A stretch of 64,000 bases of DNA, taken from the NCBI RefSeq assembly GCF_023074835.1, contig NZ_JALLGW010000001.1:62001-126000 (forward strand). The letters run 5' to 3'. Each line of letters opens with the position of its first letter. The first letter of the stretch is position 1. Below the pieces are notes generated by a model that was not told where the DNA came from, ran no database searches, and saw nothing but the letters and a program-made list of their open reading frames with translations. Both the position numbers and the translations under genes were made by a program. Source of the DNA: Halomarina salina (GTDB lineage Archaea > Halobacteriota > Halobacteria > Halobacteriales > Haloarculaceae). Positions 1-64,000 of the stretch are shown here, in pieces.

Positions 1-322
1 TGACCTGCGACGTGTTCGGTCCCGTCGAGACCACCACGCTCGCGTTCTGGACGCGGCGCGTCTCGAAACTGCTGGCAGCGAGCGCCTGCCGGTGAGCGTC
101 GGCCAGCGCCGCCGCGTCGACGACGCGGCCGTCCTCGACGCCCGCCAGCGAGACCGCCTCGGTCGTCGTGGTGGCCGGTCCGGCCGTCGTCGCCGTGTCT
201 CCGTCCGTCGCCGTCCCGTTCGTCGGCGTCGAGTCACCGCCACCGAACGAACACCCGGCGGTGAGGAGCAGGAGTGCCACCGCGATGACCGGGAGGGCAC
301 GCTGCACCTGTCGAGTACGCAT
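1..322 (-). CDS. Haloarchaeal lipoprotein (DUF7537-like), N-terminal part only
   Basis: About 107 residues are visible; the C-terminus lies beyond the left edge. The ATG at 322 opens a signal peptide with a hydrophobic core and the lipobox LLTAGC (Cys24), followed by a Thr/Gly/Asp-rich spacer typical of haloarchaeal surface lipoproteins. The segment after it (VVDAAALADAHRQAL, about residues 68-82) resembles the start of the DUF7537 domain, judged by eye. It is probably exported and anchored by a lipid on Cys24. It is divergent in direction from nothing nearby: ppsA, on the same strand, ends 171 bp upstream. Function unknown; the family assignment is moderate because only the first third is present. 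Confidence 0.7.
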   Translation of the reverse strand, partial: MRTRQVQRALPVIAVALLLLTAGCSFGGGDSTPTNGTATDGDTATTAGPATTTTEAVSLAGVEDGRVVDAAALADAHRQALAASSFETRRVQNASVVVSTGPNTSQV

Positions 323-440
323 GCCCCGTTCTGCGAGGTGCGCGCGCAAAAACGGAGGGGTTCGGTGCGATTCGACGACCCCGGCGGCGTCGCTCACAGT
401 GGTGGGGGAAGCGCGACGGGCGTGAGTGCCGAGAACGTCG

Positions 441-480
441 AATCGAACCGAGGCGAACCGAATCGAACCGAGGCGAACCG
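441..480. repeat. Perfect 20-bp tandem duplication
   Basis: A 20-bp unit built from two decamers (AATCGAACCG, AGGCGAACCG) occurs twice with no mismatch. It lies between the ppsA stop codon and the lipoprotein start, about 120 bp upstream of that start. It may be simple slippage or a double binding site; the sequence does not decide. Confidence 0.9.
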
Positions 481-492
481 GGCTGAGTCGAG

Positions 493-2781
493 TTACCTGA
501 CGGAGTCGAGCAGCAACTGCTGTTCGACGCGCTTGACCTCGTGTTGCACGTCGCGGACGGCGTCGATGTTGGCCGAGATGGAGGAGACGCCCTCGTTGAC
601 GAGGTAGCGAATCATCTTCGGCTTCGACCCGGCCTGCCCACAGATGCTCGTGTTGACGCCGTGTTCGCGGCACGTCTCGATGGTCTCGCCGATGAGTTTG
701 AGCACGCCGGGGTGGAGTTCGTCGAACCGGTCGGCGACGTTGCCGTTGTTCCGGTCGACGGCCAGCGTGTACTGGGTGAGGTCGTTCGTCCCGAACGAGG
801 CGAAGTCGATGCCCGCCTCTGCCATCTCCTCGACGCAGAGGGCGCTGGCCGGCGTCTCTATCATCACACCCCACGAGCGCTTCTCGGGGTCGACGCCCGC
901 CTCTTCGAGCAGGTTGCGGGCCTGCAGCACGTCCTCCGCGTCGTTGACGAGCGGGAACATGATCTCGACGTTGTCGTAGCCCATGTCGAACAGGCGGCGG
1001 AACGCCTCCAGTTCGTGGGCGAACACGTCCGGCGTGTCGAGCGAGCGGCGGATGCCGCGGTAGCCCAGCATCGGGTTGTGCTCCTTCGGTTCGTCCTCGC
1101 CGCCCTGCAGCTGGCGGAACTCGTCGGTCGGCGCGTCGAGCGTTCGCACGCGGACCGGCCGCGGGTAGAACTCGTCGGCGACCGTCTGGATGCCGTCGAC
1201 GATCTCCTCGATGTACTCGTCCGCGCCGTGGTCGCGGATGTACCGCTCGGGCGTCATGTTCGTCGAGAGGATCATGTGCTCGACGCGGAGCAGCCCGACG
1301 CCGTCCGCGCCCGTCACGGCGGCGCGGTGGGCGGCCTCGGGAATCGAGACGTTCACCTTCACCTCCGTCGCCGTCATCGGCTTGACGGGGTTCTGCGGGC
1401 GCACGTCGTCGAGCGGGTCGGTCTCCTCCTCCTGGGAGGCGACCTCGCCCTCGCGGATGGTGCCCTTGTCGCCGTCGAGCGTGACGACCTGACCGTCCTC
1501 CAGTTCGCGGGAGGCGCTCCCCGTCCCGACGACGGCCGGGACGCCGAGTTCCCGCGAGACGATGGCGGCGTGGGAGGTCATGCCCCCTTCGTCGGTGATG
1601 ATGCCCGCCGCGCGCTTCATCGCGGGCACCATGTCGGGCGTCGTCATCTCGGTGACGATGATGTCGCCCTCGCCGACCTTGTCGAGTTCGTCGAGTTTCC
1701 CGACGATGCGGACCGGACCGGAGGCGATGCCGGGACTCGCGCCGAGGCCCTTCATCAGCACCTCGTTGTCGTTCTTCGGCTGCGCCTCCTGCACGCCGCT
1801 GCCGTCCGTGGCGCTGGCGGCCTGCGACCCGGACGACTCGGAGATGGTCGTGATGGGCCGTGATTGGAGCATGTACACCTCGCCCTCGAAGATGGCCCAC
1901 TCGACGTCCTGGGGCGTCCCGTAGTGGTCCTCGACCTGCCGACCGAGTTCGACCAGGCGCTCTATCTCGCTCCCCGAGAGCACCTGCTCGTTGCGTTTCT
2001 CCTCGGCGACCGCTCGCTCGATGGTCTCGCCCGTCTCGGGGTCCTTCTCCATCATGGTCTTCTTGTCGGCGATGGTGACCTCGTCGATGGCGGCCGTCTC
2101 GCGGTCGACGACGTAGTTGTCCGGCGAGACGGAGCCGCTGACGACGGCCTCGCCAAGTCCCCACGCCGCCTCGATGATGATCTCCGGGTTACCGGTCGAG
2201 GGGTGTGAGGTGAACATGACGCCGGACTTCTCGGCGTCGACCATCCGCTGGACGACGACGGCGATGTCGACGATGTCGTGGTCGAACCCCTGCTCCTCGC
2301 GGTAGTAGATGGCCCGCTGGGTGAACAGCGACGCCCAGCACTCCTTGACCCGCTGGACGAGGTCCTCGCGGGTGATGTTGAGGAACGTCTCCTGCTGCCC
2401 GGCGAAACTCGCGTCGGGCAGGTCCTCGGCCGTCGCCGAGGACCGGACCGCGACGAACGCCTCGCCGTCACCGAGGTCGTCGTACGCCGCGAGGATACCC
2501 TCGCGGATGTCCTCGGGGATCTCCGTCCCCAGGATGAGCTCCTCGGCCCGCTTCGATGCTTCGGCCAGTGCCTTCGAGTCGTCCGAGTCGACGTCGACGG
2601 CCGCGAACAGTTCCTCGTCGATACCGGTCTCCTCGATGAACGACCGATACGTACCCGCCGTCACCACGAATCCCGGGGGGACGGGCAGGCCCGCGCCCGT
2701 CAACTCGCCGAGCGACGCGCCTTTCCCACCGACGGCAGCGAGGTCGTCGGACCCCACCTCGTCGAGCCAGAGTACAGCCAT
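493..2781 (-). CDS. ppsA: Phosphoenolpyruvate synthase (pyruvate, water dikinase)
   Basis: Converts pyruvate, ATP and water to PEP, AMP and phosphate, the entry step of gluconeogenesis in haloarchaea; cytosolic. The 762 residues match the family's usual length. In order: N-terminal nucleotide-binding domain (GGKGASLGEL near residue 18; AVRSSATAEDLP near 111), central swivelling phosphohistidine domain (GGMTSHAAIV, catalytic His404) and C-terminal PEP/pyruvate barrel with the late SICGQAGS cysteine motif. A CTTTAG box about 30 nt upstream of the ATG fits a leaderless transcript. The PhzF-family gene upstream on the same strand is 156 bp away, so separate transcription is likely. No lesion is seen. 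Confidence 0.97.
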   Translation of the reverse strand: MAVLWLDEVGSDDLAAVGGKGASLGELTGAGLPVPPGFVVTAGTYRSFIEETGIDEELFAAVDVDSDDSKALAEASKRAEELILGTEIPEDIREGILAAYDDLGDGEAFVAVRSSATAEDLPDASFAGQQETFLNITREDLVQRVKECWASLFTQRAIYYREEQGFDHDIVDIAVVVQRMVDAEKSGVMFTSHPSTGNPEIIIEAAWGLGEAVVSGSVSPDNYVVDRETAAIDEVTIADKKTMMEKDPETGETIERAVAEEKRNEQVLSGSEIERLVELGRQVEDHYGTPQDVEWAIFEGEVYMLQSRPITTISESSGSQAASATDGSGVQEAQPKNDNEVLMKGLGASPGIASGPVRIVGKLDELDKVGEGDIIVTEMTTPDMVPAMKRAAGIITDEGGMTSHAAIVSRELGVPAVVGTGSASRELEDGQVVTLDGDKGTIREGEVASQEEETDPLDDVRPQNPVKPMTATEVKVNVSIPEAAHRAAVTGADGVGLLRVEHMILSTNMTPERYIRDHGADEYIEEIVDGIQTVADEFYPRPVRVRTLDAPTDEFRQLQGGEDEPKEHNPMLGYRGIRRSLDTPDVFAHELEAFRRLFDMGYDNVEIMFPLVNDAEDVLQARNLLEEAGVDPEKRSWGVMIETPASALCVEEMAEAGIDFASFGTNDLTQYTLAVDRNNGNVADRFDELHPGVLKLIGETIETCREHGVNTSICGQAGSKPKMIRYLVNEGVSSISANIDAVRDVQHEVKRVEQQLLLDSVR

Positions 2782-2858
2782 TGCGTATCCGGGTCGTCAA
2801 CCGATTCGCTAAAGAACCTTCCGAAGCTCCCAACCGTTTTCGACACCGTAACGCCGTG

Positions 2859-2873
2859 GTAGCGGGCCGCTAC
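2859..2873. promoter_or_regulatory. Palindrome upstream of ppsA (candidate operator)
   Basis: GTAGCGG-G-CCGCTAC is a perfect 7-bp inverted repeat around one base, about 80 nt upstream of the ppsA ATG and about 45 bp beyond the candidate TATA box (2809-2814). Upstream placement suits an activator or regulator site. It does not show the TACT-N7/8-GAGTA form known for TrmB in halobacteria. The regulator is unknown. Confidence 0.35.
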
Positions 2874-2937
2874 TCCCGATACGACGACAGTTCACGCAAG
2901 TACGAAATCGCGTAGTTTCGACGGGGTGCGGCCGGGA

Positions 2938-3834
2938 TTAGGCGACGACGATGTCCTCGTCCTCGGGGTCGGGAATCGTCAGTTCACCGTCGAGAGAAAT
3001 CGTCGCCCGACCGCCGACACGAATCTCCTCGTCGGCCTGCACGCGCACCCGTCCCGGTCGGTCGACGAAGTGGCCCTGTTCGAACGCGAGGTCGGCGAAG
3101 TCGTCCAGCGCCTCGTGTTCCCGGAGGTACGCCGTCACCGCACCGCTCGCCGTCCCCGTCACCGGGTCCTCGGGGACGCCCGCGCCCGGCGCGAACATCC
3201 GGGCGTGGAGCGTCGCGTGCGGGTCGATGGTGTCGAACGTGAACGCGTAGACGCCCGTCGCGTCGACCGTCTCGCAGAGCGACTCGACGGCCGCCATGTC
3301 CGGGTCGGCCTCCCCGAGCGCGTCGAGGTAGGTGACCGGCACGCAGAGGAACGCCAGCCCCGTCGACGCCCACCCGAGCGGCAGGTCGGACTCGAGGTCC
3401 GTCAGCGCCTCCAGGTCGACGCCGATGGCCGCCGCCACCTCCTCGTGGCTCACGTCCACCTCGTGGGTCTCCGGGGGCGCCTGCGTCATCCACACCGTCT
3501 CGTCCGCTTCCACCTCGACGTCGATGACGCCGGCGTTCGTCGCCAGCGAGTGCGTCCCGACGTCGACCCGCCCGTCCTCGTGGAGGAAGGCGTGGCTGGC
3601 GATGGTCGCGTGGCCACAGAGGCTCACCTCCGTCTCGGGCGTGAAGTAGCGAATCCCCCGGTCGGCCTCGTCGCTCTCGGTGAGGAAGGCCGTCTCGCTG
3701 GCGTCGAGTTCGCGGGCGACCGCCTGCATCTGTGCCTCGTCCAGTCCCTCGGCGTCCGGGACGAGTCCGGCGACGTTGCCCGTCAGCGGGTCCTCGGTGA
3801 ACGCGTCCACGAGGAGCGCGCGTCGTGTGTCCAT
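2938..3834 (-). CDS. PhzF family phenazine biosynthesis-like isomerase
   Basis: A 298-residue member of the PhzF/DapF-fold family, usual size. Visible motifs are the N-terminal VDAFTEDPLTGN, the catalytic-Glu segment LDASETAFL (about residue 45), the CGHATIAS loop and the DPVTGTASGA loop of the second pseudo-symmetric half. The start is set at MDTRRALLVDAF; the frame stays open for about 100 more codons upstream but that part is Arg/Pro-rich and unlike the family. PhzF itself isomerises a phenazine precursor, but most members act on unknown substrates, and no phenazine genes are nearby. Substrate unknown. Confidence 0.9.
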   Translation of the reverse strand: MDTRRALLVDAFTEDPLTGNVAGLVPDAEGLDEAQMQAVARELDASETAFLTESDEADRGIRYFTPETEVSLCGHATIASHAFLHEDGRVDVGTHSLATNAGVIDVEVEADETVWMTQAPPETHEVDVSHEEVAAAIGVDLEALTDLESDLPLGWASTGLAFLCVPVTYLDALGEADPDMAAVESLCETVDATGVYAFTFDTIDPHATLHARMFAPGAGVPEDPVTGTASGAVTAYLREHEALDDFADLAFEQGHFVDRPGRVRVQADEEIRVGGRATISLDGELTIPDPEDEDIVVA

Positions 3835-3950
3835 ACGACCCCCAACTCGGGGAGGCGGTTTCAATCTCGGGGCAGGACGACGGGGACGGTGATCGAGGAA
3901 GGTGACGGGAGGGTCGTGTCTCCGCGGAGCGGTTCGCGTCGACGTCTGTG

Positions 3951-4193
3951 TCAGTCGTGGACGACGATATCGCCCGTATCGGGGTTGATGGCGTGGACGC
4001 AGTGCGGGTCGTCGTCGTACGTCGTCAGCGCCGCGTGGGTCCGGGCGTCCTCCTCGGCCAGCGCGAACGCGGAGGCCGACGTCGCCGACCGGACGGTCCG
4101 GGCCCAGTCGCAGTTCTCGCAGTACAGCCACGAGCGTCCAGGGTCGGCCCGACCAGCATTCTGTTCGTTGGTATCAGGTTGCATGGTAGTCAT
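3951..4193 (-). CDS. Small conserved haloarchaeal protein with a Cys pair
   Basis: An 80-residue acidic protein (MTTMQPDTNEQ...) with a CENC pair near residue 27 and a later Cys-His-containing PHCVHAI, which could make a small zinc site. An Ala-rich helix lies between them. The C-terminus reads like a beta hairpin (INPDTGDIVVHD). The start could be at 4220, 4193 or 4184; 4193 is a compromise. I do not recognise a characterised family. It stands alone between the PhzF-family gene (same strand, 116 bp downstream) and a divergent PPOX-fold gene. Confidence 0.6.
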   Translation of the reverse strand: MTTMQPDTNEQNAGRADPGRSWLYCENCDWARTVRSATSASAFALAEEDARTHAALTTYDDDPHCVHAINPDTGDIVVHD

Positions 4194-4326
4194 CCACGGA
4201 GGAACCGACTTGTCGTTCACGTCTACACGTGTAGACTCGGCGTTCGCGCGTCCGCCACTCGTCTGCCCTCCGTCAGACGGGCCGTCCGGGGCGAGCGTTT
4301 TGTCGGCTCGACTCCTTCACGCCCGT

Positions 4327-4719
4327 ATGAGCGACGCCGTCCCACCCGAGGCCGAACGACTGCTCACCGGCGAACCCGTCGCCGCACATCTCGCGACCTG
4401 CACAGACGGCCGACCGCACGTCGCGCCGCTGTGGTTCCACTACGCCGACGGCGTCGTCGAACTCGTCACGACGGGGAGAAAACTGGAGAACCTCCGCGAG
4501 AACCCGCACGTCTCGCTCTCCGCCCAGCGGGCCGACGGCGGTATCCCGGAGTGGACGGTGACGCTCCTCGGGACGGCGACGGTCGTCGACGACGAGGCGG
4601 CGACGCGCGAGGCGAACCACCGCATCAACCGACGGTACGGCGTCCCCGAGGACGCCTGGGAGGACGAGAACACGCTCGTCCGGGTCGAGGTCGGGTCGGC
4701 GAGCTACCGGACGTACTGA
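4327..4719 (+). CDS. PPOX/FMN-binding split-barrel family protein
   Basis: A 130-residue protein of the pyridoxamine 5'-phosphate oxidase-like split beta-barrel fold. Recognisable parts are LATCTDGRPHVAPLWFHY (strands 1-2), the VELVTTGRKLENLRENPHVSL strand-turn region and GTATVVDD followed by a helical segment. Small archaeal members commonly bind FMN or F420, and NADPH:F420 reductase is encoded later in the window (57430-58098), so an F420-dependent reductase is possible, but the cofactor cannot be read from the sequence. The start was taken at MSDAVPPEAERLL; the longer open frame upstream overlaps other genes antisense. Confidence 0.85.
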   Translation: MSDAVPPEAERLLTGEPVAAHLATCTDGRPHVAPLWFHYADGVVELVTTGRKLENLRENPHVSLSAQRADGGIPEWTVTLLGTATVVDDEAATREANHRINRRYGVPEDAWEDENTLVRVEVGSASYRTY

Positions 4720-4810
4720 GCGTCGCTGCCCCTCCGACCGTCCGGGAGTCGGCCGCTCCGGAGACGGCTGTAAACCCTTATGGTCGGTCGCCGGGGACTC
4801 GGGGACGGAA

Positions 4811-5503
4811 ATGAGCGACCTCCCGGACGACTTCAACTGCACCATCACCAACTGGGACTACATCTACGACCTCTGCCGAGAGGTGAGCGAGGAGGTCAAA
4901 CGCGCGGAGTTCGAGCCGGAGGTAGTCGTCGCGCTGGCCCGCGGCGGCTGGTTCGCGGGCCGGTGCATCTGCGACTTCCTGGGGCTGGACGACCTGGCGA
5001 GCCTGAAGATGGAACACTACGTCGGCGCCGCCCAGAAGTCGGGCGAACCGACCGTCCGCTACCCGATGCCCGAGGGGAGCGTCGAGGGCAAGAACGTCCT
5101 CATCATCGACGACATCGCCGACACCGGCGGCTCCATCCGCCGGGCCGAGGAGTACGTCGGGGAACGGAACCCCGGCGAGGTCCGCACCGGGACGCTCCAG
5201 TTGCTCCAGACCAGCGAGTTCGAACCCGACTTCATCGGCGAGCGCATGGAGGAGTGGACCTGGGTCGTCTACCCGTGGAACTTCATCGAGGACATGACCG
5301 ACCTCGTCTCGGGCGTGATGGACCGCGACGGCGACGGGCCGTACACCCAGGACGAGATCCGTCACCTGCTCAGCGAGTACCACGACGTCGACCGCATCGG
5401 GATGGAGATCGCCCAGCCGGGTCGGATGGAGGAGGTGCTGCTGGAGATGGAGCGCCGCGACGTCCTCTCGTCGACGGTCGGCGGGTGGCGACTCGCCGAC
5501 TGA
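4811..5503 (+). CDS. Purine-type phosphoribosyltransferase
   Basis: A 230-residue PRTase-fold protein. The PRPP-binding motif VLIIDDIADTGGS (about residues 96-108) is intact, and an earlier VVALARGGWFAGR loop matches the hypoxanthine/xanthine-guanine PRTase group. It probably joins a free purine base to PRPP. The next gene on the same strand, about 100 bp on, is MTA phosphorylase, which releases adenine; a salvage partnership is inferred. The base preferred cannot be stated. A CTTATG box about 33 nt before the ATG fits a short-leader or leaderless transcript. Confidence 0.88.
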   Translation: MSDLPDDFNCTITNWDYIYDLCREVSEEVKRAEFEPEVVVALARGGWFAGRCICDFLGLDDLASLKMEHYVGAAQKSGEPTVRYPMPEGSVEGKNVLIIDDIADTGGSIRRAEEYVGERNPGEVRTGTLQLLQTSEFEPDFIGERMEEWTWVVYPWNFIEDMTDLVSGVMDRDGDGPYTQDEIRHLLSEYHDVDRIGMEIAQPGRMEEVLLEMERRDVLSSTVGGWRLAD

Positions 5504-5600
5504 CCGGGGGACGCCGTCCTCTCTCGGGGACGCGAGGAGAACGGGTGGCTCGTGCGACGGTTCCCGTACTGTTTTACCGCCACACTCGGGAGTGAGAGGC

Positions 5601-6449
5601 ATGATAGGATTCGTCGGTGGCAGCGGTATCTACGACGCGCTCGACCTCTCGAACGTCCGCGAGGAGGACGTGACGACGCCGTTCGGCGACCCGAGCGCGC
5701 CGGTCACCGTCGGCGAGATGGCTGGCACGGAGGTCGCGTTCCTCCCGCGCCACGGCCGGAACCACCAGTACAACCCGACGAACGCGCCGTACCGCGCGAA
5801 CGTCCACGCGCTGAAGCAGCTGGGCGTCGACCGCATCCTCGCCAGCAACGCCGTCGGCAGCCTCCGCGAGGACCTCCCGCCGCAGTCGCTGCTCGTCCCC
5901 GACCAGATTTTCGACCGCACCTCCCACCGCCCGTACACCTTCTTCGGCGAGGGGATGGTCGTCCACATGGGCTTCGCGGACCCGTACTGCCCGCACATGG
6001 TCGACCACCTCACCGAATCGGCGAACGAGGCGACCGACGAAGGTGCGGAGAAGGGCGGCACCTACGTCTGCATCGAGGGGCCGCAGTACTCGACGCGCGC
6101 CGAGAGCGAGTTCTTCCGCCAGCAGGGCTGGGACGTCGTCGGCATGACCGCCATCCCCGAGGCGAAACTCGCCCGCGAGGCCGAGATGTGCTACGCCACC
6201 GTTACGGGCATCACCGACTACGACGTCTGGAAACAGGACGCCGAGGTCACCCTCGACGAGGTGCTGGAGAACGCCGCCGCAAACGAGACGGCCATCAAGC
6301 AGGTCGTCGAGCACGCCATCGAGCACCTCCCCGAGGAACGCGACTGCGACTGCGGCCACGCGCTCGAAGGCACCATCAACACGCCGAGCGAGGAGATTCC
6401 CGACGAGACGAAAGAGCAGGTCGACCTGCTGGCTGGCGAGTACCTGTAG
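5601..6449 (+). CDS. mtnP: S-methyl-5'-thioadenosine phosphorylase
   Basis: Phosphorolysis of methylthioadenosine to adenine and 5-methylthioribose-1-phosphate; methionine/purine salvage, cytosolic. 282 residues, usual length. Family II purine phosphorylase features: N-terminal GFVGGSGIY, phosphate-binding LPRHGRNHQYNP, ASNAVGSLRED, GPQYSTRAESE, GMTAIPEAKLARE and the ITDYDVW motif whose Asp pair favours a 6-amino purine over guanine/hypoxanthine. ATG 5601 was chosen over the GTG at 5592, which would add three residues. Some archaeal members also accept adenosine. Confidence 0.93.
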   Translation: MIGFVGGSGIYDALDLSNVREEDVTTPFGDPSAPVTVGEMAGTEVAFLPRHGRNHQYNPTNAPYRANVHALKQLGVDRILASNAVGSLREDLPPQSLLVPDQIFDRTSHRPYTFFGEGMVVHMGFADPYCPHMVDHLTESANEATDEGAEKGGTYVCIEGPQYSTRAESEFFRQQGWDVVGMTAIPEAKLAREAEMCYATVTGITDYDVWKQDAEVTLDEVLENAAANETAIKQVVEHAIEHLPEERDCDCGHALEGTINTPSEEIPDETKEQVDLLAGEYL

Positions 6450-6500
6450 GACGAATCGTCTCCGTTTTCTTCGCGCTCCTACGCGAGTTCGGCGTCGTCG

Positions 6501-7655
6501 TCAGTCCGCGATGGCCTCGGTCGGCGTTCCGGTCGCCGCCGGGTCCTGAATCCAGAGGTCGCCGAACAGTTCGTCCTGTTCGAGGCGAACCTGTTTCCGG
6601 TGGGCGAGGAACAACAGCGCGAGAAACGTCTCGACGCGCGCACCGCCCGAGCCCTCTATCTCGGCGAACAGCACCTCGCTGCGACCCGCGTCGTACTGCT
6701 CGCGGAGGTCGCGGTAGACGTGCTGGATGGTCGTCTCCATGTCCTCCTGGTGGGCCGTCCCCGTCACGTCGTCCGCCGTCGGTTCGTCGTCGAGGCGGAA
6801 GTCGTCGGCCATGTGGTAGTCGAGCGTCTGCGTACCTCGGCGGAAGCCCTGCGGCGAGTCGCTGGTGTCGTACGTCCGGGACTCCTTCCACCACGACCCG
6901 CGTTCTGCCTCCCGCAGTTCCCGGACGAGTTCGTCGAGCGTCTCGGGCATCCCGCGGGCGCGCTTGCGTTCGAGGCGGCGCTCCATCTCCCGGTCGAGCG
7001 CGTCGAACGGGTCGGGCTGCCAGTCCTCGTCGGCGTCCGCGGGCGGCGCGTCCCACGCCTCCTCCCACGGTTCGGGCTCGTCGGGGTCGTCGGCCTCCAT
7101 CAGCGCGTCCGACTTCATCCGCAGGAGGACGCTCGCGTAGAACAGCGCGCGCCCGCCGGTCCGGATGTCGGCCTCGTCGAGGGCGTCGAGGAACGCGTCG
7201 GTGACCGCGACGATGTCGATGTCCCACGGCTCTATCTCGCCGCGGTCGGCCAGTTGGACGAGCAGTTCGACCGGTTCGACCGACTCGCCGTCCTCGTCGG
7301 TCGGGAGGTCGTCCGGCGTCTCGACCGACTCCGGGAGCGCCTCCGAGTCGGACTCGTCCGCCGACTCCTCGTCCCCGAACAGCGCCGCCGCGTCACCGCC
7401 CGACTCGCCTGGGCGCTCGCGGTCCTCGTGGCCGGCGATGTTCAGCGAGACGCCGTCGGTTATCTCCTCGCCGCCGTCGGTGTAGAACGCCTCACGGTCG
7501 TCTGGCTCATCCGCGTTGTCTCGCGAGTCGCTTCGCTCCTCGTCTCCTCGCGTGCTCCGCCCGCTCGGATGGTCCGCGGAACTCCGTTCCGCGCTACTCG
7601 ACTTCTCCGCGGCCGAGCGAGTCGTCTTCGACGACTCGTCGTCCGCGCTAGTCAT
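6501..7655 (-). CDS. scpA: Segregation and condensation protein A (kleisin) with long acidic N-terminal extension
   Basis: Kleisin partner of SMC. The conserved part starts about residue 126 (EPVELLVQLADRGEIEPWDIDIV) and includes ALFYASVLLRMKSDAL; the C-terminal winged helix (ETFLALLFLAHRKQVRLEQ, GDLWIQ) should contact the SMC head. At 384 residues it is longer than the roughly 250-300 usual, owing to a Ser/Asp/Glu-rich N-terminal stretch of about 120 residues predicted to be disordered. That stretch is encoded by DNA with strong inverted repeats (7575-7638). The ATG overlaps the smc stop by 8 nt, so the two are translationally coupled. Confidence 0.93.
   Translation of the reverse strand: MTSADDESSKTTRSAAEKSSSAERSSADHPSGRSTRGDEERSDSRDNADEPDDREAFYTDGGEEITDGVSLNIAGHEDRERPGESGGDAAALFGDEESADESDSEALPESVETPDDLPTDEDGESVEPVELLVQLADRGEIEPWDIDIVAVTDAFLDALDEADIRTGGRALFYASVLLRMKSDALMEADDPDEPEPWEEAWDAPPADADEDWQPDPFDALDREMERRLERKRARGMPETLDELVRELREAERGSWWKESRTYDTSDSPQGFRRGTQTLDYHMADDFRLDDEPTADDVTGTAHQEDMETTIQHVYRDLREQYDAGRSEVLFAEIEGSGGARVETFLALLFLAHRKQVRLEQDELFGDLWIQDPAATGTPTEAIAD
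7575..7638. repeat. Inverted repeats inside the scpA N-terminal coding region
   Basis: Two perfect hairpins lie within the scpA frame: CGCGGAAC-TCC-GTTCCGCG (7575-7593) and CGAGTCGTC-TTC-GACGACTCG (7618-7638). The adjacent stretch 7518-7570 has the alternating cgcttcgctc / cctcgcgtgctcc texture also found in the intergenic hairpin elements of this window. They encode the low-complexity Ser/Asp-rich extension of ScpA. Confidence 0.8.
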
Positions 7656-10600
7656 CGGCCGGCACCCCCTGACCGCTGAGGTCGATACCAGTCACGGCGC
7701 TCACGTTGTCGTCCATCATCGTCACGCCGATGGCACGCTCGGAGCGTTCGAGCAGCGCCGAGCGGTGCGAGACGACGATGAACTGCGCGTCGTCCGCGAG
7801 GTGGTCGACCATCTCCCCGACCGCCTCGGCGTTGGCGGCGTCGAGGAACGCGTCGACCTCGTCCAACGCGTAGAACGGCGCGGGGTTGTGCCGCTGGATG
7901 GCGAAGATGAACGCCAGCGCGGTCAGTGACTTCTCGCCGCCGCTCATCGCGTCGAGGCGCTGGACCGGCTTGTCCCGCGGTTGCGCTTTCATCGTCAGGC
8001 CACCCTCGAACGGGTCGGCCTCGTCTTCGAGGACGAGCGTCCCCGACCCGCTGGAGAGACGCTCGAAGATCTCCTCGAAGTGCTCGCGGATGGCCTCGTA
8101 GGACTCCATGAACGTCGCCTTCTTCTTCGCCTCGAACCCCTCGATGCGCTCGACGATACCGTCGCGCTCCTCGACGAGGGTCTCGCGTTTCTCCTCGAGG
8201 TCCGCGAGGTCGTCTGCCACTGCGTCGTACTCGTCGATGGCGAGCATGTTGACCGGTTCGAGCGCCTGCATCTCGCCGTCGAGCCGGGCGATCTCGGACT
8301 CGACGGTGTCGTGGTCCGGGACGTCCTCGGGGTCGTACTCCCCGACCTGCGAGGCGAGTTCGTCGACCTCCCACTCCAGTCGGTCGCGCTTCTCCTTCGC
8401 GGATTCGAGACGGGACTCGACGCGACCGAGTTTCTCCTTCGCCGCGTCGCGGGCCTCTTTCGCCTCCCGGAGGTCGGCCTTCAGGTCGTCGCGCTCGCCC
8501 TTCAGGTCGGCCAGCTCCTCCTCCAGTTCCTCGACCTGCTCCTGCTTCTCGTCGAGGACGGCCTCCTTCTCCTCGATGTCGCCCTCGAGTTCGTCGACGC
8601 GCTCCTCGGCGTCGGCCTTCCGGTTCTGGGCCGCCTCGATGTCGTCGTGGAGGTCCTCGATGGCCTCCTCGGCGTACTGCTTCTCGAGCTGGTGTTCGTT
8701 GAGCGTGCCGTCGAGGTCGTCGGTCTCCGCGTCGAGGTCCGCTATCTCCTCGCGGATCTCCTCGGCGCGTTCGGTGAGTTCTGCGACCTCGGAGTCGCGC
8801 AGTTCCGCTTCGAGGTCCGCGATCTCCGCTTCGACCTCGGCGATGGTCTCGTCCTGCGCCTCGATGTCGGCCTCCAGGTCGTCCATCTGCTCGGAGACCT
8901 CCTCGCGGTCGGCGTCGATGCTGTCGAGTTCCTCCTCCTTGCGCTCGACCGTCTCGCGGATCTCCTCGATGCGACCCTCGGTGCGCTCCATCTCGCTCTC
9001 GACCTCGCGGACCTTGTCTGCCGCGTCGGTCTGTCGGTCTCGGGCGTCGTCGAGTCGCGACTCCACGTCGCGCAGTTCCTCGCGGACGGACTTGCGCTTC
9101 TCTTCGAGTTCGTTGATGCGCTTGGCGACGCGTTCGAGTTGCCCCGCACCGGAGGAGAACGAGTACCGGGAACCCGACCGGGACCCGCCGGTCATCGCCC
9201 CGCTCTTCTCGACCAGTTCCCCCTCGACCGTGACCATCCGGAACTTCCCCATCAGGTCGCGGGCGGTCGCCATGTCCTCGACGACGAGCGTGTCGCCGAC
9301 GACGTACGAGAAGATGCCCGCGTACGTCGCGTCGAAGTCGATGAGGTTGTACGCGAAGTCCACGACCCCGCTCTCGCTCGGCAGCGAGGGCAGCGAGCGC
9401 TGGTGCATCTTCGAGATGGGCAGGAACGTCGCCCGCCCCGCGTTCCGGGACTTCAGGAACTCGATGCAGCGCTGGCCGACGCCGTCGTCCTCGACGACGA
9501 CGTTGGCGAGGCGCCCCCCGGCGGCGGTTTCGAGGGCGGTCGCGTGCTGCGGCGAGACGCCACCGAGTTGCCCGACCGTGCCGTGAACGCCCTGCTTGTC
9601 GGCGTTGAGGACGGTCGTCACTGCGCGGCCGTAGGAGGTGTCGCCGGACTCGCCGGCTTTCGCCTCCAGTTCGGCGTACTCCTGCTGGGCCGCGCTGACC
9701 TCGTCCTCGACCGAATCGAGGTCGTCCTGCAGTTCGTACTTCTCGGCGCGCAGGTCGTCGACGACCGACTCGATGGTCGTCTTGTTCTGCTCCGCCTTCT
9801 CCAGTTCTGCCTCGAGGTCCGCGAGGTCGGCTTCGAGGTCGGGTATCTCTGCCTCCAGTTCCTCTATCTCCTCGCGCAACTCGCGCTGTTCGTTCGAGCG
9901 CCGTCGCGCCTCGTCGAGCAGGCGGTCCTGCTCGCGCTGGAGTTCGTTCTTCTCGGCCTTCGCCTCCTCTAGCCGGTCGCGTGCGTCTGCGAGGTCGTCC
10001 TTGAGCTGTTCGTACTCGTCGTCGACCGAGGCGATGTCCGCCTCGACCGATTCGAGTTCCGCTTCCTTCTCCTGTCTGTCGGCCTTCAGCGACGCCTTCT
10101 CGACCTTGATGTTCCGAACCTTCGCGTGGAGGTCGTCGACCTGCTCCTGCTTGCGGTCGACCTTGACGAACGCCTGCCGGCGCTTGTTCTCGGCCTCCTC
10201 GATGCGCTCCTGGGCGCTCTCGATGGCGTCTTCGAGGCGAGCGATCTCACCCTTGACCTCCTCCATCTCGCGTTTGACGCGCAGTTGTTCGTCCTCGCCC
10301 GTGCGCTCGATCTCGGCGTTCAGGTCCTCGAGGTCCTCTTCGAGGCGCGTGACCGTCCCCTGCTTCTCGTCGAGTTCGCGCTGTCGCTCCTCGAGTGTCT
10401 CCTCGTCGCGCTCTATCTTCGACTCGGTCTGCTCGAGTTCGGCGCGCTTGTCCTCCAGTTCGGCGGCCTTCAGGTAGCCCTCGTACTCCTCGCGTTCCTC
10501 CTTGAGCTCCTGGTACTGGAGTGCCGTCTCGCGTTCGTCCTCCAGCTGGGCGAGACGCTCCCGTTTCTCCTCGATGCGGAGGTCGGCCTCGTCGACGCGC

Positions 10601-11214
10601 TCCTCGACGACCTCCAGTTCCTCCATCGCGTCGGCCTTTCGCGCGTCGAACTCCGCGACGCCCGCTATCTCGTCGATTATCTCGCGCCGAGAGCCGGCGG
10701 TCATGTTGATTATCTCGGTGACGTCGCCCTGCATCACGACGTTGTAGCCCTCCGGCGCGACGCCCGCCTGCGCGAGGAGGTCCTGGATGTCCGAGAGGTT
10801 GACCGAGCGCCCGTTGAGGTAGTAGTACGAGTAGTAGTTGTCCTCGGTCTGCTTGACGCGGCGCTTGATGGTTATCTCGTCGACGTCGCCGACGTCGTCC
10901 GTCCCGGCGGCCGTCGTCACCTGCGAGCGGGAGAGCGTCCCGTCGTCGTTGTTCAGGACGACCTCGACTGCGGCCTGGCGTTCGCCCGAGAACTCCGCGC
11001 CGTCGTCGTCGGGGTTGTAGATGAGGTCCGTGAGCTTCTCGGCGCGGATACCCGAGGTACGGGCCAGTCCCAGCGCGAACAGGACGGAGTCGATGATGTT
11101 GGACTTGCCCGAGCCGTTCGGGCCGCTGATTGTGGTGAAGTCCTCGTAGAACGGGATTCGTGTCTTCCGACCGAAGCTCTTGAAGTTGTCGAGGACGAGC
11201 TCTTTTATGTGCAT
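7648..11214 (-). CDS. smc: Chromosome segregation ATPase SMC
   Basis: The 1188-residue SMC subunit of the condensin-like complex that organises the chromosome. N-terminal ATPase half with Walker A GPNGSGKSN (residues 31-39); two long acidic coiled-coil arms (about 170-510 and 660-1010); a hinge between them around GTVGQLGGVSPQHA to GAMTGGSRSGSR; C-terminal half with the ABC signature LDAMSGGEKSLTALAF, Walker B FYALDEVDAFLD and D-loop. Length matches the family. It is followed with an 8-nt overlap by scpA and preceded by a small coiled-coil gene whose stop is 27 nt upstream, giving one operon. Confidence 0.98.
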   Translation of the reverse strand: MHIKELVLDNFKSFGRKTRIPFYEDFTTISGPNGSGKSNIIDSVLFALGLARTSGIRAEKLTDLIYNPDDDGAEFSGERQAAVEVVLNNDDGTLSRSQVTTAAGTDDVGDVDEITIKRRVKQTEDNYYSYYYLNGRSVNLSDIQDLLAQAGVAPEGYNVVMQGDVTEIINMTAGSRREIIDEIAGVAEFDARKADAMEELEVVEERVDEADLRIEEKRERLAQLEDERETALQYQELKEEREEYEGYLKAAELEDKRAELEQTESKIERDEETLEERQRELDEKQGTVTRLEEDLEDLNAEIERTGEDEQLRVKREMEEVKGEIARLEDAIESAQERIEEAENKRRQAFVKVDRKQEQVDDLHAKVRNIKVEKASLKADRQEKEAELESVEADIASVDDEYEQLKDDLADARDRLEEAKAEKNELQREQDRLLDEARRRSNEQRELREEIEELEAEIPDLEADLADLEAELEKAEQNKTTIESVVDDLRAEKYELQDDLDSVEDEVSAAQQEYAELEAKAGESGDTSYGRAVTTVLNADKQGVHGTVGQLGGVSPQHATALETAAGGRLANVVVEDDGVGQRCIEFLKSRNAGRATFLPISKMHQRSLPSLPSESGVVDFAYNLIDFDATYAGIFSYVVGDTLVVEDMATARDLMGKFRMVTVEGELVEKSGAMTGGSRSGSRYSFSSGAGQLERVAKRINELEEKRKSVREELRDVESRLDDARDRQTDAADKVREVESEMERTEGRIEEIRETVERKEEELDSIDADREEVSEQMDDLEADIEAQDETIAEVEAEIADLEAELRDSEVAELTERAEEIREEIADLDAETDDLDGTLNEHQLEKQYAEEAIEDLHDDIEAAQNRKADAEERVDELEGDIEEKEAVLDEKQEQVEELEEELADLKGERDDLKADLREAKEARDAAKEKLGRVESRLESAKEKRDRLEWEVDELASQVGEYDPEDVPDHDTVESEIARLDGEMQALEPVNMLAIDEYDAVADDLADLEEKRETLVEERDGIVERIEGFEAKKKATFMESYEAIREHFEEIFERLSSGSGTLVLEDEADPFEGGLTMKAQPRDKPVQRLDAMSGGEKSLTALAFIFAIQRHNPAPFYALDEVDAFLDAANAEAVGEMVDHLADDAQFIVVSHRSALLERSERAIGVTMMDDNVSAVTGIDLSGQGVPADD

Positions 11215-11241
11215 TGGGGGCGCTCGTGGATGCGAACCCCG

Positions 11242-11511
11242 TTACGCGACGATGATTTCGTCGGTATCGGAGTCCGTACTTTCCTCCTGATTCTCCTCTG
11301 CAGAGTTGGATGTGTCGGTTACGTCTGTAGCCGTCTCGCTCCCGTCGCGCGTCGTCTGGCCCTCGATGATGTCCATCTCGGGGTCGACCTCGTCTTCGAG
11401 CGCTCGGAGTCGTTCCTTGCACTCGACGAGTTCGTCGGTGAGACCGGTGACGGAGGCTTCGAGCTGTTTGACGCGTGATTCGAGTTCTTCGACGCGATTC
11501 CCGCTACTCAT
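11242..11511 (-). CDS. Small coiled-coil acidic protein upstream of smc (DUF7518-like)
   Basis: 89 residues: an N-terminal coiled coil of about 45 residues (NRVEELESRVKQLEASV onward, with leucine heptads) and a disordered Asp/Glu/Thr/Ser tail ending TDEIIVA. It is the first gene of the smc-scpA operon, 27 nt before smc, which suggests a condensin accessory role or a dimerising regulator; that is inference from position only. The family name is from memory of haloarchaeal annotations and is tentative. Confidence 0.75.
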   Translation of the reverse strand: MSSGNRVEELESRVKQLEASVTGLTDELVECKERLRALEDEVDPEMDIIEGQTTRDGSETATDVTDTSNSAEENQEESTDSDTDEIIVA

Positions 11512-11660
11512 GTGTTATGTCGTCTGTCCCAGACGTATAAACCTGCGTCAGACATTGACTTCCTTCGACGCGTGAACGTCGAGTGGTGTCGACGCAGCGA
11601 CGGCCCGTCCGCCCTGCCGACGACGACAGGCCTTCGGGTGACGGTCCCGTACGACCGACC

Positions 11661-12530
11661 ATGCACACGGCGTCGGTTCCCGGCCGTTCCGAGTACGTCT
11701 CCACCGGCGACTGCCGACTGCACGTCAGGGTCGCGGGGGCCGAGGACGCACCGCCGGTCGTCCTGCTCCACGGGTTCCCGGAGTTCTGGTACGGCTGGCA
11801 CCGCCAGATGGACGCGCTGGCCGACGCGGGCTACCGCGTCCTCGTCCCGGACCAGCGGGGGTACAACCTCTCGGACAGGCCCGCCGAGCAGCGCGCGTAC
11901 CGCGTCGAGCGTCTCGTCGACGACGTGACGGGCCTGCTCGACGCGACGGGTCACGACAGCGCCGCCGTGGTCGGTCACGACTGGGGCGCGATGGTCGCGT
12001 GGGTGCTCGCCCAGGACCACCCCGAGCGCGTCGAGCGACTCGGGATTCTCAACGTGCCCCATCCCGCCGCGTTCGAGGAGACGCTCCGGTCGAACTGGGA
12101 GCAGGTGTTCCGCTCGTGGTACGCCGGGTTCTTCCAGGTGCCGCGGCTCCCCGAACTGGCGATGCGGGCGCGCGACTACGGACTGCTGGAGCGGACGCTG
12201 ACGGGCAGCAGTCACCGAGGGACGTTCTCCGAGGACGACCTGCGACGGTACCGAACGGCGTGGGGGCGCGAGGGCGCGCTGACGGGGATGCTCAACTGGT
12301 ACCGCGCCAACGGCCTCGGGAGTGGGTTGTTCGACCGTGACCGACGCATCGAACCGGAGACGTTGCTGTTGTGGGGTGCCGACGACGTCGCGCTGGTCGA
12401 GGAGAACGCTCGGCGTAGTCTGGAGTACTGCGACGACGGTTCGTTGGAGGTGTTCGAGCAGGCCTCACACTGGCTGCAGCACGAGCGGTCTCGGGAAGTC
12501 TCGGAGCGACTGGTGGACTTCCTGGAGTAG
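11661..12530 (+). CDS. Alpha/beta hydrolase, epoxide hydrolase-like
   Basis: 289 residues. The oxyanion loop HGFPEFWYGW, nucleophile elbow GHDWGAM (Asp nucleophile rather than Ser) and terminal catalytic His in ASHWLQHE match the epoxide hydrolase/haloalkane dehalogenase branch. The PDQRGYNLSD motif also fits epoxide hydrolases. Tyr residues in the cap (RSWYAGFF, LNWYRANG) would polarise an epoxide. The natural substrate is unknown. The start at MHTASVPGRSEY was preferred; the frame stays open 26 codons further upstream with no family resemblance. Monocistronic, followed by the large repeat-filled gap. Confidence 0.88.
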   Translation: MHTASVPGRSEYVSTGDCRLHVRVAGAEDAPPVVLLHGFPEFWYGWHRQMDALADAGYRVLVPDQRGYNLSDRPAEQRAYRVERLVDDVTGLLDATGHDSAAVVGHDWGAMVAWVLAQDHPERVERLGILNVPHPAAFEETLRSNWEQVFRSWYAGFFQVPRLPELAMRARDYGLLERTLTGSSHRGTFSEDDLRRYRTAWGREGALTGMLNWYRANGLGSGLFDRDRRIEPETLLLWGADDVALVEENARRSLEYCDDGSLEVFEQASHWLQHERSREVSERLVDFLE

Positions 12531-12570
12531 CTTCTTGTCGTGAGTAGGGCGACCCCATCGGTGTGAACAG

Positions 12571-12740
12571 CTCGAAAGCCCTCGGACGCTCGTACTGCCG
12601 CGGACTCGCTGCGCGCGCTCCCTCTCCGCTCGGTCGCGTGCTTGCTTCGTCACCAGAATGCTCCGCGTTCTGGTTGGCTCACGAGAGCTCCGCTCTCGTA
12701 AACGCCGGGGCAGCGACGAGCGCCCTCGCCCTTTCAGTCC
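12571..12740 (+). repeat. Intergenic hairpin element, family 1, full copy A
   Basis: The ends CTCGAAAGCC (12571) and CCCTTTCAGTCC (to 12740) enclose about 150 bp of alternating palindromic sequence. GAAAG near the left end can pair with CTTTC near the right, and CGCTCGT (12587-12593 area) with ACGAGCG before the right end, so the whole unit folds as one long hairpin with side stems. It starts about 40 bp after the hydrolase stop codon. The same ends recur at 33271-33390 and 36951-36976. It lies in a 660-bp gap (12531-13190) where I see no convincing gene. Confidence 0.75.
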
Positions 12741-12951
12741 TACGCTGGACTCGTTCCACTCGTCCAGCGAGTTCCCCCTCGCTTCGCTCGCGGGAACGCC
12801 GGGAACGGGCAGCCCTGCCCTTCCCCGAGTCGCGCGGTCCTCACGGAGTTCGGACACGCACTCCCGGCCACCGCAACCGCACCGGCTGGCCGCGCGCTCG
12901 TGCGCGGCCGACGGAGTCGGGTAGGCGCGGTGCGGTCGCGGGCCTGGCGGG

Positions 12952-13066
12952 TGAAGGGCGAGGGCGCTCGGCGACGGCGGACACCCCAAGCACCACAGTG
13001 AGGGACCGAAGGGAGCGAACGAGGAGCGCAGGGTGTGGCCCCCAAGTCGAGCGCCCGAGGGCTTCG
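12952..13066 (-). repeat. Degenerate inverted copy (A') of the family 1 element
   Basis: Read on the plus strand, TGAAGGGCGAGGGCGCTCG at the left and GAGCGCCCGAGGGCTTCG at the right correspond to the minus-strand ends of copy A (GAAAGGGCGAGGGCGCTCG and GAGCGTCCGAGGGCTTTCG). It is therefore an inverted, partly decayed partner of copy A, separated from it by about 210 bp of GC-rich sequence that holds further short palindromes (e.g. around 12893-12908). The internal part CGAAGGGAGCGAACGAGGAGCGC also resembles the interior of copy B. Confidence 0.6.
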
Positions 13067-13190
13067 GAGGTCACGAACTCGCTCCCCGCCGCTGAATCGA
13101 AGCAACAACAGCCCGTTCCTCATCCTTCCCATCCCACTCCTGCTAGTCCCGACACGCTTTACCCCACCCACCGAAAACCACCACCAATCA

Positions 13191-14672
13191 ATGACCGCGC
13201 AAACGTCCCAGGCGCGGGACCTCGCCGTCGTCATCGGGCTGGAGGTCCACGTCCAACTCGAAACCGCGACCAAACTGTTCTGTGGCTGCTCGACGGACAC
13301 CGCCGACAGCGAGCCGAACACCCACACCTGCCCGGTCTGTCTCGGACTGCCCGGTGCGCTCCCGGTCGTCAACGAGGCGGCCGTCGAGGCGGCCGTCAAG
13401 GTCGGGAAAGCGCTCGACGCCGACATCCCCGAGGAGACCCGCTTCCACCGGAAGAACTACTACTACCCCGACCTGCCGAAGAACTTCCAGATAACGCAGT
13501 ACGACGACCCCATCTGCCAGCAGGGCCACCTCGACGTCTCCGTCGAAGGCGAGCGTCGCTCCATCGGCATCGAGCGCGCGCACCTGGAGGAAGACCCCGG
13601 CAGCCTGCGCCACGAAGGGGGCGCCATCGACCGCGCGGAGTACACGATGGTCGACTACAACCGCGCCGGGATGCCGCTGATGGAGGTCGTCACCGAACCC
13701 GACTTCCGCTCGCCCGCGGAGGTCCGCGCGTTCCTCGAGAAGCTCGAGGAGGTGCTGGAATACCTCGGCGTGTTCGACGCGGAACGCGACGGCTCGCTGC
13801 GCATCGACGCGAACCTCTCGGTCGTCCCGACCGACGAGGTGGGCGAGGACGGCAGCATCTCGGCGGCGGTGCTCGCCGACGCCAACCGGACCGAGGTGAA
13901 GAACATCTCCAGCCACAAGGGTGCCGCGAAGGCGCTCAGCTACGAGGAGACGAGACAGAAGAACGCCGTCAGACGCGGGCGCGCCGTCGAGCAGGAGACG
14001 CGCCACTGGGACGAGAGCCGGGGCATCACCGTCTCGATGCGCTCGAAGGAGGAGGAGAAGGACTACCGCTACTTCGCGGAGGCCGACCTCCCGCCGATGC
14101 GCGTCTCCGGGTGGAAGGAGGAGATCTCGATTCCAGAACTCCCGGACGCCCGCCGCGAGCGGTTCCAGGCGGAGTACGACCTCTCGGCGGAGGAGGCCTC
14201 GAAGCTCACCTCCACGAAGCAGGTCGCGGACTTCTACGAGGACCTCACCGACGAGTTCGACGCGGCGTTCGCCGCCCGCTGGGTGGTCGACCGCCTGCTC
14301 GGCGAACTGAACTACCGCGACCGGACGCTCGACAGCGTCGACCGACAGGGGTTCGTCCGCCTGCTCGAACTCGTCGACGACGACGAGATAACGGTCAAGA
14401 ACGCCGAGGAGGTCGTCCTGCGCGAGATGCTCGACTCGGGGCGCGCGCCCGACGACGTCGTCGAGGCGGAGGGCCTGGGCAAGACCTCGGGAGACGCCGT
14501 CGAGGAGGCCGTCGAGGAGGCCATCGCCGACAACCCCGACGCCGTCGAGGACTACCACTCCGGCGAGGACGGCGCGCTCAACTTCCTCGTCGGGCAGGTG
14601 ATGCAGGCGACGGGCGGGAGCGCCGACCCCGGCTCCGTCAACCAGCTCCTGCAGTCGAAACTCGATGACTGA
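13191..14672 (+). CDS. gatB: Asp-tRNA(Asn)/Glu-tRNA(Gln) amidotransferase subunit B
   Basis: The tRNA-binding kinase-like subunit of GatCAB, which amidates Asp-tRNA(Asn) and/or Glu-tRNA(Gln). 493 residues, full length. Visible: VVIGLEVHVQL at the N-terminus, zinc-site cysteines in FCGCS and NTHTCPVCLGLPGALP, RKNYYYPDLPKNFQITQYD, VDYNRAGMPLMEVVTEPD, RSKEEEKDYRYF, then the helical and YqeY-like tail. gatA and gatC are not in the window. Start ATG 13191 gives MTAQTSQARDLAVVIG; the frame is open upstream through repeat DNA and is not used. The AspRS encoded at 23682-24986 appears non-discriminating, which would make this enzyme essential for Asn-tRNA(Asn). Confidence 0.97.
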   Translation: MTAQTSQARDLAVVIGLEVHVQLETATKLFCGCSTDTADSEPNTHTCPVCLGLPGALPVVNEAAVEAAVKVGKALDADIPEETRFHRKNYYYPDLPKNFQITQYDDPICQQGHLDVSVEGERRSIGIERAHLEEDPGSLRHEGGAIDRAEYTMVDYNRAGMPLMEVVTEPDFRSPAEVRAFLEKLEEVLEYLGVFDAERDGSLRIDANLSVVPTDEVGEDGSISAAVLADANRTEVKNISSHKGAAKALSYEETRQKNAVRRGRAVEQETRHWDESRGITVSMRSKEEEKDYRYFAEADLPPMRVSGWKEEISIPELPDARRERFQAEYDLSAEEASKLTSTKQVADFYEDLTDEFDAAFAARWVVDRLLGELNYRDRTLDSVDRQGFVRLLELVDDDEITVKNAEEVVLREMLDSGRAPDDVVEAEGLGKTSGDAVEEAVEEAIADNPDAVEDYHSGEDGALNFLVGQVMQATGGSADPGSVNQLLQSKLDD

Positions 14673-14725
14673 GGCGGTCGCGAGCGTCGGCGGTCCGTCG
14701 AGCGGCGAGCGTACATCTCGATGCG

Positions 14726-14756
14726 CAGACCAGTCCATCAGCGTCCAGACTAGTCC
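14726..14756. promoter_or_regulatory. Direct repeats upstream of the HTH-subtilisin operon
   Basis: CAGACCAGTCC (14726-14736) and CAGACTAGTCC (14746-14756) differ at one base and start 20 bp apart, about two helical turns, so a protein could bind both on one face. They sit about 40 bp upstream of a TATA-like box (ATATTTGTA, 14792-14800) that is 23-31 nt before the ATG at 14823. The first gene encodes an HTH protein, so autoregulation is a reasonable guess. Confidence 0.4.
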
Positions 14757-14822
14757 GCTGAGGGCCACGTCGGACGCGCGAAGAGCCGCAGATATTTGTA
14801 TGATGAGAGATTATGAGGACCA

Positions 14823-15431
14823 ATGTCAGGGCTGTTGCCTACTAGCACGGATGCCAGCTCTGAGCAAGAGGGGGAGCCTCGCACCTTCTGGCTCGACGGC
14901 GAGGACACCGGCGAACTCCTCTCTTCGCTCTCCTCGGACACGGCACGTGCTATCTTGACGTCTCTGCACGAGACGCCCGGAACCGCCTCGGAGGTGGCCG
15001 GCCGGGTCGATACCTCGTTGCAGAACGCCCGCCACCACCTCACCAACCTCCAGGAGGCCGGGCTGGTCCGCGTCGCGGACACCCGGTACTCCCAGAAGGG
15101 CCGCGAGATGAACGTCTACGCGCCGAGCGAGGAACCGCTGGTCGTGTTCGTCGGAAACGAGAAACGCAAGACCAGCTTCCTCGACTCGCTGAAGGGACTG
15201 GTCGCCACCGTCGGCCTCCTCGGTCTGGTGAGCTACGCCGTCCAGCAGCTCGTCGTCACGGACGGCGTCCAGTCGGACGTGTTCCCCCGGATGGCCGACA
15301 GCGCCGCCGCGAGCGGTGGCGGACCGCTCGTCGTCCCACCAGGCCTCGTGTTCTTCGCCGGTGGTCTGCTCATCCTCGGCCTCGCACTCGTGTATCGTCG
15401 CTGGCAACGTGTGAGCTCCCCGACGGTCTGA
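14823..15431 (+). CDS. Winged-helix (ArsR-like) regulator with C-terminal membrane segments
   Basis: 202 residues. Residues about 35-90 form a winged helix (ARAILTSLHETPGTASEVAG, LQNARHHLTNLQEAGLV). Two hydrophobic stretches follow: LVATVGLLGLVSYAVQQLVV (about 125-145) and PPGLVFFAGGLLILGLALVY (about 174-193), ending in a short basic tail, so DNA binding would occur at the membrane. The subtilisin-family gene starts 6 bp downstream; co-transcription is near certain. Possible roles are regulation of the protease or sensing of its activity; neither is shown. The A/T-rich box at 14792-14800 fits a leaderless start at this ATG. Confidence 0.85.
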   Translation: MSGLLPTSTDASSEQEGEPRTFWLDGEDTGELLSSLSSDTARAILTSLHETPGTASEVAGRVDTSLQNARHHLTNLQEAGLVRVADTRYSQKGREMNVYAPSEEPLVVFVGNEKRKTSFLDSLKGLVATVGLLGLVSYAVQQLVVTDGVQSDVFPRMADSAAASGGGPLVVPPGLVFFAGGLLILGLALVYRRWQRVSSPTV

Positions 15432-15437
15432 CGCCGC

Positions 15438-17027
15438 ATGACACGTCGCGTGGTCGTCGTCGCGTTGGTCTGTGCGCTGGTCCTCGCACCGGTCACACAC
15501 CTGCCGACTCCCAGCGACGACCACGTCGTGCCGAACGACGCTGGCCTCCAGTCGAAACTCCTCGAACAGCGCCAGACGCCCCCGACCGTGCAGGAACAGG
15601 CGAGCGTCGTCCTCCGGTTGAAGGGGCTCACCGGCGTTCCCGAGATGGCCGGATTCGACGTGGAACGAACGTACACACGCGAAGGGGACCGCCTCGTCGA
15701 GGGGTCGGTATCCTACGCGGACATCGAGCGACTCTCGCGTAACCCCCGAATCACCTCCGTCCGCGTCGCCGGGACCACCATCGAACGCGACACCGTCTCA
15801 CCCGGCGTGAGCGCCGTCGGCGCGGACCAACTCCACGCGGCGGGCATTACGGGAGAGAACGTCACCGTCGGTATCATCGACAGCGACTTCCGGATGAGCC
15901 ACCCCGCCATCGCCGGTGTCGACACCGTCTACCGGACGTTCGGCGGCGGCAGCGACGACTGGGAACACGGGACCGCGGTCGCCAGCGTCGTCGCCGACAC
16001 CGCGCCGGGAGCGGACATGCGCCTGGCCGCCGTCGGCCCGACCACCTCCGACGAGGAGTACCAGAGCGCCGTCGACTGGCTGGTCGAGGGCGGCGCGGAC
16101 GTCGTCGTCGACTCGGGGAGCTACTACGCCCAGCCGGGCGACGGGAACGGGACGCTCGCACGCGTCGCCGCCAACGCGTCCGAGGAGGTCGTGTTCGTCA
16201 CGAGCGCGGGGAACCACGCCAACCGGTACTGGGCGGGCAACTACACCGACGGTGCCTGGGTGAACTACGCCGGCGACGACGGCTACGTCGACGGCAACGT
16301 CCTCAACGACGGCGAGCCGTTCTCCGGGACCGTCGACGTCTCGGTGCGCTGGGACGGGTGGCCGACGACCGACGAGGACTTCGACATCTACCTGATGCGG
16401 GAGTACTCCGGCGGCGACTACGCCGTCGCGAAGGCGACCGGCCACGACGGCCAGCCGTTCGAGCACCTCACGAAGCAGGTCTCGTACGGGCGGTACTACG
16501 TCTCGATACGGGCCGCGAACGTCGACGACCCGCATCGCGTCGAACTGTTCGCCAGCCACTCGCTGGCCAACCAGTCGTCGGGCGGCGTGACCGCCCCCGC
16601 GAGCGCCCGTGACGTCGTCTCCGTCGGAGCGATTCGCAACGGGACGCTCCAGCCGTTCAGTGCCCGGACGAACGTCGACCTCGTCGCCCCCGACGCCGTC
16701 GCGCTCTCGGGCGGAAACGTCGAGGGCGGCACCTCGTTCGCCGCCCCCTACGTCGCCGGCGTCGCGGCGCTCGCCACCGGAGCGAACCCCGACCTGAACG
16801 CGAGCGAGGTCCGCGAACTGCTCTACACGAACGCGAGCGACTTCGGCGATGAGGGCGTCGACGACACGTCCGGCTACGGCGTGGTGTCGGCACTCGGCAT
16901 TCTCGGGGTTGACACCGGCGAATCGTCGGACGAGGCGAACGGCGAGTCGGACGCGACGGACGCGAACAGCGAGGCGATGAGCGACCCGACTGCCCCGACG
17001 GCCACCCTGCGACCGGCGCTCGCCTGA
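15438..17027 (+). CDS. Secreted subtilisin-family (S8) serine protease
   Basis: 529 residues. N-terminal hydrophobic export signal (VVVVALVCALVLAPV), a propeptide-like region to about 120, then the S8 domain with Asp148 (VTVGIIDSDF), His177 (DWEHGTAVAS), oxyanion Asn in VTSAGNHAN and Ser433 (GGTSFAAPYVAG). About 130 residues between the Asn and Ser blocks form an extra beta-rich insert (DVSVRWDGWPTTDEDFDIYL), resembling a prepeptidase-like domain. The C-terminal tail is Ser/Glu/Asp/Thr-rich. It follows a membrane-anchored HTH gene by 6 bp. The signal has RR near the start but not a clear Tat consensus. Substrate unknown. Confidence 0.93.
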   Translation: MTRRVVVVALVCALVLAPVTHLPTPSDDHVVPNDAGLQSKLLEQRQTPPTVQEQASVVLRLKGLTGVPEMAGFDVERTYTREGDRLVEGSVSYADIERLSRNPRITSVRVAGTTIERDTVSPGVSAVGADQLHAAGITGENVTVGIIDSDFRMSHPAIAGVDTVYRTFGGGSDDWEHGTAVASVVADTAPGADMRLAAVGPTTSDEEYQSAVDWLVEGGADVVVDSGSYYAQPGDGNGTLARVAANASEEVVFVTSAGNHANRYWAGNYTDGAWVNYAGDDGYVDGNVLNDGEPFSGTVDVSVRWDGWPTTDEDFDIYLMREYSGGDYAVAKATGHDGQPFEHLTKQVSYGRYYVSIRAANVDDPHRVELFASHSLANQSSGGVTAPASARDVVSVGAIRNGTLQPFSARTNVDLVAPDAVALSGGNVEGGTSFAAPYVAGVAALATGANPDLNASEVRELLYTNASDFGDEGVDDTSGYGVVSALGILGVDTGESSDEANGESDATDANSEAMSDPTAPTATLRPALA

Positions 17028-17157
17028 GTCGGTGACCGCGGCGAGGGACGAGCGCGAACCGGAGAGTGCGAAGTGGCGTGTGCGAACTGAGGGGAACAAC
17101 CGACGAGGGGGGACCGCTCAGAACGACGGACGAGTGGGCGGTGGCCCGAACGGCCGG

Positions 17158-17652
17158 TCAGGCGTCCGGGTCGGCGTCGCCGAGCGTCGACGACCGACCA
17201 CCGGAGCGTGCGCGAGGGTCGACGCGCAGGAGCACGACCAGCAACAGCAGTGCGAGTGTCTCGGTGACCTTCGCGATGCCTTCGAGCGGGTCCTGGGTCA
17301 GGTGTTCGACCGTGCTGTCGAACACGGCGAGCAGGCCGCTCCCGTGACTGTGGCCGAACCCCGGTGCGGCGACGTTGTGGTAGAGGAACCAGCCGAGCAG
17401 TTGCGCCAGCATGAACGCGATACCGAGGAGGTAGAGCGTCCGGCGCGAGACGAGGTCGACCCGGAACGCGACGACGCCGGCGACGATTCCGCAGATGGAG
17501 AGCGCGATGAGGACGGTCGCGAGTCGCGGCACCTCGCCCGAGGCCCCGACGGCGACGAGGTTGCGCCAGATGGAGTCGAGGTGGACCACGGCGTCGAGCG
17601 CCACCAGTTGCAACAGGAGGAGGTGGAGGCCGTGCAGCAGGTCGTCGTCCAT
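17158..17652 (-). CDS. Multi-pass membrane protein, function unknown
   Basis: 164 residues with about four hydrophobic segments: the N-terminal LLHGLHLLLLQLVALDAVVHL, LATVLIALSICGIVAGVVAF, LYLLGIAFMLAQLLGWFLY and ETLALLLLVVLLRV. A His/Gly loop (PGFGHSHGSG) precedes the last segment. The tail is charged (RARSGGRSS...DADPDA). I do not recognise a family. It converges with the subtilisin gene (130-bp gap) and diverges from topA (283-bp gap carrying a 21-bp tandem repeat). Confidence 0.75.
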   Translation of the reverse strand: MDDDLLHGLHLLLLQLVALDAVVHLDSIWRNLVAVGASGEVPRLATVLIALSICGIVAGVVAFRVDLVSRRTLYLLGIAFMLAQLLGWFLYHNVAAPGFGHSHGSGLLAVFDSTVEHLTQDPLEGIAKVTETLALLLLVVLLRVDPRARSGGRSSTLGDADPDA

Positions 17653-17751
17653 ACCCGAAGTCGGGGCTCCTCCGATAAGTGGCTGTCAGTTTCGCCTCGG
17701 CCGCCGCTCGACACACGACCGAGGACCGGCCGTCACGGACTCACCCGAGCA

Positions 17752-17793
17752 CTCCCCACGACCACGCACCTGCTCCGCACGACCACGCACCTG
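17752..17793. repeat. 21-bp tandem repeat between divergent genes
   Basis: Two adjacent 21-bp units (CTCCCC/CTCCGC followed by ACGACCACGCACCTG) differ at one base. They are placed 100 bp upstream of the membrane-protein start (17652) and 143 bp upstream of the topA start (17936), so they could serve either divergent promoter. Two-turn spacing (21 bp) is compatible with cooperative protein binding, but a slippage duplication is equally possible. Confidence 0.85.
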
Positions 17794-17935
17794 ACACGTC
17801 GCGCGCGCGACGCGAGGGCCGCGCCCGTGAGCGCCCGTATCCCGCGTACGCGTGCGCTGTGACGCGGTTTCCCGGCGAAAACGTTACGTAAGGGGTCGGC
17901 TTAGCGTTCCCAATGACCGAACGAGGTGGGCCGTC

Positions 17936-20425
17936 GTGGAACTGATCATCACGGAGAAGGACAACGCCGCCCGCCGCATCGCGGAGATCCTCAGCGAGGG
18001 CGGGGCGAGCGTCGAGCGGCGGAACGGCGTCCCCGTCTACCGGTGGGGCGGCAAGCGCTGTATCGGACTGTCGGGACACGTCGTCGGCGTGGACTTCCCG
18101 CCGGAGTACAACGACTGGCGGGACGTCCGGCCCGTCGAACTCGTCGACGCACGGGTCGTCAAGACCGAGACCCAGGAGAACATCGTCACCGCACTGCGCT
18201 CGCTGGCCCGCGAGGCCGACAGCGCCATCATCGCGACGGACTACGACCGCGAGGGCGAACTCATCGGGAAGGAGGCGTACGACCTCGTCACCGACGAGGG
18301 CGACATCCCCATCCAGCGCGTCCGGTTCTCCTCCATCACCGACCGCGAGGTGACGAACGCGTTCGCCAATCCGGAGGACCTCGACTTCGACCTCGCCGCG
18401 TCGGGCGAGGCGCGCCAGATAATCGACCTGATGTGGGGCGCGGCGCTGACGCGGTTCCTCTCGCTGTCGGCGAAACAGCTCGGCAACGACTTCATCTCCG
18501 TGGGTCGGGTCCAGTCGCCGACGCTGAAGCTCATCGTCGACCGCGAACGCGAGATAGAGGCGTTCGACCCCGAGGACTACTGGGAACTGTTCGCCGACCT
18601 CGCGAAGACCGACGAGGGCGACGAACCGTTCGAGTCGCAGTACTTCTTCTACGACGAGGACGACAACGAGCAGGAGCGCGTCTGGAACGAGGCCGACGCC
18701 GACGCGGCGTTCGAGCAGCTACGGACCGCGAGCGAGGCGCGCGTCGAGTCCGTCAACCGCCGGACCCGGACCGACGACCCGCCCGCGCCGTTCAACACGA
18801 CGCAGTACATCCGCGCCGCCGGCTCCATCGGCTACTCCGCCCAGCGCGCGATGTCCATCGCCGAGGACCTCTACACGGCGGGGTACATCACCTACCCGCG
18901 GACGGACAACACCGTCTACCCCGACGACCTCGACGAGCGCGACCTGCTCGAGCGGTTCGCCGAACACGCCCGCTTCGGAGACGACGCCCAGTCGCTGCTC
19001 GAACGCGACGACATCGAACCGACCAGCGGCGACAAGGAGACCACCGACCACCCGCCCATCCACCCGACCGGCGAGTTCCCGACCGACATCTCCGACGACG
19101 AGTGGGACGTCTACGACCTCGTCGTCCGGCGCTTTTTCGCGACGTGTGCGGAACCCGCGAAGTGGGCGCACCTCAAGGTCGTCGCGGACGCGTCCGGCTG
19201 TCTCCTCAAGGCCAACGGCAAGCGACTCGTCGAGGAGGGGTACCACGCGGTCTACCCGTACCACTCCACGACCGAGAACTACGTCCCCGCCGTCGAGGAG
19301 GGCGAGACGCTCGCCGTCACCGACCCGCGACAGGAGGACAAGCAGACCCAGCCACCGCGCAGGCGCGGCCAGTCGCGCATCATCGAGACGATGGAGCAGA
19401 TGGGCATCGGGACGAAGGCGACCCGCCACGGCACGCTCCAGAAGCTGTACGACCGCGGGTACATCGAGAACGACCCGCCGCGACCGACGCGACTGGCGAT
19501 GGGCGTCGTCGAAGCCGCCGAGCGGTTCGCGGACCTCATCGTCAGCGAGGAGATGACCGCCCAGCTGGAGCAGGACATGACCGCCATCGCCGACGGCGAG
19601 GCGACGCTCGACGAGGTGACCGACGAGTCCCGCGAGATACTGAAGCGGGTGTTCGAGGACCTCCACGTCTCCCGCGACGAGGTGGGCGACCACCTCCGGG
19701 AGGCGCTGAAGGCCGACAAACTGCTCGGGCCGTGTCCGGACTGCGGCGAGGACCTGCTCGTCCGCCGGTCGCGCTACGGGTCGTACTTCGTCGGCTGCGA
19801 CGGCTACCCCGACTGCGAGTACACCCTGCCGCTGCCGAGCAGCGGCGAACCGATGGTGCTCGACGAGGTGTGTGAGGACCACGGGCTGAACGAGGTGAAG
19901 ATGCTCGCCGGCCGGGACACCTACACCCACGGCTGCCCGCTCTGTCGCGCCGAGGAGGCCGACGACGCCGAGGACCGGGTCATCGGCGCGTGTCCGGACT
20001 GTGGTGACGACGAGGGTGGAGAGCTGGCTATCAAGACGCTCCGCTCCGGGTCCAGACTCGTCGGCTGTACGCGATACCCCGACTGCGAGTACTCGCTGCC
20101 GCTCCCCCGAAAGGGCGACATCGAGGTGACCGACGAGTTCTGCGACGACCACGACCTGCCGGAACTCGTCGTCCACAACGACGGCGACGACCCGTGGGAG
20201 CTGGGCTGTCCCATCTGCAACTTCGCGGAGTACCAGGAGCGGACGGCGATGCGGAACATCGACGACCTGGACGGCGTCGGCGCGAAGACCGCCGAGAAAC
20301 TCGCCGCCGCGGGCATCGAGAGCCTCGACGACCTGCGCTCGGCGGAACCGGACGACGTGGCCTCTGAAGTCCAGGGCGTCAGCGCGGACCGTATCCGCGA
20401 GTGGCAGAGTCAGGCGGCGACCTGA
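17936..20425 (+). CDS. topA: DNA topoisomerase I (type IA)
   Basis: Relaxes negative supercoils by single-strand passage. 829 residues from GTG 17936; the start gives V/M-ELIITEKDNAARRIA, the usual N-terminus of archaeal TopA, whereas the ATG at 17913 is out of frame. Toprim domain with ATDYDREGELIG; active-site Tyr320 in YITYPRTDN; GTKATRHGTLQKL near the end of the core. Then come four Cys-rich zinc-ribbon units (CPDCGEDL...GCDGYPDC; CPLC; CPDCGDDE...GCTRYPDC; CPIC) and a C-terminal helix-hairpin-helix segment (LDGVGAKTAEKLAAAGI). A TTACGTAA stretch at about 17884-17891 may serve as TATA box. Confidence 0.97.
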   Translation: MELIITEKDNAARRIAEILSEGGASVERRNGVPVYRWGGKRCIGLSGHVVGVDFPPEYNDWRDVRPVELVDARVVKTETQENIVTALRSLAREADSAIIATDYDREGELIGKEAYDLVTDEGDIPIQRVRFSSITDREVTNAFANPEDLDFDLAASGEARQIIDLMWGAALTRFLSLSAKQLGNDFISVGRVQSPTLKLIVDREREIEAFDPEDYWELFADLAKTDEGDEPFESQYFFYDEDDNEQERVWNEADADAAFEQLRTASEARVESVNRRTRTDDPPAPFNTTQYIRAAGSIGYSAQRAMSIAEDLYTAGYITYPRTDNTVYPDDLDERDLLERFAEHARFGDDAQSLLERDDIEPTSGDKETTDHPPIHPTGEFPTDISDDEWDVYDLVVRRFFATCAEPAKWAHLKVVADASGCLLKANGKRLVEEGYHAVYPYHSTTENYVPAVEEGETLAVTDPRQEDKQTQPPRRRGQSRIIETMEQMGIGTKATRHGTLQKLYDRGYIENDPPRPTRLAMGVVEAAERFADLIVSEEMTAQLEQDMTAIADGEATLDEVTDESREILKRVFEDLHVSRDEVGDHLREALKADKLLGPCPDCGEDLLVRRSRYGSYFVGCDGYPDCEYTLPLPSSGEPMVLDEVCEDHGLNEVKMLAGRDTYTHGCPLCRAEEADDAEDRVIGACPDCGDDEGGELAIKTLRSGSRLVGCTRYPDCEYSLPLPRKGDIEVTDEFCDDHDLPELVVHNDGDDPWELGCPICNFAEYQERTAMRNIDDLDGVGAKTAEKLAAAGIESLDDLRSAEPDDVASEVQGVSADRIREWQSQAAT

Positions 20426-20468
20426 CGACAGAGGCGACCGACCCGACCACCTCCGACGAGCGGGCCCC

Positions 20469-20801
20469 TCAGTCGTCGGTCATCCACTTCGCTCCCCACT
20501 CGTGAATCTCGTCGAACGCCACCAGTAGCTCCTCGCCTTTCTGCGTCAGCGAGTAGTAGACGGCGACCGGGCTCCCGTCGTCGACGCGGCGGTCGACGTA
20601 CCCGTTCGATTCGAGGTCGTCGAGCACGCGGGAGAGCGTCTGGGAGTTCGCGCCCGTCGCGCGCTTCAGCTCGTTGAACCGGAGTTCGCCCTCTCGGAGG
20701 ACGTGGATGACGGTCATCCGCCACCGCGACCCGATCTCTTCGAGCGTCCTGACGACCGGGCAGTCCGCGTACTTCGCTTCGAGTGTCGAAGGTGATGACA
20801 T
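20469..20801 (-). CDS. HxlR-family transcriptional regulator
   Basis: 110 residues, the standard single-domain length. CPVVRTLEEIGSRWRMTVIHVL matches the HxlR opening with its conserved Cys; RFNELKRATGANSQTLSRVL is the recognition helix region and YSLTQKGEEL the wing end. It is divergent from a NAD(P)-binding gene, a layout in which HxlR proteins often control the neighbour, frequently in response to thiol-reactive or quinone stress (family knowledge). A CTTATAGC box on the minus strand about 35 nt before the start and the palindrome at 20856-20866 lie in the shared promoter region. Confidence 0.92.
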   Translation of the reverse strand: MSSPSTLEAKYADCPVVRTLEEIGSRWRMTVIHVLREGELRFNELKRATGANSQTLSRVLDDLESNGYVDRRVDDGSPVAVYYSLTQKGEELLVAFDEIHEWGAKWMTDD

Positions 20802-20855
20802 CGGTGTGACCTGGTCAGGAGTACGTCGGCTGAGCTATAAGACGGTCACCTTCCT

Positions 20856-20866
20856 ACACCAGGTGT
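20856..20866. promoter_or_regulatory. Candidate HxlR operator
   Basis: ACACC-A-GGTGT forms a 5-bp inverted repeat about one base, just upstream of the TATA-like box of the HxlR gene and 84 nt before the divergent NAD(P)-binding gene. GGTGTGAC occurs here (20862-20869) and again at 20803-20810, giving two possible half-site clusters in one intergenic region. Binding by the HxlR protein is inferred. Confidence 0.4.
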
Positions 20867-20949
20867 GACGACGTGACCATCTGGTCGCTCCTCGAGCGTC
20901 ACGAACGAGCGGACGCGAACACAGACTGACACACCCCCAACACACTACG

Positions 20950-21588
20950 ATGCAGGTACTACTACTCGGTGCGAGCGGCCGAATCGGCCGGAGAATCGCG
21001 AACGAACTGCTGGACCGCGGACACGGCGTGACTGGCGTCTCCCGGAGCGGGACGGTCGAGGGAGTCGACGACGACGACTTCGTCGCCGTCTCGGGCGACG
21101 CGACCGACCCGGACGACGTGGCTCGACTGGCGACGGGCCACGACGCGGTGGCCTCGGCGCTCGGTCCGAGCGAGGACGAGTCGCCGGACGTACTCACGGA
21201 GATGCTCGACGGCGTCGTCGAGGGGATGCGACGGGCGGACGTCGACCGACTCGTCTGGACCGGCGGAGCGGGCATCCTGCAGGTCGGCCCCGACACGCGC
21301 CTCATCGAGACCGAGGAGTTCCCTGAGGAGTGGAAACCGCTCGCTAGCGCCGCCATCGACGCGTACGGACACCTGGAGGAGGCGACGGACCTGCGGTGGA
21401 CGTACCTCGCCCCGGCGGCGCTCATCGAGCCGGGGGAACGGACCGGCGACTACCGGACCGCGACCGGCGAACTCGTCGCCGACGAGGACGGGGACAGCTA
21501 CGTCTCGATGGAGGACTTCGCCGTCGCCTTCGCGGACGAACTGGAGAACGAGAACGGCGTTCACGACGTTCTCGCCGTCGGCTACTGA
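20950..21588 (+). CDS. NAD(P)-binding atypical SDR / NmrA-like oxidoreductase
   Basis: 212 residues. The Rossmann start [21 protein letters not shown] carries the GxxGxxG dinucleotide motif of atypical short-chain dehydrogenases; [26 protein letters not shown] and [12 protein letters not shown] match the family core. It lacks the canonical YxxxK dyad, usual for NmrA/NAD(P)H-binding members that act as reductases or redox sensors. Substrate unknown. It is divergent from an HxlR regulator, the likely controller. The ATG at 20950 opens the fold directly, so it is secure. Confidence 0.88.
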
Positions 21589-21628
21589 GCCGGCGGACGA
21601 GTTCAGGGAGCGTCCGCCGCCGTCCGTC

Positions 21629-22117
21629 TCAGACCAGCGTTCCGACCTTCTCGCGGGCGGCGCGCAGGTAGCCCCGGCCGAGCTGGTCGGCGAGGTCGCC
21701 CCAGTCGAGGTCGAGCCACGTCTCCGCGACCCGGTCGCCCCGGTAGCGGTGGCGGCCCCAGCCGTCGACGCTGATGCTCGCGCCGCTGGGCGGGAGCGGG
21801 CCGACCCACCCCGAGTGCGTCGCCTCGAACGTCCAGTCCGTCTCGACCATCCCGTCGGTCGTGTCGAGGCGGTGAATCTCGAACTCGATGTCCGGGAACG
21901 CTCGCAGGAACAGGCCCGCGACCTGCTGGTAGTTCGACCGCGACACCGTTCCGACGACCGGGAAGCCGTGACCACGGTAGTCGGTGTGGTAGAGGTCGGG
22001 GACGACACCGGGGTTCTGGTCGTGCCAGACCTCCTCGAAGTCCCGACGGCTGATACGTTCGATATCGGGCCTGAGGTCGGTGTCGCCACGGGTTTCGGCG
22101 GGAGACCGAGTGGACAT
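21629..22117 (-). CDS. SnoaL-like / ester cyclase-fold protein
   Basis: 162 residues of the NTF2/SnoaL-like fold: [22 protein letters not shown], a helix ([22 protein letters not shown]), [11 protein letters not shown], and [20 protein letters not shown] as the final strands. The His and Asp residues of these strands sit where polyketide cyclases place their active site. Such proteins are widespread stand-alone enzymes of unknown substrate. The start at [12 protein letters not shown] (22117) was chosen; 16 more codons are open upstream but end in non-conserved sequence. Confidence 0.82.
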
Positions 22118-22252
22118 GTCAACCGGTCCACCGGCATGGGATATAGTCGCGGGGACAATACGCATAGCCGGGCTCGGAGTGGGGGCTATACTGATAGCTC
22201 AGAGGTGTGTTCGTGTCGAAGGCGTTTTGTCCGGCCGTTTGGTCCTCGGAGT

Positions 22253-22969
22253 ATGCACGCGTGGACCGAGTGGGACCACATCGTCAAGGTGGACCCGGAC
22301 AAGACGCTCTACGAGGACGAGACGTTCGAGGACGTGGCGAAGACCGGGACGGACGCCATCATGGTCGGCGGGACGCTCGGTATCACCGAAGAGAAGATGG
22401 CCGAGTACGTCCGGGGCTGCATCGAGGGGACGCAGGCGGCCGACGTACCCGTGTTCATCGAACCGAGCAGTGCGGGCGTCGTGGTCCACCCGGACGGTCT
22501 CGGGGGCTATCTGGTCCCCATCGTGTTCAACGCGGGCGACATCGCCTGGATGACCGGCGCGCACAAGGAGTGGGTCCGGATGGACCCGAACATCGACTGG
22601 GACTGCACCCACACCGAGGCGTACATCGTCCTCAACGAGGACGCGTCGGTCGCGGAGTACACCCAGGCCGACTGCGACCTCGGTCCCGACGACGTGGCCG
22701 CCTACGCGGAGGTCGCCGAGCAGATGTTCGGGCAGGACATCGTCTACGTCGAGTACTCGGGGACGCTCGGCGACCCCGACCTCGTGGCGGCCGCACACGA
22801 CGCCCTCGACGACGCGACCCTGTTCTACGGCGGGGGTGTCCACGGCTACGACTCCGCCCACCAGATGGGTCAGCACTCGGACGTGGTCGTCGTCGGCGAC
22901 CTGGTCCACGACGAGGGCTGTGCGGCCGTCAGGGACACTGTCGAGGGTGTCAGGGCAGTAGACAACTAA
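22253..22969 (+). CDS. Geranylgeranylglyceryl phosphate synthase
   Basis: Joins sn-glycerol-1-phosphate and geranylgeranyl diphosphate, the first committed step of archaeal ether lipid synthesis. 238 residues, a TIM barrel. Recognised by [12 protein letters not shown] at the N-terminus, [39 protein letters not shown] and phosphate-binding [13 protein letters not shown] with [11 protein letters not shown]. The start ATG 22253 follows a TTTTGT-type A/T-rich box by about 25 nt. It is followed after 37 bp by a Bat-type regulator with its own strong TATA box. Confidence 0.93.
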
Positions 22970-22973
22970 CCCC

Positions 22974-22983
22974 ATATTATATA
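22974..22983 (+). promoter_or_regulatory. TATA box of the Bat-type regulator gene
   Basis: ATATTATATA stands out sharply from the GC-rich surroundings, right after the stop codon of the lipid synthase gene. Its centre is 28 nt upstream of the ATG at 23007, so initiation 25-28 nt downstream would put the first transcribed base at or next to the start codon: a leaderless mRNA. Confidence 0.75.
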
Positions 22984-23006
22984 CTCCTTGCGCACGCAGG
23001 GCTGAT

Positions 23007-23642
23007 ATGTCACTCATCGCCGCGCATCGCGTCCGGTCGCCCGGACTCGCGATGACCGACACACTTGCGGCGACTGACGTGAGTGTGTCACTCGAACGGA
23101 CGAGACGGATGGCATCGGACCGGTCTCGACTGCACTTCTGGGCGAACGGGTCGGACCTCGACGGGTTCGAACGGGACCTCCGGGGCGACGACAGCGTCTT
23201 CGGCGTCGTGCAACTCGACGACGACGGGAGCGAGGACCGACTGTACAGCGCGCAGGTGGACGCCACCGCGACGGTCACGGCGGCGGGCGAGGAGTTCGAC
23301 GCGACGTGGCTCACCGTCCAGTACGCCGACGACTGGTGGCACACCGAGTCGCGGTTCCCCGACATGGACACGCTCGACCAGTACCGGACCTGGCTCACCG
23401 ACCGCGACGCATCGGTCCAGGTCGACAACGTCTACGTCGAGGAGATGGAGAACGAGGGGCCGGACCTCACGCGACGACAGCGCGAGACGGTCATCCTCGC
23501 CTACGAGAAGGGCTTCTTCGAGGTGCCCCGGAACGCGACGCTCACCGACCTCGCCGAGGAGTTCGACGTGAGCGAGCAGGCCATCAGCCAGCGACTCCGG
23601 CGCGCGTACTCCCGACTGGTCGCCGGGAACTACGGCGAGTAA
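23007..23642 (+). CDS. Bacterio-opsin activator (Bat)-type HTH regulator
   Basis: 211 residues. The C-terminal HTH of the haloarchaeal Bat/HTH-10 type is clear: LTRRQRETVILAYEKGFF, then LTDLAEEFDVSEQAISQRLRRA (about 160-205). The N-terminal part (DVSVSLERTRRMASDRSRLHFW and WWHTESRFPDMDTLDQYRTWL) is the sensor-like region common to short members without PAS or GAF domains. Hundreds of such paralogues exist in haloarchaea and most targets are unknown. The ATG at 23007 is supported by the TATA box at leaderless spacing; a later in-frame ATG (23052) is possible. Confidence 0.9.
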   Translation: MSLIAAHRVRSPGLAMTDTLAATDVSVSLERTRRMASDRSRLHFWANGSDLDGFERDLRGDDSVFGVVQLDDDGSEDRLYSAQVDATATVTAAGEEFDATWLTVQYADDWWHTESRFPDMDTLDQYRTWLTDRDASVQVDNVYVEEMENEGPDLTRRQRETVILAYEKGFFEVPRNATLTDLAEEFDVSEQAISQRLRRAYSRLVAGNYGE

Positions 23643-23681
23643 ATCCGACCCACTTTAGCCGTTCGACCGACACGCTGGCGT

Positions 23682-24986
23682 ATGGACGACCGAACGTACA
23701 CAGCGGACGCCGAACCCGGCGACGAGGTCACCGTCGCGGGCTGGGCACACGAGATCCGCGACCTCGGCGGCATCGCTTTCCTCATCGTACGCGACAAGAC
23801 CGGCAAGATACAGGTCAAGTTCGCGAAAGACGAGATGGACGAGGATCTCGTCGAGACGGGCACGAACGTCACGCGCGAGTCCGTCGTGCAGGTGACCGGC
23901 ACCGTCGAGGAGGAGCCACGCGCCCCCACGGGCGTCGAGGTCGTCCCCGAGACCGTCGAGGTCGTCGCACCCGCCGACCCCGAACTCCCCCTCGACCCCT
24001 CGGGCAAGGTCGACGCCGAACTCCCGACCCGCCTCGACAACCGGACGCTCGACCTCCGGCGCGACGAACCGAAGGCCATCTTCGAGATTCGCGCGACGGT
24101 CCTCGCGGCCGTCCGCGACTACTTCCGCGGGGAGAACGCGACGGAGATCAATACGCCGAAGATCGTCGCCACGGGCACCGAGGGCGGGACGGAGCTGTTC
24201 CCCATCACCTACTTCGGCCAGGAGGCGTTCATGAACCAGTCGCCACAGCTGTTCAAACAGCTGATGGTCGGCTCCGGCCTCGAACGCGTCTTCGAGATCG
24301 GCCCCATCTTCCGCGCCGAGGAGCACAACACGCCCCGGCACCTCAACGAGGCGACCTCCATCGACTTCGAGAGCGCGTTCACCGACCACCACGGCGCGAT
24401 GGACGTCTGCGAGGGCGCGCTGAAGGCGGCCTACGAGGCCGTCGCCGAGGAGTGCGCCGACGAACTGGAGACGCTCGGCCTGGCCGACGAGTTCGAGGTC
24501 CCCGAGGAGGCGTTCCCGCGGCTCTCCTACGAGGAGGCCATCGAGCGCGTCAACGCGACGGGCGAACTGGACGAACAGCTCGTCTGGGGCGACGACCTCT
24601 CGACGGAGGCCGAGAAGGCCCTCGGCGCGGACGTCGGCGGCCACTACTTCATCACCGACTGGCCCAGCGAGGTCAAGCCGTTCTACATCAAGGACCACGA
24701 CGACGACGAGTCCCTCTCGACGGGCTTCGACATGATGCACCCGAACATGGAGCTCGTCTCGGGCGGCCAGCGTGAACACCGCTACGAGCAGCTCGTCGAA
24801 GGGTTCGAACAGCAGGGCCTCGACCCCGAGTCGTTCGAGTACTACACGAAGATGTTCCGCTACGGCATGCCGCCCCACGCCGGGTTCGGCCTCGGCGGCG
24901 AGCGCCTCATCATGACGATGCTCGGACTGGACAACATCCGGGAGGCGGTGCTGTTCCCGAGGGACCGCCAGCGGCTGAGTCCGTAA
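23682..24986 (+). CDS. aspS: Aspartyl-tRNA synthetase, archaeal type, probably non-discriminating
   Basis: Charges tRNA(Asp) and probably tRNA(Asn) with aspartate. 434 residues, the usual archaeal/eukaryotic class IIb length. OB-fold anticodon domain ([13 protein letters not shown]), hinge, then catalytic motifs: motif 1 around [15 protein letters not shown], motif 2 [15 protein letters not shown], motif 3 [13 protein letters not shown]. His23 and Pro82 occupy the positions of Trp26 and Lys85 of the Thermococcus kodakarensis enzyme, which are the residues reported to restrict that enzyme to tRNA(Asp). The relaxed type would need GatCAB; gatB is at 13191-14672. A CTTTAG box about 30 nt before ATG suggests a leaderless transcript. 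Confidence 0.96.
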
Positions 24987-25052
24987 GGGCGAAGCCCCCG
25001 GTCCCTCAGGAACGACGAGCGACCATCGGGAGCGAGTCAGTTCCCGCGAGAC

Positions 25053-25607
25053 TCACTTCTCCGTCTTCGTCTTCACGGTGCCGAGCACCTTCTCGCCGTA
25101 CTCCTTCGCCGTCGTCTCGTCGGCCAGGTACTCCTCCGCCCACTCGACCGCGACTGCGTACTCGCCCATCGTCGATTCCTCGTGTTCGAGCGTCACGGAG
25201 AGCGGTCCCGGTTCGTCGACCGCCTCGACGTAGGTCGCGTACGTCCCGGCGACGACGCCGAGCGAGCGCGCGACGCCCTCGTCGGCGAACGAGTCGACCG
25301 CCTGGGTCAGCGAGACGAACGTCTCGTACTCGGACCCGTCGACCACGTCGACCCCGCGTTCGTCGAGGGCCGCCGCGAACGAGTCGAAACCGTCGACCGA
25401 GTCGGGAGCCGACTCGACGCCCGACTCGGCGATGGACTTCACCTCCGGAACCGGCAGCGACGGGACGAGGCGACTGGTCGGCGTCTGGCGCTGTATCTTC
25501 GGCGGGGTCTTCGTGGCGGTATCGCTCCCGCTCTCGACCGGCCGGGCACAGCCAGCCGCGAGCGGTGTCGCGGCGGCGACGCTGACGACGAAGTGACGAC
25601 GGCGCAC
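25053..25607 (-). CDS. Predicted Tat-exported lipoprotein, function unknown
   Basis: 184 residues from GTG 25607. The start VRRRHFVVSVAAATPLAAGC combines a twin-arginine-like opening with a lipobox (LAAGC), which in haloarchaea predicts Tat export and lipid anchoring. The mature part has a Thr/Pro linker, then an alpha/beta region (DSFAAALDERGVDVVDG, SVTLEHEESTMGEYAVAVEW) ending in a Lys/Thr tail. A longer ATG start at 25658 would push the RR motif to residue 19 and is less likely. Not a recognised family. It converges with aspS and is divergent from the antiporter gene. Confidence 0.72.
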   Translation of the reverse strand: MRRRHFVVSVAAATPLAAGCARPVESGSDTATKTPPKIQRQTPTSRLVPSLPVPEVKSIAESGVESAPDSVDGFDSFAAALDERGVDVVDGSEYETFVSLTQAVDSFADEGVARSLGVVAGTYATYVEAVDEPGPLSVTLEHEESTMGEYAVAVEWAEEYLADETTAKEYGEKVLGTVKTKTEK

Positions 25608-25719
25608 ACCCCGGTGGAAGGTCGGTCGACCGATAAGCCTGTGGCTGGCACGAGCCACCGAATTCGTCGGTATTGCCCCTCCTCGAAGCTATTTCAGGCG
25701 GTTGCCCGAATGGGCGTGC

Positions 25720-26973
25720 ATGTCGCTGGTCCTCTACGATGTCGGCCTCGCCGTCGCCGGGGTGGTGGTCCTCGGCGTGACGCTCCTCGCCCGCGTCGTC
25801 CCGGACCGGCCCATCTCGCTCCCGGTGCTCTACGTCCTGTTCGGAGCCATCGCCTTCTCGCTCCCCCTGGGGTTCCCGGTGCCGGACCCCCTCGACTACG
25901 GCGACCTGACCGAGCGACTCGCCGAACTCGGCGTCATCGTCGCGCTGATGGGGACCGGACTGAAACTCGACCGCCGACCGGGCTGGCCGGAGTGGCAGTC
26001 GACGGCCCGCCTGCTCGTCGTCACGATGCCGCTGACCATCGCCGGGGCGGCGGCACTGGGGTGGGGTGTCCTCGGCTTCGCCCTCCCGACGGCGATGTTG
26101 CTGGGGGCGGTCGTCGCCCCCACGGACCCGGTGCTCGCCGCGGAGGTGCAGGTCGAGGACCCCGGCGAGGGGTCGGAGGGCGAGGAGGTGTCGGACCGGG
26201 AGGGGATGGCCGACGAGGTCCGGTTCGCGCTCAGTTCGGAGGCTGGCCTGAACGACAGCCTCGCGTTCCCGTTCACCTACCTCGCGATTCTCTTCGCGTT
26301 CGTCGGGGCGTCGCCGTCGAACTGGGCCGGGGAGTGGCTGCTGAACTTCGTCGTGTACAAACTGGTCGTCGGCCTGGTCGCTGGCGTCGCGTTCGGGTGG
26401 GTGCTCGCTCGCCTCGTGTTCGCCTCGGAGGCCCGGACCGTGCTCGGTCGGTCGCTGAAGGGTGTCGAGGCGCTTGGCGGGACGCTCGTCGTCTACGGGG
26501 CGACCGAACTGCTCAACGGCTACGGCTTCCTCGCCGTGTTCGTCGCCGCGCTGGTCGTCCGCGACTACGAGCGGGGTCACGAGTACGACGAGACGCTCCA
26601 CGAGGTCACCGAGATGGCCGAGTACCTGCTGATGGTCGGGGTCATGGTGCTGTTCGGTGGGGCACTCGTCAGCGGCCTGCTCGACCCCCTGACGGTCGAA
26701 GCGGCGCTGGTCGCGGTCGCGTGCGTCTTCCTCGTCCGGCCTCTGGCGGGCCTCGTCGGCCTGCTGGGGTTCGACCGGAACTGGAGCGAGCGTGCGACCA
26801 TCGCCTTCTTCGGCATCAGGGGGCTGGGGTCGTTCTACTACCTCGCCTACGCCCTGAACCACGCGCCGTTCCCCGACGCCGACCTGCTCTGGGCGGTGGT
26901 CGGACTCGTCGTCCTCGTCTCCGTCGTCGTCCACGGCGTCACCGCGACGCCGGTCGTCGAACGACTCGGGTAG
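25720..26973 (+). CDS. Cation:proton antiporter (CPA1, NhaP-like)
   Basis: 417 residues with about 12 membrane segments. The ion-binding core is visible as VAPTDPVLAAEV (TDP, segment 5) and SSEAGLNDSLAFP (ND pair, segment 6), the CPA1 signature. The short cytoplasmic loop between them is very acidic (EDPGEGSEGEEVSDREG). The C-terminus ends just after the last segment with no regulatory TrkA or CBS domain. It would exchange Na+ or K+ for H+, expected in a halophile. The start MSLVLYDVGL at 25720 was chosen over an upstream ATG that adds six residues; a CTATTTC box lies about 30 nt upstream. Confidence 0.92.
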   Translation: MSLVLYDVGLAVAGVVVLGVTLLARVVPDRPISLPVLYVLFGAIAFSLPLGFPVPDPLDYGDLTERLAELGVIVALMGTGLKLDRRPGWPEWQSTARLLVVTMPLTIAGAAALGWGVLGFALPTAMLLGAVVAPTDPVLAAEVQVEDPGEGSEGEEVSDREGMADEVRFALSSEAGLNDSLAFPFTYLAILFAFVGASPSNWAGEWLLNFVVYKLVVGLVAGVAFGWVLARLVFASEARTVLGRSLKGVEALGGTLVVYGATELLNGYGFLAVFVAALVVRDYERGHEYDETLHEVTEMAEYLLMVGVMVLFGGALVSGLLDPLTVEAALVAVACVFLVRPLAGLVGLLGFDRNWSERATIAFFGIRGLGSFYYLAYALNHAPFPDADLLWAVVGLVVLVSVVVHGVTATPVVERLG

Positions 26974-27036
26974 CCGCCCCACCATCCCGACCACGAAATG
27001 CAACGTTCAAGTGCGTAACTCACCGACTCCGGGGCG

Positions 27037-27870
27037 ATGACAGCCCGCGCGTTCGTTCCCGGCCACGTCACCGGCTTCTTCAGCGTCCACCCCGACGACG
27101 ACCCGGTCGTCGCGGGGTCCAGGGGCGCGGGCCTCGCGCTCTCCGACGGCGTCACCGTCGGTGTCGAACCCGTCGCCGACCCGTCCGGCCGACGACTCCT
27201 CCTGAACGGCCGGGCGGTCGAGATGCCCGCCGTGACCGGCGTCCTCGACCGACTCGGTGCCGACGCGCGCGTCACCGCAGAGACCGAACTGCCCATCAGC
27301 GCCGGGTTCGGCGTCTCGGGGGCGTGCGCGCTCGGCACGGCACTCGCGCTCGACGCCGAGACAGCGGGCGGCCACACCGACCGCGAACTCGTCGCCGTCG
27401 CCCACGCGAGCGAGGTGGAGGCCGGGACGGGGCTCGGCGACGTGGTCGGACAGGCCCGCGGCGGGATGCCGATTCGTCTCGAACCCGGTGCGCCGCCGCA
27501 GGGGTACCTCGACGGGCTCCCGGCACGCCCCGGCGTCGAGTACATCACCTTCGGCGGGCTGGACACCGCCGAGGTCATCGGCGGCGACACCGAGGCGCTG
27601 TCGCGAGCGGGCGAGGCGGCCCTCGAAACCCTCCACGACTCGCCGACCGTCGAGACGTTCGTGGGGGCGTCGCGCCGGTTCGCACGCGAGGCGAGACTGA
27701 CGACGCCGGACGTGGAGACGGCCATCGAGGACGTGCAGGCGGCGGGCGGCGAGGCGGCGATGGCGATGCTCGGCCAGACGGTGTTCGCGCTGGACGACGG
27801 GTTGTCGCGGGCGGGCTACGACGCGCGGTCGTGTCGAGTGACGGCGGGGGCGACACTGCTCGAAGCGTAG
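27037..27870 (+). CDS. Pantoate kinase (GHMP kinase family)
   Basis: Phosphorylates pantoate to 4-phosphopantoate in the archaeal route to coenzyme A. 277 residues. The N-terminal VPGHVTGFFSVHPDDDPV and SRGAGLALSDGV are typical of archaeal pantoate kinase, and the GHMP ATP loop reads PISAGFGVSGACALG. The enzyme of the next step, phosphopantothenate synthetase, is two genes downstream on the same strand (28983-29756); an M48 protease gene lies between, with 17 bp to this gene's stop, so one operon is likely. Confidence 0.93.
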   Translation: MTARAFVPGHVTGFFSVHPDDDPVVAGSRGAGLALSDGVTVGVEPVADPSGRRLLLNGRAVEMPAVTGVLDRLGADARVTAETELPISAGFGVSGACALGTALALDAETAGGHTDRELVAVAHASEVEAGTGLGDVVGQARGGMPIRLEPGAPPQGYLDGLPARPGVEYITFGGLDTAEVIGGDTEALSRAGEAALETLHDSPTVETFVGASRRFAREARLTTPDVETAIEDVQAAGGEAAMAMLGQTVFALDDGLSRAGYDARSCRVTAGATLLEA

Positions 27871-27887
27871 TCGGGGGTGAGTCACTC

Positions 27888-28922
27888 GTGCGAACACTGT
27901 TGGGGGTGGTCTCCGACGACGCCGGTGTGTCACGGGACCGTCGGCTGCGTGCGCTCGCGAAGACCGCGGTGACGCTCCCGGTCGTCGTCGCGCTGATGGC
28001 GATGCCACTGCTCCTGGTCCTGCTCGTCCTCGGCCTGCCGGTCGGGTTCGCCATCGGCATCGGCGTCCTCCTCGTCCTCGGTAGCATCGACTGGCTGGGG
28101 GCGTGGCTGGCCGTTCCAGTGAGCGCGCTGCTCACCCTCACCGCACTCGGTGTCCTCGCACAACGCGTCGTCGTCGAGACACGCGAGCGGCCCCCCGGCG
28201 TCATCGAGGAGGTCACTACCCACGCCACAGCCGACCAGCGACCCGAACTGCGTGAGACGGTTCGGTCGGTGGCCCAACGACTCGACACCCCCGTACCGAC
28301 GGTTCTCGTCGCCGGGCCGGACGCACCGCCCGCGCTGTCGACCGGAATCACGCCGGGGACGACGACGCTGGTCGTCTCGACGCGGGTGCTGGACACCCTC
28401 TCGCCGACCGAACTCGAAGCGGTCGTGGCCCACGAACTCGCACACGTGGCGAACCACGACTCGACGCTCAAGACGCTGCTCGTCGTCCCCCACAGACTGT
28501 TCGGGATGCTCGGTCTCGCCGGGTTGGCGTACACGCAGTTTCTGTTGCCGCTCGTGCTACCGTACTACGTCGTGTTCTGCGTCGCCAGAGGCTCGTTCGA
28601 GCGCACGCGAGAACGCGCGGCAGATCGCGCCGCCGCGCGCGTGACCGGGAACCCCGCTGCACTCGCCAGCGCGCTCGAAACGCTCGACTCGGGCGGCGAC
28701 GAACGCCCCGACGCCGACGCTCGCGACACCGCCTCCAGTCTCTCTATCGTCCCACTGGCCGACGAGCACGCAGTGCGCACCGACTGGAACCGCGAGCCGC
28801 TGTTCTGGTCGGTGCAGCGACCCGTCCGGCGCGTCTGGAACCGCTTCACCGCCAGACACCCCCGAACCGAGGACCGAGTCGACGAACTCCGAGCAATCGA
28901 GCGCGAGCAGGAGACGACCTGA
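27888..28922 (+). CDS. M48-family membrane metalloprotease (HtpX-like)
   Basis: 344 residues from GTG 27888, 17 bp after the pantoate kinase stop. Two N-terminal hydrophobic segments (VVALMAMPLLLVLLVLGLPV and the following VGFAIGIGVLLVLGSIDWLG), a third near LTLTALGVLAQ, then the zinc site VVAHELAHVANHDS (HExxH) and the downstream ERAADRAAARV region carrying the third-ligand helix. Further hydrophobic sequence follows the zinc site (LFGMLGLAGLAYTQFLLPLVLPYYVVF). HtpX-like enzymes degrade damaged membrane proteins. Position inside the CoA pair is unexplained. The frame stays open far upstream, but that is a GC-rich artefact. Confidence 0.88.
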   Translation: MRTLLGVVSDDAGVSRDRRLRALAKTAVTLPVVVALMAMPLLLVLLVLGLPVGFAIGIGVLLVLGSIDWLGAWLAVPVSALLTLTALGVLAQRVVVETRERPPGVIEEVTTHATADQRPELRETVRSVAQRLDTPVPTVLVAGPDAPPALSTGITPGTTTLVVSTRVLDTLSPTELEAVVAHELAHVANHDSTLKTLLVVPHRLFGMLGLAGLAYTQFLLPLVLPYYVVFCVARGSFERTRERAADRAAARVTGNPAALASALETLDSGGDERPDADARDTASSLSIVPLADEHAVRTDWNREPLFWSVQRPVRRVWNRFTARHPRTEDRVDELRAIEREQETT

Positions 28923-28982
28923 CCGCCGACACCGGAGACGACACAACGCACGGCTTTTCCCCGGACCCGCCGACCCACACGC

Positions 28983-29756
28983 ATGAGCGACGTCGAGGTG
29001 CCGGAGAGCCACCCCCGGTACGAGTCCCTCCTCACGCGCCACCGCATCGAGGAGGGCGTCGAGAAGGGCATCACGAGCAGGCAGGGACTCATCGCGCAGG
29101 GTCGCGGCGAGGCGTTCGACTACCTGCTCGGCGAGCGAACCACGGGGAGTGCCGACGCGGCCGCCCGCGCCGCGGCCGCCCACCTCCTGCTGGCCGACCA
29201 CCCCGTGCTCTCGGTCAACGGGAACGTCGCGGCGCTCTGCCCCGGCGAACTGGTCGAACTCGCCGAAGTGGTCGGGGCGGACCTGGAGGTGAACCTGTTC
29301 AACCGCACCGACGAGCGGATGCGCGCCATCGTCGACCACCTGCGCGACCACGGCGCGGAGGCGGTCAGGGGGCTCACGGCCGACGGCCGCATCCCCGGTA
29401 TCGACCACGAGCGCGCGAAGGTCGACGCCGAGGGCATCGGCGACGCCGACGTGGTGCTCGTCCCGCTGGAGGACGGCGACCGGGCCGAGGCGCTGGGCGC
29501 GATGGGGAAGGTCGAACTCGTCGTCGACCTCAACCCGATGTCCCGCTCGGCGCAGGTCGCCACGGTGCCCATCGTCGACAACGTGATTCGAGCGATTCCG
29601 AACGTGACGCGCCACGCCCGCGACCTCGCGGACGCCAGCGAGGCCGAACTGCACGCCGTCGTCGACGGGTTCGACGCCGAGACGACGCTCGCGGCCGCAG
29701 AACGGGCGATTCGCGAGGGCGTGGACGACGAGGGCGACGGAGAGAACGAGAGCTGA
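28983..29756 (+). CDS. 4-phosphopantoate--beta-alanine ligase (phosphopantothenate synthetase)
   Basis: ATP-dependent condensation of 4-phosphopantoate with beta-alanine, the step after pantoate kinase in archaeal CoA synthesis. 257 residues. Recognised by HPRYESLLTRHRIEEG, TSRQGLIAQGRGEAFDYLLGE, LSVNGNVAALCPGELVEL, VNLFNRTDERM and VDLNPMSRSAQ. The C-terminus is a short acidic tail. The ATG 28983 is 60 bp after the M48 gene; pantoate kinase is upstream of that. The bacterial PanC/PanK route is not seen here. Confidence 0.94.
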   Translation: MSDVEVPESHPRYESLLTRHRIEEGVEKGITSRQGLIAQGRGEAFDYLLGERTTGSADAAARAAAAHLLLADHPVLSVNGNVAALCPGELVELAEVVGADLEVNLFNRTDERMRAIVDHLRDHGAEAVRGLTADGRIPGIDHERAKVDAEGIGDADVVLVPLEDGDRAEALGAMGKVELVVDLNPMSRSAQVATVPIVDNVIRAIPNVTRHARDLADASEAELHAVVDGFDAETTLAAAERAIREGVDDEGDGENES

Positions 29757-29762
29757 GAGCGC

Positions 29763-30422
29763 TCAGCGGTCGACGAGGCGCGGCGAGACGTTCCGTCGAC
29801 CGTCCTCGGTCCGTTCCTCAGGGTCGTCGACGAACGGGGCCAGGTAGCGCGCGGCGTTCGAGACCTCCGAGAGCGAGTAGTAGGTGGCGTGGAGCAGTTC
29901 CCGGGCGCGCCGTCGGCGTGGCGACTCCACGGCGTGCGGGAGACCGTCGGGGAACGCTTCGCCGTCGTATCGGCCGAGCCACTCGCGGGCGAGTCGGACC
30001 CCCTTCTCGGCGTCGTACCCGCGCGTCGCGTAGTGTTTCAGCGGGTGAGTGAGCCACGAGTACTCCCAGTGAGCGTAGACGTCGACCGCCTCACCCTCAC
30101 GGTCTTCGTCGACGGCGTCGTCGACGACGTGGAGGACGAGGTGGAGCTGCCAGTCCGCCAGCGGCGACTCGCGCCACACCCACGACCCCTCCGAGGTGTT
30201 GCCGTCGACGCGGACCTTCAGCGCCGAGAGCGGGTTGCGGGAGAAGCCGAGCTCCTCGTCGAGGATGCGTTCGAGCGTCCCCTCCGAGCAGTGGACGGTC
30301 ATCGCGTACTCCTCCTCGGTGGTGTGCATCACCGCGTAGCCCCCGAACGGTTCGAACAGCCGGTGCAGCGAGGGCCAGACGTGCCGACGGAGCGCGTTCA
30401 CGAAGTCCTGCCTGAATCCCAT
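29763..30422 (-). CDS. Conserved haloarchaeal protein of unknown function
   Basis: 219 residues, soluble, mixed alpha/beta: [19 protein letters not shown] at the start, a Trp-rich middle ([34 protein letters not shown]), then [23 protein letters not shown] and a charged end. The density of aromatic residues and the lack of any signal peptide suggest a cytosolic globular protein. I do not recognise the family. It converges with the phosphopantothenate synthetase gene (7 bp between the stops) and is divergent from thi4. Confidence 0.75.
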
Positions 30423-30534
30423 CGATGGCGAGTCCGACGGCCGCGTCCCCTATCAGCGTTCGCGTCGTGGCGCGACGAGTCCGGAGCGGCCGGAGCGGCC
30501 GAACCGGCGCGGCCGGCCGAACGTTCCTCGTGTG

Positions 30535-30550
30535 GAGACCGACCGGTCTC
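30535..30550. promoter_or_regulatory. Inverted repeat upstream of thi4
   Basis: GAGACC-GACC-GGTCTC (6-bp arms) lies 51 nt before the thi4 ATG. A CTTTCAA stretch at about 30570-30576 is at leaderless TATA distance (about 30 nt), so the repeat sits just upstream of the promoter core, a place for a regulator. The ThiN-domain regulator encoded at 38803-39699 is a candidate binder by function, but no known operator sequence was matched. Confidence 0.35.
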
Positions 30551-30600
30551 ACGAACGGTACCCAAACCGCTTTCAACACCGAGTGATACTACCGAGTTGT

Positions 30601-31527
30601 ATGACTCAGTTCGACGGCTTCGCGCCCGTAGACGAGGCGGACGTGACCCGCGCCATCGCCAGTTCGTGGTCCGAGGAGTTCGAGGAACGCATCGACACCG
30701 ACGTCATCGTCGTCGGCGGCGGTCCGTCGGGACTCGTGACGGCCGCCGAACTCGCCCAGCGAGACGTGGACGTGACCGTCGTCGAGAAGAACAACTACCT
30801 CGGCGGCGGATTCTGGCTCGGCGGGTTCCTGATGAACAAGGTGACCGTCCGCGCGCCGGCCCACACCGTGCTCGACGAACTCGGCGTTCCGTACGAACCG
30901 GTCGAGGACGTGGAGGGACTGTACGTCGCCAGCGGCCCGCACGCCTGCTCGGCGCTCATCGAACACGCCTGCTCGGCGGGCGCGAGCGTCCAGAACATGA
31001 CCGAGTTCACCGACGTCGTCGTGCGCGAGAGCGACCGCGTCGGCGGCGTCGTGATGAACTGGACGCCGGTCCACGCGCTCCCGCGAGAACTCACCTGCGT
31101 CGACCCCGTCGCCGTCGAGTCGGACGTCGTCGTCGACGCCACGGGTCACGACGCGCTAGTGGTCTCGAAACTCGACGAGCGCGGCGCGCTCGACCTGCCG
31201 AGCATCGCCGAGGCCCGCGAACGCGGCAGCGTGATGGACGCCAGCGCCGACGACGAGTTCGGCGCGCCCGGCCACGACTCGCCCGGCCACGGCTCGATGC
31301 ACGTCGCCGAGAGCGAGGACCGGGTCGTCGAACACACCGGCGTCGTCCACGACGGCCTCGTCGCCACCGGGATGGCCGTCGCCACCGCCCACGGCCTCCC
31401 GCGCATGGGACCGACGTTCGGCGCGATGCTCGTCTCCGGGAAGGTGGGCGCGCAGGCCGTCCTCGACGAACTCGGGGCCGACGCCGACCCGGTCCAGACG
31501 ACGCCGCCCGCACCGGCCGACGACTGA
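30601..31527 (+). CDS. thi4: Thiazole synthase Thi4, cysteine sulfur-donor type
   Basis: Makes the ADP-thiazole precursor of thiamine from NAD and glycine. 308 residues. N-terminal FAD/NAD-binding motif [18 protein letters not shown], then [16 protein letters not shown] and the C-terminal [18 protein letters not shown]-like block (here [17 protein letters not shown]). Cys166 in PRELTCVDP aligns with the cysteine (Cys165 in Haloferax volcanii) reported as the sulfur source, so the enzyme is probably of the Cys-dependent, single-turnover kind and not the sulfide-dependent His type. A His/Gly loop ([10 protein letters not shown]) is also present. No TPP riboswitch is visible upstream. Confidence 0.95.
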
Positions 31528-31624
31528 CCGCGCGGCTCTCCGAACAGTTCCTCACACAGTCGGCACTCACCGGTCGAGAACGCACCGCCAGACCGTGACG
31601 GTGAGAACGGGAGTCGCGCGCGAC

Positions 31625-31882
31625 TCAGTTCGCGCCGGCGAACAGGTCGTCGACCGCACTCTGCGCCGCCAGCGCGGCGTCGTCGGCGACCTGTTCGGCG
31701 TCACCGGGCGCGTCGAGGTAGACGTCGACCTCCAGCACGCCGTCCTCGAAGTGGACGGTCACGTCGACGTCGCGCACGTCGCTCTGTTTGTAGCGGTCGA
31801 AGACGACGCCCTCTGCCGCGTCGCTGGCCGTCTGGACGACCGCCTCGTCGCTCGGTTCACCGGGGTCGGCGTCGTCCGCCAT
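31625..31882 (-). CDS. DUF3194 family protein
   Basis: 85 residues. VDVTVHFEDGVLEVDVYLD forms the strand pair characteristic of DUF3194, a small archaeal family regularly found beside the prefoldin beta gene, as here: it starts 4 bp after the pfdB stop, so it is the last gene of the operon. The fold is related to Pcc1-like small alpha/beta proteins. No biochemical role is established. The N-terminal 20 residues are acidic and probably disordered. Confidence 0.85.
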   Translation of the reverse strand: MADDADPGEPSDEAVVQTASDAAEGVVFDRYKQSDVRDVDVTVHFEDGVLEVDVYLDAPGDAEQVADDAALAAQSAVDDLFAGAN

Positions 31883-31886
31883 CGCC

Positions 31887-32291
31887 TCAGTCGCCGCCGG
31901 GGCCGCCCATGCCGGGACCGCCGGGACCCTGCGGGCCGCCCGCGCCGCCGCCCTGGAGCATCTCCTGCAGTTCCTGCTGGAGCTCCTCGAAGCGCTCCTG
32001 CACGCGCTCCTCCTGCTTGTTCAGCGTCTCGACGCGGACCTCCAGACTGTCGACCTTCTCCTCCAGATCGTCGTTGGCGTCGTCGTAGTTCGTCTGGACG
32101 AGGAGTTCGCCGACCTCCTGGTACATCGTCGTGTCCTCGTCGATGTCCTCCAGCTGGTCGAGAGCCGTCTTGGACTCCTGGAGCGTGGACTCGGCCTGCT
32201 GTTTCTGCATCGCGACGTTGCGCGCGGTGTCCTGCAGGTCCTGCAGGTCCTCGATCTTCTCCTGTGCCTCGGGCGGCAGATTTCCTTGCAT
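31887..32291 (-). CDS. pfdB: Prefoldin beta subunit
   Basis: Subunit of the prefoldin hexamer that holds unfolded proteins for the thermosome. 134 residues. Two long coiled-coil helices ([19 protein letters not shown] and [18 protein letters not shown]) are joined by a beta-hairpin segment ([15 protein letters not shown]). The C-terminal 20 residues are a Gly/Pro-rich tail ([12 protein letters not shown]...) longer than in many archaeal homologues. DUF3194 follows by 4 bp. pcc1 ends 129 bp upstream; that gap has its own palindrome and may hold a separate promoter. Confidence 0.95.
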
Positions 32292-32338
32292 ATCCCGTCA
32301 GTCGCCGCCCACAGTGAAAAATGCCCGCTATTCGCCTC

Positions 32339-32352
32339 GTCGACCGGTCGAC
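32339..32352. promoter_or_regulatory. 14-bp perfect palindrome upstream of pfdB
   Basis: GTCGACCGGTCGAC is fully self-complementary and centred about 54 nt upstream of the pfdB ATG. An A/T-rich run on the minus strand (ATTTTTCA, about 32315-32322) at about 27 nt from the start could be the TATA box, which would place the palindrome just upstream of the core promoter. The binder is unknown. Confidence 0.4.
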
Positions 32353-32420
32353 AGGATTCCCGACGGCTGAACGGTGTCAGTCACACGAACGCGCACGAAC
32401 GAGGACCAGACGCTCGCGGG

Positions 32421-32720
32421 CTACGACTCGCTGGCCGCAGAGCTCCGCTCCGAGACCTCCACCAGCGAGCACCACGTGTTCAGTCCCGCACGAAGCGCCA
32501 CCAGGTCGTCCGCGACGACGTCGACGGTGAGCGTGTCCCCGTCCAGAGACAGCGTCGCGCTCGTGCGGTCGCCCTCGATGTCGTCGACCTCCTGGCGGAC
32601 GCTCCGCTCGACGATGGCTGCCGTCTCCGGGTCGGGGTAGGTGAACGTGAGAACGATGCCGTGTGGTGAGTCGTCGGACGTGCGCTCGGGGGCGTCCCGC
32701 TCGGGACGGCCGTCGGGCAC
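32421..32720 (-). CDS. pcc1: KEOPS complex subunit Pcc1
   Basis: Dimerising subunit of KEOPS, which makes the t6A modification of tRNA. 99 residues from GTG 32720, two bases after the rpoP stop. The core strands and helix are LTFTYPDPETAAIVERSVRQE, SATLSLDGDTLTVDVVADDLVALRAGLNTW and a short SLVEVSERS end. An upstream ATG in this frame would overlap most of rpoP and is rejected. The L37Ae-rpoP-pcc1 order is common in archaea and links translation, transcription and tRNA modification genes. Confidence 0.88.
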   Translation of the reverse strand: MPDGRPERDAPERTSDDSPHGIVLTFTYPDPETAAIVERSVRQEVDDIEGDRTSATLSLDGDTLTVDVVADDLVALRAGLNTWCSLVEVSERSSAASES

Positions 32721-32722
32721 GG

Positions 32723-32857
32723 CTACTCGACCTGGACTTCCTTCACGTCGCGGCTGCGCTCCTTCAGGAGCACGCGGTGTCCGCAGTAGGGACACCTGAC
32801 GCCGCCGTACTCGTCCAGTTCGACGTCGCGCTTACACCGGGAACATTTGTAGCTCAT
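32723..32857 (-). CDS. rpoP: DNA-directed RNA polymerase subunit P
   Basis: 44 residues, the full size of the zinc-binding Rpo12/Rpb12 subunit. CSRC and CPYC supply the four zinc ligands around EYGGVR, and the basic tail ([14 protein letters not shown]) fits docking on the polymerase Rpo3 side. Starts 23 bp after L37Ae ends; pcc1 follows 2 bp after its stop. It is hidden inside a longer open frame, but the MSYKCSRC start is unmistakable. Confidence 0.95.
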
Positions 32858-32880
32858 AGCAGTGGTTGGGGGTCGAGCGG

Positions 32881-33156
32881 TTACTCGTTGTCGGACAGCG
32901 CTGCGCGGATGGAACGGCGGACCTGTCGGCCGCCGGGCGTCTCGGGGCGGTACGTACCGCCAGCGAAGGTGTAGCCACAGCGGCCACACGCCCAGATGCC
33001 CGTCCCCTTGCGGTCGACGGCGTCCGACCCGCAGTCGGGGCAGGTGTGGTCCTCGTTCGTGTCTGCTTCGATCTCCGCGACGCGGCGACGAGCGACGCGG
33101 CCGTAGCGAGCGCCGAAGCGGCCGGCGGAGCCGACCGTTCCTCTCTTCTTGGCCAT
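32881..33156 (-). CDS. rpl37ae: 50S ribosomal protein L37Ae
   Basis: 91 residues. [20 protein letters not shown] is the conserved basic start; CPDCGSD and CGRCGYTF form the zinc ribbon, and [13 protein letters not shown] with the RRSIRA helix close the protein. It leads the operon with rpoP and pcc1. The basic N-terminus contacts 23S rRNA in other archaea. The promoter should lie in 33157-33230, where the minus strand offers GGATTTATACCG (about 33180-33191), a good TATA match about 28 nt upstream of the ATG. Confidence 0.97.
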
Positions 33157-33270
33157 GATACGTGTCGCTATCCCCGACAGCGGTATAAATCCGTTGAGTC
33201 ACCGCTAGGAGACGCACACTCCGTGTTATCCAGTGGCGTGGCTATCGAGAATGACAGAGACAGCGACGGC

Positions 33271-33390
33271 CCGAAAGCCCCCGAGTTCTCGACTCGCGCG
33301 GCTCGCTGCGCGCTTCGCTCACTCCCTTCGGTCGTTCGCTCCAGTGCTTACGTCGCCGTGCTTCGCCGAGAACTCGGCCCCTTTCAGTCC
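33271..33390. repeat. Intergenic hairpin element, family 1, full copy B
   Basis: Left end CCGAAAGCCCC, right end GGCCCCTTTCAGTCC. Inside the ends, CCGAGTTCTCG (33281-33291) pairs perfectly with CGAGAACTCGG (33367-33377), and GAAAG pairs with CTTTC outside that, so the element closes as one hairpin. The 75-nt interior is the alternating gctcgctgcgcgc / cttcggtcgttcgct texture. It lies 47 bp downstream of the DUF2103 stop (minus strand) and upstream of the L37Ae promoter. Confidence 0.85.
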
Positions 33391-33437
33391 CACCCGTGGT
33401 CCTCCGAGACGGGCGTCGAGCGGTGAGTCGGTCGGCC

Positions 33438-34160
33438 TCAATCGTCTTGCAGGCCCTCCTCGCGGAGCGCCTGGTCGATGTCGTCGCGGATGCGCTCGCC
33501 CGTCTCGCGGTCGCCAGCGGTCGTGACGATGCGGTTCTCCTGCACGCTGGAGCCGTCGCGAATGAGCAGGCGGACGTTGCCGTGTTCGTCGGCGCGCGTT
33601 GCTTTGGCTCGAACGCCCGAGCGCGACCCCGACCCACCGGCGTCGATGGGGCCGGGGATGAGCTTCTTCACGTGCGGGTGGGCGGCGACCGTCTCGACCG
33701 CCAGACGGCCGTCGCGGTTCCCGATGAGCGTGCTGTGCGAGCCACCGAGCTTCTCGATGGGTGGTTTGTCGACCGTCTCCAGGGCGGGTTCGCCGCGGCG
33801 GTCGACGACGGCCGCCACCGGGTCGTCGCCCTCGACGCGGTAGAACTGGTAGTGTGCCTGCGCCCGAACCGCCGAGAGGACGTCGCGGTCGCCCGTCGCG
33901 TACACCTCTTCCGGGCGCTTGCGGTGAAGCTCGTCGGCGACGAGACCAGCGAAGTTCCGCAGTTCGGTGCCCTCCAGTTCGCCGGACTCGGGCGTGGTCG
34001 TCACGGTACGGTCGGAGACCACCTCGTCGTCGTGGAGGGCGACGACCCGCGCCCGGTCGCGGTCCAGGTCCAGCACCGCGGTGTCGGCGTTGGCGGTCCG
34101 ACAGACCAGACAGAAGTCTCCCGGTCTGTCGAGTTCGCTCGCGCACTGCCGACACGCCAT
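33438..34160 (-). CDS. DUF2103 family protein with N-terminal zinc ribbon
   Basis: 240 residues. The N-terminus is a two-pair zinc ribbon (CRQCASELDR...CLVC); the middle resembles a small alpha/beta domain (VLDLDRDRARVVALHDD); the C-terminal half holds the DUF2103 region (HSTLIGNRDGRLAVETVA, HVKKLIPGPID, RLLIRDGSSVQENRIVTTA). DUF2103 proteins are archaeal, predicted to bind metal or nucleic acid, with no proven function. The basic patch in the C-terminal half (GSRSGVRAKATRADEHGN) would suit RNA contact. Adjacent to truD on the same strand, with 71 bp between. Confidence 0.82.
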   Translation of the reverse strand: MACRQCASELDRPGDFCLVCRTANADTAVLDLDRDRARVVALHDDEVVSDRTVTTTPESGELEGTELRNFAGLVADELHRKRPEEVYATGDRDVLSAVRAQAHYQFYRVEGDDPVAAVVDRRGEPALETVDKPPIEKLGGSHSTLIGNRDGRLAVETVAAHPHVKKLIPGPIDAGGSGSRSGVRAKATRADEHGNVRLLIRDGSSVQENRIVTTAGDRETGERIRDDIDQALREEGLQDD

Positions 34161-34231
34161 GCCGGGAGGTGGGGAGAGAGGTGGATAAGGAGGACGGTTC
34201 GGCGCTATCGATAGTCAGAGTGAGGGTCGAC

Positions 34232-35611
34232 TCAGGAGAGCACGTCGGGGTCGGCCTTCAGGAACTCCCGGAGGACGACCGTCGCGTACGACCCCGGCGG
34301 GAGCGAGAAGGTGAACCGGAGCGCGTCCGCGTCCTCGCTGGCGTCGTCGCCGTCCGCTCCGTCGACGGCGAGGTCGGTCCGCAGTCGAATCGCGCGGCGC
34401 GTCCCGGACGAGTCGAACTCCTCGGTGTTGGCGAAGTCCGCCGGTTCGAGGCCCACGTCGTCCAGCACCGCGCGCTCGATGTCGCCCGGTTCGCCGTCGG
34501 CGAGGTCGGTGTCGGTGCCGACCAGCGGCGCGGTGACGAACGCCCGACCGCGCTCGCAGTGGCGCGTGACCGTCCGGACGCGGTCCTCGTCGACGCGCTG
34601 GAGGCGGTCGGCGTCGGGCAGGCCGTCGTCGTCCGCGAAACAGACCACGTCGCCCGCGACTGGCCGGTCGAACGGGAGGCCGCGGTCGAGCCGCTCCGAG
34701 CAGATACGGTTGTAGAGGTACGACTGCGCGGCGTGGACGAACAGGCGCTGGAGGTTCGACGGCGCGGTCTCCAGCGCCGCGCGGTAGTCCTCGGGACCGT
34801 CGTCCCCCTCGGCGAGTCGGTGGCACATCGCCCGTTCGTAGCGGAGTCGACCGGGGATGCGCTCGACCGCCGCCTGCCAGTCGCGCGTCTCCTCGACGAA
34901 GCGGCGGGCCTCGCGGGTCGACTCGGGCTCGCGCTCGCTCGGCGACCCGACGTACGCCAGCACCGCTTCCTCGTACTCCTCGCGGACGATGGCGAGACCC
35001 ACCTCGTGCGTGACGGGCCGCTTCGACCCGAAGCGCTGGTGGCCGAAGTAGTTCGGGACGCAGATTGGCGTCTCCTGTTCGTCGCCGCCACCGTCGCTGT
35101 CATCGTCGCTCTCACCGTCACAGAACGCCGCCAGTTCGTCGACGATGGTCTGAGCGTCCTCGGGTCGCTCCACGTCGCGGACGACGAGTTCGAACTCGTT
35201 GCCCCGCAGGTCGCCGAACAGCACCGGTCGGCCGGTTCGACCGAGTACCTCGACGTCGGCGTCGTTGACCTCGGGGAGCGTCTCGTCGTCGGTACGGACC
35301 GAGAACAGCTGCGTCGTGACGGCGCGCTTGTCCTTCGTCCCAGCCCACGAGACGCGTTCGCGGCTCATCCCGAGCTTCTCGGCGAGCGCGGCCGCGAAGT
35401 CGTTCGTGTCCCAGTTGTACAGCGTCGCCCGGAAGACGAGGTGCGCGTACGACCCCGGGTCGGCGTCGACCGGTTCGACGTCGACGGCCTCCAGTTCCCG
35501 GACCCTGAAGTCCTCGGGGCGGGCGCGCAGTCGCCCCCCGATGCCGTCGGCGTCGCTGACGTAGTACTCCATCCCGACGGGGCGTTCGACGGGGTGGCCG
35601 GGGCGGGTCAT
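34232..35611 (-). CDS. truD: tRNA pseudouridine(13) synthase TruD
   Basis: 459 residues from [17 protein letters not shown]. The TruD signature [18 protein letters not shown] holds the catalytic Asp; [15 protein letters not shown] and [19 protein letters not shown] are further conserved blocks; the insert (TRUD) domain follows and the C-terminus ends [17 protein letters not shown]. An acidic Asp/Gly-rich loop ([11 protein letters not shown]) is a halophile insertion. A frame extension of 15 codons upstream is not conserved. The peptidyl-tRNA hydrolase gene, a frequent neighbour in archaea, is 1.4 kb away on the same strand with an OYE gene between on the other strand. Confidence 0.95.
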
Positions 35612-35801
35612 CGGACCACGCCCCGTCCGGTGCTCGCGGTCATAGCGGCCGTACACGAGGGGCTGGTAAGGCGCTGTTCATCCACGCGGTCGGGCCCGAA
35701 TCGAGTCGATATCGAGACCAGCCACATCAGTCCTCGGGGTGGGTGCGAGGGGCCTGCCGATTCCGACGTGCCTTTTCTCCCGACGCCCCGAACCACAGCC
35801 G

Positions 35802-36890
35802 ATGGATACGACGGACCTGTTCACGCCGTTGACGCTGCGCGGGACGGAGATTCCGAACCGCGTGATGGTGTCGCCGATGTGCCAGTACTCCTGCGAGGGC
35901 GACGGCCTCGCGACCGACTGGCACCATGTCCACCTCGGCTCGCGTGCCGTGGGTGGCGCGGGTATCGTGATGACGGAGGCCGCAGCCGTGAACTCCAGGG
36001 GACGAATCTCACCGGAGGACCTCGGAATCTGGAGCCAGGACCACGCCGACGCGCTGGCACCCACCACCCGGTTCATCCGCGAACAGGGGTCGGTCCCGGC
36101 CATCCAACTGGCCCACGCGGGGCGGAAGGCGTCGACGTACCGCCCGTTCGACGAGGAGTCGGGCCCCGTCCACGGCGACGAGGGGTGGCGACCCGTCGGT
36201 CCGACCGACGAGTCGTACCCCCACGACGACCCGCTGGTCGTCGAGGAACTCGACCAGGAGGGCGTCGAGCAGGTCATCGAGGACTTCCGGCGCGCCGCGG
36301 AACTGTCGCTCGACGCTGGCTTCGAGATCGCCGAGGTCCACGGCGCGCACGGCTACCTGCTCCACGAGTTCTACTCGCCGCTGACGAACACCCGCGACGA
36401 CGACTACGGCGGCGACTTCGACGGCCGGACGCGCCTGCTTCGGGAGGTCACCGCCGCGGTTCGCGAGGTGTGGCCCGACGACAAGCCCGTCTTCGTCCGC
36501 CTGTCGGCGACCGACTGGCTCCCGGACCGCGAGTCGTGGACCGTCGACGACACCGTGCGACTCGCGCCGCTCCTCGAAGAGGCGGGCGCGGACCTCGTCG
36601 ACGTCAGCGGCGGCGGCAACCACCCCGACCAGCAGCTACCGGGGGCCGGCGCGCACTACCAGGTGCCCTACGCCGAGCGCGTCAAACACGAGGCCGACGT
36701 TCCCGCGGGTGCGGTCGGGAAGATAACCACGCCACAGGGAGCCGACGAGGTCGTCAGGAACGACCGCGCCGACCTGGCGATTCTGGCGCGCGAGCACCTC
36801 GAAGACCCCTACTTCACGCTCCACGCCGCACAGGAGTTAGACCGGATGGACGCGGTGGACGTTCCGGACCAGTACCTGCGCGGGTTCTAG
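35802..36890 (+). CDS. NADH:flavin oxidoreductase, Old Yellow Enzyme family (YqjM-like)
   Basis: 362 residues, FMN-dependent TIM barrel. N-terminal FTPLTLRGTEIPNRVMVSPMCQYS has the Cys of the YqjM class; HVHLGSRAVGGAGIVMTEAAAV binds the flavin; QLAHAGRKAS and EVHGAHGYLLHEFYSPLTNTR carry the substrate-binding His pair; AILAREHLEDPYF ends the domain. It would reduce activated C=C bonds with NAD(P)H; the physiological substrate is unknown. It sits on the opposite strand between truD and pth2, which suggests a later insertion. Confidence 0.93.
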   Translation: MDTTDLFTPLTLRGTEIPNRVMVSPMCQYSCEGDGLATDWHHVHLGSRAVGGAGIVMTEAAAVNSRGRISPEDLGIWSQDHADALAPTTRFIREQGSVPAIQLAHAGRKASTYRPFDEESGPVHGDEGWRPVGPTDESYPHDDPLVVEELDQEGVEQVIEDFRRAAELSLDAGFEIAEVHGAHGYLLHEFYSPLTNTRDDDYGGDFDGRTRLLREVTAAVREVWPDDKPVFVRLSATDWLPDRESWTVDDTVRLAPLLEEAGADLVDVSGGGNHPDQQLPGAGAHYQVPYAERVKHEADVPAGAVGKITTPQGADEVVRNDRADLAILAREHLEDPYFTLHAAQELDRMDAVDVPDQYLRGF

Positions 36891-36950
36891 CAGGCGATTC
36901 GCGATTTCGAGACGCTGTCTTCGGTTGTAACGAGGAGGTCGGGGACGGCT

Positions 36951-36976
36951 CGAAAGCGCCCGGCCCCTTTCAGTCC
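36951..36976. repeat. Intergenic hairpin element, family 1, minimal copy C
   Basis: A 26-nt form made of only the two ends: CGAAAGC joined by a few G/C bases to CCCCTTTCAGTCC. GAAAG can still pair with CTTTC. It lies between the stop codons of the OYE and pth2 genes (60 bp and 32 bp away). Loss of the whole interior while the ends are retained shows which part is constant across copies. Confidence 0.75.
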
Positions 36977-37008
36977 ACCCACGAACCGCGTAGACCCGAA
37001 GTTCCAGA

Positions 37009-37347
37009 TTAGAACAGCGAGAGGTCGCCCGTCACCTTGTCGACCATCGCATCGTTGGCCGGGCCGACGGCCAGTGCGGTGACGGTGCCGGGGTCGAGTT
37101 GCGTGTGACCCGCATCGCGGATGACGGCGTGCGGGAGGCCCTCGCGTCTCGCCTGCTCGGCCAGGTCGAACACCTCGGACTCGCCGCTGGCCTTGAGGAC
37201 GATCTTCTTCTGCCCGCCCGACTTCCACTCGCGCTGGGCGTCCGGTCCCGCGTTCTCGTAGGCCGAGAGCGACGCGTGGGCGACCTGCGCGGCGAGTTTC
37301 CCGGTGCCCATCCCGATGTCCGTCCGGGCGACGATGGCCTGTTTCAT
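37009..37347 (-). CDS. pth2: Peptidyl-tRNA hydrolase, archaeal type (Pth2)
   Basis: Releases peptides from stalled peptidyl-tRNA. 112 residues, the standard length. [27 protein letters not shown] carries the catalytic region of the Pth2 fold, followed by [42 protein letters not shown] and the final [11 protein letters not shown]. All regions conserved in Pth2 are intact. Same strand as truD but separated from it by the OYE gene. Confidence 0.96.
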
Positions 37348-37404
37348 ACCCGACGCTCGGTGAGCCAGATGAAAGCGCTGGCGACTCGCGCGCTACGGGA
37401 AGAC

Positions 37405-37410
37405 ATTTAT
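37405..37410 (+). promoter_or_regulatory. TATA box before the Yip1-like gene
   Basis: ATTTAT in a GC-rich region, centred about 25 nt before the ATG at 37433. This is the leaderless spacing seen throughout the window. Confidence 0.6.
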
Positions 37411-37432
37411 CGACACTGACTAACGCGGAACT

Positions 37433-38155
37433 ATGCTCGGTCCCCTCCACCGACCAGACAGTTACTTCGAGCGACACGCCCCTGGCCTGAACCTCGCGCG
37501 GGCGGCCGCCGTCGCCCTCCTCGTCGCACTCGTCGCGACGGCCACCATCGGTCTCTTCGGCTACGCCCTCGCCGAACAGGCCGGTGACGCGACGGTCACC
37601 GTCGACAACGAGAACCGGCCGCCGGACTGGGTCTGCGAGGACGACACGTTCGGGACGACGTCCCTGTCCAGGGACGGCTGTGACGAACCGAGAACACGCC
37701 AGGTGCAGGCGAGTTCGCTCGTCTGGGACGCCGTCGCGGGACAGATACCGTTCGTGTTCTTCGCGTCGCTCGCTGGCTGGCTCGTCGCGGGCGTCGCGAT
37801 GCACGGACTGACCGCACTCGCTGGCGGCGAGGGGTCGTTCACCGACTCGCTGGCCGTCGCCGGGTGGGCACAGGCCGCGACGATACCGCAGTTCCTCGTG
37901 CTGGCCGTCGTCTTCCTCTCGTTCGCGAGTAGCTTCGACGCCACGGCGGGCGAGGCAGCGCTCCGGTCGCAGGTGGCGAACTTCCAGAGCGACCTGCAGA
38001 ACCCGCTCGTCCTGCTGGCCGGAGCACTCACGACGGTGTGGCAGGGGTGGGTCTACTACCACGGGATGTACCACGCGCGGAACGTCAGCAGGGACGCGGC
38101 GCTCGGTATCGCCGTCGTCTGCGGACTGCTCGCGTTCGTCGGAACGCTGACCTGA
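37433..38155 (+). CDS. Yip1-domain membrane protein
   Basis: 240 residues, five predicted membrane segments: AAAVALLVALVATATIGLFGYAL, a large exterior loop with two cysteines (WVCEDDTFG, DGCDEPRT) that could form a disulfide, then IPFVFFASLAGWLVAGVAMHG, FLVLAVVFLSFASSF, LVLLAGALTTVWQGWVYYHG and ALGIAVVCGLLAFVGTL. The opening PDSYFERHAPGL and the WxQAATIPQFL segment fit the archaeal Yip1 family. Role unknown in archaea. Leaderless promoter at 37405-37410. dcd starts 63 bp downstream. Confidence 0.85.
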   Translation: MLGPLHRPDSYFERHAPGLNLARAAAVALLVALVATATIGLFGYALAEQAGDATVTVDNENRPPDWVCEDDTFGTTSLSRDGCDEPRTRQVQASSLVWDAVAGQIPFVFFASLAGWLVAGVAMHGLTALAGGEGSFTDSLAVAGWAQAATIPQFLVLAVVFLSFASSFDATAGEAALRSQVANFQSDLQNPLVLLAGALTTVWQGWVYYHGMYHARNVSRDAALGIAVVCGLLAFVGTLT

Positions 38156-38218
38156 CGGCCCGTTACGTCGCATGGGCCGACCGGGAGGTTTTACCCCCTG
38201 TCGGTCGCTCGTACCGGC

Positions 38219-38806
38219 ATGATACTGTCGGACGCGGACATCCTCCGGCGACTGGAGGCGGGCGACCTCGTCGTCGAACCGCTGGACGACATCGACCTGC
38301 AGGTCCAACCGGCGAGCGTCGACGTGCGCCTCGGTCGGGAGTTCCTGGAGTTCCAGCGCGCGAACATCCCGTGTATCCACCCGAACCGCGAGACGGAGGT
38401 CGACGACTACGTCACCGAGACGCGCGTCGAGGACGGCGAGGAGTTCATCCTCCACCCCGGCGACTTCGTCCTCGGGACGACCCACGAACGCGTCGAGATT
38501 CCGTCGGACCTCGTCGCACAGGTCGAGGGCCGTTCCTCGCTCGGTCGTCTCGCCGTCGTCGTCCACGCCACTGCGGGCTTCATCGACCCCGGCTTCCGGG
38601 GGCACGTCACGCTCGAACTGTCGAACCTCGGCACCGCGCCCGTCGCGCTCTCGCCGGGGATGCGCATCTCCCAACTCGTGTTCACGGAGCTGAGCAGTCG
38701 CGCCGACCGTCCCTACGGGAGCGCTCGCGGGTCGAAGTACCAGGACCAGGCCGGTCCGCAGGCGTCGAAGATCCGGGGGGATAGAGAGTTCGGAGGCGAG
38801 CAGTGA
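38219..38806 (+). CDS. dcd: dCTP deaminase
   Basis: Deaminates dCTP to dUTP, feeding dTMP synthesis. 195 residues. [39 protein letters not shown] is the conserved N-terminus; [27 protein letters not shown] contains the catalytic region, and [25 protein letters not shown] closes the nucleotide site. It could be a mono-functional deaminase or the bifunctional Dcd-Dut type; the sequence alone does not settle this for me. Its TGA overlaps the GTG of thiR by 4 nt. Confidence 0.94.
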
Positions 38807-39699
38807 AGTTCGTCGAGGAGGTCGTCGTCGACGAGTTCCTGCCGACGTTCCGCTCGATGCTCGCGGAGGACCTGCGCGAGCGGGGCCTGACCCAGAGCGA
38901 GGTGGCGGCCCTGCTGGGCATCTCCCAGAGCGCCGTCTCGAAGTACGCCCACGGCGACGTCGAGCGCAACGAGCGCGTGCTCGCCGACCAGCGCGTGCAG
39001 AGCCTCGTCGAGCGACTCGGCGAGGGCCTCGCGGCCGAGGCGATGACGCCGGTGCAGGCGCTCGCGGAGGCCGAGGTGCTGGTCCGACAGCTCGAGCGCG
39101 GCGACCTGCTGGCGACGCTCCACGAGGAGGCGATGCCCGGACTCGCCGCCTACGAGGGCGAGTTCTCCATCCACGACGCCGACAGCGACCTCCGGGCCGC
39201 CGAGCGGGCGCTCTCCTCCGTCCGACGTGGCCTCCGCGTCCTGGAGAACACGAGCGGGTTCGCCGGGCTCATCCCCGCCGTCGGGTCGAACCTCGTGATG
39301 TGCCTGCCCGACGCGGACGGCATCGACGACGTGGCGGGCGTCCCCGGACGAATCCTCGACGTGAAGGGCCGGGCGACGGTGCCCGGCGACCCGGAGTTCG
39401 GCGTCAGCGAACACGTCGCCCGCGTCCTGCTCGCAGCGCGGGCGGGCGGGTCCGACGCCCGCGCGGCGCTCAACGTCCGCTACGACGAGCGCGTCCTCGA
39501 CGGGCTGGACGCGCAGGGACTCACCGCGGTCGAGTTCGACCCCGAAGCTCCGCTCGAAGACGCCATCGACGGTGCGCTCGGCGACGACCCGGACGTGGAC
39601 GCGCTCTACCAGGCGGGAGCGTTCGGCATCGAACCCGTCGTCTACGTGCTCGCGGGCGACGCGGCGACGGCCGCAGAGCGCGTTCGGGGGCTGGTGTGA
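38803..39699 (+). CDS. thiR: ThiN-domain HTH regulator (ThiR-type)
   Basis: 298 residues. N-terminal HTH of the XRE type ([24 protein letters not shown], about residues 30-55), a helical linker, and a C-terminal ThiN domain ([53 protein letters not shown], about 145-298). Fusions of this kind act as thiamine-responsive repressors (ThiR) in archaea, with the ThiN domain used to sense thiamine phosphate. The start is GTG 38803, overlapping dcd by 4 nt; a methyltransferase overlaps its own stop by 4 nt. Thi4 is encoded 7.3 kb upstream. Catalysis by the ThiN part is not excluded. Confidence 0.88.
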
Positions 39700-40418
39700 G
39701 CGACTCCGAACGCCGAATCGAAGATAGCGGAGAGCGTGACCACGACGAACGCAGCGTCCAGCAGTTCTACGGCCGCTACGCCGACCTGTACGACGCTATC
39801 GCCACCGCTCCCGGCGTCGCGACCTGGCGGCGTGCGGCTGCAGACGCTCTCGACCTCGAACAGGGTGACACGGTCGTCGAGATGGGCTGTGGCACCGGCG
39901 CGAACCTCCCGTTCCTCCGCGAACGCGTCGGTTCGGAGGGGCGGGTACTGGGTATCGACCTCACGCGACCGCTCCTCGTCAGCGCACGCAGCCGTATCGA
40001 CCGCCACGGCTGGTCGAACGTCGCCGTCGCACAGGCGGACGCCACCGCGCCGCCCGTCGCGCAGGCCGACGCCGTCCTCGGTTCGTTCGTCGTCGGGATG
40101 CTCCCCGACCCGGCCGGAGCGGTCGCGGACTGGTGTGCACTGACCGACGGTCGGGTCGCGCTCCTCGACGGGACGAGCAGTTCCCACCCTATCGGCGCGC
40201 TGGCGAACCCGCTGTTCGGCGCGTTCGTGGGAGCAGGTGCACCGGCCGACTCGCTCGGCGACTCGCTTCGACAGGCCCTCGCCTCGACGGTCGCTCGGAC
40301 CGACCTCGACCGGAGCGTCGCCGCGGCCCGCGAATCGCTCGTCGAGCGGACGACCGACCGACGGTACGAGGAGTTCGCCCTCGGGTTCGTCAGCGTGCTG
40401 AGTGGGAGCGTGAAGTGA
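39696..40418 (+). CDS. Class I SAM-dependent methyltransferase
   Basis: 240 residues from GTG 39696, overlapping thiR by 4 nt (GTGA). SAM-binding motif I VVEMGCGTGANLPFL, acidic motif II VLGIDLTRPLLVSA, motif III AQADATAPPVAQADAVLGSF. The leading helices (VQQFYGRYADLYDAIATAPGVATWRR) match the Methyltransf-11/UbiE-like group. The C-terminal half is variable. The acceptor is unknown. Tight coupling to dcd and thiR suggests a nucleotide or cofactor link, which is inference only. Confidence 0.88.
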   Translation: MSDSERRIEDSGERDHDERSVQQFYGRYADLYDAIATAPGVATWRRAAADALDLEQGDTVVEMGCGTGANLPFLRERVGSEGRVLGIDLTRPLLVSARSRIDRHGWSNVAVAQADATAPPVAQADAVLGSFVVGMLPDPAGAVADWCALTDGRVALLDGTSSSHPIGALANPLFGAFVGAGAPADSLGDSLRQALASTVARTDLDRSVAAARESLVERTTDRRYEEFALGFVSVLSGSVK

Positions 40419-40558
40419 CACCACCCCGAGGACAGACCGGCTATCACGCCGACCGATCACCACGCCGACCGACCCGCAGTCGGGCGGTCCTGAATCGAGG
40501 GCAGAGAACCGGACCGTCGTCACGGAATCCTTAACCGGCCGGGCGGGTACGGGCGACC

Positions 40559-41413
40559 ATGCGCCGTCTCCTCCCCGTCTTCCTCGCCGTGCTGGTCGTG
40601 CTGTCCGGGTGCAACGGCATCGGCCTCCCCGGCGCGTCCGACGGGCCGCCGACCGGCGACTCGAACGTGACGACCACCGGCGAGGGCGCGACGCCCCGCA
40701 CCCCCGGGGGGAACGTCACCGCGGCGTCGGTGAAGGCCGACGCGCTGGCCGCCATCGACGAGGTGACCACGTACAGCGTCCGTGTCGACCAGCACACGCG
40801 CTACGTCGAGCGTAACCAGACGAGCACCGCCAACGTCACCGGCGAGTTCAACCGCACCGAACGCGACCTGGCACTGAACCAGAGCCGCGTCGTCAGCGGA
40901 ATCGCCGTCTCCACGGAGACGTACATCGACGGCCGGAACGGGACGTTCTACCAGTACAGCCCCGCGCTCGAACAGGAGTTCGGGTCGAGCTGGGTCCGCG
41001 CCAGCGTCGCCGGGGACGCCGAGGTGTGGGACCAGTACGACACGCTCTCCCGCCAGCGCGACCTGCTGGCGGCCTCGAACGTCTCGCTGGAGGGGGTTCA
41101 GACGGTCAACGGCACCGACGCCTACGTCCTCACCGGGTCGCCGAACGCGAGTCGGTTCCAGGACCTCGGCATCGGGTCGGGGAGCAGCCTCGAAGTCTCG
41201 AACATCACCGCGACGTTCTACGTGAGCGTCGAGGACGCGACGCTCGTTGGCTCGACCGTCGAACTGGCGGGGACGCAGCAGGCACGCGGCCGGTCACTGC
41301 CGTTCCAGCGCACCGCCGACATCCGATTCTCGGGATACGGCGACCCGGTCACCGTCACGATTCCCGACGAGGCCGACGACGCCGTCTCCGTCGGCTCCCT
41401 GAACACCTCGTGA
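40559..41413 (+). CDS. Haloarchaeal lipoprotein, first of a tandem pair
   Basis: 284 residues. Signal MRRLLPVFLAVLVVLSGC with lipobox Cys18, a Gly/Thr/Pro linker, then a beta-rich domain: DALAAIDEVTTYSVRVDQ, NVTGEFNRTERDLALNQS, DAYVLTGSPN, ATFYVSVEDATLVGSTVEL, FSGYGDPVTVTIPDEAD. The order of strands resembles LolA/LppX-like folds; by eye it is clearly paralogous to the next gene. It should be anchored outside the cytoplasmic membrane. Ligand unknown. Many NxT/S sites (e.g. NVTTTGE, NQTSTANVTGE) offer possible N-glycosylation. Confidence 0.82.
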   Translation: MRRLLPVFLAVLVVLSGCNGIGLPGASDGPPTGDSNVTTTGEGATPRTPGGNVTAASVKADALAAIDEVTTYSVRVDQHTRYVERNQTSTANVTGEFNRTERDLALNQSRVVSGIAVSTETYIDGRNGTFYQYSPALEQEFGSSWVRASVAGDAEVWDQYDTLSRQRDLLAASNVSLEGVQTVNGTDAYVLTGSPNASRFQDLGIGSGSSLEVSNITATFYVSVEDATLVGSTVELAGTQQARGRSLPFQRTADIRFSGYGDPVTVTIPDEADDAVSVGSLNTS

Positions 41414-41468
41414 ACGGCCCGGTCGGCAACCCCTAACGGTTAACTCGTCGGCTCCCTGACGCGACAGT

Positions 41469-42341
41469 ATGCGACGTGCCCTCCCGGTCGTGCTCGCACT
41501 GCTGCTCGTTCTCGCCGGTTGTAGCGGTCTGGGCGGACAGAGCGCGGACCCGACCACCACGGGCGACGAGACGACCGCACCGAACGCCACCGAGCGGCCC
41601 ACCGACACGACGACGGAGACGACTCAGCTCGCCAGTGCGGAGGCGGTGAGAGCAGACACACTGGCCGCGCTCGACGCGGTCGAGACGTATCGCGTCACGG
41701 CGAACCAGACGAGTCGGGTGTCGGGGAACGTCCAGCGGACGGTTCACGTCAACTCGACCGGCGTGTTCGACCGGACCGCCCGTGAAGCGAGGCTCGACCA
41801 GTCCCAGCAGGGTGCTGGCGTCTCGGTCGACTCCGTCTCCTACCTCGTCGATCAGACGCTCTACCAGCGCAGTCCGACGCTGGCCCGACAGTACGACTCG
41901 AACTGGGTCGCCATCGACGCCTCCGAGAACTACTCCCGGTTCTGGGACCAGTACGACACGCTCACCCGACAGCGCGAACTGCTGAACGTCTCCTCGGTCA
42001 GCCTCGACGGCACCGAGACCGTCGACGGGCAGGAGGCGTACGTCCTCGAGGCCGAAGCGACGGACGAGCAGTTCGAGCGACTCGGTGTCAACGTCACTCG
42101 GCAGGGCCTCGACGTGTCGAACGTCTCGGCGACGTTCTACGTGGACGTCGAGACGAACCGGCTGGTCGCCTCGACGACGAACATCGACGCGAGACAGACG
42201 CTCAACGGCCAGACGGTGGCCATCGAGCAGCGTCTCGACCTCCGGTTCGACGACTACGACGCGCCCGTGTCCATCGACCTCCCCAGTGAAGCCGAGGAGA
42301 CCGCCGTCAGCATCGGCAACCAGACGTCGGTCGGAGCGTAA
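41469..42341 (+). CDS. Haloarchaeal lipoprotein, second of a tandem pair
   Basis: 290 residues. Signal ending LLLVLAGC (lipobox), Thr-rich linker, then the same domain as the preceding gene: SAEAVRADTLAALDAVETYRV, RQRELLNVSSVSLDG, EAYVLEAEATD, NVSATFYVDVETNRLVASTT, FDDYDAPVSIDLPSEAEE. The two share the fixed block WDQYDTL(S/T)RQR(D/E)LL. Gap to the previous gene is 55 bp, and the next lipoprotein starts 1 bp after its stop, so the three are likely one operon. Confidence 0.82.
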   Translation: MRRALPVVLALLLVLAGCSGLGGQSADPTTTGDETTAPNATERPTDTTTETTQLASAEAVRADTLAALDAVETYRVTANQTSRVSGNVQRTVHVNSTGVFDRTAREARLDQSQQGAGVSVDSVSYLVDQTLYQRSPTLARQYDSNWVAIDASENYSRFWDQYDTLTRQRELLNVSSVSLDGTETVDGQEAYVLEAEATDEQFERLGVNVTRQGLDVSNVSATFYVDVETNRLVASTTNIDARQTLNGQTVAIEQRLDLRFDDYDAPVSIDLPSEAEETAVSIGNQTSVGA

Positions 42342-42342
42342 C

Positions 42343-43608
42343 GTGTCCCGAGGGGCTACCATCCTTCTGGTCGCGCTGCTCGTCCTCGCTGGCTGCGGGT
42401 CACCGTCGGGGACCGGGACGAACGCGACCAGCGACGGACCCGATACGGTAGGTGCCGAGACGCCCGTCTCCACCTCGACTCCGACCCCGTCGACGACCGC
42501 CTCCGCTACAGGGGTCACGTCGACGACCACGGCCACCACGACAGCGGCCCCGAACACGACCATCGCGGTACGCGAGGGGACGCTCCCGGTGAACGCCACG
42601 CTGGTGTTCGAGCGGCTACGGACAGTTCTCGACAGCGACGTCCGCCCTCCCGCGACCGTCGTCGTCGAGAACGGGTCCAGCGGGTTCGGTGCGACCACCG
42701 TCCGACCGTTCTGGAGTGCGGTCGGGGTCACGAACGCCGCTCCGACCGGGCCGCCCCCGGTCGTCGAGAACGGCTACACCACCGGGTTCGGAACCGTGGT
42801 CGTCGCTCCCGGCGACGACTCGAACGTCTCGTCGGTACGGATGGTGCTGGCCCACGAGCTGGTCCACTACACCCAGTTCGCGGCGGGTCGCGGCCAACAG
42901 CTCCAGACGGCGCTCCCGCGGACGACCGACGGCGAGTTCGTCACGCGAGCGCTGCTGGAGGGAGCGGCCGTCGTCACGACCGACGCGTATCTCGACCGGT
43001 ACCACCCCGAGACGCGGCCGAACCGCGTGCTCTACGAGCGCATCGCCGCCGCGTACCCGACCGGGAGCGCACAGCAGTACGTCAACGACCAGTACGTCGA
43101 GGGAACCGAGTACGTCGACGGACGCCTCGACTCGCCGGGCGAGAACGCGGCGCTCTACGAACGACCGCCGCTGACCGGCGAGCAACTCGTCCACGGGCTC
43201 TCGCCCGAGGAGGAACCGGCGCTGCCGCTCTCGGTGCGCGTCGCAGCGAGCGAGTACGTCGAGGTCGGTCGAGACACGCTCGGCGAACCGTTCGTGCGAA
43301 CGACGCTCGCCGGTGCCGTCGAGGAGGACGCGGCGACCCGGGCAGCCACCGGGTGGGGTAACGACACGCTCGTGACGGTCCGCGACGGCGACGCGGTCGG
43401 CTACGCCTGGACGCTCCGCTGGGACGACGCCGGAAACGCCAGCGAGGCCCGCGACGCGTTCGAGACGCGACTGTCGTCGCTCCCGGCGGCGTCACGACTC
43501 GTCCCGGTCGACGAGGAGACGTTCGTCGTCCTCCTCGGCGACGAACGGTTCGTCGAGGAGACGACGGTGAGCGGCGAGGAGAAAACGGTCGGCGTCGACA
43601 CTCCCTGA
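42343..43608 (+). CDS. Hvo_1808-family surface lipoprotein with HExxH-like motif
   Basis: 421 residues from GTG 42343, one base after the previous stop. Lipobox LLVLAGC, a long Thr/Ser-rich linker (about 28-62), then an exported domain with SVRMVLAHELVHYTQF, an HExxH motif about residue 172 typical of zinc metallopeptidases, and VTRALLEGAAVVTTD as a possible gluzincin-like downstream helix. The C-terminal third (NDTLVTVRDGDAVGYAWTLRWDDA) is beta-rich. It resembles the haloarchaeal Hvo_1808 surface protein family. Protease activity is inferred only from the motif. Confidence 0.83.
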   Translation: MSRGATILLVALLVLAGCGSPSGTGTNATSDGPDTVGAETPVSTSTPTPSTTASATGVTSTTTATTTAAPNTTIAVREGTLPVNATLVFERLRTVLDSDVRPPATVVVENGSSGFGATTVRPFWSAVGVTNAAPTGPPPVVENGYTTGFGTVVVAPGDDSNVSSVRMVLAHELVHYTQFAAGRGQQLQTALPRTTDGEFVTRALLEGAAVVTTDAYLDRYHPETRPNRVLYERIAAAYPTGSAQQYVNDQYVEGTEYVDGRLDSPGENAALYERPPLTGEQLVHGLSPEEEPALPLSVRVAASEYVEVGRDTLGEPFVRTTLAGAVEEDAATRAATGWGNDTLVTVRDGDAVGYAWTLRWDDAGNASEARDAFETRLSSLPAASRLVPVDEETFVVLLGDERFVEETTVSGEEKTVGVDTP

Positions 43609-43894
43609 GACGACCGGCCGACGAGCAGGCGACGCACCGCGGGGGAAACGTGACCGTGCGTCGCGCTCCGTGGGACCGGTGCCACGGGCGAGGGGGACTC
43701 CCTCCGGGCGGTCACGCCGCATCCGTCAGAACACGACGACGCTGGCCGCGTCCCGGTACTTGAACCTGCGGAGCGGGGCGGAGTCGGTAGGTCCGTGTGT
43801 TGCACCGCGAGCGAGTGAGCGAAGCGAGTGAGTGAGCGGGCCAAGGAACCCTCGAAAGAGCGAGCGAAGCGAGTGACTGAGGGGGTGACGCAGG
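43609..43894. other. Non-coding part of the gap before engB
   Basis: Between the lipoprotein stop and element D there is no convincing gene. Positions 43800-43880 are a run of imperfect copies of GAGTGAGCGAAGCGAGTGA, a texture shared with other gaps of this window. A minus-strand frame ending at 43726 carries RRFKYRDAASVVVF before its stop; it might be the remnant of a gene tail, but nothing upstream supports it. An A/T-poor region with no promoter I can identify. Confidence 0.5.
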
Positions 43895-44039
43895 TTTTTT
43901 GGTCCCATTGTGAGACGCGGAGCGTCTCACAGGCTCCCAGAAGCTTCGCTTGCTGGGAGAGCTTTTGCCAGCGAGCCGAACGCGACCGCTGAGCGCCAGC
44001 GAAGCGTGTCGCGTTCATGCGAGCGCAGCAAAAGGTGGT
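43895..44039 (-). repeat. 3'-end hairpin element, family 2, copy D (after engB)
   Basis: Read on the minus strand it begins one base after the engB TAA: CCACCTTTTGC, an inner stem GAACGCGAC/GTCGCGTTC, then GCAAAAGCT; next come hairpins CTCCCAG/CTGGGAG (43934-43959) and a perfect 10-bp stem TGTGAGACGC/GCGTCTCACA (43909-43931); it ends GGGACCAAAAAA. CTTTTGC and GCAAAAG pair across the first part. Copy E at 60229 has the same order of boxes after another gene's stop, with fewer hairpins. Confidence 0.8.
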
Positions 44040-44657
44040 TTAGAAGAACTTGAACAGGTCGTCCCGGCCGGCGTCGTGGAGGTGGGTTCGGACCGCTTCG
44101 GTCAGCGGTTCGATAGAACCGCGTTTCGCGGTGATGGGAGCGACCGTGTCCTGCCACTGCTTCCACGGGGGGAGCAGGCCGAGACGGTCGCAGACGTCGT
44201 CGAGACGGTCGTCGCGGTCGTCGACCTTGTCCATCTTGTTCACCGCGACGACCGCCGGGATGCCGAGGTCCTCGAACAGGTAGAACAGTTCGACGACGTG
44301 GGGCACCTCGTCGGGGCCGGAGTGGCGGTCGATGATGTCGACGACGCTCTTCCCGTCCACGACGACGACGCCGACGAGTATCTGGTCGGCGTACTCCTCG
44401 ATGTAGCGGACGATGTCGGTCTTGATGGCCTCGCGGTGGTCGGCCTCGACGCCCTCCATGAACCCGAAGCCGGGGAGGTCGGTCAGCACGAAGTCCTCCG
44501 AGGACCAGTCGTAGTGGTTCGGCGATCGAGTCACGCCGGGCTTGCCGCCCGTCGAGAACTGCTTGCCGGTGAGTTCGCGCATCAGCGTCGACTTCCCGAC
44601 GTTCGAGCGCCCCACCAGCACCACCTCTGCGCCCCGGTCGGGGCGACTGTCGAACAT
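44040..44657 (-). CDS. engB: GTP-binding protein EngB (YihA)
   Basis: 205 residues. G1 [16 protein letters not shown] (about 17-32), switch region [10 protein letters not shown]3 DLPGFGF, G4 NKMDKVDD and a late SAKR-like PITAKRGS (G5). Length and order fit the EngB family of ribosome-assembly GTPases, which haloarchaea possess. The C-terminal helix ends LFKFF. The stop is followed at once by element D. The gene diverges from the phosphate transporter. No start doubt: [18 protein letters not shown]. Confidence 0.94.
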
Positions 44658-44735
44658 GGCCGTCCTACCGCACCACGGCCGATAAGTGCCGCGGGACGGC
44701 TCGTGGGAGCCGTCGCTGCGAACCGCCGTGCGAAT

Positions 44736-44743
44736 GCTTATGA
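44736..44743 (+). promoter_or_regulatory. TATA box before the uORF / phosphate transporter
   Basis: GCTTATGA is the only clear A/T-rich box in the 217-bp divergent region. Its distance (about 28 nt) fits initiation at the ATG of the short ORF at 44768, not at the transporter GTG 132 nt away. GAAAG-CACA-CTTTC (44742-44755) directly follows and could form an operator-type inverted repeat. Confidence 0.5.
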
Positions 44744-44767
44744 AAGCACACTTTCGACTGTTCGGGT

Positions 44768-44878
44768 ATGCGGAGCAGGGAGCGGTGGGAGACGGTCACT
44801 ACCGACCGACCGTCGGCTCCTCGGACACGGGCCGAGTCAGGTAGCGAGGGTCCAGACCGCGCCATGGTGGGGTCGTGA
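44768..44878 (+). CDS. Upstream ORF of 36 codons overlapping the phosphate transporter
   Basis: ATG 44768 opens a 36-codon frame, hydrophilic and basic ([18 protein letters not shown]...), whose TGA overlaps the GTG start of the transporter by 4 nt (GTGA). The TATA box at 44736-44743 is at leaderless distance. If real it is a leader peptide that would couple ribosomes onto the transporter start. It is not a recognised family and could be chance in GC-rich DNA. Confidence 0.4.
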
Positions 44879-46083
44879 CGACCCCGACGTTCTGGGTGCT
44901 GGTCGTCCTCGCGACGGTGACCGGACTGGTGACGGCGTGGACGCTCGGAGCCAACAGCAACTCGCCGCCGTTCGCCCCGGCCATCGGCGCGAACGCGATT
45001 TCGACGATGCGGGCCGCCTTCCTCATCGGCATCCTCGCGTCGCTCGGCGCACTCACGCAGGGTGGAAGTATCTCGGAGACGGTCGGTGCCGGACTGACCG
45101 ACGGCGTCGCCATCACGTCGCTGGCGGCGACGGCGGGGCTGTTGACCGCGACGGCGTTCATGGGGTTCGGAATCTACAGCGGCTACCCCGTCCCGGCGGC
45201 GTTCGCCACGACGGGGGCGATGGTCGGCGTCGGTCTCGCACTGGGCGGTACACCCGCGTTCGACACCTACCAGCAGATCGTGACGTTCTGGGCGCTCGTC
45301 CCACCCGTCTCGGGGGGGCTGGCGTACCTGACGGCGACGCTGTTGCGACGCGACGACATCCCCGAGACGGTGAGCGTCCCGTTGCTCGCGGCGGTCGTCG
45401 GTGGCATCGTCGCGAACGTGCGACTGAGCGTCATCCCCGACCCGTCGGGCGGTGACCAGGGGTCGCTCGCGGCGGTGGTCGCGGGGCTACTCGACGCGCC
45501 GACCGTCGCTGGCGTGGACTCGCTGGTCGTCCTCGCGACGCTGCTCGCGGCAGGAGCGAGCTTCCTGTTCGTCCGACGGCGGACCGAGCAGTCGGTCGAC
45601 CGCGGCGTGCGGACGTTCCTCGTGGCGCTCGGGAGCGTCGTCGCCTTCTCCAGCGGCGGGAGTCAGGTCGGGTTGGCGACCGGCCCGCTGGAGAACCTCT
45701 ACACGGTCGAACTCGGCGTGCCGTCGATCCTCCTGCTCGGCCTCGGCGCGGTCGGCATCCTCGGCGGGGCGTGGATGGGGTCGCCGCGACTGTTGCAGGC
45801 GACCTCGCGCGAGTACGCTCAGCTCGGGATTCGACGGTCGATCGCCGCGCTGGTACCGGGGTTCATCATCGCCCAGGTCGCCATCGCGCTGGGCATCCCC
45901 ATCTCGTTCAACAACATCATCATCTCGGGCGTCATCGGCGGTGGACTCGCGGGCGGGTCCGCAGGCGTCTCTCGTCGGAAGATCGGCGTGACGCTCGCGT
46001 TCTGGGTGCTGACGCTCGTCGCCTCCATCGCTATCGGATTCGGCTTCTACCGCCTGCTGACGACGGTGCTCGGGATACAGTGA
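44875..46083 (+). CDS. Inorganic phosphate transporter, PiT family
   Basis: 402 residues, about ten membrane segments. The duplicated PiT signature is visible: TAWTLGANSNSPPFAPAIGANAIS near the N-terminus (with the GANxxxN-type motif) and VVAFSSGGSQVGLATGPLENL in the second half, followed by GIPISFNNIIISGVIGGGLAGG. Low-affinity Na+- or H+-coupled phosphate uptake is the family role. GTG 44875 is the start because an in-frame stop at 44842-44844 closes the frame upstream. It may be translationally coupled to the uORF at 44768. Confidence 0.88.
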   Translation: MTTPTFWVLVVLATVTGLVTAWTLGANSNSPPFAPAIGANAISTMRAAFLIGILASLGALTQGGSISETVGAGLTDGVAITSLAATAGLLTATAFMGFGIYSGYPVPAAFATTGAMVGVGLALGGTPAFDTYQQIVTFWALVPPVSGGLAYLTATLLRRDDIPETVSVPLLAAVVGGIVANVRLSVIPDPSGGDQGSLAAVVAGLLDAPTVAGVDSLVVLATLLAAGASFLFVRRRTEQSVDRGVRTFLVALGSVVAFSSGGSQVGLATGPLENLYTVELGVPSILLLGLGAVGILGGAWMGSPRLLQATSREYAQLGIRRSIAALVPGFIIAQVAIALGIPISFNNIIISGVIGGGLAGGSAGVSRRKIGVTLAFWVLTLVASIAIGFGFYRLLTTVLGIQ

Positions 46084-46263
46084 GCGACGCTGCGGCCCCA
46101 CCGATTCGAGGTACCGGGGGGTGACCGCGAGCGACGGACGGACAGACGATTCCCAGCGTCGTGTGCGTCACGCTGGGGAGGCCGCTCGTCGTTCACCGGA
46201 GGCCGAGCCAGACGTAGCAGTGACCGCCGAGAGCACGCACGTCCCCGAGCGGGGGGAGACGCA

Positions 46264-46956
46264 TCACCGTCGCTCCCGTCGGGGTCGCCGTACCACGAGT
46301 ACCGGTCCGACCGACTCCGCCGCGACGCGCTCGGTCACCTCCCCGAACAGGAACGACTGGAGCGAGGGCGCCTGCTCGCCCATCACGATGGCGTCGTGGT
46401 CGGGCACCGCATCGAGGAGGGCGTCGATGGACGCTCTGTTCTCGGCGATCGTCGTCGTCACGGTGATGCCGGCGTCTTCGAGTCGGCCGGCCGCCTCGGC
46501 CAGCGGCGTCACGCCGTCGTCGTCCCCGACGCGGAGCAGCGACACGTCGATGTCCCGGTCGCCGACGAGTTCGGTCACGAAGGCGACGATGGCGTCGGCC
46601 GCGACGTCGCCCGAGAGCGACACCAGCAGCCGATTCACCGCTCCCGTCGCCCCCGAGATGGCGTACGCCCGGGCGCCGACCTCGTCGGCGACTCGGTCGA
46701 CCGTCTGGTGTCGGTCGGCGGTGAAGACGAGTCGGTAGTCGGCGCTCCCGCCGGCGTCGCGGAACTCCTCGGCGATGTCGGTGAGCGCCGCGTTCGCGCG
46801 GTCCTCGTACTGGTGACGGGCCTGGTCGGGTGGCGTCTGCTCGGGAAGGACGTGGTAGCCGAGGACCGTCACGTCCATCGTGCCCAGCAGGTTCATCAGT
46901 CCCAGCGGGACGGCCTCGTTTTCGAGGACGGCGACGGGAACGAGTACGCGTGACAT
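46264..46956 (-). CDS. UspA-domain protein paired with the amino-acid permease
   Basis: 230 residues, start [14 protein letters not shown] at 46956, sharing one base with the permease stop (TGATG). First half: Usp-like strands (VLGYHVLPEQT), second half: TPLAEAAGRLEDAGITVTTTI, then AIVMGEQAPSLQSFLFGEVTERV, the place of the ATP-binding G-x2-G-x9-G-S motif. The second glycine and the final G-S are not conserved, so it is probably of the non-ATP-binding type. Usp domains beside APC permeases are common in haloarchaea, where they may regulate the transporter. Confidence 0.87.
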   Translation of the reverse strand: MSRVLVPVAVLENEAVPLGLMNLLGTMDVTVLGYHVLPEQTPPDQARHQYEDRANAALTDIAEEFRDAGGSADYRLVFTADRHQTVDRVADEVGARAYAISGATGAVNRLLVSLSGDVAADAIVAFVTELVGDRDIDVSLLRVGDDDGVTPLAEAAGRLEDAGITVTTTIAENRASIDALLDAVPDHDAIVMGEQAPSLQSFLFGEVTERVAAESVGPVLVVRRPRRERR

Positions 46957-48377
46957 CAGAGTGCCCCCCGGAGACGAACGTCGCGAGCGTAGTAGAAGTA
47001 CCACCCTGCAGTCGCGAGCATGAGGGCGAGACCGATGACCTGCGACGCCGGCTGCATGAAGCCGATGAGCGCGAAGCTCGCGAACGCACCGAGTGCCGGC
47101 ACGAGCGGGTACCCGGGGGTCCGGAAGTCGGGGTCGTACCACTCGGGTTCGTTCCGGCGGAGGACCAGGAGCGCGACGCAGATGAGCCCGTACAGGACGA
47201 GGTGGAGGAACGAGGCGACCTCGGCGAGCACCTCGACTCGGCCGGTCGCCACCAGCACGAGGACGGGGCCGCCGGCCATCCCGAGTGCGACGTGCGGCGT
47301 GCCGTACTTCAGATTGATTCGACTCGCCCAGCGCGGCAACAGCGCGTCCTTCGAGACGGCGTAGATGGCCCGCGACGTGCTCAGAATCGAGGCGTTCGCG
47401 CTAGACATCGTCGCCAGCAGCCCGCCGAACACGATGGCCACTGCACCCGGCGCACCGAGGTAGTGCCGGCCGACGTCGACCATGGCGGTCTCACCGAGGC
47501 TCGCCAGCCGCTCGCTCCCGAACGCGCTCGTCGCGACGAACACCGTCACGACGTACAGCGTCCCCACGACGAGCACGGACCCGACCATCGCCAGGGGGAG
47601 GTTCCGGCCCGGTCGCTTCATCTCGCCGGCGACGGTCGCGACCTGCGCGAACCCGAGGTAGGAGGTGAACACGAGGGCAGCGGTCGTCAGGACCGGGAAG
47701 GAGCCGTACGGCATGAACCGTTCCGGCGCGCTCGGCTGTCCGACGAGGCCGAGCGCGTCGAGCGACCCCCACAGCAGGACGAAGACGAGAATCGACAGGA
47801 GGAGGGCGACGACGCCGTTCTGGAGTTTCGCCGCGTTCTCGGTCCCGGTGACGTTGAGCAGCGTGAAGCCAGCCCCGAACACCAGGGCGATGGGGATGAC
47901 CAGTCCGCCGCCGAGCGTGACGCCGAGTTCTGCGAGCGTGTCGATGGCGTAGTAGCCGAAGCCGACGAGGTAGAACGCCGTGGCGAACACGAGGCCGAAC
48001 CACAGCGAGAGGCCGACGACGGTCCCGGCGAGCGTGCCGAGCGCCCGCGAGATGAAGTAGTAGCCGCCGCCGCTCTTCGGCATCGCCGTCGCCAGTTCCG
48101 ACGTCGGCAGGGCGACGAGGAGTGCGACGACGCCGCCGAGCGCGAACGACCCGGCCGCGGCAGGCCCCGCCTGACCGGCCGCGATTCCCGGAAACACGAA
48201 GATACCCGCACCGATCATCGTCCCGACGCCGATGGCGAGACCGCCCGAGAGTCCGAGCGTCCGTTCCAGCTCCGAGTCGTCGGTGTAGGTCGCCTCGTCG
48301 GTCTCGACGCTCCGCTCGACGTCCGGCCGCTCGCCTTCGAGGTTCGCACCGAGGCCCGTCGGCTCTTCCGAAGCCAT
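46956..48377 (-). CDS. APC-family amino-acid permease
   Basis: 473 residues. A cytoplasmic, very acidic N-terminal 45 residues ([19 protein letters not shown]) precede the first of about 12 membrane segments. [22 protein letters not shown] is the APC signature (GxG loop of segment 1) and [17 protein letters not shown] follows in segment 3. The substrate, probably an amino acid or polyamine, cannot be read. Its stop overlaps the Usp gene start, so the two are coupled. In the 209-bp divergent gap, GTAGTAGTACTAGG (48400-48413) is a possible promoter element. Confidence 0.9.
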
Positions 48378-48586
48378 GCCTGTGCTTCACGAGAACTCGT
48401 AGTAGTACTAGGCCTTGTTCAGCGGTCGGCACTCCGCGGAGCGACCACGGCGAGAGGGCGGACAACGACGGCGTCGTCGAGGCTACCGACGACAGTTCCG
48501 GAACACACCGCGGGACGCGAGGTCGCAGGAGCACCCTGCCGACGTGAGGTGACGACGTACTAGTACGCGACGCCACAATCGGGGGC

Positions 48587-49288
48587 ATGGACAAGCAGGC
48601 GATTCGCGAGTCGGTGTGGGACGCGCTGGAGGCGGAGGGCATCGCACGGTTCCCGTTCCCCCCACACGGACGCATCCCGAACTTCGACGGGGCGAAGGCG
48701 GCGGCCGAGCGACTCGCGGGGCTCCCCGAGTGGGAGGACGCCGAGGTGCTGAAGGCGAACCCCGACGCGCCGCAGTTGCCAGCGCGGCGGGCGGCGTTGC
48801 GACGGGGGAAGACCGTCTACATGGCCGTCCCGCGACTGCGCGACGAGGAGTGCTTCCTCGAACTCGACCCCGCCGAACTCGCCGACACCGACGCGGCCGC
48901 GACGGTGAGCGGGATGGGCGACCACGGTGTGCAGGTCGCCCCCGACGCGGTGCCGCACGTCGACCTCGTCCTCTCGGGGAGCGTCGCCGTCACCGAGGAC
49001 GGCGACCGAATCGGGAAGGGCGAGGGCTACTCCGACCTGGAGTTCGCCGTGCTGTGCGAACTGGGTCTCGTCGACGAGGCGACGACGGTCGTGACGACGG
49101 TCCACGAGCGACAGGTCGTCGACGAGGCGTTCGCGAGCGACGACCACGACGTGCCGATGGACGTGGTCGTCACGCCCGAGCGGACGATTCGAACGGGCGC
49201 GACGGGCCGACCCGACGGTATCGACTGGTCGGCGCTGGACGACGAGCGAATCGAGGAGATACCGGTACTCGAGCTGATGCGGGGTTGA
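48587..49288 (+). CDS. 5-formyltetrahydrofolate cyclo-ligase-like protein
   Basis: 233 residues. The family fold is shown by IRESVWDALEAEGIARFP at the N-terminus, PNFDGAKAAAERLAGLPEW, LPARRAALRRGKTVYMAVPRL, and the substrate-loop motif IGKGEGYSDLEFAVLCELG. The archaeal members of this family often lack part of the bacterial ATP-binding set, so the reaction (5-formyl-THF to methenyl-THF) is probable but not certain. Haloarchaea use folates, so it fits. An A/T-rich box (TAGTACGC) lies about 27 nt upstream of the ATG. Confidence 0.85.
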   Translation: MDKQAIRESVWDALEAEGIARFPFPPHGRIPNFDGAKAAAERLAGLPEWEDAEVLKANPDAPQLPARRAALRRGKTVYMAVPRLRDEECFLELDPAELADTDAAATVSGMGDHGVQVAPDAVPHVDLVLSGSVAVTEDGDRIGKGEGYSDLEFAVLCELGLVDEATTVVTTVHERQVVDEAFASDDHDVPMDVVVTPERTIRTGATGRPDGIDWSALDDERIEEIPVLELMRG

Positions 49289-49427
49289 GTAAACGGTCGT
49301 CTCTGTCTCATCTGAAGGGCTCTCTACTCACCGGACAGTGGAACGGTACTTTCACGATGTGCGGTTCGTGAGAACGTGCGATACCGAATATGCGTCGGGA
49401 ATCAAACGCTCGAACAGTGACCCGGTG

Positions 49428-50204
49428 TTAAGGGTCGGGTTCGCTGTCGTAGCCGTACTCTTCGAAGCGTGAGCCACCCGTTCCGTCATCCTCGGACGAG
49501 AAACCGGTATGAGCGTCGTCTTCGGTACCCAGTGGGATGCTCGTGGAATCCCCCGCACTGCCCTCGTCGGTCTGGTACCCCTCTCCGAGCATGACGATAC
49601 GAGACGCATCGATGAATACCGTGCCCCCGAGCAGATACTGCTCGTCGGGGATGTCTCGTCGTCGTGGATTCGACTGTCTCTCTCGTTGCTCCTGGCGCAA
49701 CATAGTATAGCGGAAGTAGTCCGAAGAGACGTTCTGTAGCAATGCTGCAATCGCTCTCCGTTGCGAGTCGTGAGAAGTATCGTGGAGATACGTCAGTCGG
49801 GAACGATTGTTGTCCAATTTCTTCGCGAGAAACGCTTTCTTTCCCCCATCCGGGGCGTCCTCGAACTCGAGTCGGACCTCGTAGAGAAACGATTTCAGAT
49901 TGAAGTAGCTCTTCGTCGACGTATAGTACGAGACGAGATGTGCGATTTCCTCGGCAGATAAGCTCCCGATTGCCTCCAAATGTGAGTCGTAGACTGTCGT
50001 GACTCGGTTGAAACCAGTCGATAGTTCCCCCAAGAGTGCCGTACGGAGTTTCTCACGGTCCTCCTGCTGCGTCCTCGTCCGTCGTCGTTCGGTGAACCAG
50101 TTCGACCCAACGAGGGTCAGGATGCTAGCGGTCAGCGCAGCGAAGATGGTGGCAACCGGATCGAGGGGGAAGACGGCCTGTAACACGCCTGCAGAAAATG
50201 CCAT
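49428..50204 (-). CDS. Orphan membrane-anchored protein on low-GC DNA
   Basis: 258 residues. One N-terminal membrane segment (VATIFAALTASILTLVGSNWF), then a basic, coiled-coil region beginning RRRTRTQQEDREKLRTALLGELS and a long helical cytoplasmic part (SYYTSTKSYFNLKSFLYEV, NRSRLTYLHDTSHDSQRRAI); the tail is acidic and Gly/Asp-rich. A membrane helix followed by (R/K)-rich coiled coil and LLxEL is a common plan in mobile or defence-associated proteins of unknown function. Base composition is visibly lower in GC, with more A/T third positions, than all neighbours, so acquisition by transfer is likely. Confidence 0.75.
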   Translation of the reverse strand: MAFSAGVLQAVFPLDPVATIFAALTASILTLVGSNWFTERRRTRTQQEDREKLRTALLGELSTGFNRVTTVYDSHLEAIGSLSAEEIAHLVSYYTSTKSYFNLKSFLYEVRLEFEDAPDGGKKAFLAKKLDNNRSRLTYLHDTSHDSQRRAIAALLQNVSSDYFRYTMLRQEQRERQSNPRRRDIPDEQYLLGGTVFIDASRIVMLGEGYQTDEGSAGDSTSIPLGTEDDAHTGFSSEDDGTGGSRFEEYGYDSEPDP

Positions 50205-50294
50205 GAATAGTAATCAGAGTCATTTGACAGCTTAACTCTGCCGCACGAAGACCGTCGCTCGTCGAACGAGAACGCTGAGACCGAGCGGAGGTAG

Positions 50295-51083
50295 CTACTT
50301 CACCAGCGATATGACAGCATCCCGGTAGGCCGCCGTGTCGAACTCCAGCGCCATCTCCTCGCTGACCTCGCGCGTCTCGCCGTCCGGCCCCTCGACGGTG
50401 CGGGTCGCCGTCTTCGACACCGACTCGTCCGGGTAGACGCTCCCGAGCACGTACACCGTCCCCACCGACGACTTCCAGAGCGCGAGGACGCCCGCGATGG
50501 AGAGGTCGAAGCCGGGGACGCGAACGGGACCCATGTCGGGCGTGTCCGGTTCGTCGTAGGTGAGGTCGTCGACGGGCATCGTCCCCGTCACGTCGTAGGT
50601 GCGCTGGATGCCGCGCAGGTCCTCGGCGAGGGCCGTCTCCTCGTAGTCGACCTGGGCGACGCCCTGGTCTGCCAGTTGCGACTCGACGGCCGGCAGCACC
50701 TGCTGGTCGAGTCGGTCGACGCTCAGCGCGACGTTGACGTAGCTGTGGAGGTCGACGCGGGTGAGCGAGGCGAGGACGACCGGTCGGTCGAACGCGCCGC
50801 GGGTCTGCTCGGCGACGCGTTCGCGGGCCCCCTCGTGGGAGAACAGCGTCGTGTACACGTCGGCCGTCACGTCGATGCCGAACTGGCCCCCGGACACCGT
50901 CTGTGCGTCCTCGCTGACGACCGTCCATCCCGCCGACTTCGACTCGCCGAGTCGCGGGTGGTCCGTCTCGCTCCGCGGGAAGCCCGGTGCACCGGCCGCC
51001 ACGCCGTCGTCGAACAGGGTGAACGCGGTCACACCCCCGACCCCGGCGACGCCACAGAGGCCGAGGAACCGTCGTCTATTCAT
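50295..51083 (-). CDS. Tat-exported protein, DUF6517-like
   Basis: 262 residues. Start MNRRRFLGLCGVAGVGGVTAF is a textbook twin-arginine signal; a longer start at 51092 adds three residues. The mature domain is alpha/beta: GWTVVSEDAQTVSGGQFGIDVTADVYTTLF, a helix, LASLTRVDLHSYVNVALSVDRLDQQ, GTVYVLGSVYPDES and a closing helix EFDTAAYRDAVISLV. The layout matches the haloarchaeal DUF6517 family as far as I can recall; role unknown. Between it and the low-GC gene the gap is 90 bp. Confidence 0.78.
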   Translation of the reverse strand: MNRRRFLGLCGVAGVGGVTAFTLFDDGVAAGAPGFPRSETDHPRLGESKSAGWTVVSEDAQTVSGGQFGIDVTADVYTTLFSHEGARERVAEQTRGAFDRPVVLASLTRVDLHSYVNVALSVDRLDQQVLPAVESQLADQGVAQVDYEETALAEDLRGIQRTYDVTGTMPVDDLTYDEPDTPDMGPVRVPGFDLSIAGVLALWKSSVGTVYVLGSVYPDESVSKTATRTVEGPDGETREVSEEMALEFDTAAYRDAVISLVK

Positions 51084-51231
51084 ACGAGACACTCACGATT
51101 TCGTGCTTATATCGCTTGCCGCTAGCATCGGAGCCTCGCCGGCCGTATCGAGCGACGGCGGCCGGGGAGCGACCGAGGCCTTGCTTTAGCGACCCGTAGC
51201 TATAACGCGTCGCCGGGAGTCGAGCCGGACA

Positions 51232-52623
51232 GTGCGACTGATTCAGGTGGGCGTGCCGGAAGGGCGACGTGCAGTGGTGCTGGGGGCGCTCGACGACGAG
51301 GACATCGAGTACGTCGTGAGCGACGAGACGGGCAACCACGACTACGAGGCCATCGTCGAGTTCCCGCTCCCGACGAACGCCGTCGAGCAGGTGCTCTCTG
51401 CGCTGCGCGAGGTCGGCGTCGACGAGGGGGCGTACACCGTCGTCACGGACGCCGAGACGGTCGTCTCGGACAACTTCGCGGCGCTCGAAGCGGAGTACGC
51501 CGAGCACGGTAACGGCGACCTCATCGCCCGCGAGGAGCTGCGGTCGAAGGCGGAGGGCCTCTCGAACTCCCTGCCGACGTACATCATCATGACCGTCGTC
51601 AGCGCGCTCGTCGGCACCGCCGGACTCCTCCTCGACTCCCCGGCGACCGTCGTCGGGTCGATGGTCATCGCCCCGCTCATCGGCCCGGCGCTGTCGGCGT
51701 CCGTCGGGACGGTCATCGACGACGAGCGACTGTTCCGACGGGGCGTGAAGCTACAGGCGCTCGGCGTCGTCCTCACCGTCGTGGCGGCGACGGTGTTCTC
51801 CTTCGCCGTCAAGTGGATCGGGTTCGTCCCCCCGACGCTCGACCCGACCGAACTCAGCGAGATTAACGAGCGGCTCGAACCGAACCTGCTCTCGCTCGTC
51901 GTCGCGCTGGGCGCTGGCGTGGCCGGGAGCGTGAGCCTCACCGCGGGCGTCTCGACGGCGCTGGTCGGCGTGATGATCGCCGTCGCCCTCATCCCGCCCG
52001 CGGCGGCGGTCGGTATCGCCATCGCGTGGGGGCTGCCGGGGTCCGCGCTCGGGGCGGCGGTCTTGACGCTCGTGAACCTGCTCTCCATCAACGTCTCGGC
52101 GCTCGCCGTGATGTGGTACAGCGGCTACCGCCCGGACCGGTTCTTCCGGCAGGACGAGGCCCGGAGCGCGACCGTGAAGCGGGTCGCCGTCCTCGTCGTC
52201 GCCATCGCCGTGCTCTCGGTGTTCCTCGGGACGGTCACCTACAACAGCTACACGGCCGCGAGCGACGAGCGGTCCATCCACGACGCCATCGAGGGGGCCG
52301 TCAACGAGAGTTCGGGCGTGACGCACCTCGACACGGACATCACCACGGAGAGTCGGGACGTCCTGTTCACCGAACCGACGCGGGTCGTCGTCACCGTCGG
52401 TGCGCCGCCGGACAACCGACCACCGGACCTGGCGGCGCGGATAGACGCAGCGGTGGACGAGGCCGCCGGACGGGACGTGGAGGTACAGGTACGCTACGTC
52501 GAGATAGAGACCGTCGACCGTGTCGCGGGCGGTGAGCGCTGGCGAGCGGAACGGCCCGCGCCGAACCACGGCTCCGCACCCACTGCCCGCTCCGCCGCGA
52601 ACCCCGTCGCTCAGCCGTCGTAG
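51232..52623 (+). CDS. DUF389 (TIGR00341-type) membrane protein, paralogue 1
   Basis: 463 residues from GTG 51232. N-terminal soluble alpha/beta domain (RLIQVGVPEGRRAVVLGALDDE, AYTVVTDAETVVSDNF), then six or so membrane segments starting TYIIMTVVSALVGTAGLLLDS, with VGSMVIAPLIGPALSASVGT and MIAVALIPPAAAVGIAIAWG strongly conserved in DUF389. The C-terminal soluble part is followed by a disordered Ala/Pro tail (ERPAPNHGSAPTARSAANPV). Function unknown; proposed transport or adhesion roles are unproven. The 3' end overlaps the NOG1-type gene by 13 nt, convergently. Paralogue at 62087-63379. Confidence 0.9.
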   Translation: MRLIQVGVPEGRRAVVLGALDDEDIEYVVSDETGNHDYEAIVEFPLPTNAVEQVLSALREVGVDEGAYTVVTDAETVVSDNFAALEAEYAEHGNGDLIAREELRSKAEGLSNSLPTYIIMTVVSALVGTAGLLLDSPATVVGSMVIAPLIGPALSASVGTVIDDERLFRRGVKLQALGVVLTVVAATVFSFAVKWIGFVPPTLDPTELSEINERLEPNLLSLVVALGAGVAGSVSLTAGVSTALVGVMIAVALIPPAAAVGIAIAWGLPGSALGAAVLTLVNLLSINVSALAVMWYSGYRPDRFFRQDEARSATVKRVAVLVVAIAVLSVFLGTVTYNSYTAASDERSIHDAIEGAVNESSGVTHLDTDITTESRDVLFTEPTRVVVTVGAPPDNRPPDLAARIDAAVDEAAGRDVEVQVRYVEIETVDRVAGGERWRAERPAPNHGSAPTARSAANPVAQPS

Positions 52624-53597
52624 GGCAGCTCTATCTCGTAGTCGATGGCCTCGACGGCGGCGTCCACGACCTCGTCGACGCCCTCGCCCGTCTCCGCGCT
52701 GAGGTAGCAGTCGGCGTCGATGTCCCGCGAGCGGTCGGCCTTCGAACAGACGGTCAGCACGGGCACGTCCTCGAACTGCGATTCCAGTTCGTCGCGCAGG
52801 GCGAGCTGCGTCTCCAGCGGGTAGCCACACGCCTCGCTCGCGTCGACGAACACGAGGATGCAGTCGGCGACGTGCTCGACGGCGCTGACCGCCTGTCGCT
52901 CGATGCCGTTGCGCTCCTCGGCGGGCCGGTCGAGCAGCCCCGGCGTGTCCACGAGCTGGTAGCGGATGTGGTCGCGTTCGACGTGGCCGACGTGGATCTG
53001 CGTCGTCGTGAACGGGTAGGAGTCGATGTCGTTGCGGGCGTTCGTCGCCGCGTTGACGAACGTCGACTTCCCGACGTTGGGGTAGCCCGCGATGACGACG
53101 GTCGGTTCGTCGGGCCGGATGTCGGGGATGTCCCGCAGGACGTCACGTGCCTCGCCGAGTGCGAGCAGGTCGTCCTCGACGGACTCCGTGATGCTGGCGA
53201 GGCGAGCGAACGCCTGCTTGCGGTGTTTCTTCGCCGTGTCGGGGTCGGTGTTCCGGAGCTTCGACTGGTACTCGTCGCGAATCTTGTCGGCCTGTCGGCC
53301 GGCCCACATCACCTGCGAGAGGTGCTTGCGGAGGCCGTCGACGCCGCCGGGACAGTCGCCGTGCGGTTCGATCATCGCGTCGGCGACGTCGCGGTAGAAC
53401 GGGTCGACCACGTCGAAGTCGGGCCACGACGTGGTGACGTTCTGCAGGTTGTCCGAGATGATGTTCGACGCCGTCTGGAGCATCGACTGCTGGGCCTCCA
53501 GCCCGGACTTCGCGTGGCCCGCACGCGCCGCCCGCGAGAACGCCTTGTCGATGAGTTCCTCCGCACGCGGCGTCGTGGGGAGGTCTTCGAAGGTCAT
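52611..53597 (-). CDS. NOG1-family GTPase
   Basis: 328 residues. Helical N-terminal NOG1 domain (FEDLPTTPRAEELIDKAFSRA to ITESVEDDLLALGEARDVL, about 1-160) and a GTPase domain: G1 GYPNVGKSTFVN, G2 PFTTTQIHVGH, G3 DTPGLLDRP, G4 SKADRSRD, G5 SAETGEGV. It lacks the C-terminal extension of eukaryotic Nog1, as archaeal members do. A role in large-subunit assembly is expected from the family. Start MTFEDLPTTP at 53597. Its stop lies within the last codons of the convergent DUF389 gene. Confidence 0.93.
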   Translation of the reverse strand: MTFEDLPTTPRAEELIDKAFSRAARAGHAKSGLEAQQSMLQTASNIISDNLQNVTTSWPDFDVVDPFYRDVADAMIEPHGDCPGGVDGLRKHLSQVMWAGRQADKIRDEYQSKLRNTDPDTAKKHRKQAFARLASITESVEDDLLALGEARDVLRDIPDIRPDEPTVVIAGYPNVGKSTFVNAATNARNDIDSYPFTTTQIHVGHVERDHIRYQLVDTPGLLDRPAEERNGIERQAVSAVEHVADCILVFVDASEACGYPLETQLALRDELESQFEDVPVLTVCSKADRSRDIDADCYLSAETGEGVDEVVDAAVEAIDYEIELPYDG

Positions 53598-53713
53598 ACC
53601 ACCCGTATCGGACGAGCAGTGAAAAGCACGTTCCTCCCGTTCTCGCCGTGACAACGCGACGCTAACCCTCTTCCGACGCTAACCCTCATCCGTCCCGACC
53701 ACGTACCCGAGGT

Positions 53714-54073
53714 ATGGTCAACTGGACAGCAGTCGTCGTCGGCTTCGTCGTCGAGGTGGTCGTCGGCACCATCGGCCTCGCCGTCCCCGTCGTCGGCCAA
53801 CTCACGGCCGCCGTCGTCGGCGGGTTCGTCGCGGGCTACATGGTCGGCGGTGGCCTCGGCAACGGCGCGTGGCACGGCCTGCTCGCGGGCGCACTGGGCG
53901 GACTGGTCATCGCACTCGTCGTCGGTCTCTTCGGGAGCGCCGTCCTCACGGCGGTCGGTGGCCCCGGCGGGACCGCGTTCGGCCTCGGCCTGACGGCGCT
54001 CGCCGTCGTCATCTGGTTCGTCGTCTCCATCCCGAGCGCGCTCGGCGGCGCACTGGGCGCGGCGGTCGCCTGA
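53714..54073 (+). CDS. DUF5518 membrane protein, first of a pair
   Basis: 119 residues, four hydrophobic segments rich in Gly and Val: VVVGFVVEVVVGTIGLAVPVVGQ, VVGGFVAGYMVGGG, LGGLVIALVVGLFGSAVLT and LTALAVVIWFVVSIPSALGGALG. The GGGLGNGAWHGLLAGALGG turn is the DUF5518 hallmark. Role unknown; the family is common in haloarchaea. The next gene is a paralogue 177 bp away. Confidence 0.85.
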   Translation: MVNWTAVVVGFVVEVVVGTIGLAVPVVGQLTAAVVGGFVAGYMVGGGLGNGAWHGLLAGALGGLVIALVVGLFGSAVLTAVGGPGGTAFGLGLTALAVVIWFVVSIPSALGGALGAAVA

Positions 54074-54250
54074 ACAGGCGGGCGACCGCCGGCGGAAACG
54101 GCGGGCTACAGGCGGCGACTCTCACTGGTAGCTGCCGGCCGAACTGACCGACCGACGGTGCGTACACTCCCACGTTAGAGGCCGTCCTTCGGGAGTTTCT
54201 GGCGTTTCGCTTACACTCTTTATCGTCCTCGCTCGCCAACTCAGCCTGTT

Positions 54251-54661
54251 ATGGTAGAGACTAACTGGCGTGCGGTAGGCATCGGCTTCGTGGTCATCGC
54301 CGTCCTCGGCCTCGTCGGGGCCTTCGTCGACCCACTGGCGGCGTTCGGAACCGTCCTCGGGGCGATCATCGGCGGGTTCGCGGCGGGATACTACGCCCGC
54401 GGTGGCACGGCCAACGGCGCGTGGAACGGCCTGCTCGCGGGCGTCATCGGGGCGCTCGTGCTCATCGTGGTACTGGCCGCGATGGGACTGGCCATCTCGA
54501 TGGTCGAACTCTCCCTCGGCGGGATGTTCGCCACCGTCGGTATCGCGCTCGCGGCCGTCGTGCTGGCGGTCATCGGCGCGATTCCCGCCGCCGTCGGCGG
54601 GGCCGTCGGAGGGATGGTGACCCGTGAAGAGCGCGCAGAGACCGGCCGCCCGGCGGCCTGA
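54251..54661 (+). CDS. DUF5518 membrane protein, second of a pair
   Basis: 136 residues. Same plan as its neighbour: WRAVGIGFVVIAVLGLVGAF, IIGGFAAGYYARGG with ANGAWNGLLAGVIGALVLIVVL, SMVELSLGGMFATVG and VLAVIGAIPAAVGGAVGG, then a short charged tail (TREERAETGRPAA). TANGAWNGLLAG corresponds to LGNGAWHGLLAG of the first gene. It has its own TATA-like box (TCTTTATCG, about 54216-54224) 27-35 nt upstream, so it is probably transcribed independently. Confidence 0.85.
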   Translation: MVETNWRAVGIGFVVIAVLGLVGAFVDPLAAFGTVLGAIIGGFAAGYYARGGTANGAWNGLLAGVIGALVLIVVLAAMGLAISMVELSLGGMFATVGIALAAVVLAVIGAIPAAVGGAVGGMVTREERAETGRPAA

Positions 54662-54765
54662 ATCGGCCATTTTTCGACACCGCATCGACCCATCGGCATC
54701 ACCGGTGAGACCGGAACGACCAGTACCACCAGTAGCGGTTTGCACGTCCCGCCCGTCTCTCGCCC

Positions 54766-55083
54766 ATGGCACGAATCGAGGCCGACAGCTTGCTTCCGAA
54801 CGACCACGTGAAGCAGTTGGCGCTGGACGGGGACATCACCCAGATTCACCGCGGTAACCCCTACGCCGACGCTGGCGACACGTTCGACGTGGACGGCACC
54901 ACGTTCGAGGTCACGGACGTGACCCACCGCACGCTCGGCGACCTGACCGACGAGGACGCGCGGGCGGAGGGCTCGGAGGACCTGGAGGCGTACCGGAAGC
55001 GACTCGAACACGCCCACAGCGACGGGTTCGAGTGGGACGACGACGCCGACGTGGTGCGACACCGCTTCGAGCGGCAGGACTGA
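54766..55083 (+). CDS. ASCH-domain protein
   Basis: 105 residues. SLLPNDHVKQLALDGDITQIHRGNPYADAGDTFDVDGTTFEVTDV is the ASCH beta-barrel core, related to PUA; YRKRLEHAHSDGFEWDDDADV ends the fold. ASCH domains are proposed RNA binders linked to translation or RNA processing. The gene has no operon partner: the next gene converges with a 3-bp gap. Specific target unknown. Confidence 0.85.
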   Translation: MARIEADSLLPNDHVKQLALDGDITQIHRGNPYADAGDTFDVDGTTFEVTDVTHRTLGDLTDEDARAEGSEDLEAYRKRLEHAHSDGFEWDDDADVVRHRFERQD

Positions 55084-55086
55084 ACG

Positions 55087-55455
55087 TCAGTTTGACTGGT
55101 GCTCGAATCGCTCGGCGAGTTCCGCCCGCAGGTCGTCGAGCGTCATCTCCTTCATCGACAGCAAGACGAGCAGGTGGTAGACGATGTCGGCGGCCTCGTG
55201 GGCGAGCTCCTCCCGGTCGTCGTCCTTCGCCGCGAGGACGAGCTCGGTCGTCTCCTCGCCCAACTTCTCCAGCACCGCGTTCTCCCCCTTCTCGTGGGTG
55301 AACAGCGAGGTGGTGTAGGAGTCCTCGGGGAGCGTCTCCTTTCGCTCCTCGACGACGGCGAACAGGTCGTCGAGGACGTCGGCGGTGTCGCCAGCCTCGC
55401 CGTCGGGGGCGGCCTCGGCGTTCGTCGAGTCCGGCCCGGGCGACCCCTCGGTCAC
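55087..55455 (-). CDS. hisE: Phosphoribosyl-ATP pyrophosphatase
   Basis: Second step of histidine synthesis. 122 residues. The MazG-like core is clear: VLDDLFAVVEERKETLPEDSYTTSLF, KGENAVLEKLGEETTELVLAA with the Mg-binding Glu cluster (EETTE), and REELAHEAADIVYHLLVLL with the Asp of the metal site. An acidic N-terminal extension of about 25 residues precedes it. It starts inside the last codon of the DUF151 gene (4-nt overlap), so the three genes pdxT, DUF151, hisE are probably one operon; no other his gene is nearby. Confidence 0.94.
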   Translation of the reverse strand: MTEGSPGPDSTNAEAAPDGEAGDTADVLDDLFAVVEERKETLPEDSYTTSLFTHEKGENAVLEKLGEETTELVLAAKDDDREELAHEAADIVYHLLVLLSMKEMTLDDLRAELAERFEHQSN

Positions 55456-55928
55456 AGGTAGCTCTCCTCCTCGGCGTCCATCTCGGCGCGGATGACGTCG
55501 CGGATGTCGTCGAGTTCGGCGTAGCGGTCGGGGTCGTCGCTCGCCTCCTCGAACACCTCGGGGGCGACCGAGACGGGGCAGTTCGTCCGGGAGGCCAGCG
55601 CGAGGGCGTCGCTCGGGCGGGCGTCGACGGTCACGTCCTGTCGCGGCGTGTTGAGGTGGAGGTCGGCGATGAACGTCCCCTCGTCGAGGCGGGCGACGTG
55701 GACGCGGTCGACCCGACCGCCGAGTTCCTCCACCACGTCGAGCAGGAGGTCGTGGGTCAGCGGGCGACCGAAGTCCGCGGCATCCATCCCGCGGGCGATG
55801 CTCGTCGCCTCCTCGAAGCCGACGAAGATGGGGAGCACGTCGTCTTCGCCGTCGACGTCGAGGAGGACGACCGGTGCGGGACCCTGGGAGGTCCCGGCGA
55901 CCCGCACCGACTCGATGACTGCCTTCAT
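55452..55928 (-). CDS. Bifunctional nuclease family (DUF151) protein
   Basis: 158 residues from MKAVIESVRVAGTS. DUF151 core: VVLLDVDGEDDVLPIFVGFEEATSIA, RPLTHDLLLDVVEELGGRVDRV and LNTPRQDVTVDARPSDALALA. Plant relatives are bifunctional nucleases, but archaeal members are untested. The C-terminal tail is acidic (RDVIRAEMDAEEES). Its frame is open upstream through the pdxT gap; the conserved start fixes the ATG at 55928. It ends with a 4-nt overlap on hisE. Confidence 0.85.
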   Translation of the reverse strand: MKAVIESVRVAGTSQGPAPVVLLDVDGEDDVLPIFVGFEEATSIARGMDAADFGRPLTHDLLLDVVEELGGRVDRVHVARLDEGTFIADLHLNTPRQDVTVDARPSDALALASRTNCPVSVAPEVFEEASDDPDRYAELDDIRDVIRAEMDAEEESYL

Positions 55929-56014
55929 ACCTCGGACTGGGAGACGCCGACGGATAACACCTCTCACTCCCGTGGCGGCCCCGTCTGCGGCGGTCTCCCC
56001 CGGTTCCTCGACGC

Positions 56015-56608
56015 CTACGCGACCACGGACTCGAAGAACGCGAGGTCGTGAACCCGCGGGTCGTCGGTGAGTTCCGGGTGGAACGAGGTGGCGACCACCG
56101 ACCCCTCCTGGACGGCGACCGGACGACCCTCCCACTCGGCGAGGACGGCCACGTCCTCGCCCACCTCGTCGATGACGGGCGCGCGGATGAAGACCGCCGG
56201 GAACGGGTCGTCGAGACCGTCGACGTCCAGCGGTGCCTCGAACGAGTCGACCTGCCGACCGAACGCGTTGCGGTCGACGGTCACGTCGAGGACGTCGAGC
56301 GTCGCCACGCGGTCGTCCTTCGCGTCCGTCGAGGCGACGATGAGGCCCGCGCACGTCGCCAGCAGCGGCTTGCCCGCGGCGACGTGGTCGCGAATCTCCG
56401 CGTCGATGCCCTCGCCAGCGAGGTGCCGCGAGATGGTCGTCGACTCGCCGCCGGGCAGCAACAGGACGTCACAGTCGGGGACGACGCCCGACGTGCGAAT
56501 CTCGCGCACCTCGGCGTCCTCGCCGTGGGCGGCGGCCGCCCGGCGGATGGCGTCGGCGTGTTCCGAGACGTCACCCTGGACCGCGACGACGCCCGCTACG
56601 AGTGTCAT
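56015..56608 (-). CDS. pdxT: Pyridoxal 5'-phosphate synthase glutaminase subunit
   Basis: Supplies ammonia to PdxS for vitamin B6 synthesis. 197 residues. VAGVVAVQGDVSEHADAI, LLLPGGESTTISRHL, the nucleophile elbow ATCAGLIVAS (Cys about 83) and FHPELTDDPRVHDLAF with the catalytic His-Glu are all present, so the glutaminase triad is intact. pdxS is not in the window. The DUF151 and hisE genes follow on the same strand (86 bp and overlap). Confidence 0.95.
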   Translation of the reverse strand: MTLVAGVVAVQGDVSEHADAIRRAAAAHGEDAEVREIRTSGVVPDCDVLLLPGGESTTISRHLAGEGIDAEIRDHVAAGKPLLATCAGLIVASTDAKDDRVATLDVLDVTVDRNAFGRQVDSFEAPLDVDGLDDPFPAVFIRAPVIDEVGEDVAVLAEWEGRPVAVQEGSVVATSFHPELTDDPRVHDLAFFESVVA

Positions 56609-56784
56609 GGCCGGAACTAGGCGAGTTCGGGGGAAAAGTCTCGCGGGAGGCCGTCGCCGACCGCTCGCCGAGGACGGACTGCGAGGGCCGGTGTGAGTCC
56701 GCTGCGGAGCTACTGCGAGGTGCCAGCGAGGAGTCGGGGTGTTCGGTGGCGAGTCGATACGCGTCGGTCGGTGGCGATGCGGCG

Positions 56785-56946
56785 TTACCCGACGACGGCC
56801 GTGAGGACCATCACGAGGAGGCCGAACATCGCGCCGAAGGCGACCACCGTCTTCGGGTCGATTCGGGGCGCGTTGCGGTCCTCGGAGTCGAAGTACCGGA
56901 CGAGTCCGGCACTGGACATCAGGCCGCCGCTGTTGCTTCCACTCAT
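56785..56946 (-). CDS. Preprotein translocase subunit Sec61beta (SecG-like)
   Basis: 53 residues, one C-terminal membrane segment ([21 protein letters not shown]) after a cytosolic [27 protein letters not shown] segment, the exact plan of archaeal Sec61beta. The start is [10 protein letters not shown] at 56946. Part of the translocon with SecY and SecE, which are elsewhere. It is isolated: pdxT lies 176 bp downstream and thioredoxin diverges. Confidence 0.92.
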
Positions 56947-57105
56947 GTTCCACGCTGAGCGACGCGACGGTGTAAACGTTTCGTCAACACTCTCCACCCC
57001 GATTCGTCGACACATCACACCGGTGGTCGTGGGCGAGCGGTTCGGCGCGCCCGACGGGAACAGTGGAAACCCTTATTCGGAGCGACGGGTAACTCCGGTG
57101 TACCG

Positions 57106-57375
57106 ATGACGGTGACTCTCAAGGACTTCTACGCCGACTGGTGTGGCCCGTGCAAGACCCAGGACCCGATTCTGGAGGACATCCAGGAGGACTGGGGGGA
57201 CCGCTTCGAGGTAGAGAAGGTGAACGTCGACGAGGAGCAGGACGTCGCCAACGAGTACCAGGTCCGCTCCCTTCCGACGCTCATCATCGAGAACGACGAC
57301 GGCGTCGTCGAGCGGTTCGTCGGCGTCACCCAGCGCGACGACATCGAGGGCGCGCTGGAGTCGGCGGGCGCGTAG
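57106..57375 (+). CDS. Thioredoxin-family protein
   Basis: 89 residues, a short thioredoxin fold with active site WCGPC (Cys13, Cys16) preceded by KDFYADW. cis-Pro motif RSLPTLII. The N-terminal strand-helix of longer thioredoxins is missing, as in small archaeal glutaredoxin-like thioredoxins. A CTTATT box (57072-57077) is 29-34 nt before the ATG. Partner reductase not in the window. Confidence 0.93.
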   Translation: MTVTLKDFYADWCGPCKTQDPILEDIQEDWGDRFEVEKVNVDEEQDVANEYQVRSLPTLIIENDDGVVERFVGVTQRDDIEGALESAGA

Positions 57376-57429
57376 GCGGGCGGTCACCTCCTCGACGCAG
57401 CGTTCAGCGACCGCGGAGCCGCTGGCTCG

Positions 57430-58098
57430 TCACTCGAACGTGACGCCCAGGTCGTGCATCCCGTCGTTGTTCATCGCGACGTTGATGAGCAGCGGCGTCA
57501 GCGCCTCCACCTCGCTCGCGTTGGCGAGGCCGCCGACGTCCAGCGTCCGGATGCCGCGAATCTCCTCGGCGAGCATCGAGACGATGTCCTTCGCGTCCGG
57601 GTCGTCGCCGAACACGAGCACGTCCCAGTCGAGGTCCGCGTCGAGGTTCGCCAGTTTCCCGGCCGCGAGGTTGTGGAACGCACCGACGAGGGGGACGCCG
57701 TCGGGGGCCGCCTCCGCGGCGAGGGCGGCGACGCTCCCGGCACTCGGGGCGTTGTAGTGGAAGCCGTCGTCGTCGCGTTTCATCCCGACGGCGGGGGTGA
57801 CCAGCACGTCGTCCTCGTCCACCTTGTCCGCGACGGCCTCGATGGTGTCGACGAGGTGGTAGGCGGGGACGGCGAGGACGACGACGTCCGCGCGGTCGGC
57901 CGCCATCGCGTTGTCGAACCCCTTGACGGTGCAGTCGACGGCGCGACTCGACAGTTCCGTCTCGTACTCCTTGGCCTTCTCGCGGGCGCGGTCGGGGTCA
58001 CGTGAGCCGACGAGCACCTCGTGGTCGGTGTGGTACGCCCACCGGAGCGCGAGACCCTCGCCGATGTCACCCGTGCCGCCACAGAGCGCGATTCGCAT
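57430..58098 (-). CDS. npdG: NADPH-dependent F420 reductase
   Basis: Transfers hydride between NADPH and coenzyme F420. 222 residues. Dinucleotide motif CGGTGDIGEGLALRWA at the N-terminus, VGSRDPDRAREKA for NADP, VVVLAVPAYHLVDTIEAV, and LVGAFHNLAAGKLANLD. The enzyme length and motif order fit FNO/NpdG. The box GATTAAGC on the plus strand (58121-58128) gives a TATA-like GCTTAATC on the minus strand at leaderless distance from the ATG. Confidence 0.95.
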   Translation of the reverse strand: MRIALCGGTGDIGEGLALRWAYHTDHEVLVGSRDPDRAREKAKEYETELSSRAVDCTVKGFDNAMAADRADVVVLAVPAYHLVDTIEAVADKVDEDDVLVTPAVGMKRDDDGFHYNAPSAGSVAALAAEAAPDGVPLVGAFHNLAAGKLANLDADLDWDVLVFGDDPDAKDIVSMLAEEIRGIRTLDVGGLANASEVEALTPLLINVAMNNDGMHDLGVTFE

Positions 58099-58290
58099 GG
58101 TGGCACGTCGTCGGGTCGGCGATTAAGCGTTGTGTGCTCGGGCGCTCGACGACCCGCGGAGGGTAGACGCGCCACCGAAGGACGCCAGCCACGCGGCGAC
58201 GACGGCCGCGACGAGAGAGGAGAGCACGTCCACGACTGATTGACCGACCGGCCGGCGAACCGTCACCGCCACGAACGAAGACCGACGGCG

Positions 58291-59154
58291 TCACTCCAGC
58301 AGGTCCGGCAACTCGTCGACCGACTCGACGACGGCGTCGGCGTCGACCCGCTCGAACGCCGATCTGCCCGACTCGCCGGTCAGGCCACCCGTGAGGACGC
58401 CGATACCGAAGTACGTCCGGTCGTCCACCTCGCGGGCGTTGTGGACCGTCCGCACGTCGTCGAGCGTGTCGCCGGCGAACGCGAGGCGCTCGGCGTCGAG
58501 GCGCTCGGCGAGGCCGACGATACCTTCGGGGTCGGGTTTGCCCGCGACGGGGGAGTCCATCGTCACGACGTGCTCGTCGGGCAGGTCGAGTCCCACGCGG
58601 TCCAGCGCGAGTGCAGCCTCCGCCTCGGGCCGACCGGTGACGACGCCGACGGCGTAGCGCTCGGTCAGCGCCTCGACGGTCTCGGGAGCAGCCAGCACCG
58701 TCTCGTCGTGGATGAACCCCGCCGTCTCGATGTCGGGGGCGCCGCCCTCCAGGTCGCGGTACAGCTCCGCCCCGAGGTACAGTTGCTGGAACGTGTCGGT
58801 GAGCGCGTCGGGGTCCCACTCGGCGTGGACGCGTTCGCGCGCGTCGGGGTCCAGCGCGTCCGCGAGGACGGCGTGGGTGCCCTCCAGCCCGCCGCCGCTG
58901 GCGGCCACCGCGTCGGTGAACCGGTCGACGGGGTTGCCGTACCCCTCGCGGCGCGCGAGGAGGTGGAGCGCGGCGGCGTGGGTGAGTTCCCAGTCGTCGT
59001 TGAACCCGCCGGCGTCCTTGAACGACTGGACGTCGTCGCGGCCGATGGTCTCGCCGTAGGTCCTGTCGAGCGTCTCGAGGATGGCACGCCGATACGAGTC
59101 GGCCACGTCGACCAGTACGCCGTCGATGTCGAGAACGATGGTGTCGACTTGCAT
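58291..59154 (-). CDS. HAD-superfamily hydrolase, TIGR01548-like
   Basis: 287 residues. HAD motifs are intact: [17 protein letters not shown] (nucleophile Asp9), [48 protein letters not shown] helical cap (about 20-170) lies between motifs I and II, with [21 protein letters not shown]. The family occurs in haloarchaea; substrate unknown, phosphoester hydrolysis expected. Start [12 protein letters not shown] is secure. It precedes npdG on the same strand (192 bp) and follows the UPF0146 gene by 12 bp. Confidence 0.9.
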
Positions 59155-59166
59155 TTGTGTCTGGAG

Positions 59167-59577
59167 TCAGGGGAGCGGGGCGTCGCGGGCGCGAAACAGC
59201 GTCTCGCCGGGGAGCGTCTCGCTGTCGACCGGAACCGAGGGGGCGTCGCCGCCGAGCGTGGTGAAGCAGAAGTCGGCACCGACCCGACGGGCGAGCGTCC
59301 ACGTCGGGCGGTGGAGTTCCGGCGGCAGGTTCAGCGCGTACAGCGCATCGGCGTCGCGGTACACCGACTCGTCGGGGTCCGTCACGTCGTCGCGGACGAA
59401 GCGGACACCCGCAGGGACCGGCCGGTCGTGGACGTCGGTCGCGGTCACCGACGCGTGTTCTGCGAGCACGCCCGCGACGTCGGGCCGGTTGCCGACGCCC
59501 ACCTCGACGAGGCGCTCGTAGCCAGCGAGGCGGTCGACGAGCGCGTCGCGTGTAGCCGGTCGCACAGTCGGAACCAC
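59167..59577 (-). CDS. UPF0146 family protein
   Basis: 136 residues. Methyltransferase-like Rossmann start: LVEVGVGNRPDVAGVLAEHASVTATDV, then VRFVRDDVTDPDESVYRDADALYALNLPPELHRPTW and a final GADFCFTTLGGDAPSVP strand set. UPF0146 proteins are archaeal and resemble truncated SAM-binding folds; activity unproven. The HAD gene starts 12 bp after its stop, so the two are co-transcribed. Confidence 0.88.
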   Translation of the reverse strand: MVPTVRPATRDALVDRLAGYERLVEVGVGNRPDVAGVLAEHASVTATDVHDRPVPAGVRFVRDDVTDPDESVYRDADALYALNLPPELHRPTWTLARRVGADFCFTTLGGDAPSVPVDSETLPGETLFRARDAPLP

Positions 59578-59703
59578 TGCGGCGATGCTACTTCAGTCGT
59601 CCGATGGCCCCCAGCGCGCTCCTGCGGCAGCTGTCGTCAGAACCGAAACACGAGGGAAACTCGCGTCGGGAGGCTTATAGCCGGTCCCTCCATACCGTGG
59701 TTC

Positions 59704-60225
59704 ATGCACGTTGACATCGTGCCGGTCGGTGACGTCCCCGCCGTCGTCAAGCGCGAGGCGTCGTCCGGGCTCCGGTCGGTCTACGAATGCGATGTCACCG
59801 TCCACGCCGCTCAGCCGATTCCGGACGGGTCGTACGACCCCAACCGCGGGCAGTACCGTGCCGAGGAGTTCATCGAACTGGCCGGACGAGTGGGTGACGG
59901 GGACAAGAACATCGCCATCACGCCGAACGACCTGTTCTACCGACGGCGCAACTACGTCTTCGGCCTGGCGTACCTCGACGGCGCGGGCAGCGTCATCTCC
60001 ACGTACCGCCTCCAGACCTCCTCCGACGGCGGGTTCGCCCAGAAGTCCGCGGGCGAGGTGTTCTCCGACCGCGTTCGCAAGGAGGTCGTCCACGAGATCG
60101 GCCACACGCTCGGCCTGGAGCACTGCGACAACAAACGCTGCGTGATGAACTTCTCGCCGACCGTCCGCGAGGTCGACATGAAAGAGCAGAACCTCTGTGG
60201 CACCTGCTCGCGGCTCGTGCATTGA
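59704..60225 (+). CDS. amzA: Archaemetzincin-family zinc protease
   Basis: 173 residues. The metzincin consensus HEIGHTLGLEHCDNKRCVMNF has three His zinc ligands and the Met-turn; the archaemetzincin-specific second zinc site is formed by the Cys in HCDNKRC and the terminal CGTC pair. The N-terminal half holds VYECDVTVHAAQPIP and the YRAEEFIEL helix. Cytosolic, substrate unknown. The stop at 60225 is followed 4 nt later by repeat element E. Confidence 0.94.
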   Translation: MHVDIVPVGDVPAVVKREASSGLRSVYECDVTVHAAQPIPDGSYDPNRGQYRAEEFIELAGRVGDGDKNIAITPNDLFYRRRNYVFGLAYLDGAGSVISTYRLQTSSDGGFAQKSAGEVFSDRVRKEVVHEIGHTLGLEHCDNKRCVMNFSPTVREVDMKEQNLCGTCSRLVH

Positions 60226-60228
60226 GCA

Positions 60229-60305
60229 CCCACCTTTTATCCACGAGAGGGGGTTTCACTCGCTACGCTCGTTCAACCCCCACAGGGTAAAAGCTGGACC
60301 AAAAG
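60229..60305 (+). repeat. 3'-end hairpin element, family 2, copy E (after archaemetzincin)
   Basis: It starts 4 nt after the stop: CCACCTTTTATCC, then GGGGGTT and AACCCCC as an 7-bp stem around a TTCACTCGCTACGCTCGTTC-type loop, GGGTAAAAGCT closing on CTTTTATCC, and GGACCAAAAG. The order of boxes is that of copy D. The next 145 bp (60306-60450) are GC-rich alternating palindromic sequence (CTTCGCGCTCTTCGAGCGC etc.) with no gene I can see. Confidence 0.8.
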
Positions 60306-60508
60306 GATTCCTCCCTCACTTCGCGCTCTTCGAGCGCTCCGGAAGACTCGCTTCGCTCGCCTTCCGTGCTCCCGCTCGTTTCACTCGCGGGAACTCCGTT
60401 CGGTCGTCACCCCGCTCGCTCGTTCGCTGACGCTCACTCACTCGCGGTACAGCATCGTCGTCAGACAGCATCGCCACGTGACCGCACAGCACTACAACCC
60501 TGCAACCG

Positions 60509-61141
60509 CTACTGCACCAGTCGGTCGGCGTAGGCGGTCTGTGGGTCCTCCGCCTCGGCGTCGAGGACGCGCTCGACGTACTTCGCCAGCACGTCGACTT
60601 CGAGGTGGACCGGGTCGCCGACGTCCTTCTCGGAGAGCGTCGTGATGTCGTAGGTGGCGGGGATGATGGCTATCTCGAAAGCGTCGTCGTCGTCGAGGGC
60701 GGCGACGGTCAGCGAGATGCCGTCGACGGTGATGGAGCCCTTCTCGACGACGTAGCCCGCGAGGTCGGCGGGGAGGGAGAACCTGAACCGCCAGTCGTCG
60801 CCCTCGCGTTCGACGTCCGCGACGGTGGCGGTGCCGTCGACGTGACCCTGCACGACGTGACCGTCGAAGCGGCCGTCGGCGCGCATCGCGCGTTCGAGGT
60901 TGACCGCGTCGCCCGAACGCAGGTCGCCGAGGTACGTCCGGTCGACCGTCTCGCGGGCGAGGAACACCGAGAACGTCTCGTCGTCGTTGTCCTCGACGGT
61001 CAGGCAGACGCCGCTGACGCTGACCGACTGGCCGTGTGAGAGGTCGGCGGCGAACGAACAGGCGATGCGGAGGCGTCGGCCCCCCTCGTCCGCTTCGCTG
61101 GCGACCACCTCGCCCGTCTCCTCGACGATGCCGGTGAACAT
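60509..61141 (-). CDS. ribE: Riboflavin synthase, bacterial (RibE-alpha) type
   Basis: Dismutates two 6,7-dimethyl-8-ribityllumazine to riboflavin. 210 residues, the two-lumazine-domain bacterial type: MFTGIVEETGEVV starts domain 1, SHGQSVSVSGVCLTVED is its core, GHVVQGHVDGTATV the linker, and VEKGSITVDGISLTVAALDD the second domain's matching core. Haloarchaea use this form instead of the archaeal RibC-type enzyme. Start ATG 61141; the frame is open upstream but unrelated. Element E lies past its stop. Confidence 0.94.
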   Translation of the reverse strand: MFTGIVEETGEVVASEADEGGRRLRIACSFAADLSHGQSVSVSGVCLTVEDNDDETFSVFLARETVDRTYLGDLRSGDAVNLERAMRADGRFDGHVVQGHVDGTATVADVEREGDDWRFRFSLPADLAGYVVEKGSITVDGISLTVAALDDDDAFEIAIIPATYDITTLSEKDVGDPVHLEVDVLAKYVERVLDAEAEDPQTAYADRLVQ

Positions 61142-61354
61142 AGCGACGGGTAGGACCCTGAGCGTGCAAAGCGTTCCGCTTCGTGCGCAGTCCCGACGGT
61201 CGGATCGGGGTCGGTGCCGGCGTCGCTCACCGGTGACGTGTAGAACCGTGTGGAATCGCTCGTGGGCCGGAGTGTCCTCCGTTTCGGAGGCTCCCGAAAA
61301 TCGCCGATATCGGTTAAGCTGGTTGACAGCCTCGGTGCACACGGTGAACAACTC

Positions 61355-61942
61355 ATGAGTGCAACTGTTCCAGAGAGTGAAGGCGGGACCATCGCTGGTA
61401 CCCCCGTCCGGCCCGGCAGGACGATGCTGGCGGTCGGTGTCGTGTTGAGCCTCCTCGGACTCGTCGCCATCGTCTTCCCGTTCGTCACCGGTGTGTCCAT
61501 CTCCATCGCGCTCGGCGCGCTCCTCGTCGTCGGTGCGCTGTTCCACGTCGCCCACGCGTTCGGCGCGGGAGGCTGGCGCGGGTTCGCGCTCCAGGCGCTC
61601 CTCGCGGGCATCTACGCCATCGCGGGCATCGGCCTGCTCGCCAACCCGGTGCTCGGGCTAGCGACGCTGACGCTGCTGCTGGTGGGCTACTTCCTCGCCG
61701 ACGGCGTCGTCGAGGTGCTGCTCGGCGTCCGTATGCGTGGCGAGAGCGGGGCGATGTGGTTCGTGGCGAGCGGCGTCATCTCCATCGTCCTCGCCGGCCT
61801 GCTGTGGGCCGGGTGGCCGAGCACCGCCGCGTGGGCGGTCGGCCTGCTGTTCGGCATCAGCCTCCTGTCGTCGGGCCTCTCGATGGTGTTCGTCGGGATG
61901 CGCGCCGACCGGACCGAACGCCGAACCGGTGCCACGGCGTAG
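61355..61942 (+). CDS. HdeD-family membrane protein
   Basis: 195 residues, six hydrophobic segments in three pairs: TMLAVGVVLSLLGLVAIVFPF, ISIALGALLVVGALFHVAHAF, FALQALLAGIYAIAGIGLLAN, LTLLLVGYFLADGVVEVLLG, VASGVISIVLAGLLWAGW and AWAVGLLFGISLLSSGLSMVF. The repeated xxxGxxxIxxGxxx pattern is that of HdeD. In bacteria it is tied to acid resistance; in haloarchaea the role is unknown. A CGGTTAAGC box is about 40 nt before the ATG. Confidence 0.9.
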   Translation: MSATVPESEGGTIAGTPVRPGRTMLAVGVVLSLLGLVAIVFPFVTGVSISIALGALLVVGALFHVAHAFGAGGWRGFALQALLAGIYAIAGIGLLANPVLGLATLTLLLVGYFLADGVVEVLLGVRMRGESGAMWFVASGVISIVLAGLLWAGWPSTAAWAVGLLFGISLLSSGLSMVFVGMRADRTERRTGATA

Positions 61943-62086
61943 TCGAACCGCGTCGAATCGCACTCCCCGCTCTCTGGCGCTCCGCCGGCCCGTGCGTCCG
62001 AGTCGGGTCCCTCGAAACGTTCTCGCCTTCCGGTGGCTCTCGGCGGTGTGAATTCGGGTTATCGTCGCTCGTGTCGTAGTTCCGTC

Positions 62087-63379
62087 ATGCGACTCGTCCA
62101 GGTACTCATTCCGAACGGCACCCGAGAGTCGGTGCTCTCGGTGCTCGACGACGAGGGAATCGACTATGCCGTCTGGGCGGAGACTGGACGCGGGAACTTC
62201 GAGGCGCTCGTCTCCTTCCCCATCCCAGAGAGCGGCGTCGAGTCGGTGCTCGACCGGCTCGGGGCAGCGGGCATCCAGGAGGACGCCTACACCATCGTCC
62301 TCGCGACGGAGACGGTGGTGTCGGAGCGCATCGACGCGCTCGAAGAGCGCTACACCGGGCTGCGCATCTCCCGCGACGAACTGGTCGCACGGGCGAAGGA
62401 CCTCGCGCCGGCCCGCTCGACGTACGTCGCCTTCCTCGTGCTGAGCACCATCATCGCCACCGCAGGCCTCCTGCTGGACTCTGCGGCGACCATCATCGGA
62501 GCGATGGTCGTCGCCCCGCTGATGGGACCGGCCATCACCGCCAGCGTCGGGACCGTCCTCGGCGACGAGCGCCTCGCGTCTCGCGGCGTGACCTTCCAGG
62601 TGTTCGGACTGGTGCTCGCCGTCGCCGTCGGTGCGGTGGTCGGCTTCGTCCTCAAGGAGACGGTGTTCCTCCCGCCCGGCCTCGACATCCGCGACATCCC
62701 GCAGGTCACCGAACGCACGAGTCCGAACTTCCTCTCGCTGTTCCTCGCGCTCGGGTCGGGGCTCGCCGGGGCCATCAGCGTCATGCGCAACGCCGGCTCG
62801 GCGCTCGTCGGCGTCGCCATCGCCGTCGCACTCATCCCCCCGGCGGCCACCGCCGGACTCGGCATCGCGTGGGGGTTCTCGGGCGTGGCGCTCGCCGCCG
62901 GGACGCTCGTCCTCGTCAACCTGCTCGCCATCAACCTCTCGGCGCTGGTGCTGTTCTACGCGGCGGGCTACCGGCCGGTCGAGGACGAGACGCGTGACGC
63001 GGCGGGCGTCCGTCGGGCCGTCGCCACGCGACTGGTGGGCATCGTCGCTGGACTGCTCGTGCTGTCGGTAGTCCTCGGCGCGGTCACGTACTCCGAGTTC
63101 GTCACCAACGAGTTCGAGGTGCAGGCGACCGGCGCGGCCCACGCGATGCTGAACGAACCGCAGTACGAGGGGCTCACCATCGAGGGGACGACCGTCGACT
63201 ACCACGGCATCGACATCCTCACCGGCGAGCCGCCACGGGTCGAGATCGTCGTCGGCGTCGAGGGCGACGCGGCGGTCCCGCAGACGCTGGCCGAACGGTT
63301 CGACGAGCGGCTGCAGTCGGCGACGGGGACGGACCCCACGGTACGCGTCGGCTTCCTCGACGAGCAGGTCTCGCCGTAG
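62087..63379 (+). CDS. DUF389 (TIGR00341-type) membrane protein, paralogue 2
   Basis: 430 residues from MRLVQVLIPNGTRES. Same architecture as 51232-52623: soluble N-terminal domain (LSVLDDEGIDYAVWAET), six or more membrane segments beginning TYVAFLVLSTIIATAGLLLDS, the conserved IIGAMVVAPLMGPAITASVGT and AIAVALIPPAATAGLGIAWG, and a soluble C-terminal beta domain (VDYHGIDILTGEPPRVEIVVGVEG). It lacks the long Ala/Pro tail of paralogue 1. Function unknown. Confidence 0.9.
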   Translation: MRLVQVLIPNGTRESVLSVLDDEGIDYAVWAETGRGNFEALVSFPIPESGVESVLDRLGAAGIQEDAYTIVLATETVVSERIDALEERYTGLRISRDELVARAKDLAPARSTYVAFLVLSTIIATAGLLLDSAATIIGAMVVAPLMGPAITASVGTVLGDERLASRGVTFQVFGLVLAVAVGAVVGFVLKETVFLPPGLDIRDIPQVTERTSPNFLSLFLALGSGLAGAISVMRNAGSALVGVAIAVALIPPAATAGLGIAWGFSGVALAAGTLVLVNLLAINLSALVLFYAAGYRPVEDETRDAAGVRRAVATRLVGIVAGLLVLSVVLGAVTYSEFVTNEFEVQATGAAHAMLNEPQYEGLTIEGTTVDYHGIDILTGEPPRVEIVVGVEGDAAVPQTLAERFDERLQSATGTDPTVRVGFLDEQVSP

Positions 63380-63456
63380 GCGTTCGTCGGGGCGTCGAAC
63401 CAGGTACCGGCCGTCGACTCCGCGACGCTTTTCCCCCGCTCCCCCCACCTTCGACC

Positions 63457-63702
63457 ATGGCTCGCGGTATCATCGGGACCGTCCAGCTCGTCGCGACGCT
63501 CGTCTTCGCCATCCCGGTCGGCTTGCTGGGCGTCATGCGACTCGTCGCGGGCGAGACGCTGTTCGGTGGCATCCTCCTCGTCGTGGCGGTCGGGATGGTG
63601 CTCGTCGAGGAGTACCTGACGACACCCCAGGACGTGCCCGCGATGGCCGCCGAGAAGGCTGTCGGGTCGGTCGTCGACGACCGCGACGCCGACGAGGAGT
63701 GA
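63457..63702 (+). CDS. Small two-segment membrane protein (DUF7533-like)
   Basis: 81 residues. Two hydrophobic stretches, IIGTVQLVATLVFAIPVGLLG and LFGGILLVVAVGMVLVEEY, followed by a conserved-looking cytosolic tail (LTTPQDVPAMAAEKAVGSVV) and an acidic end. It resembles the haloarchaeal DUF7533 family from memory. No function known. It starts 77 bp after the DUF389 gene on the same strand. Confidence 0.75.
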   Translation: MARGIIGTVQLVATLVFAIPVGLLGVMRLVAGETLFGGILLVVAVGMVLVEEYLTTPQDVPAMAAEKAVGSVVDDRDADEE

Positions 63703-63735
63703 GCGGTCACCACGTCCGACAGTTCTCCCGTGACC

Positions 63736-64000
63736 TCACTCCGCGTCGATTCTGACCGTCATCACGGGAATCGTCGAGGTCCGCACCACCTTCTCCGTGA
63801 CGCTGCCGAGCAGGTAGCGGTCGAGTCCGCGTCGGCCGTGGGTCGCCATCACCAGCAGGTCCACGTCGTTCCCCTCGGCGTAGTCGACGATGGTCCGCCA
63901 CGGCGTCCCCTGCTCGACGGCCGTCTCCGTCGGGACGTCGTGTTCGCTCGCCCGGTCGACCACCGACGCGACCGACTCCTCGCCGACCGCGGTGAGCGCG
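63736..64000 (-). CDS. Universal stress protein, C-terminal part
   Basis: The gene runs off the right edge; about 87 C-terminal residues are visible. The ATP-binding motif ATHGRRGLDRYLLGSVTEKVV (G-x2-G-x9-G-S) is intact, unlike the Usp protein at 46264-46956, so nucleotide binding is expected. The end IPVMTVRIDAE is the usual last strand. The reading frame continues past the window edge with no start inside that fits the family. Confidence 0.92.
   Translation of the reverse strand, partial: ALTAVGEESVASVVDRASEHDVPTETAVEQGTPWRTIVDYAEGNDVDLLVMATHGRRGLDRYLLGSVTEKVVRTSTIPVMTVRIDAE

Follow-up and report, generated by a model that had tools for sequence, protein, structure and literature searches.

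We found that two intergenic hairpin clusters, copies D and E, in a 64,000-nucleotide stretch of the Halomarina salina genome (the window) are members of a dispersed family of haloarchaeal hairpin elements that, as far as could be found, has no earlier description in the literature searched. In more than half of the copies, the left end of the element lies flush, in the sense orientation, with a stop codon or a tRNA 3' end, and the element is kept at the same core genes across several families. From sequence and placement, we tentatively read D and E as copies of a class-wide haloarchaeal element that would mark where transcription units end, most of all at the 3' ends of genes.

The initial annotation had described D and E as a two-copy element with three constant boxes placed right after stop codons. 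All of the boxes are present. On the minus strand, D has CCACCTTTT at 44038-44030, AAAAGCT at 43966-43960 and GGACCAAAA at 43905-43897; on the plus strand, E has them at 60230-60238, 60289-60295 and 60296-60304. The reported distances of 1 and 4 nt to the upstream genes, both in the sense orientation, agree with the stop codons: a single base separates the D box from the engB stop TAA (44042-44040), and four bases separate the E box from the archaemetzincin stop TGA (60223-60225). The archaemetzincin gene, a name taken from that annotation, also has the element 4 nt past its stop in G002 (L051) and G006 (L310). Relatives of the engB gene occur in H. oriensis (92%) and H. rubra (90%).

The proposed pairing of CTTTT with AAAAG was likewise found, and it extends into a longer helix, CCA.CTTTT(A/GC) / (T/GC)AAAAG.TGG, with a C.C mismatch. 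By RNA folding, E forms one interior hairpin (z -2.5), and D has two extra hairpins at the mismatch (z -5.8), consistent with the three in D and one in E previously counted. As the outer CCA/TGG pairs still close the junction in D, the C.C mismatch is a site where modules get added; an insert like that of D is also present in copy L011. The family model scored E at an E-value of 8e-9 and D at 0.005, and the weak score of D is attributable to its disruption by the insert. The interval 43895-44039 originally assigned to D contains the boxes, but it is too short, since the repeat reaches about 43802 in D and about 60450 in E (Table 1). The left edge of D was placed 1 nt past the engB stop and the right edge by comparison with other copies.

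Table 1. Coordinates of copies D and E, their parts and the genes they follow in the window
Feature	Position	Strand	Remarks
Copy D, whole element	43802..44038	-	P1 stem closed by a type-1 hairpin, the two hairpins of the insert, A tract, then tail hairpins as far as CTCGCGGTGC
D 5' arm of P1 (CCA C CTTTT)	44030..44038	-	
D 3' arm of P1, inner part (AAAAGCT, pairing with CTTTT)	43960..43966	-	
D insert, two extra hairpins at the mismatch position, between inner and outer P1 parts	43908..43959	-	
D outer 3' arm (TGG, closes with CCA), then GACCAAAA tract	43897..43907	-	
engB-like GTPase gene, end 1 nt before D	44040..44657	-	Orthologues compared
Copy E, whole element	60230..60450	+	P1 closed by a type-2 hairpin, then A tract and tail as far as CTCGCGGTAC
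E core (P1, hairpin, ACCAAAAG)	60230..60305	+	Covariance-model match, 55.8 bits, E=8e-9
E 3' arm AAAAGCTGG and ACCAAAA tract	60289..60304	+	
Archaemetzincin gene, end 4 nt before E	59704..60225	+	ATG start taken by eye

D and E are related, but rather than being a pair they are two of about 20 copies in the genome. In that genome CCACCTTTT occurs at 14 sites as against 7 for the reversed control, in excess of chance, and 11 of the 14 are full elements, mostly 0-8 nt past a stop codon. A covariance model built from eight intact copies (R1) retrieved 20 copies at an E-value of about 0.03 or better from the window's Halomarina genome and up to 73 copies at an E-value of 1 or better from other Halomarina genomes. 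The order-wide search used a diverse model (R2), with the best 128 candidates per genome scored. Of the 39 genomes of the order searched, with 11 families sampled, 33 had copies, and the maximum was at least 44 copies per genome. Natrinema, Halomarina and Halobacterium are among the genera with copies, several of which can be cultivated. None of the 97 genomes in a phylum sample outside the order had the element at an E-value of 1e-4, and it was not found at Haloferacaceae engB loci. Rfam gave no match at or near the gathering score for the whole window, or for copy E at E-values up to 1. In the mainly open-access literature searched, no paper had the box sequence, and no account of haloarchaeal intergenic palindromes or structured RNAs included this family.

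Placement was analyzed in 189 top-scoring copies, which are not a random sample and include a few duplicates (e.g. L070 and L308). Gene context came from our own codon-score gene caller, trained on the fetched stretches, rather than from curated annotation. As the initial annotation had suggested, covariance-model matches in the host and related haloarchaea were recorded by strand and distance to stop codons. A sense gene lies upstream in 133 of the 189 copies; in 97, the stem starts -1 to 5 nt past the stop of that gene, with TTTT no more than about 10 nt from that stop. To the right of the modelled core, by contrast, a convergent stop at -1 to 5 nt was found in 0 of 189. Six copies are flush, in the sense orientation, with tRNA 3' ends (Leu L219, Val L267 and L276, Pro L253, Met L300 and Thr L211), and one (L231) lies about 10 nt past SRP RNA. 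Neighbor pairs are convergent in 76, tandem in 92 and divergent in 19 of the 189. The 97 sense stops, the tRNA and SRP RNA ends and the recurrence of the same genes in different families support placement at 3' ends. The refuting condition set in the initial annotation, further copies random in strand and distance or boxes at chance frequency, did not hold. The original proposal, a 3'-end function or a mobile element inserting at 3' ends, is partly supported, but "3' end only" is too narrow, because a second class of 26 copies abuts a divergent promoter. They precede a divergent start codon by 30-62 nt (by 40-50 nt in most), which places them against the core promoter, and 10 of the 26 have no annotated 3' end on either side.

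At four loci (L233, L254, L265 and L208), a tRNA gene is separated from the element by about 90 bp that include GATTCGAATCAGGGAACG...GTGACCG and, after it, a duplicate of the tRNA 3' end. This segment is apparently another tRNA-end repeat family.

Stop-adjacent copies recur at particular genes. Their upstream genes are orthologous in 37 of 4415 cross-family pairs, compared with about 1.5 expected on our assumption that copies fall at random among 3000 genes, and their downstream genes in 4 of 4231. At engB, the element is present in 32 of 76 genomes (7 doubtful ones left out) and is clustered on the engB tree, with 17 changes as against 25.7 in shuffles (0 of 500). Turnover there is high, with at least 17 gains or losses; among close species, the engB site has a type 1 hairpin in G000 and G004 and a type 2 hairpin in G006, and it is empty in G002 and G007. 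TFS has the element in 11 of 30 cases, spread over at least six families, as against 0 of 30 for a control gene picked regardless of its own 3' end. From reading the proteins, we take the element-bearing genes to encode TFS, engB, PAN, RadA, thermosome, eIF1A, L10e, the A-ATPase D subunit, CarS, geranylgeranyl reductase and the PolD small subunit, among others. In three family-f10 genomes where TFS is without the element (L379, L385 and L390), a plain GGACTTTTTA tract occurs at about the same distance past the stop. The Halomarina A-type ATPase operon is flanked at both ends (L033, L057, L317 and L045, L064), by copies that, with the genes named by eye, we take to lie before the subunit H promoter and after subunit D.

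This gene-specific association favors a 3'-end function, whereas a mobile repeat leaves traces such as direct repeats of neighboring gene 3' ends, tandem arrays, a patchy pattern of gains and losses, and letters specific to lineages. A REP-like or MITE-like repeat could by itself account for the family if the hairpin were recognized in an insertion process, single-strand or fork-associated, that favors gene ends, the shared positions then being hot sites or products of interspecies recombination rather than signs of function. We regard this as somewhat unlikely. It gains from 26 of the 189 copies, in which the stretch to the left of the stem repeats, in direct orientation, sequence found to its right (score of at least 20; best null 18). 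These repeats vary from about 20 to about 150 bp, nearly always correspond to the 3' end of the neighboring gene across the element, and mostly end 0-9 nt before the stem; in two cases, the same genes carry them in different families (L067/L215/L282 and L220/L272/L304). Tandem arrays (L086 and L091), the turnover and swapped hairpin types at engB, lineage-specific stem letters, and Watson-Crick-only swaps with near-perfect palindromes point the same way. However, stop-adjacent copies have no target duplication, no constant target letters were found left of the stem, the orientation at stops is strongly single, and retention at engB and TFS exceeds that at the control gene. The RAYT or IS200/IS605-type transposase domain PF01797 also had 0 matches in the Halomarina genomes G001 (73 copies) and G006 (19-28 copies). 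Mobility remains a rival on account of the 26 copies flanked by duplicated neighbor-gene 3' ends and the 26 at divergent promoters.

Within 1.5 kb around Y1_Tnp loci, element motifs were absent at 13 of 15, with two loose matches only. Parentage by IS200/IS605 seems unlikely, given the absence of the transposase from two copy-bearing Halomarina genomes and of target letters.

Some copies lie antisense, with an intact gene 3' end on one side and an incomplete duplicate of it on the other (L067, L215, L282; L220, L272, L304; L078, L085; L080, L094). The genes concerned, in different genera, are those for a radical SAM protein, an M29-like aminopeptidase, a 6-phosphogluconate dehydrogenase-like protein and Spt5. 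At L304, the C termini encoded by the two ends differ, as though one of the ends derived from a different lineage. In six Natrialbaceae plasmids (L328-L333), which were set aside from the analysis, the element is part of a longer conserved unit with (A)CTAYAGATGC.AAC to its left and GTGAGTGCACACTTCTCCGCCTGTACT to its right. Each plasmid has one such unit, which does not abut annotated genes, and the surrounding genes are unrelated between plasmids. This unit looks like one plasmid-specific locus and is perhaps a plasmid-specific RNA or maintenance site.

The core of the element is one stem, P1, of the form NNA-C-N-TTTT-R / Y-AAAA-N-C-TNN, with an invariant TTTT/AAAA block. Positions 1-3 read CCA, CGA, GGA, CAA and so on, position 4 is usually a C.C mismatch and position 5 is variable; TTTT at 6-9 pairs with AAAA, position 10 is usually R.Y, and a hairpin of exchangeable type follows, of which two kinds occur among copies of the window's Halomarina genome. 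Downstream of P1 come A-Y-N-AAAA and a tail that has one or two hairpins and ends in CGCTCGCGG. Among 52 distinct sequences, P1 is paired in 96% of cells, compared with 86% in shuffles, and has 40 double changes, compared with 10. The covariation score in the diverse set, 0.344 versus 0.091, is biased upward because that set was chosen partly by this architecture. In 185 copies, pair 1 is CG in 160 and GC in 15, pair 2 is CG in 110 and GC in 69, and pair 10 is GC in 97, AT in 39 and TA in 38. Swaps are almost all Watson-Crick, G.U being nearly absent at these three pairs and scarce at pair 5 as well.

P1 bears on whether the transcript includes the hairpin as a 3'-UTR structure, which would stabilize the mRNA end, set a 3' processing site or bind a protein at the UUUU/AAAA stem, with its C.C mismatch and the A tract that follows. 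Covariation of P1, the sense orientation at stops, and the optional hairpins inserted at the mismatch with both half-helices kept are consistent with such a structure, as is the excess of U.G over A.C at pairs 11 and 12 (G.T 25 and 74 versus A.C 3 and 1 in the 185 copies). But G.U is scarce at pairs 1, 2, 5 and 10, copies abut promoters or lie right at tRNA ends, and the sense strand folds no better than the antisense strand, which folds slightly better. Comparing G.U with A.C in the hairpin stems likewise revealed no sense-strand excess. The almost exclusively Watson-Crick swaps and slightly better antisense fold do not favor a purely sense-RNA structure, and we consider the 3'-UTR explanation unlikely. 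Chance resemblance between two intergenic hairpin clusters, conceivable because haloarchaea are rich in G+C-rich intergenic palindromes and single boxes within the window are near chance frequency when one mismatch is allowed, has a negligible probability and is ruled out by the genome-wide family, the excess over the reversed box, the order-wide occurrence, the score of E and the outgroup control.

Known systems resemble the element in part. Like REP elements of E. coli and relatives, it is a short imperfect palindrome dispersed in extragenic space, with stem mismatches and often just past stop codons (PMC12306157); REP elements less than 16 nt from a stop affect translation (PMC12306157). 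It differs in having one orientation at stops, a TTTT/AAAA core and the same genes across families, in being archaeal, and in having no need for a RAYT-type transposase, no cognate Y1 transposase being found by PF01797 in G001 or G006. Nor does the foot of the stem have a tetranucleotide of the GTAG or GGAG type, as the letters left of the stem vary. PATEs and IS605-derived repeats of Haloquadratum (PMC3119063) are also transposase-free haloarchaeal repeats with near-terminal palindromes and variable interiors. The present element, however, has no conserved 4-6 bp target at its left end, appears not to be tied to IS605 ends and lies flush with gene ends. SMR-A of Haloquadratum (PMC3119063) is similar in its length of about 110 bp, its tens of copies and its unknown mobilization; unlike the present element, it is highly uniform, has terminal inverted repeats and inserts into other mobile elements. 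The terminal inverted repeats and short fixed-length target duplications of canonical MITEs are not found here, where duplications range from about 20 to about 150 bp.

We suggest that the element probably marks or forms transcript ends. As a compact end-of-unit signal, it would combine T tracts on both strands with a hairpin. The T tract of the 5' arm, 5-10 nt past the stop, would end or pause the sense transcript in the manner of haloarchaeal T-stretch terminators, and the two A tracts would act as two T tracts for transcripts arriving from the opposite side, consistent with the many convergent and tandem sites. The hairpins might slow the polymerase, or shape and protect the RNA end. The element would have spread through genomes as a repeat, with copies at useful places retained, so that a terminator-type and a mobile-repeat reading may both be true. 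A terminator T tract needs no covarying stem, and a plain one leaves that of P1 unexplained; the T tract of the element precedes the hairpin, unlike that of bacterial intrinsic terminators; and the copies at divergent promoters and the 26 inside direct repeats also argue against a terminator. T-stretch termination in Haloferax volcanii occurs at intergenic sites and reached 95% in a reporter (PMC7237163). Like these terminators, which are T tracts of 4-5 or more residues, the element places a T tract a short way downstream of genes. They need no structure, however, whereas the T tract of the element forms one arm of a covarying stem and is followed by a hairpin and A tracts.

A bolder proposal, which we consider quite doubtful, is a haloarchaeal 3'-end code in which a dedicated factor would recognize stem, mismatch and A tract at the ends of genes. 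Such a factor would have co-evolved with the lineage-specific stem letters and would set the RNA 3' ends of shared core genes (engB, TFS, PAN, RadA, eIF1A, L10e, A-ATPase, tRNAs and SRP RNA). Archaeal RNA 3'-end signals are mostly thought of as bare T tracts. A class-wide structured element with a covarying stem at the ends of the same core genes would provide a new handle on haloarchaeal transcript ends, or on a gene-end-targeting repeat family.
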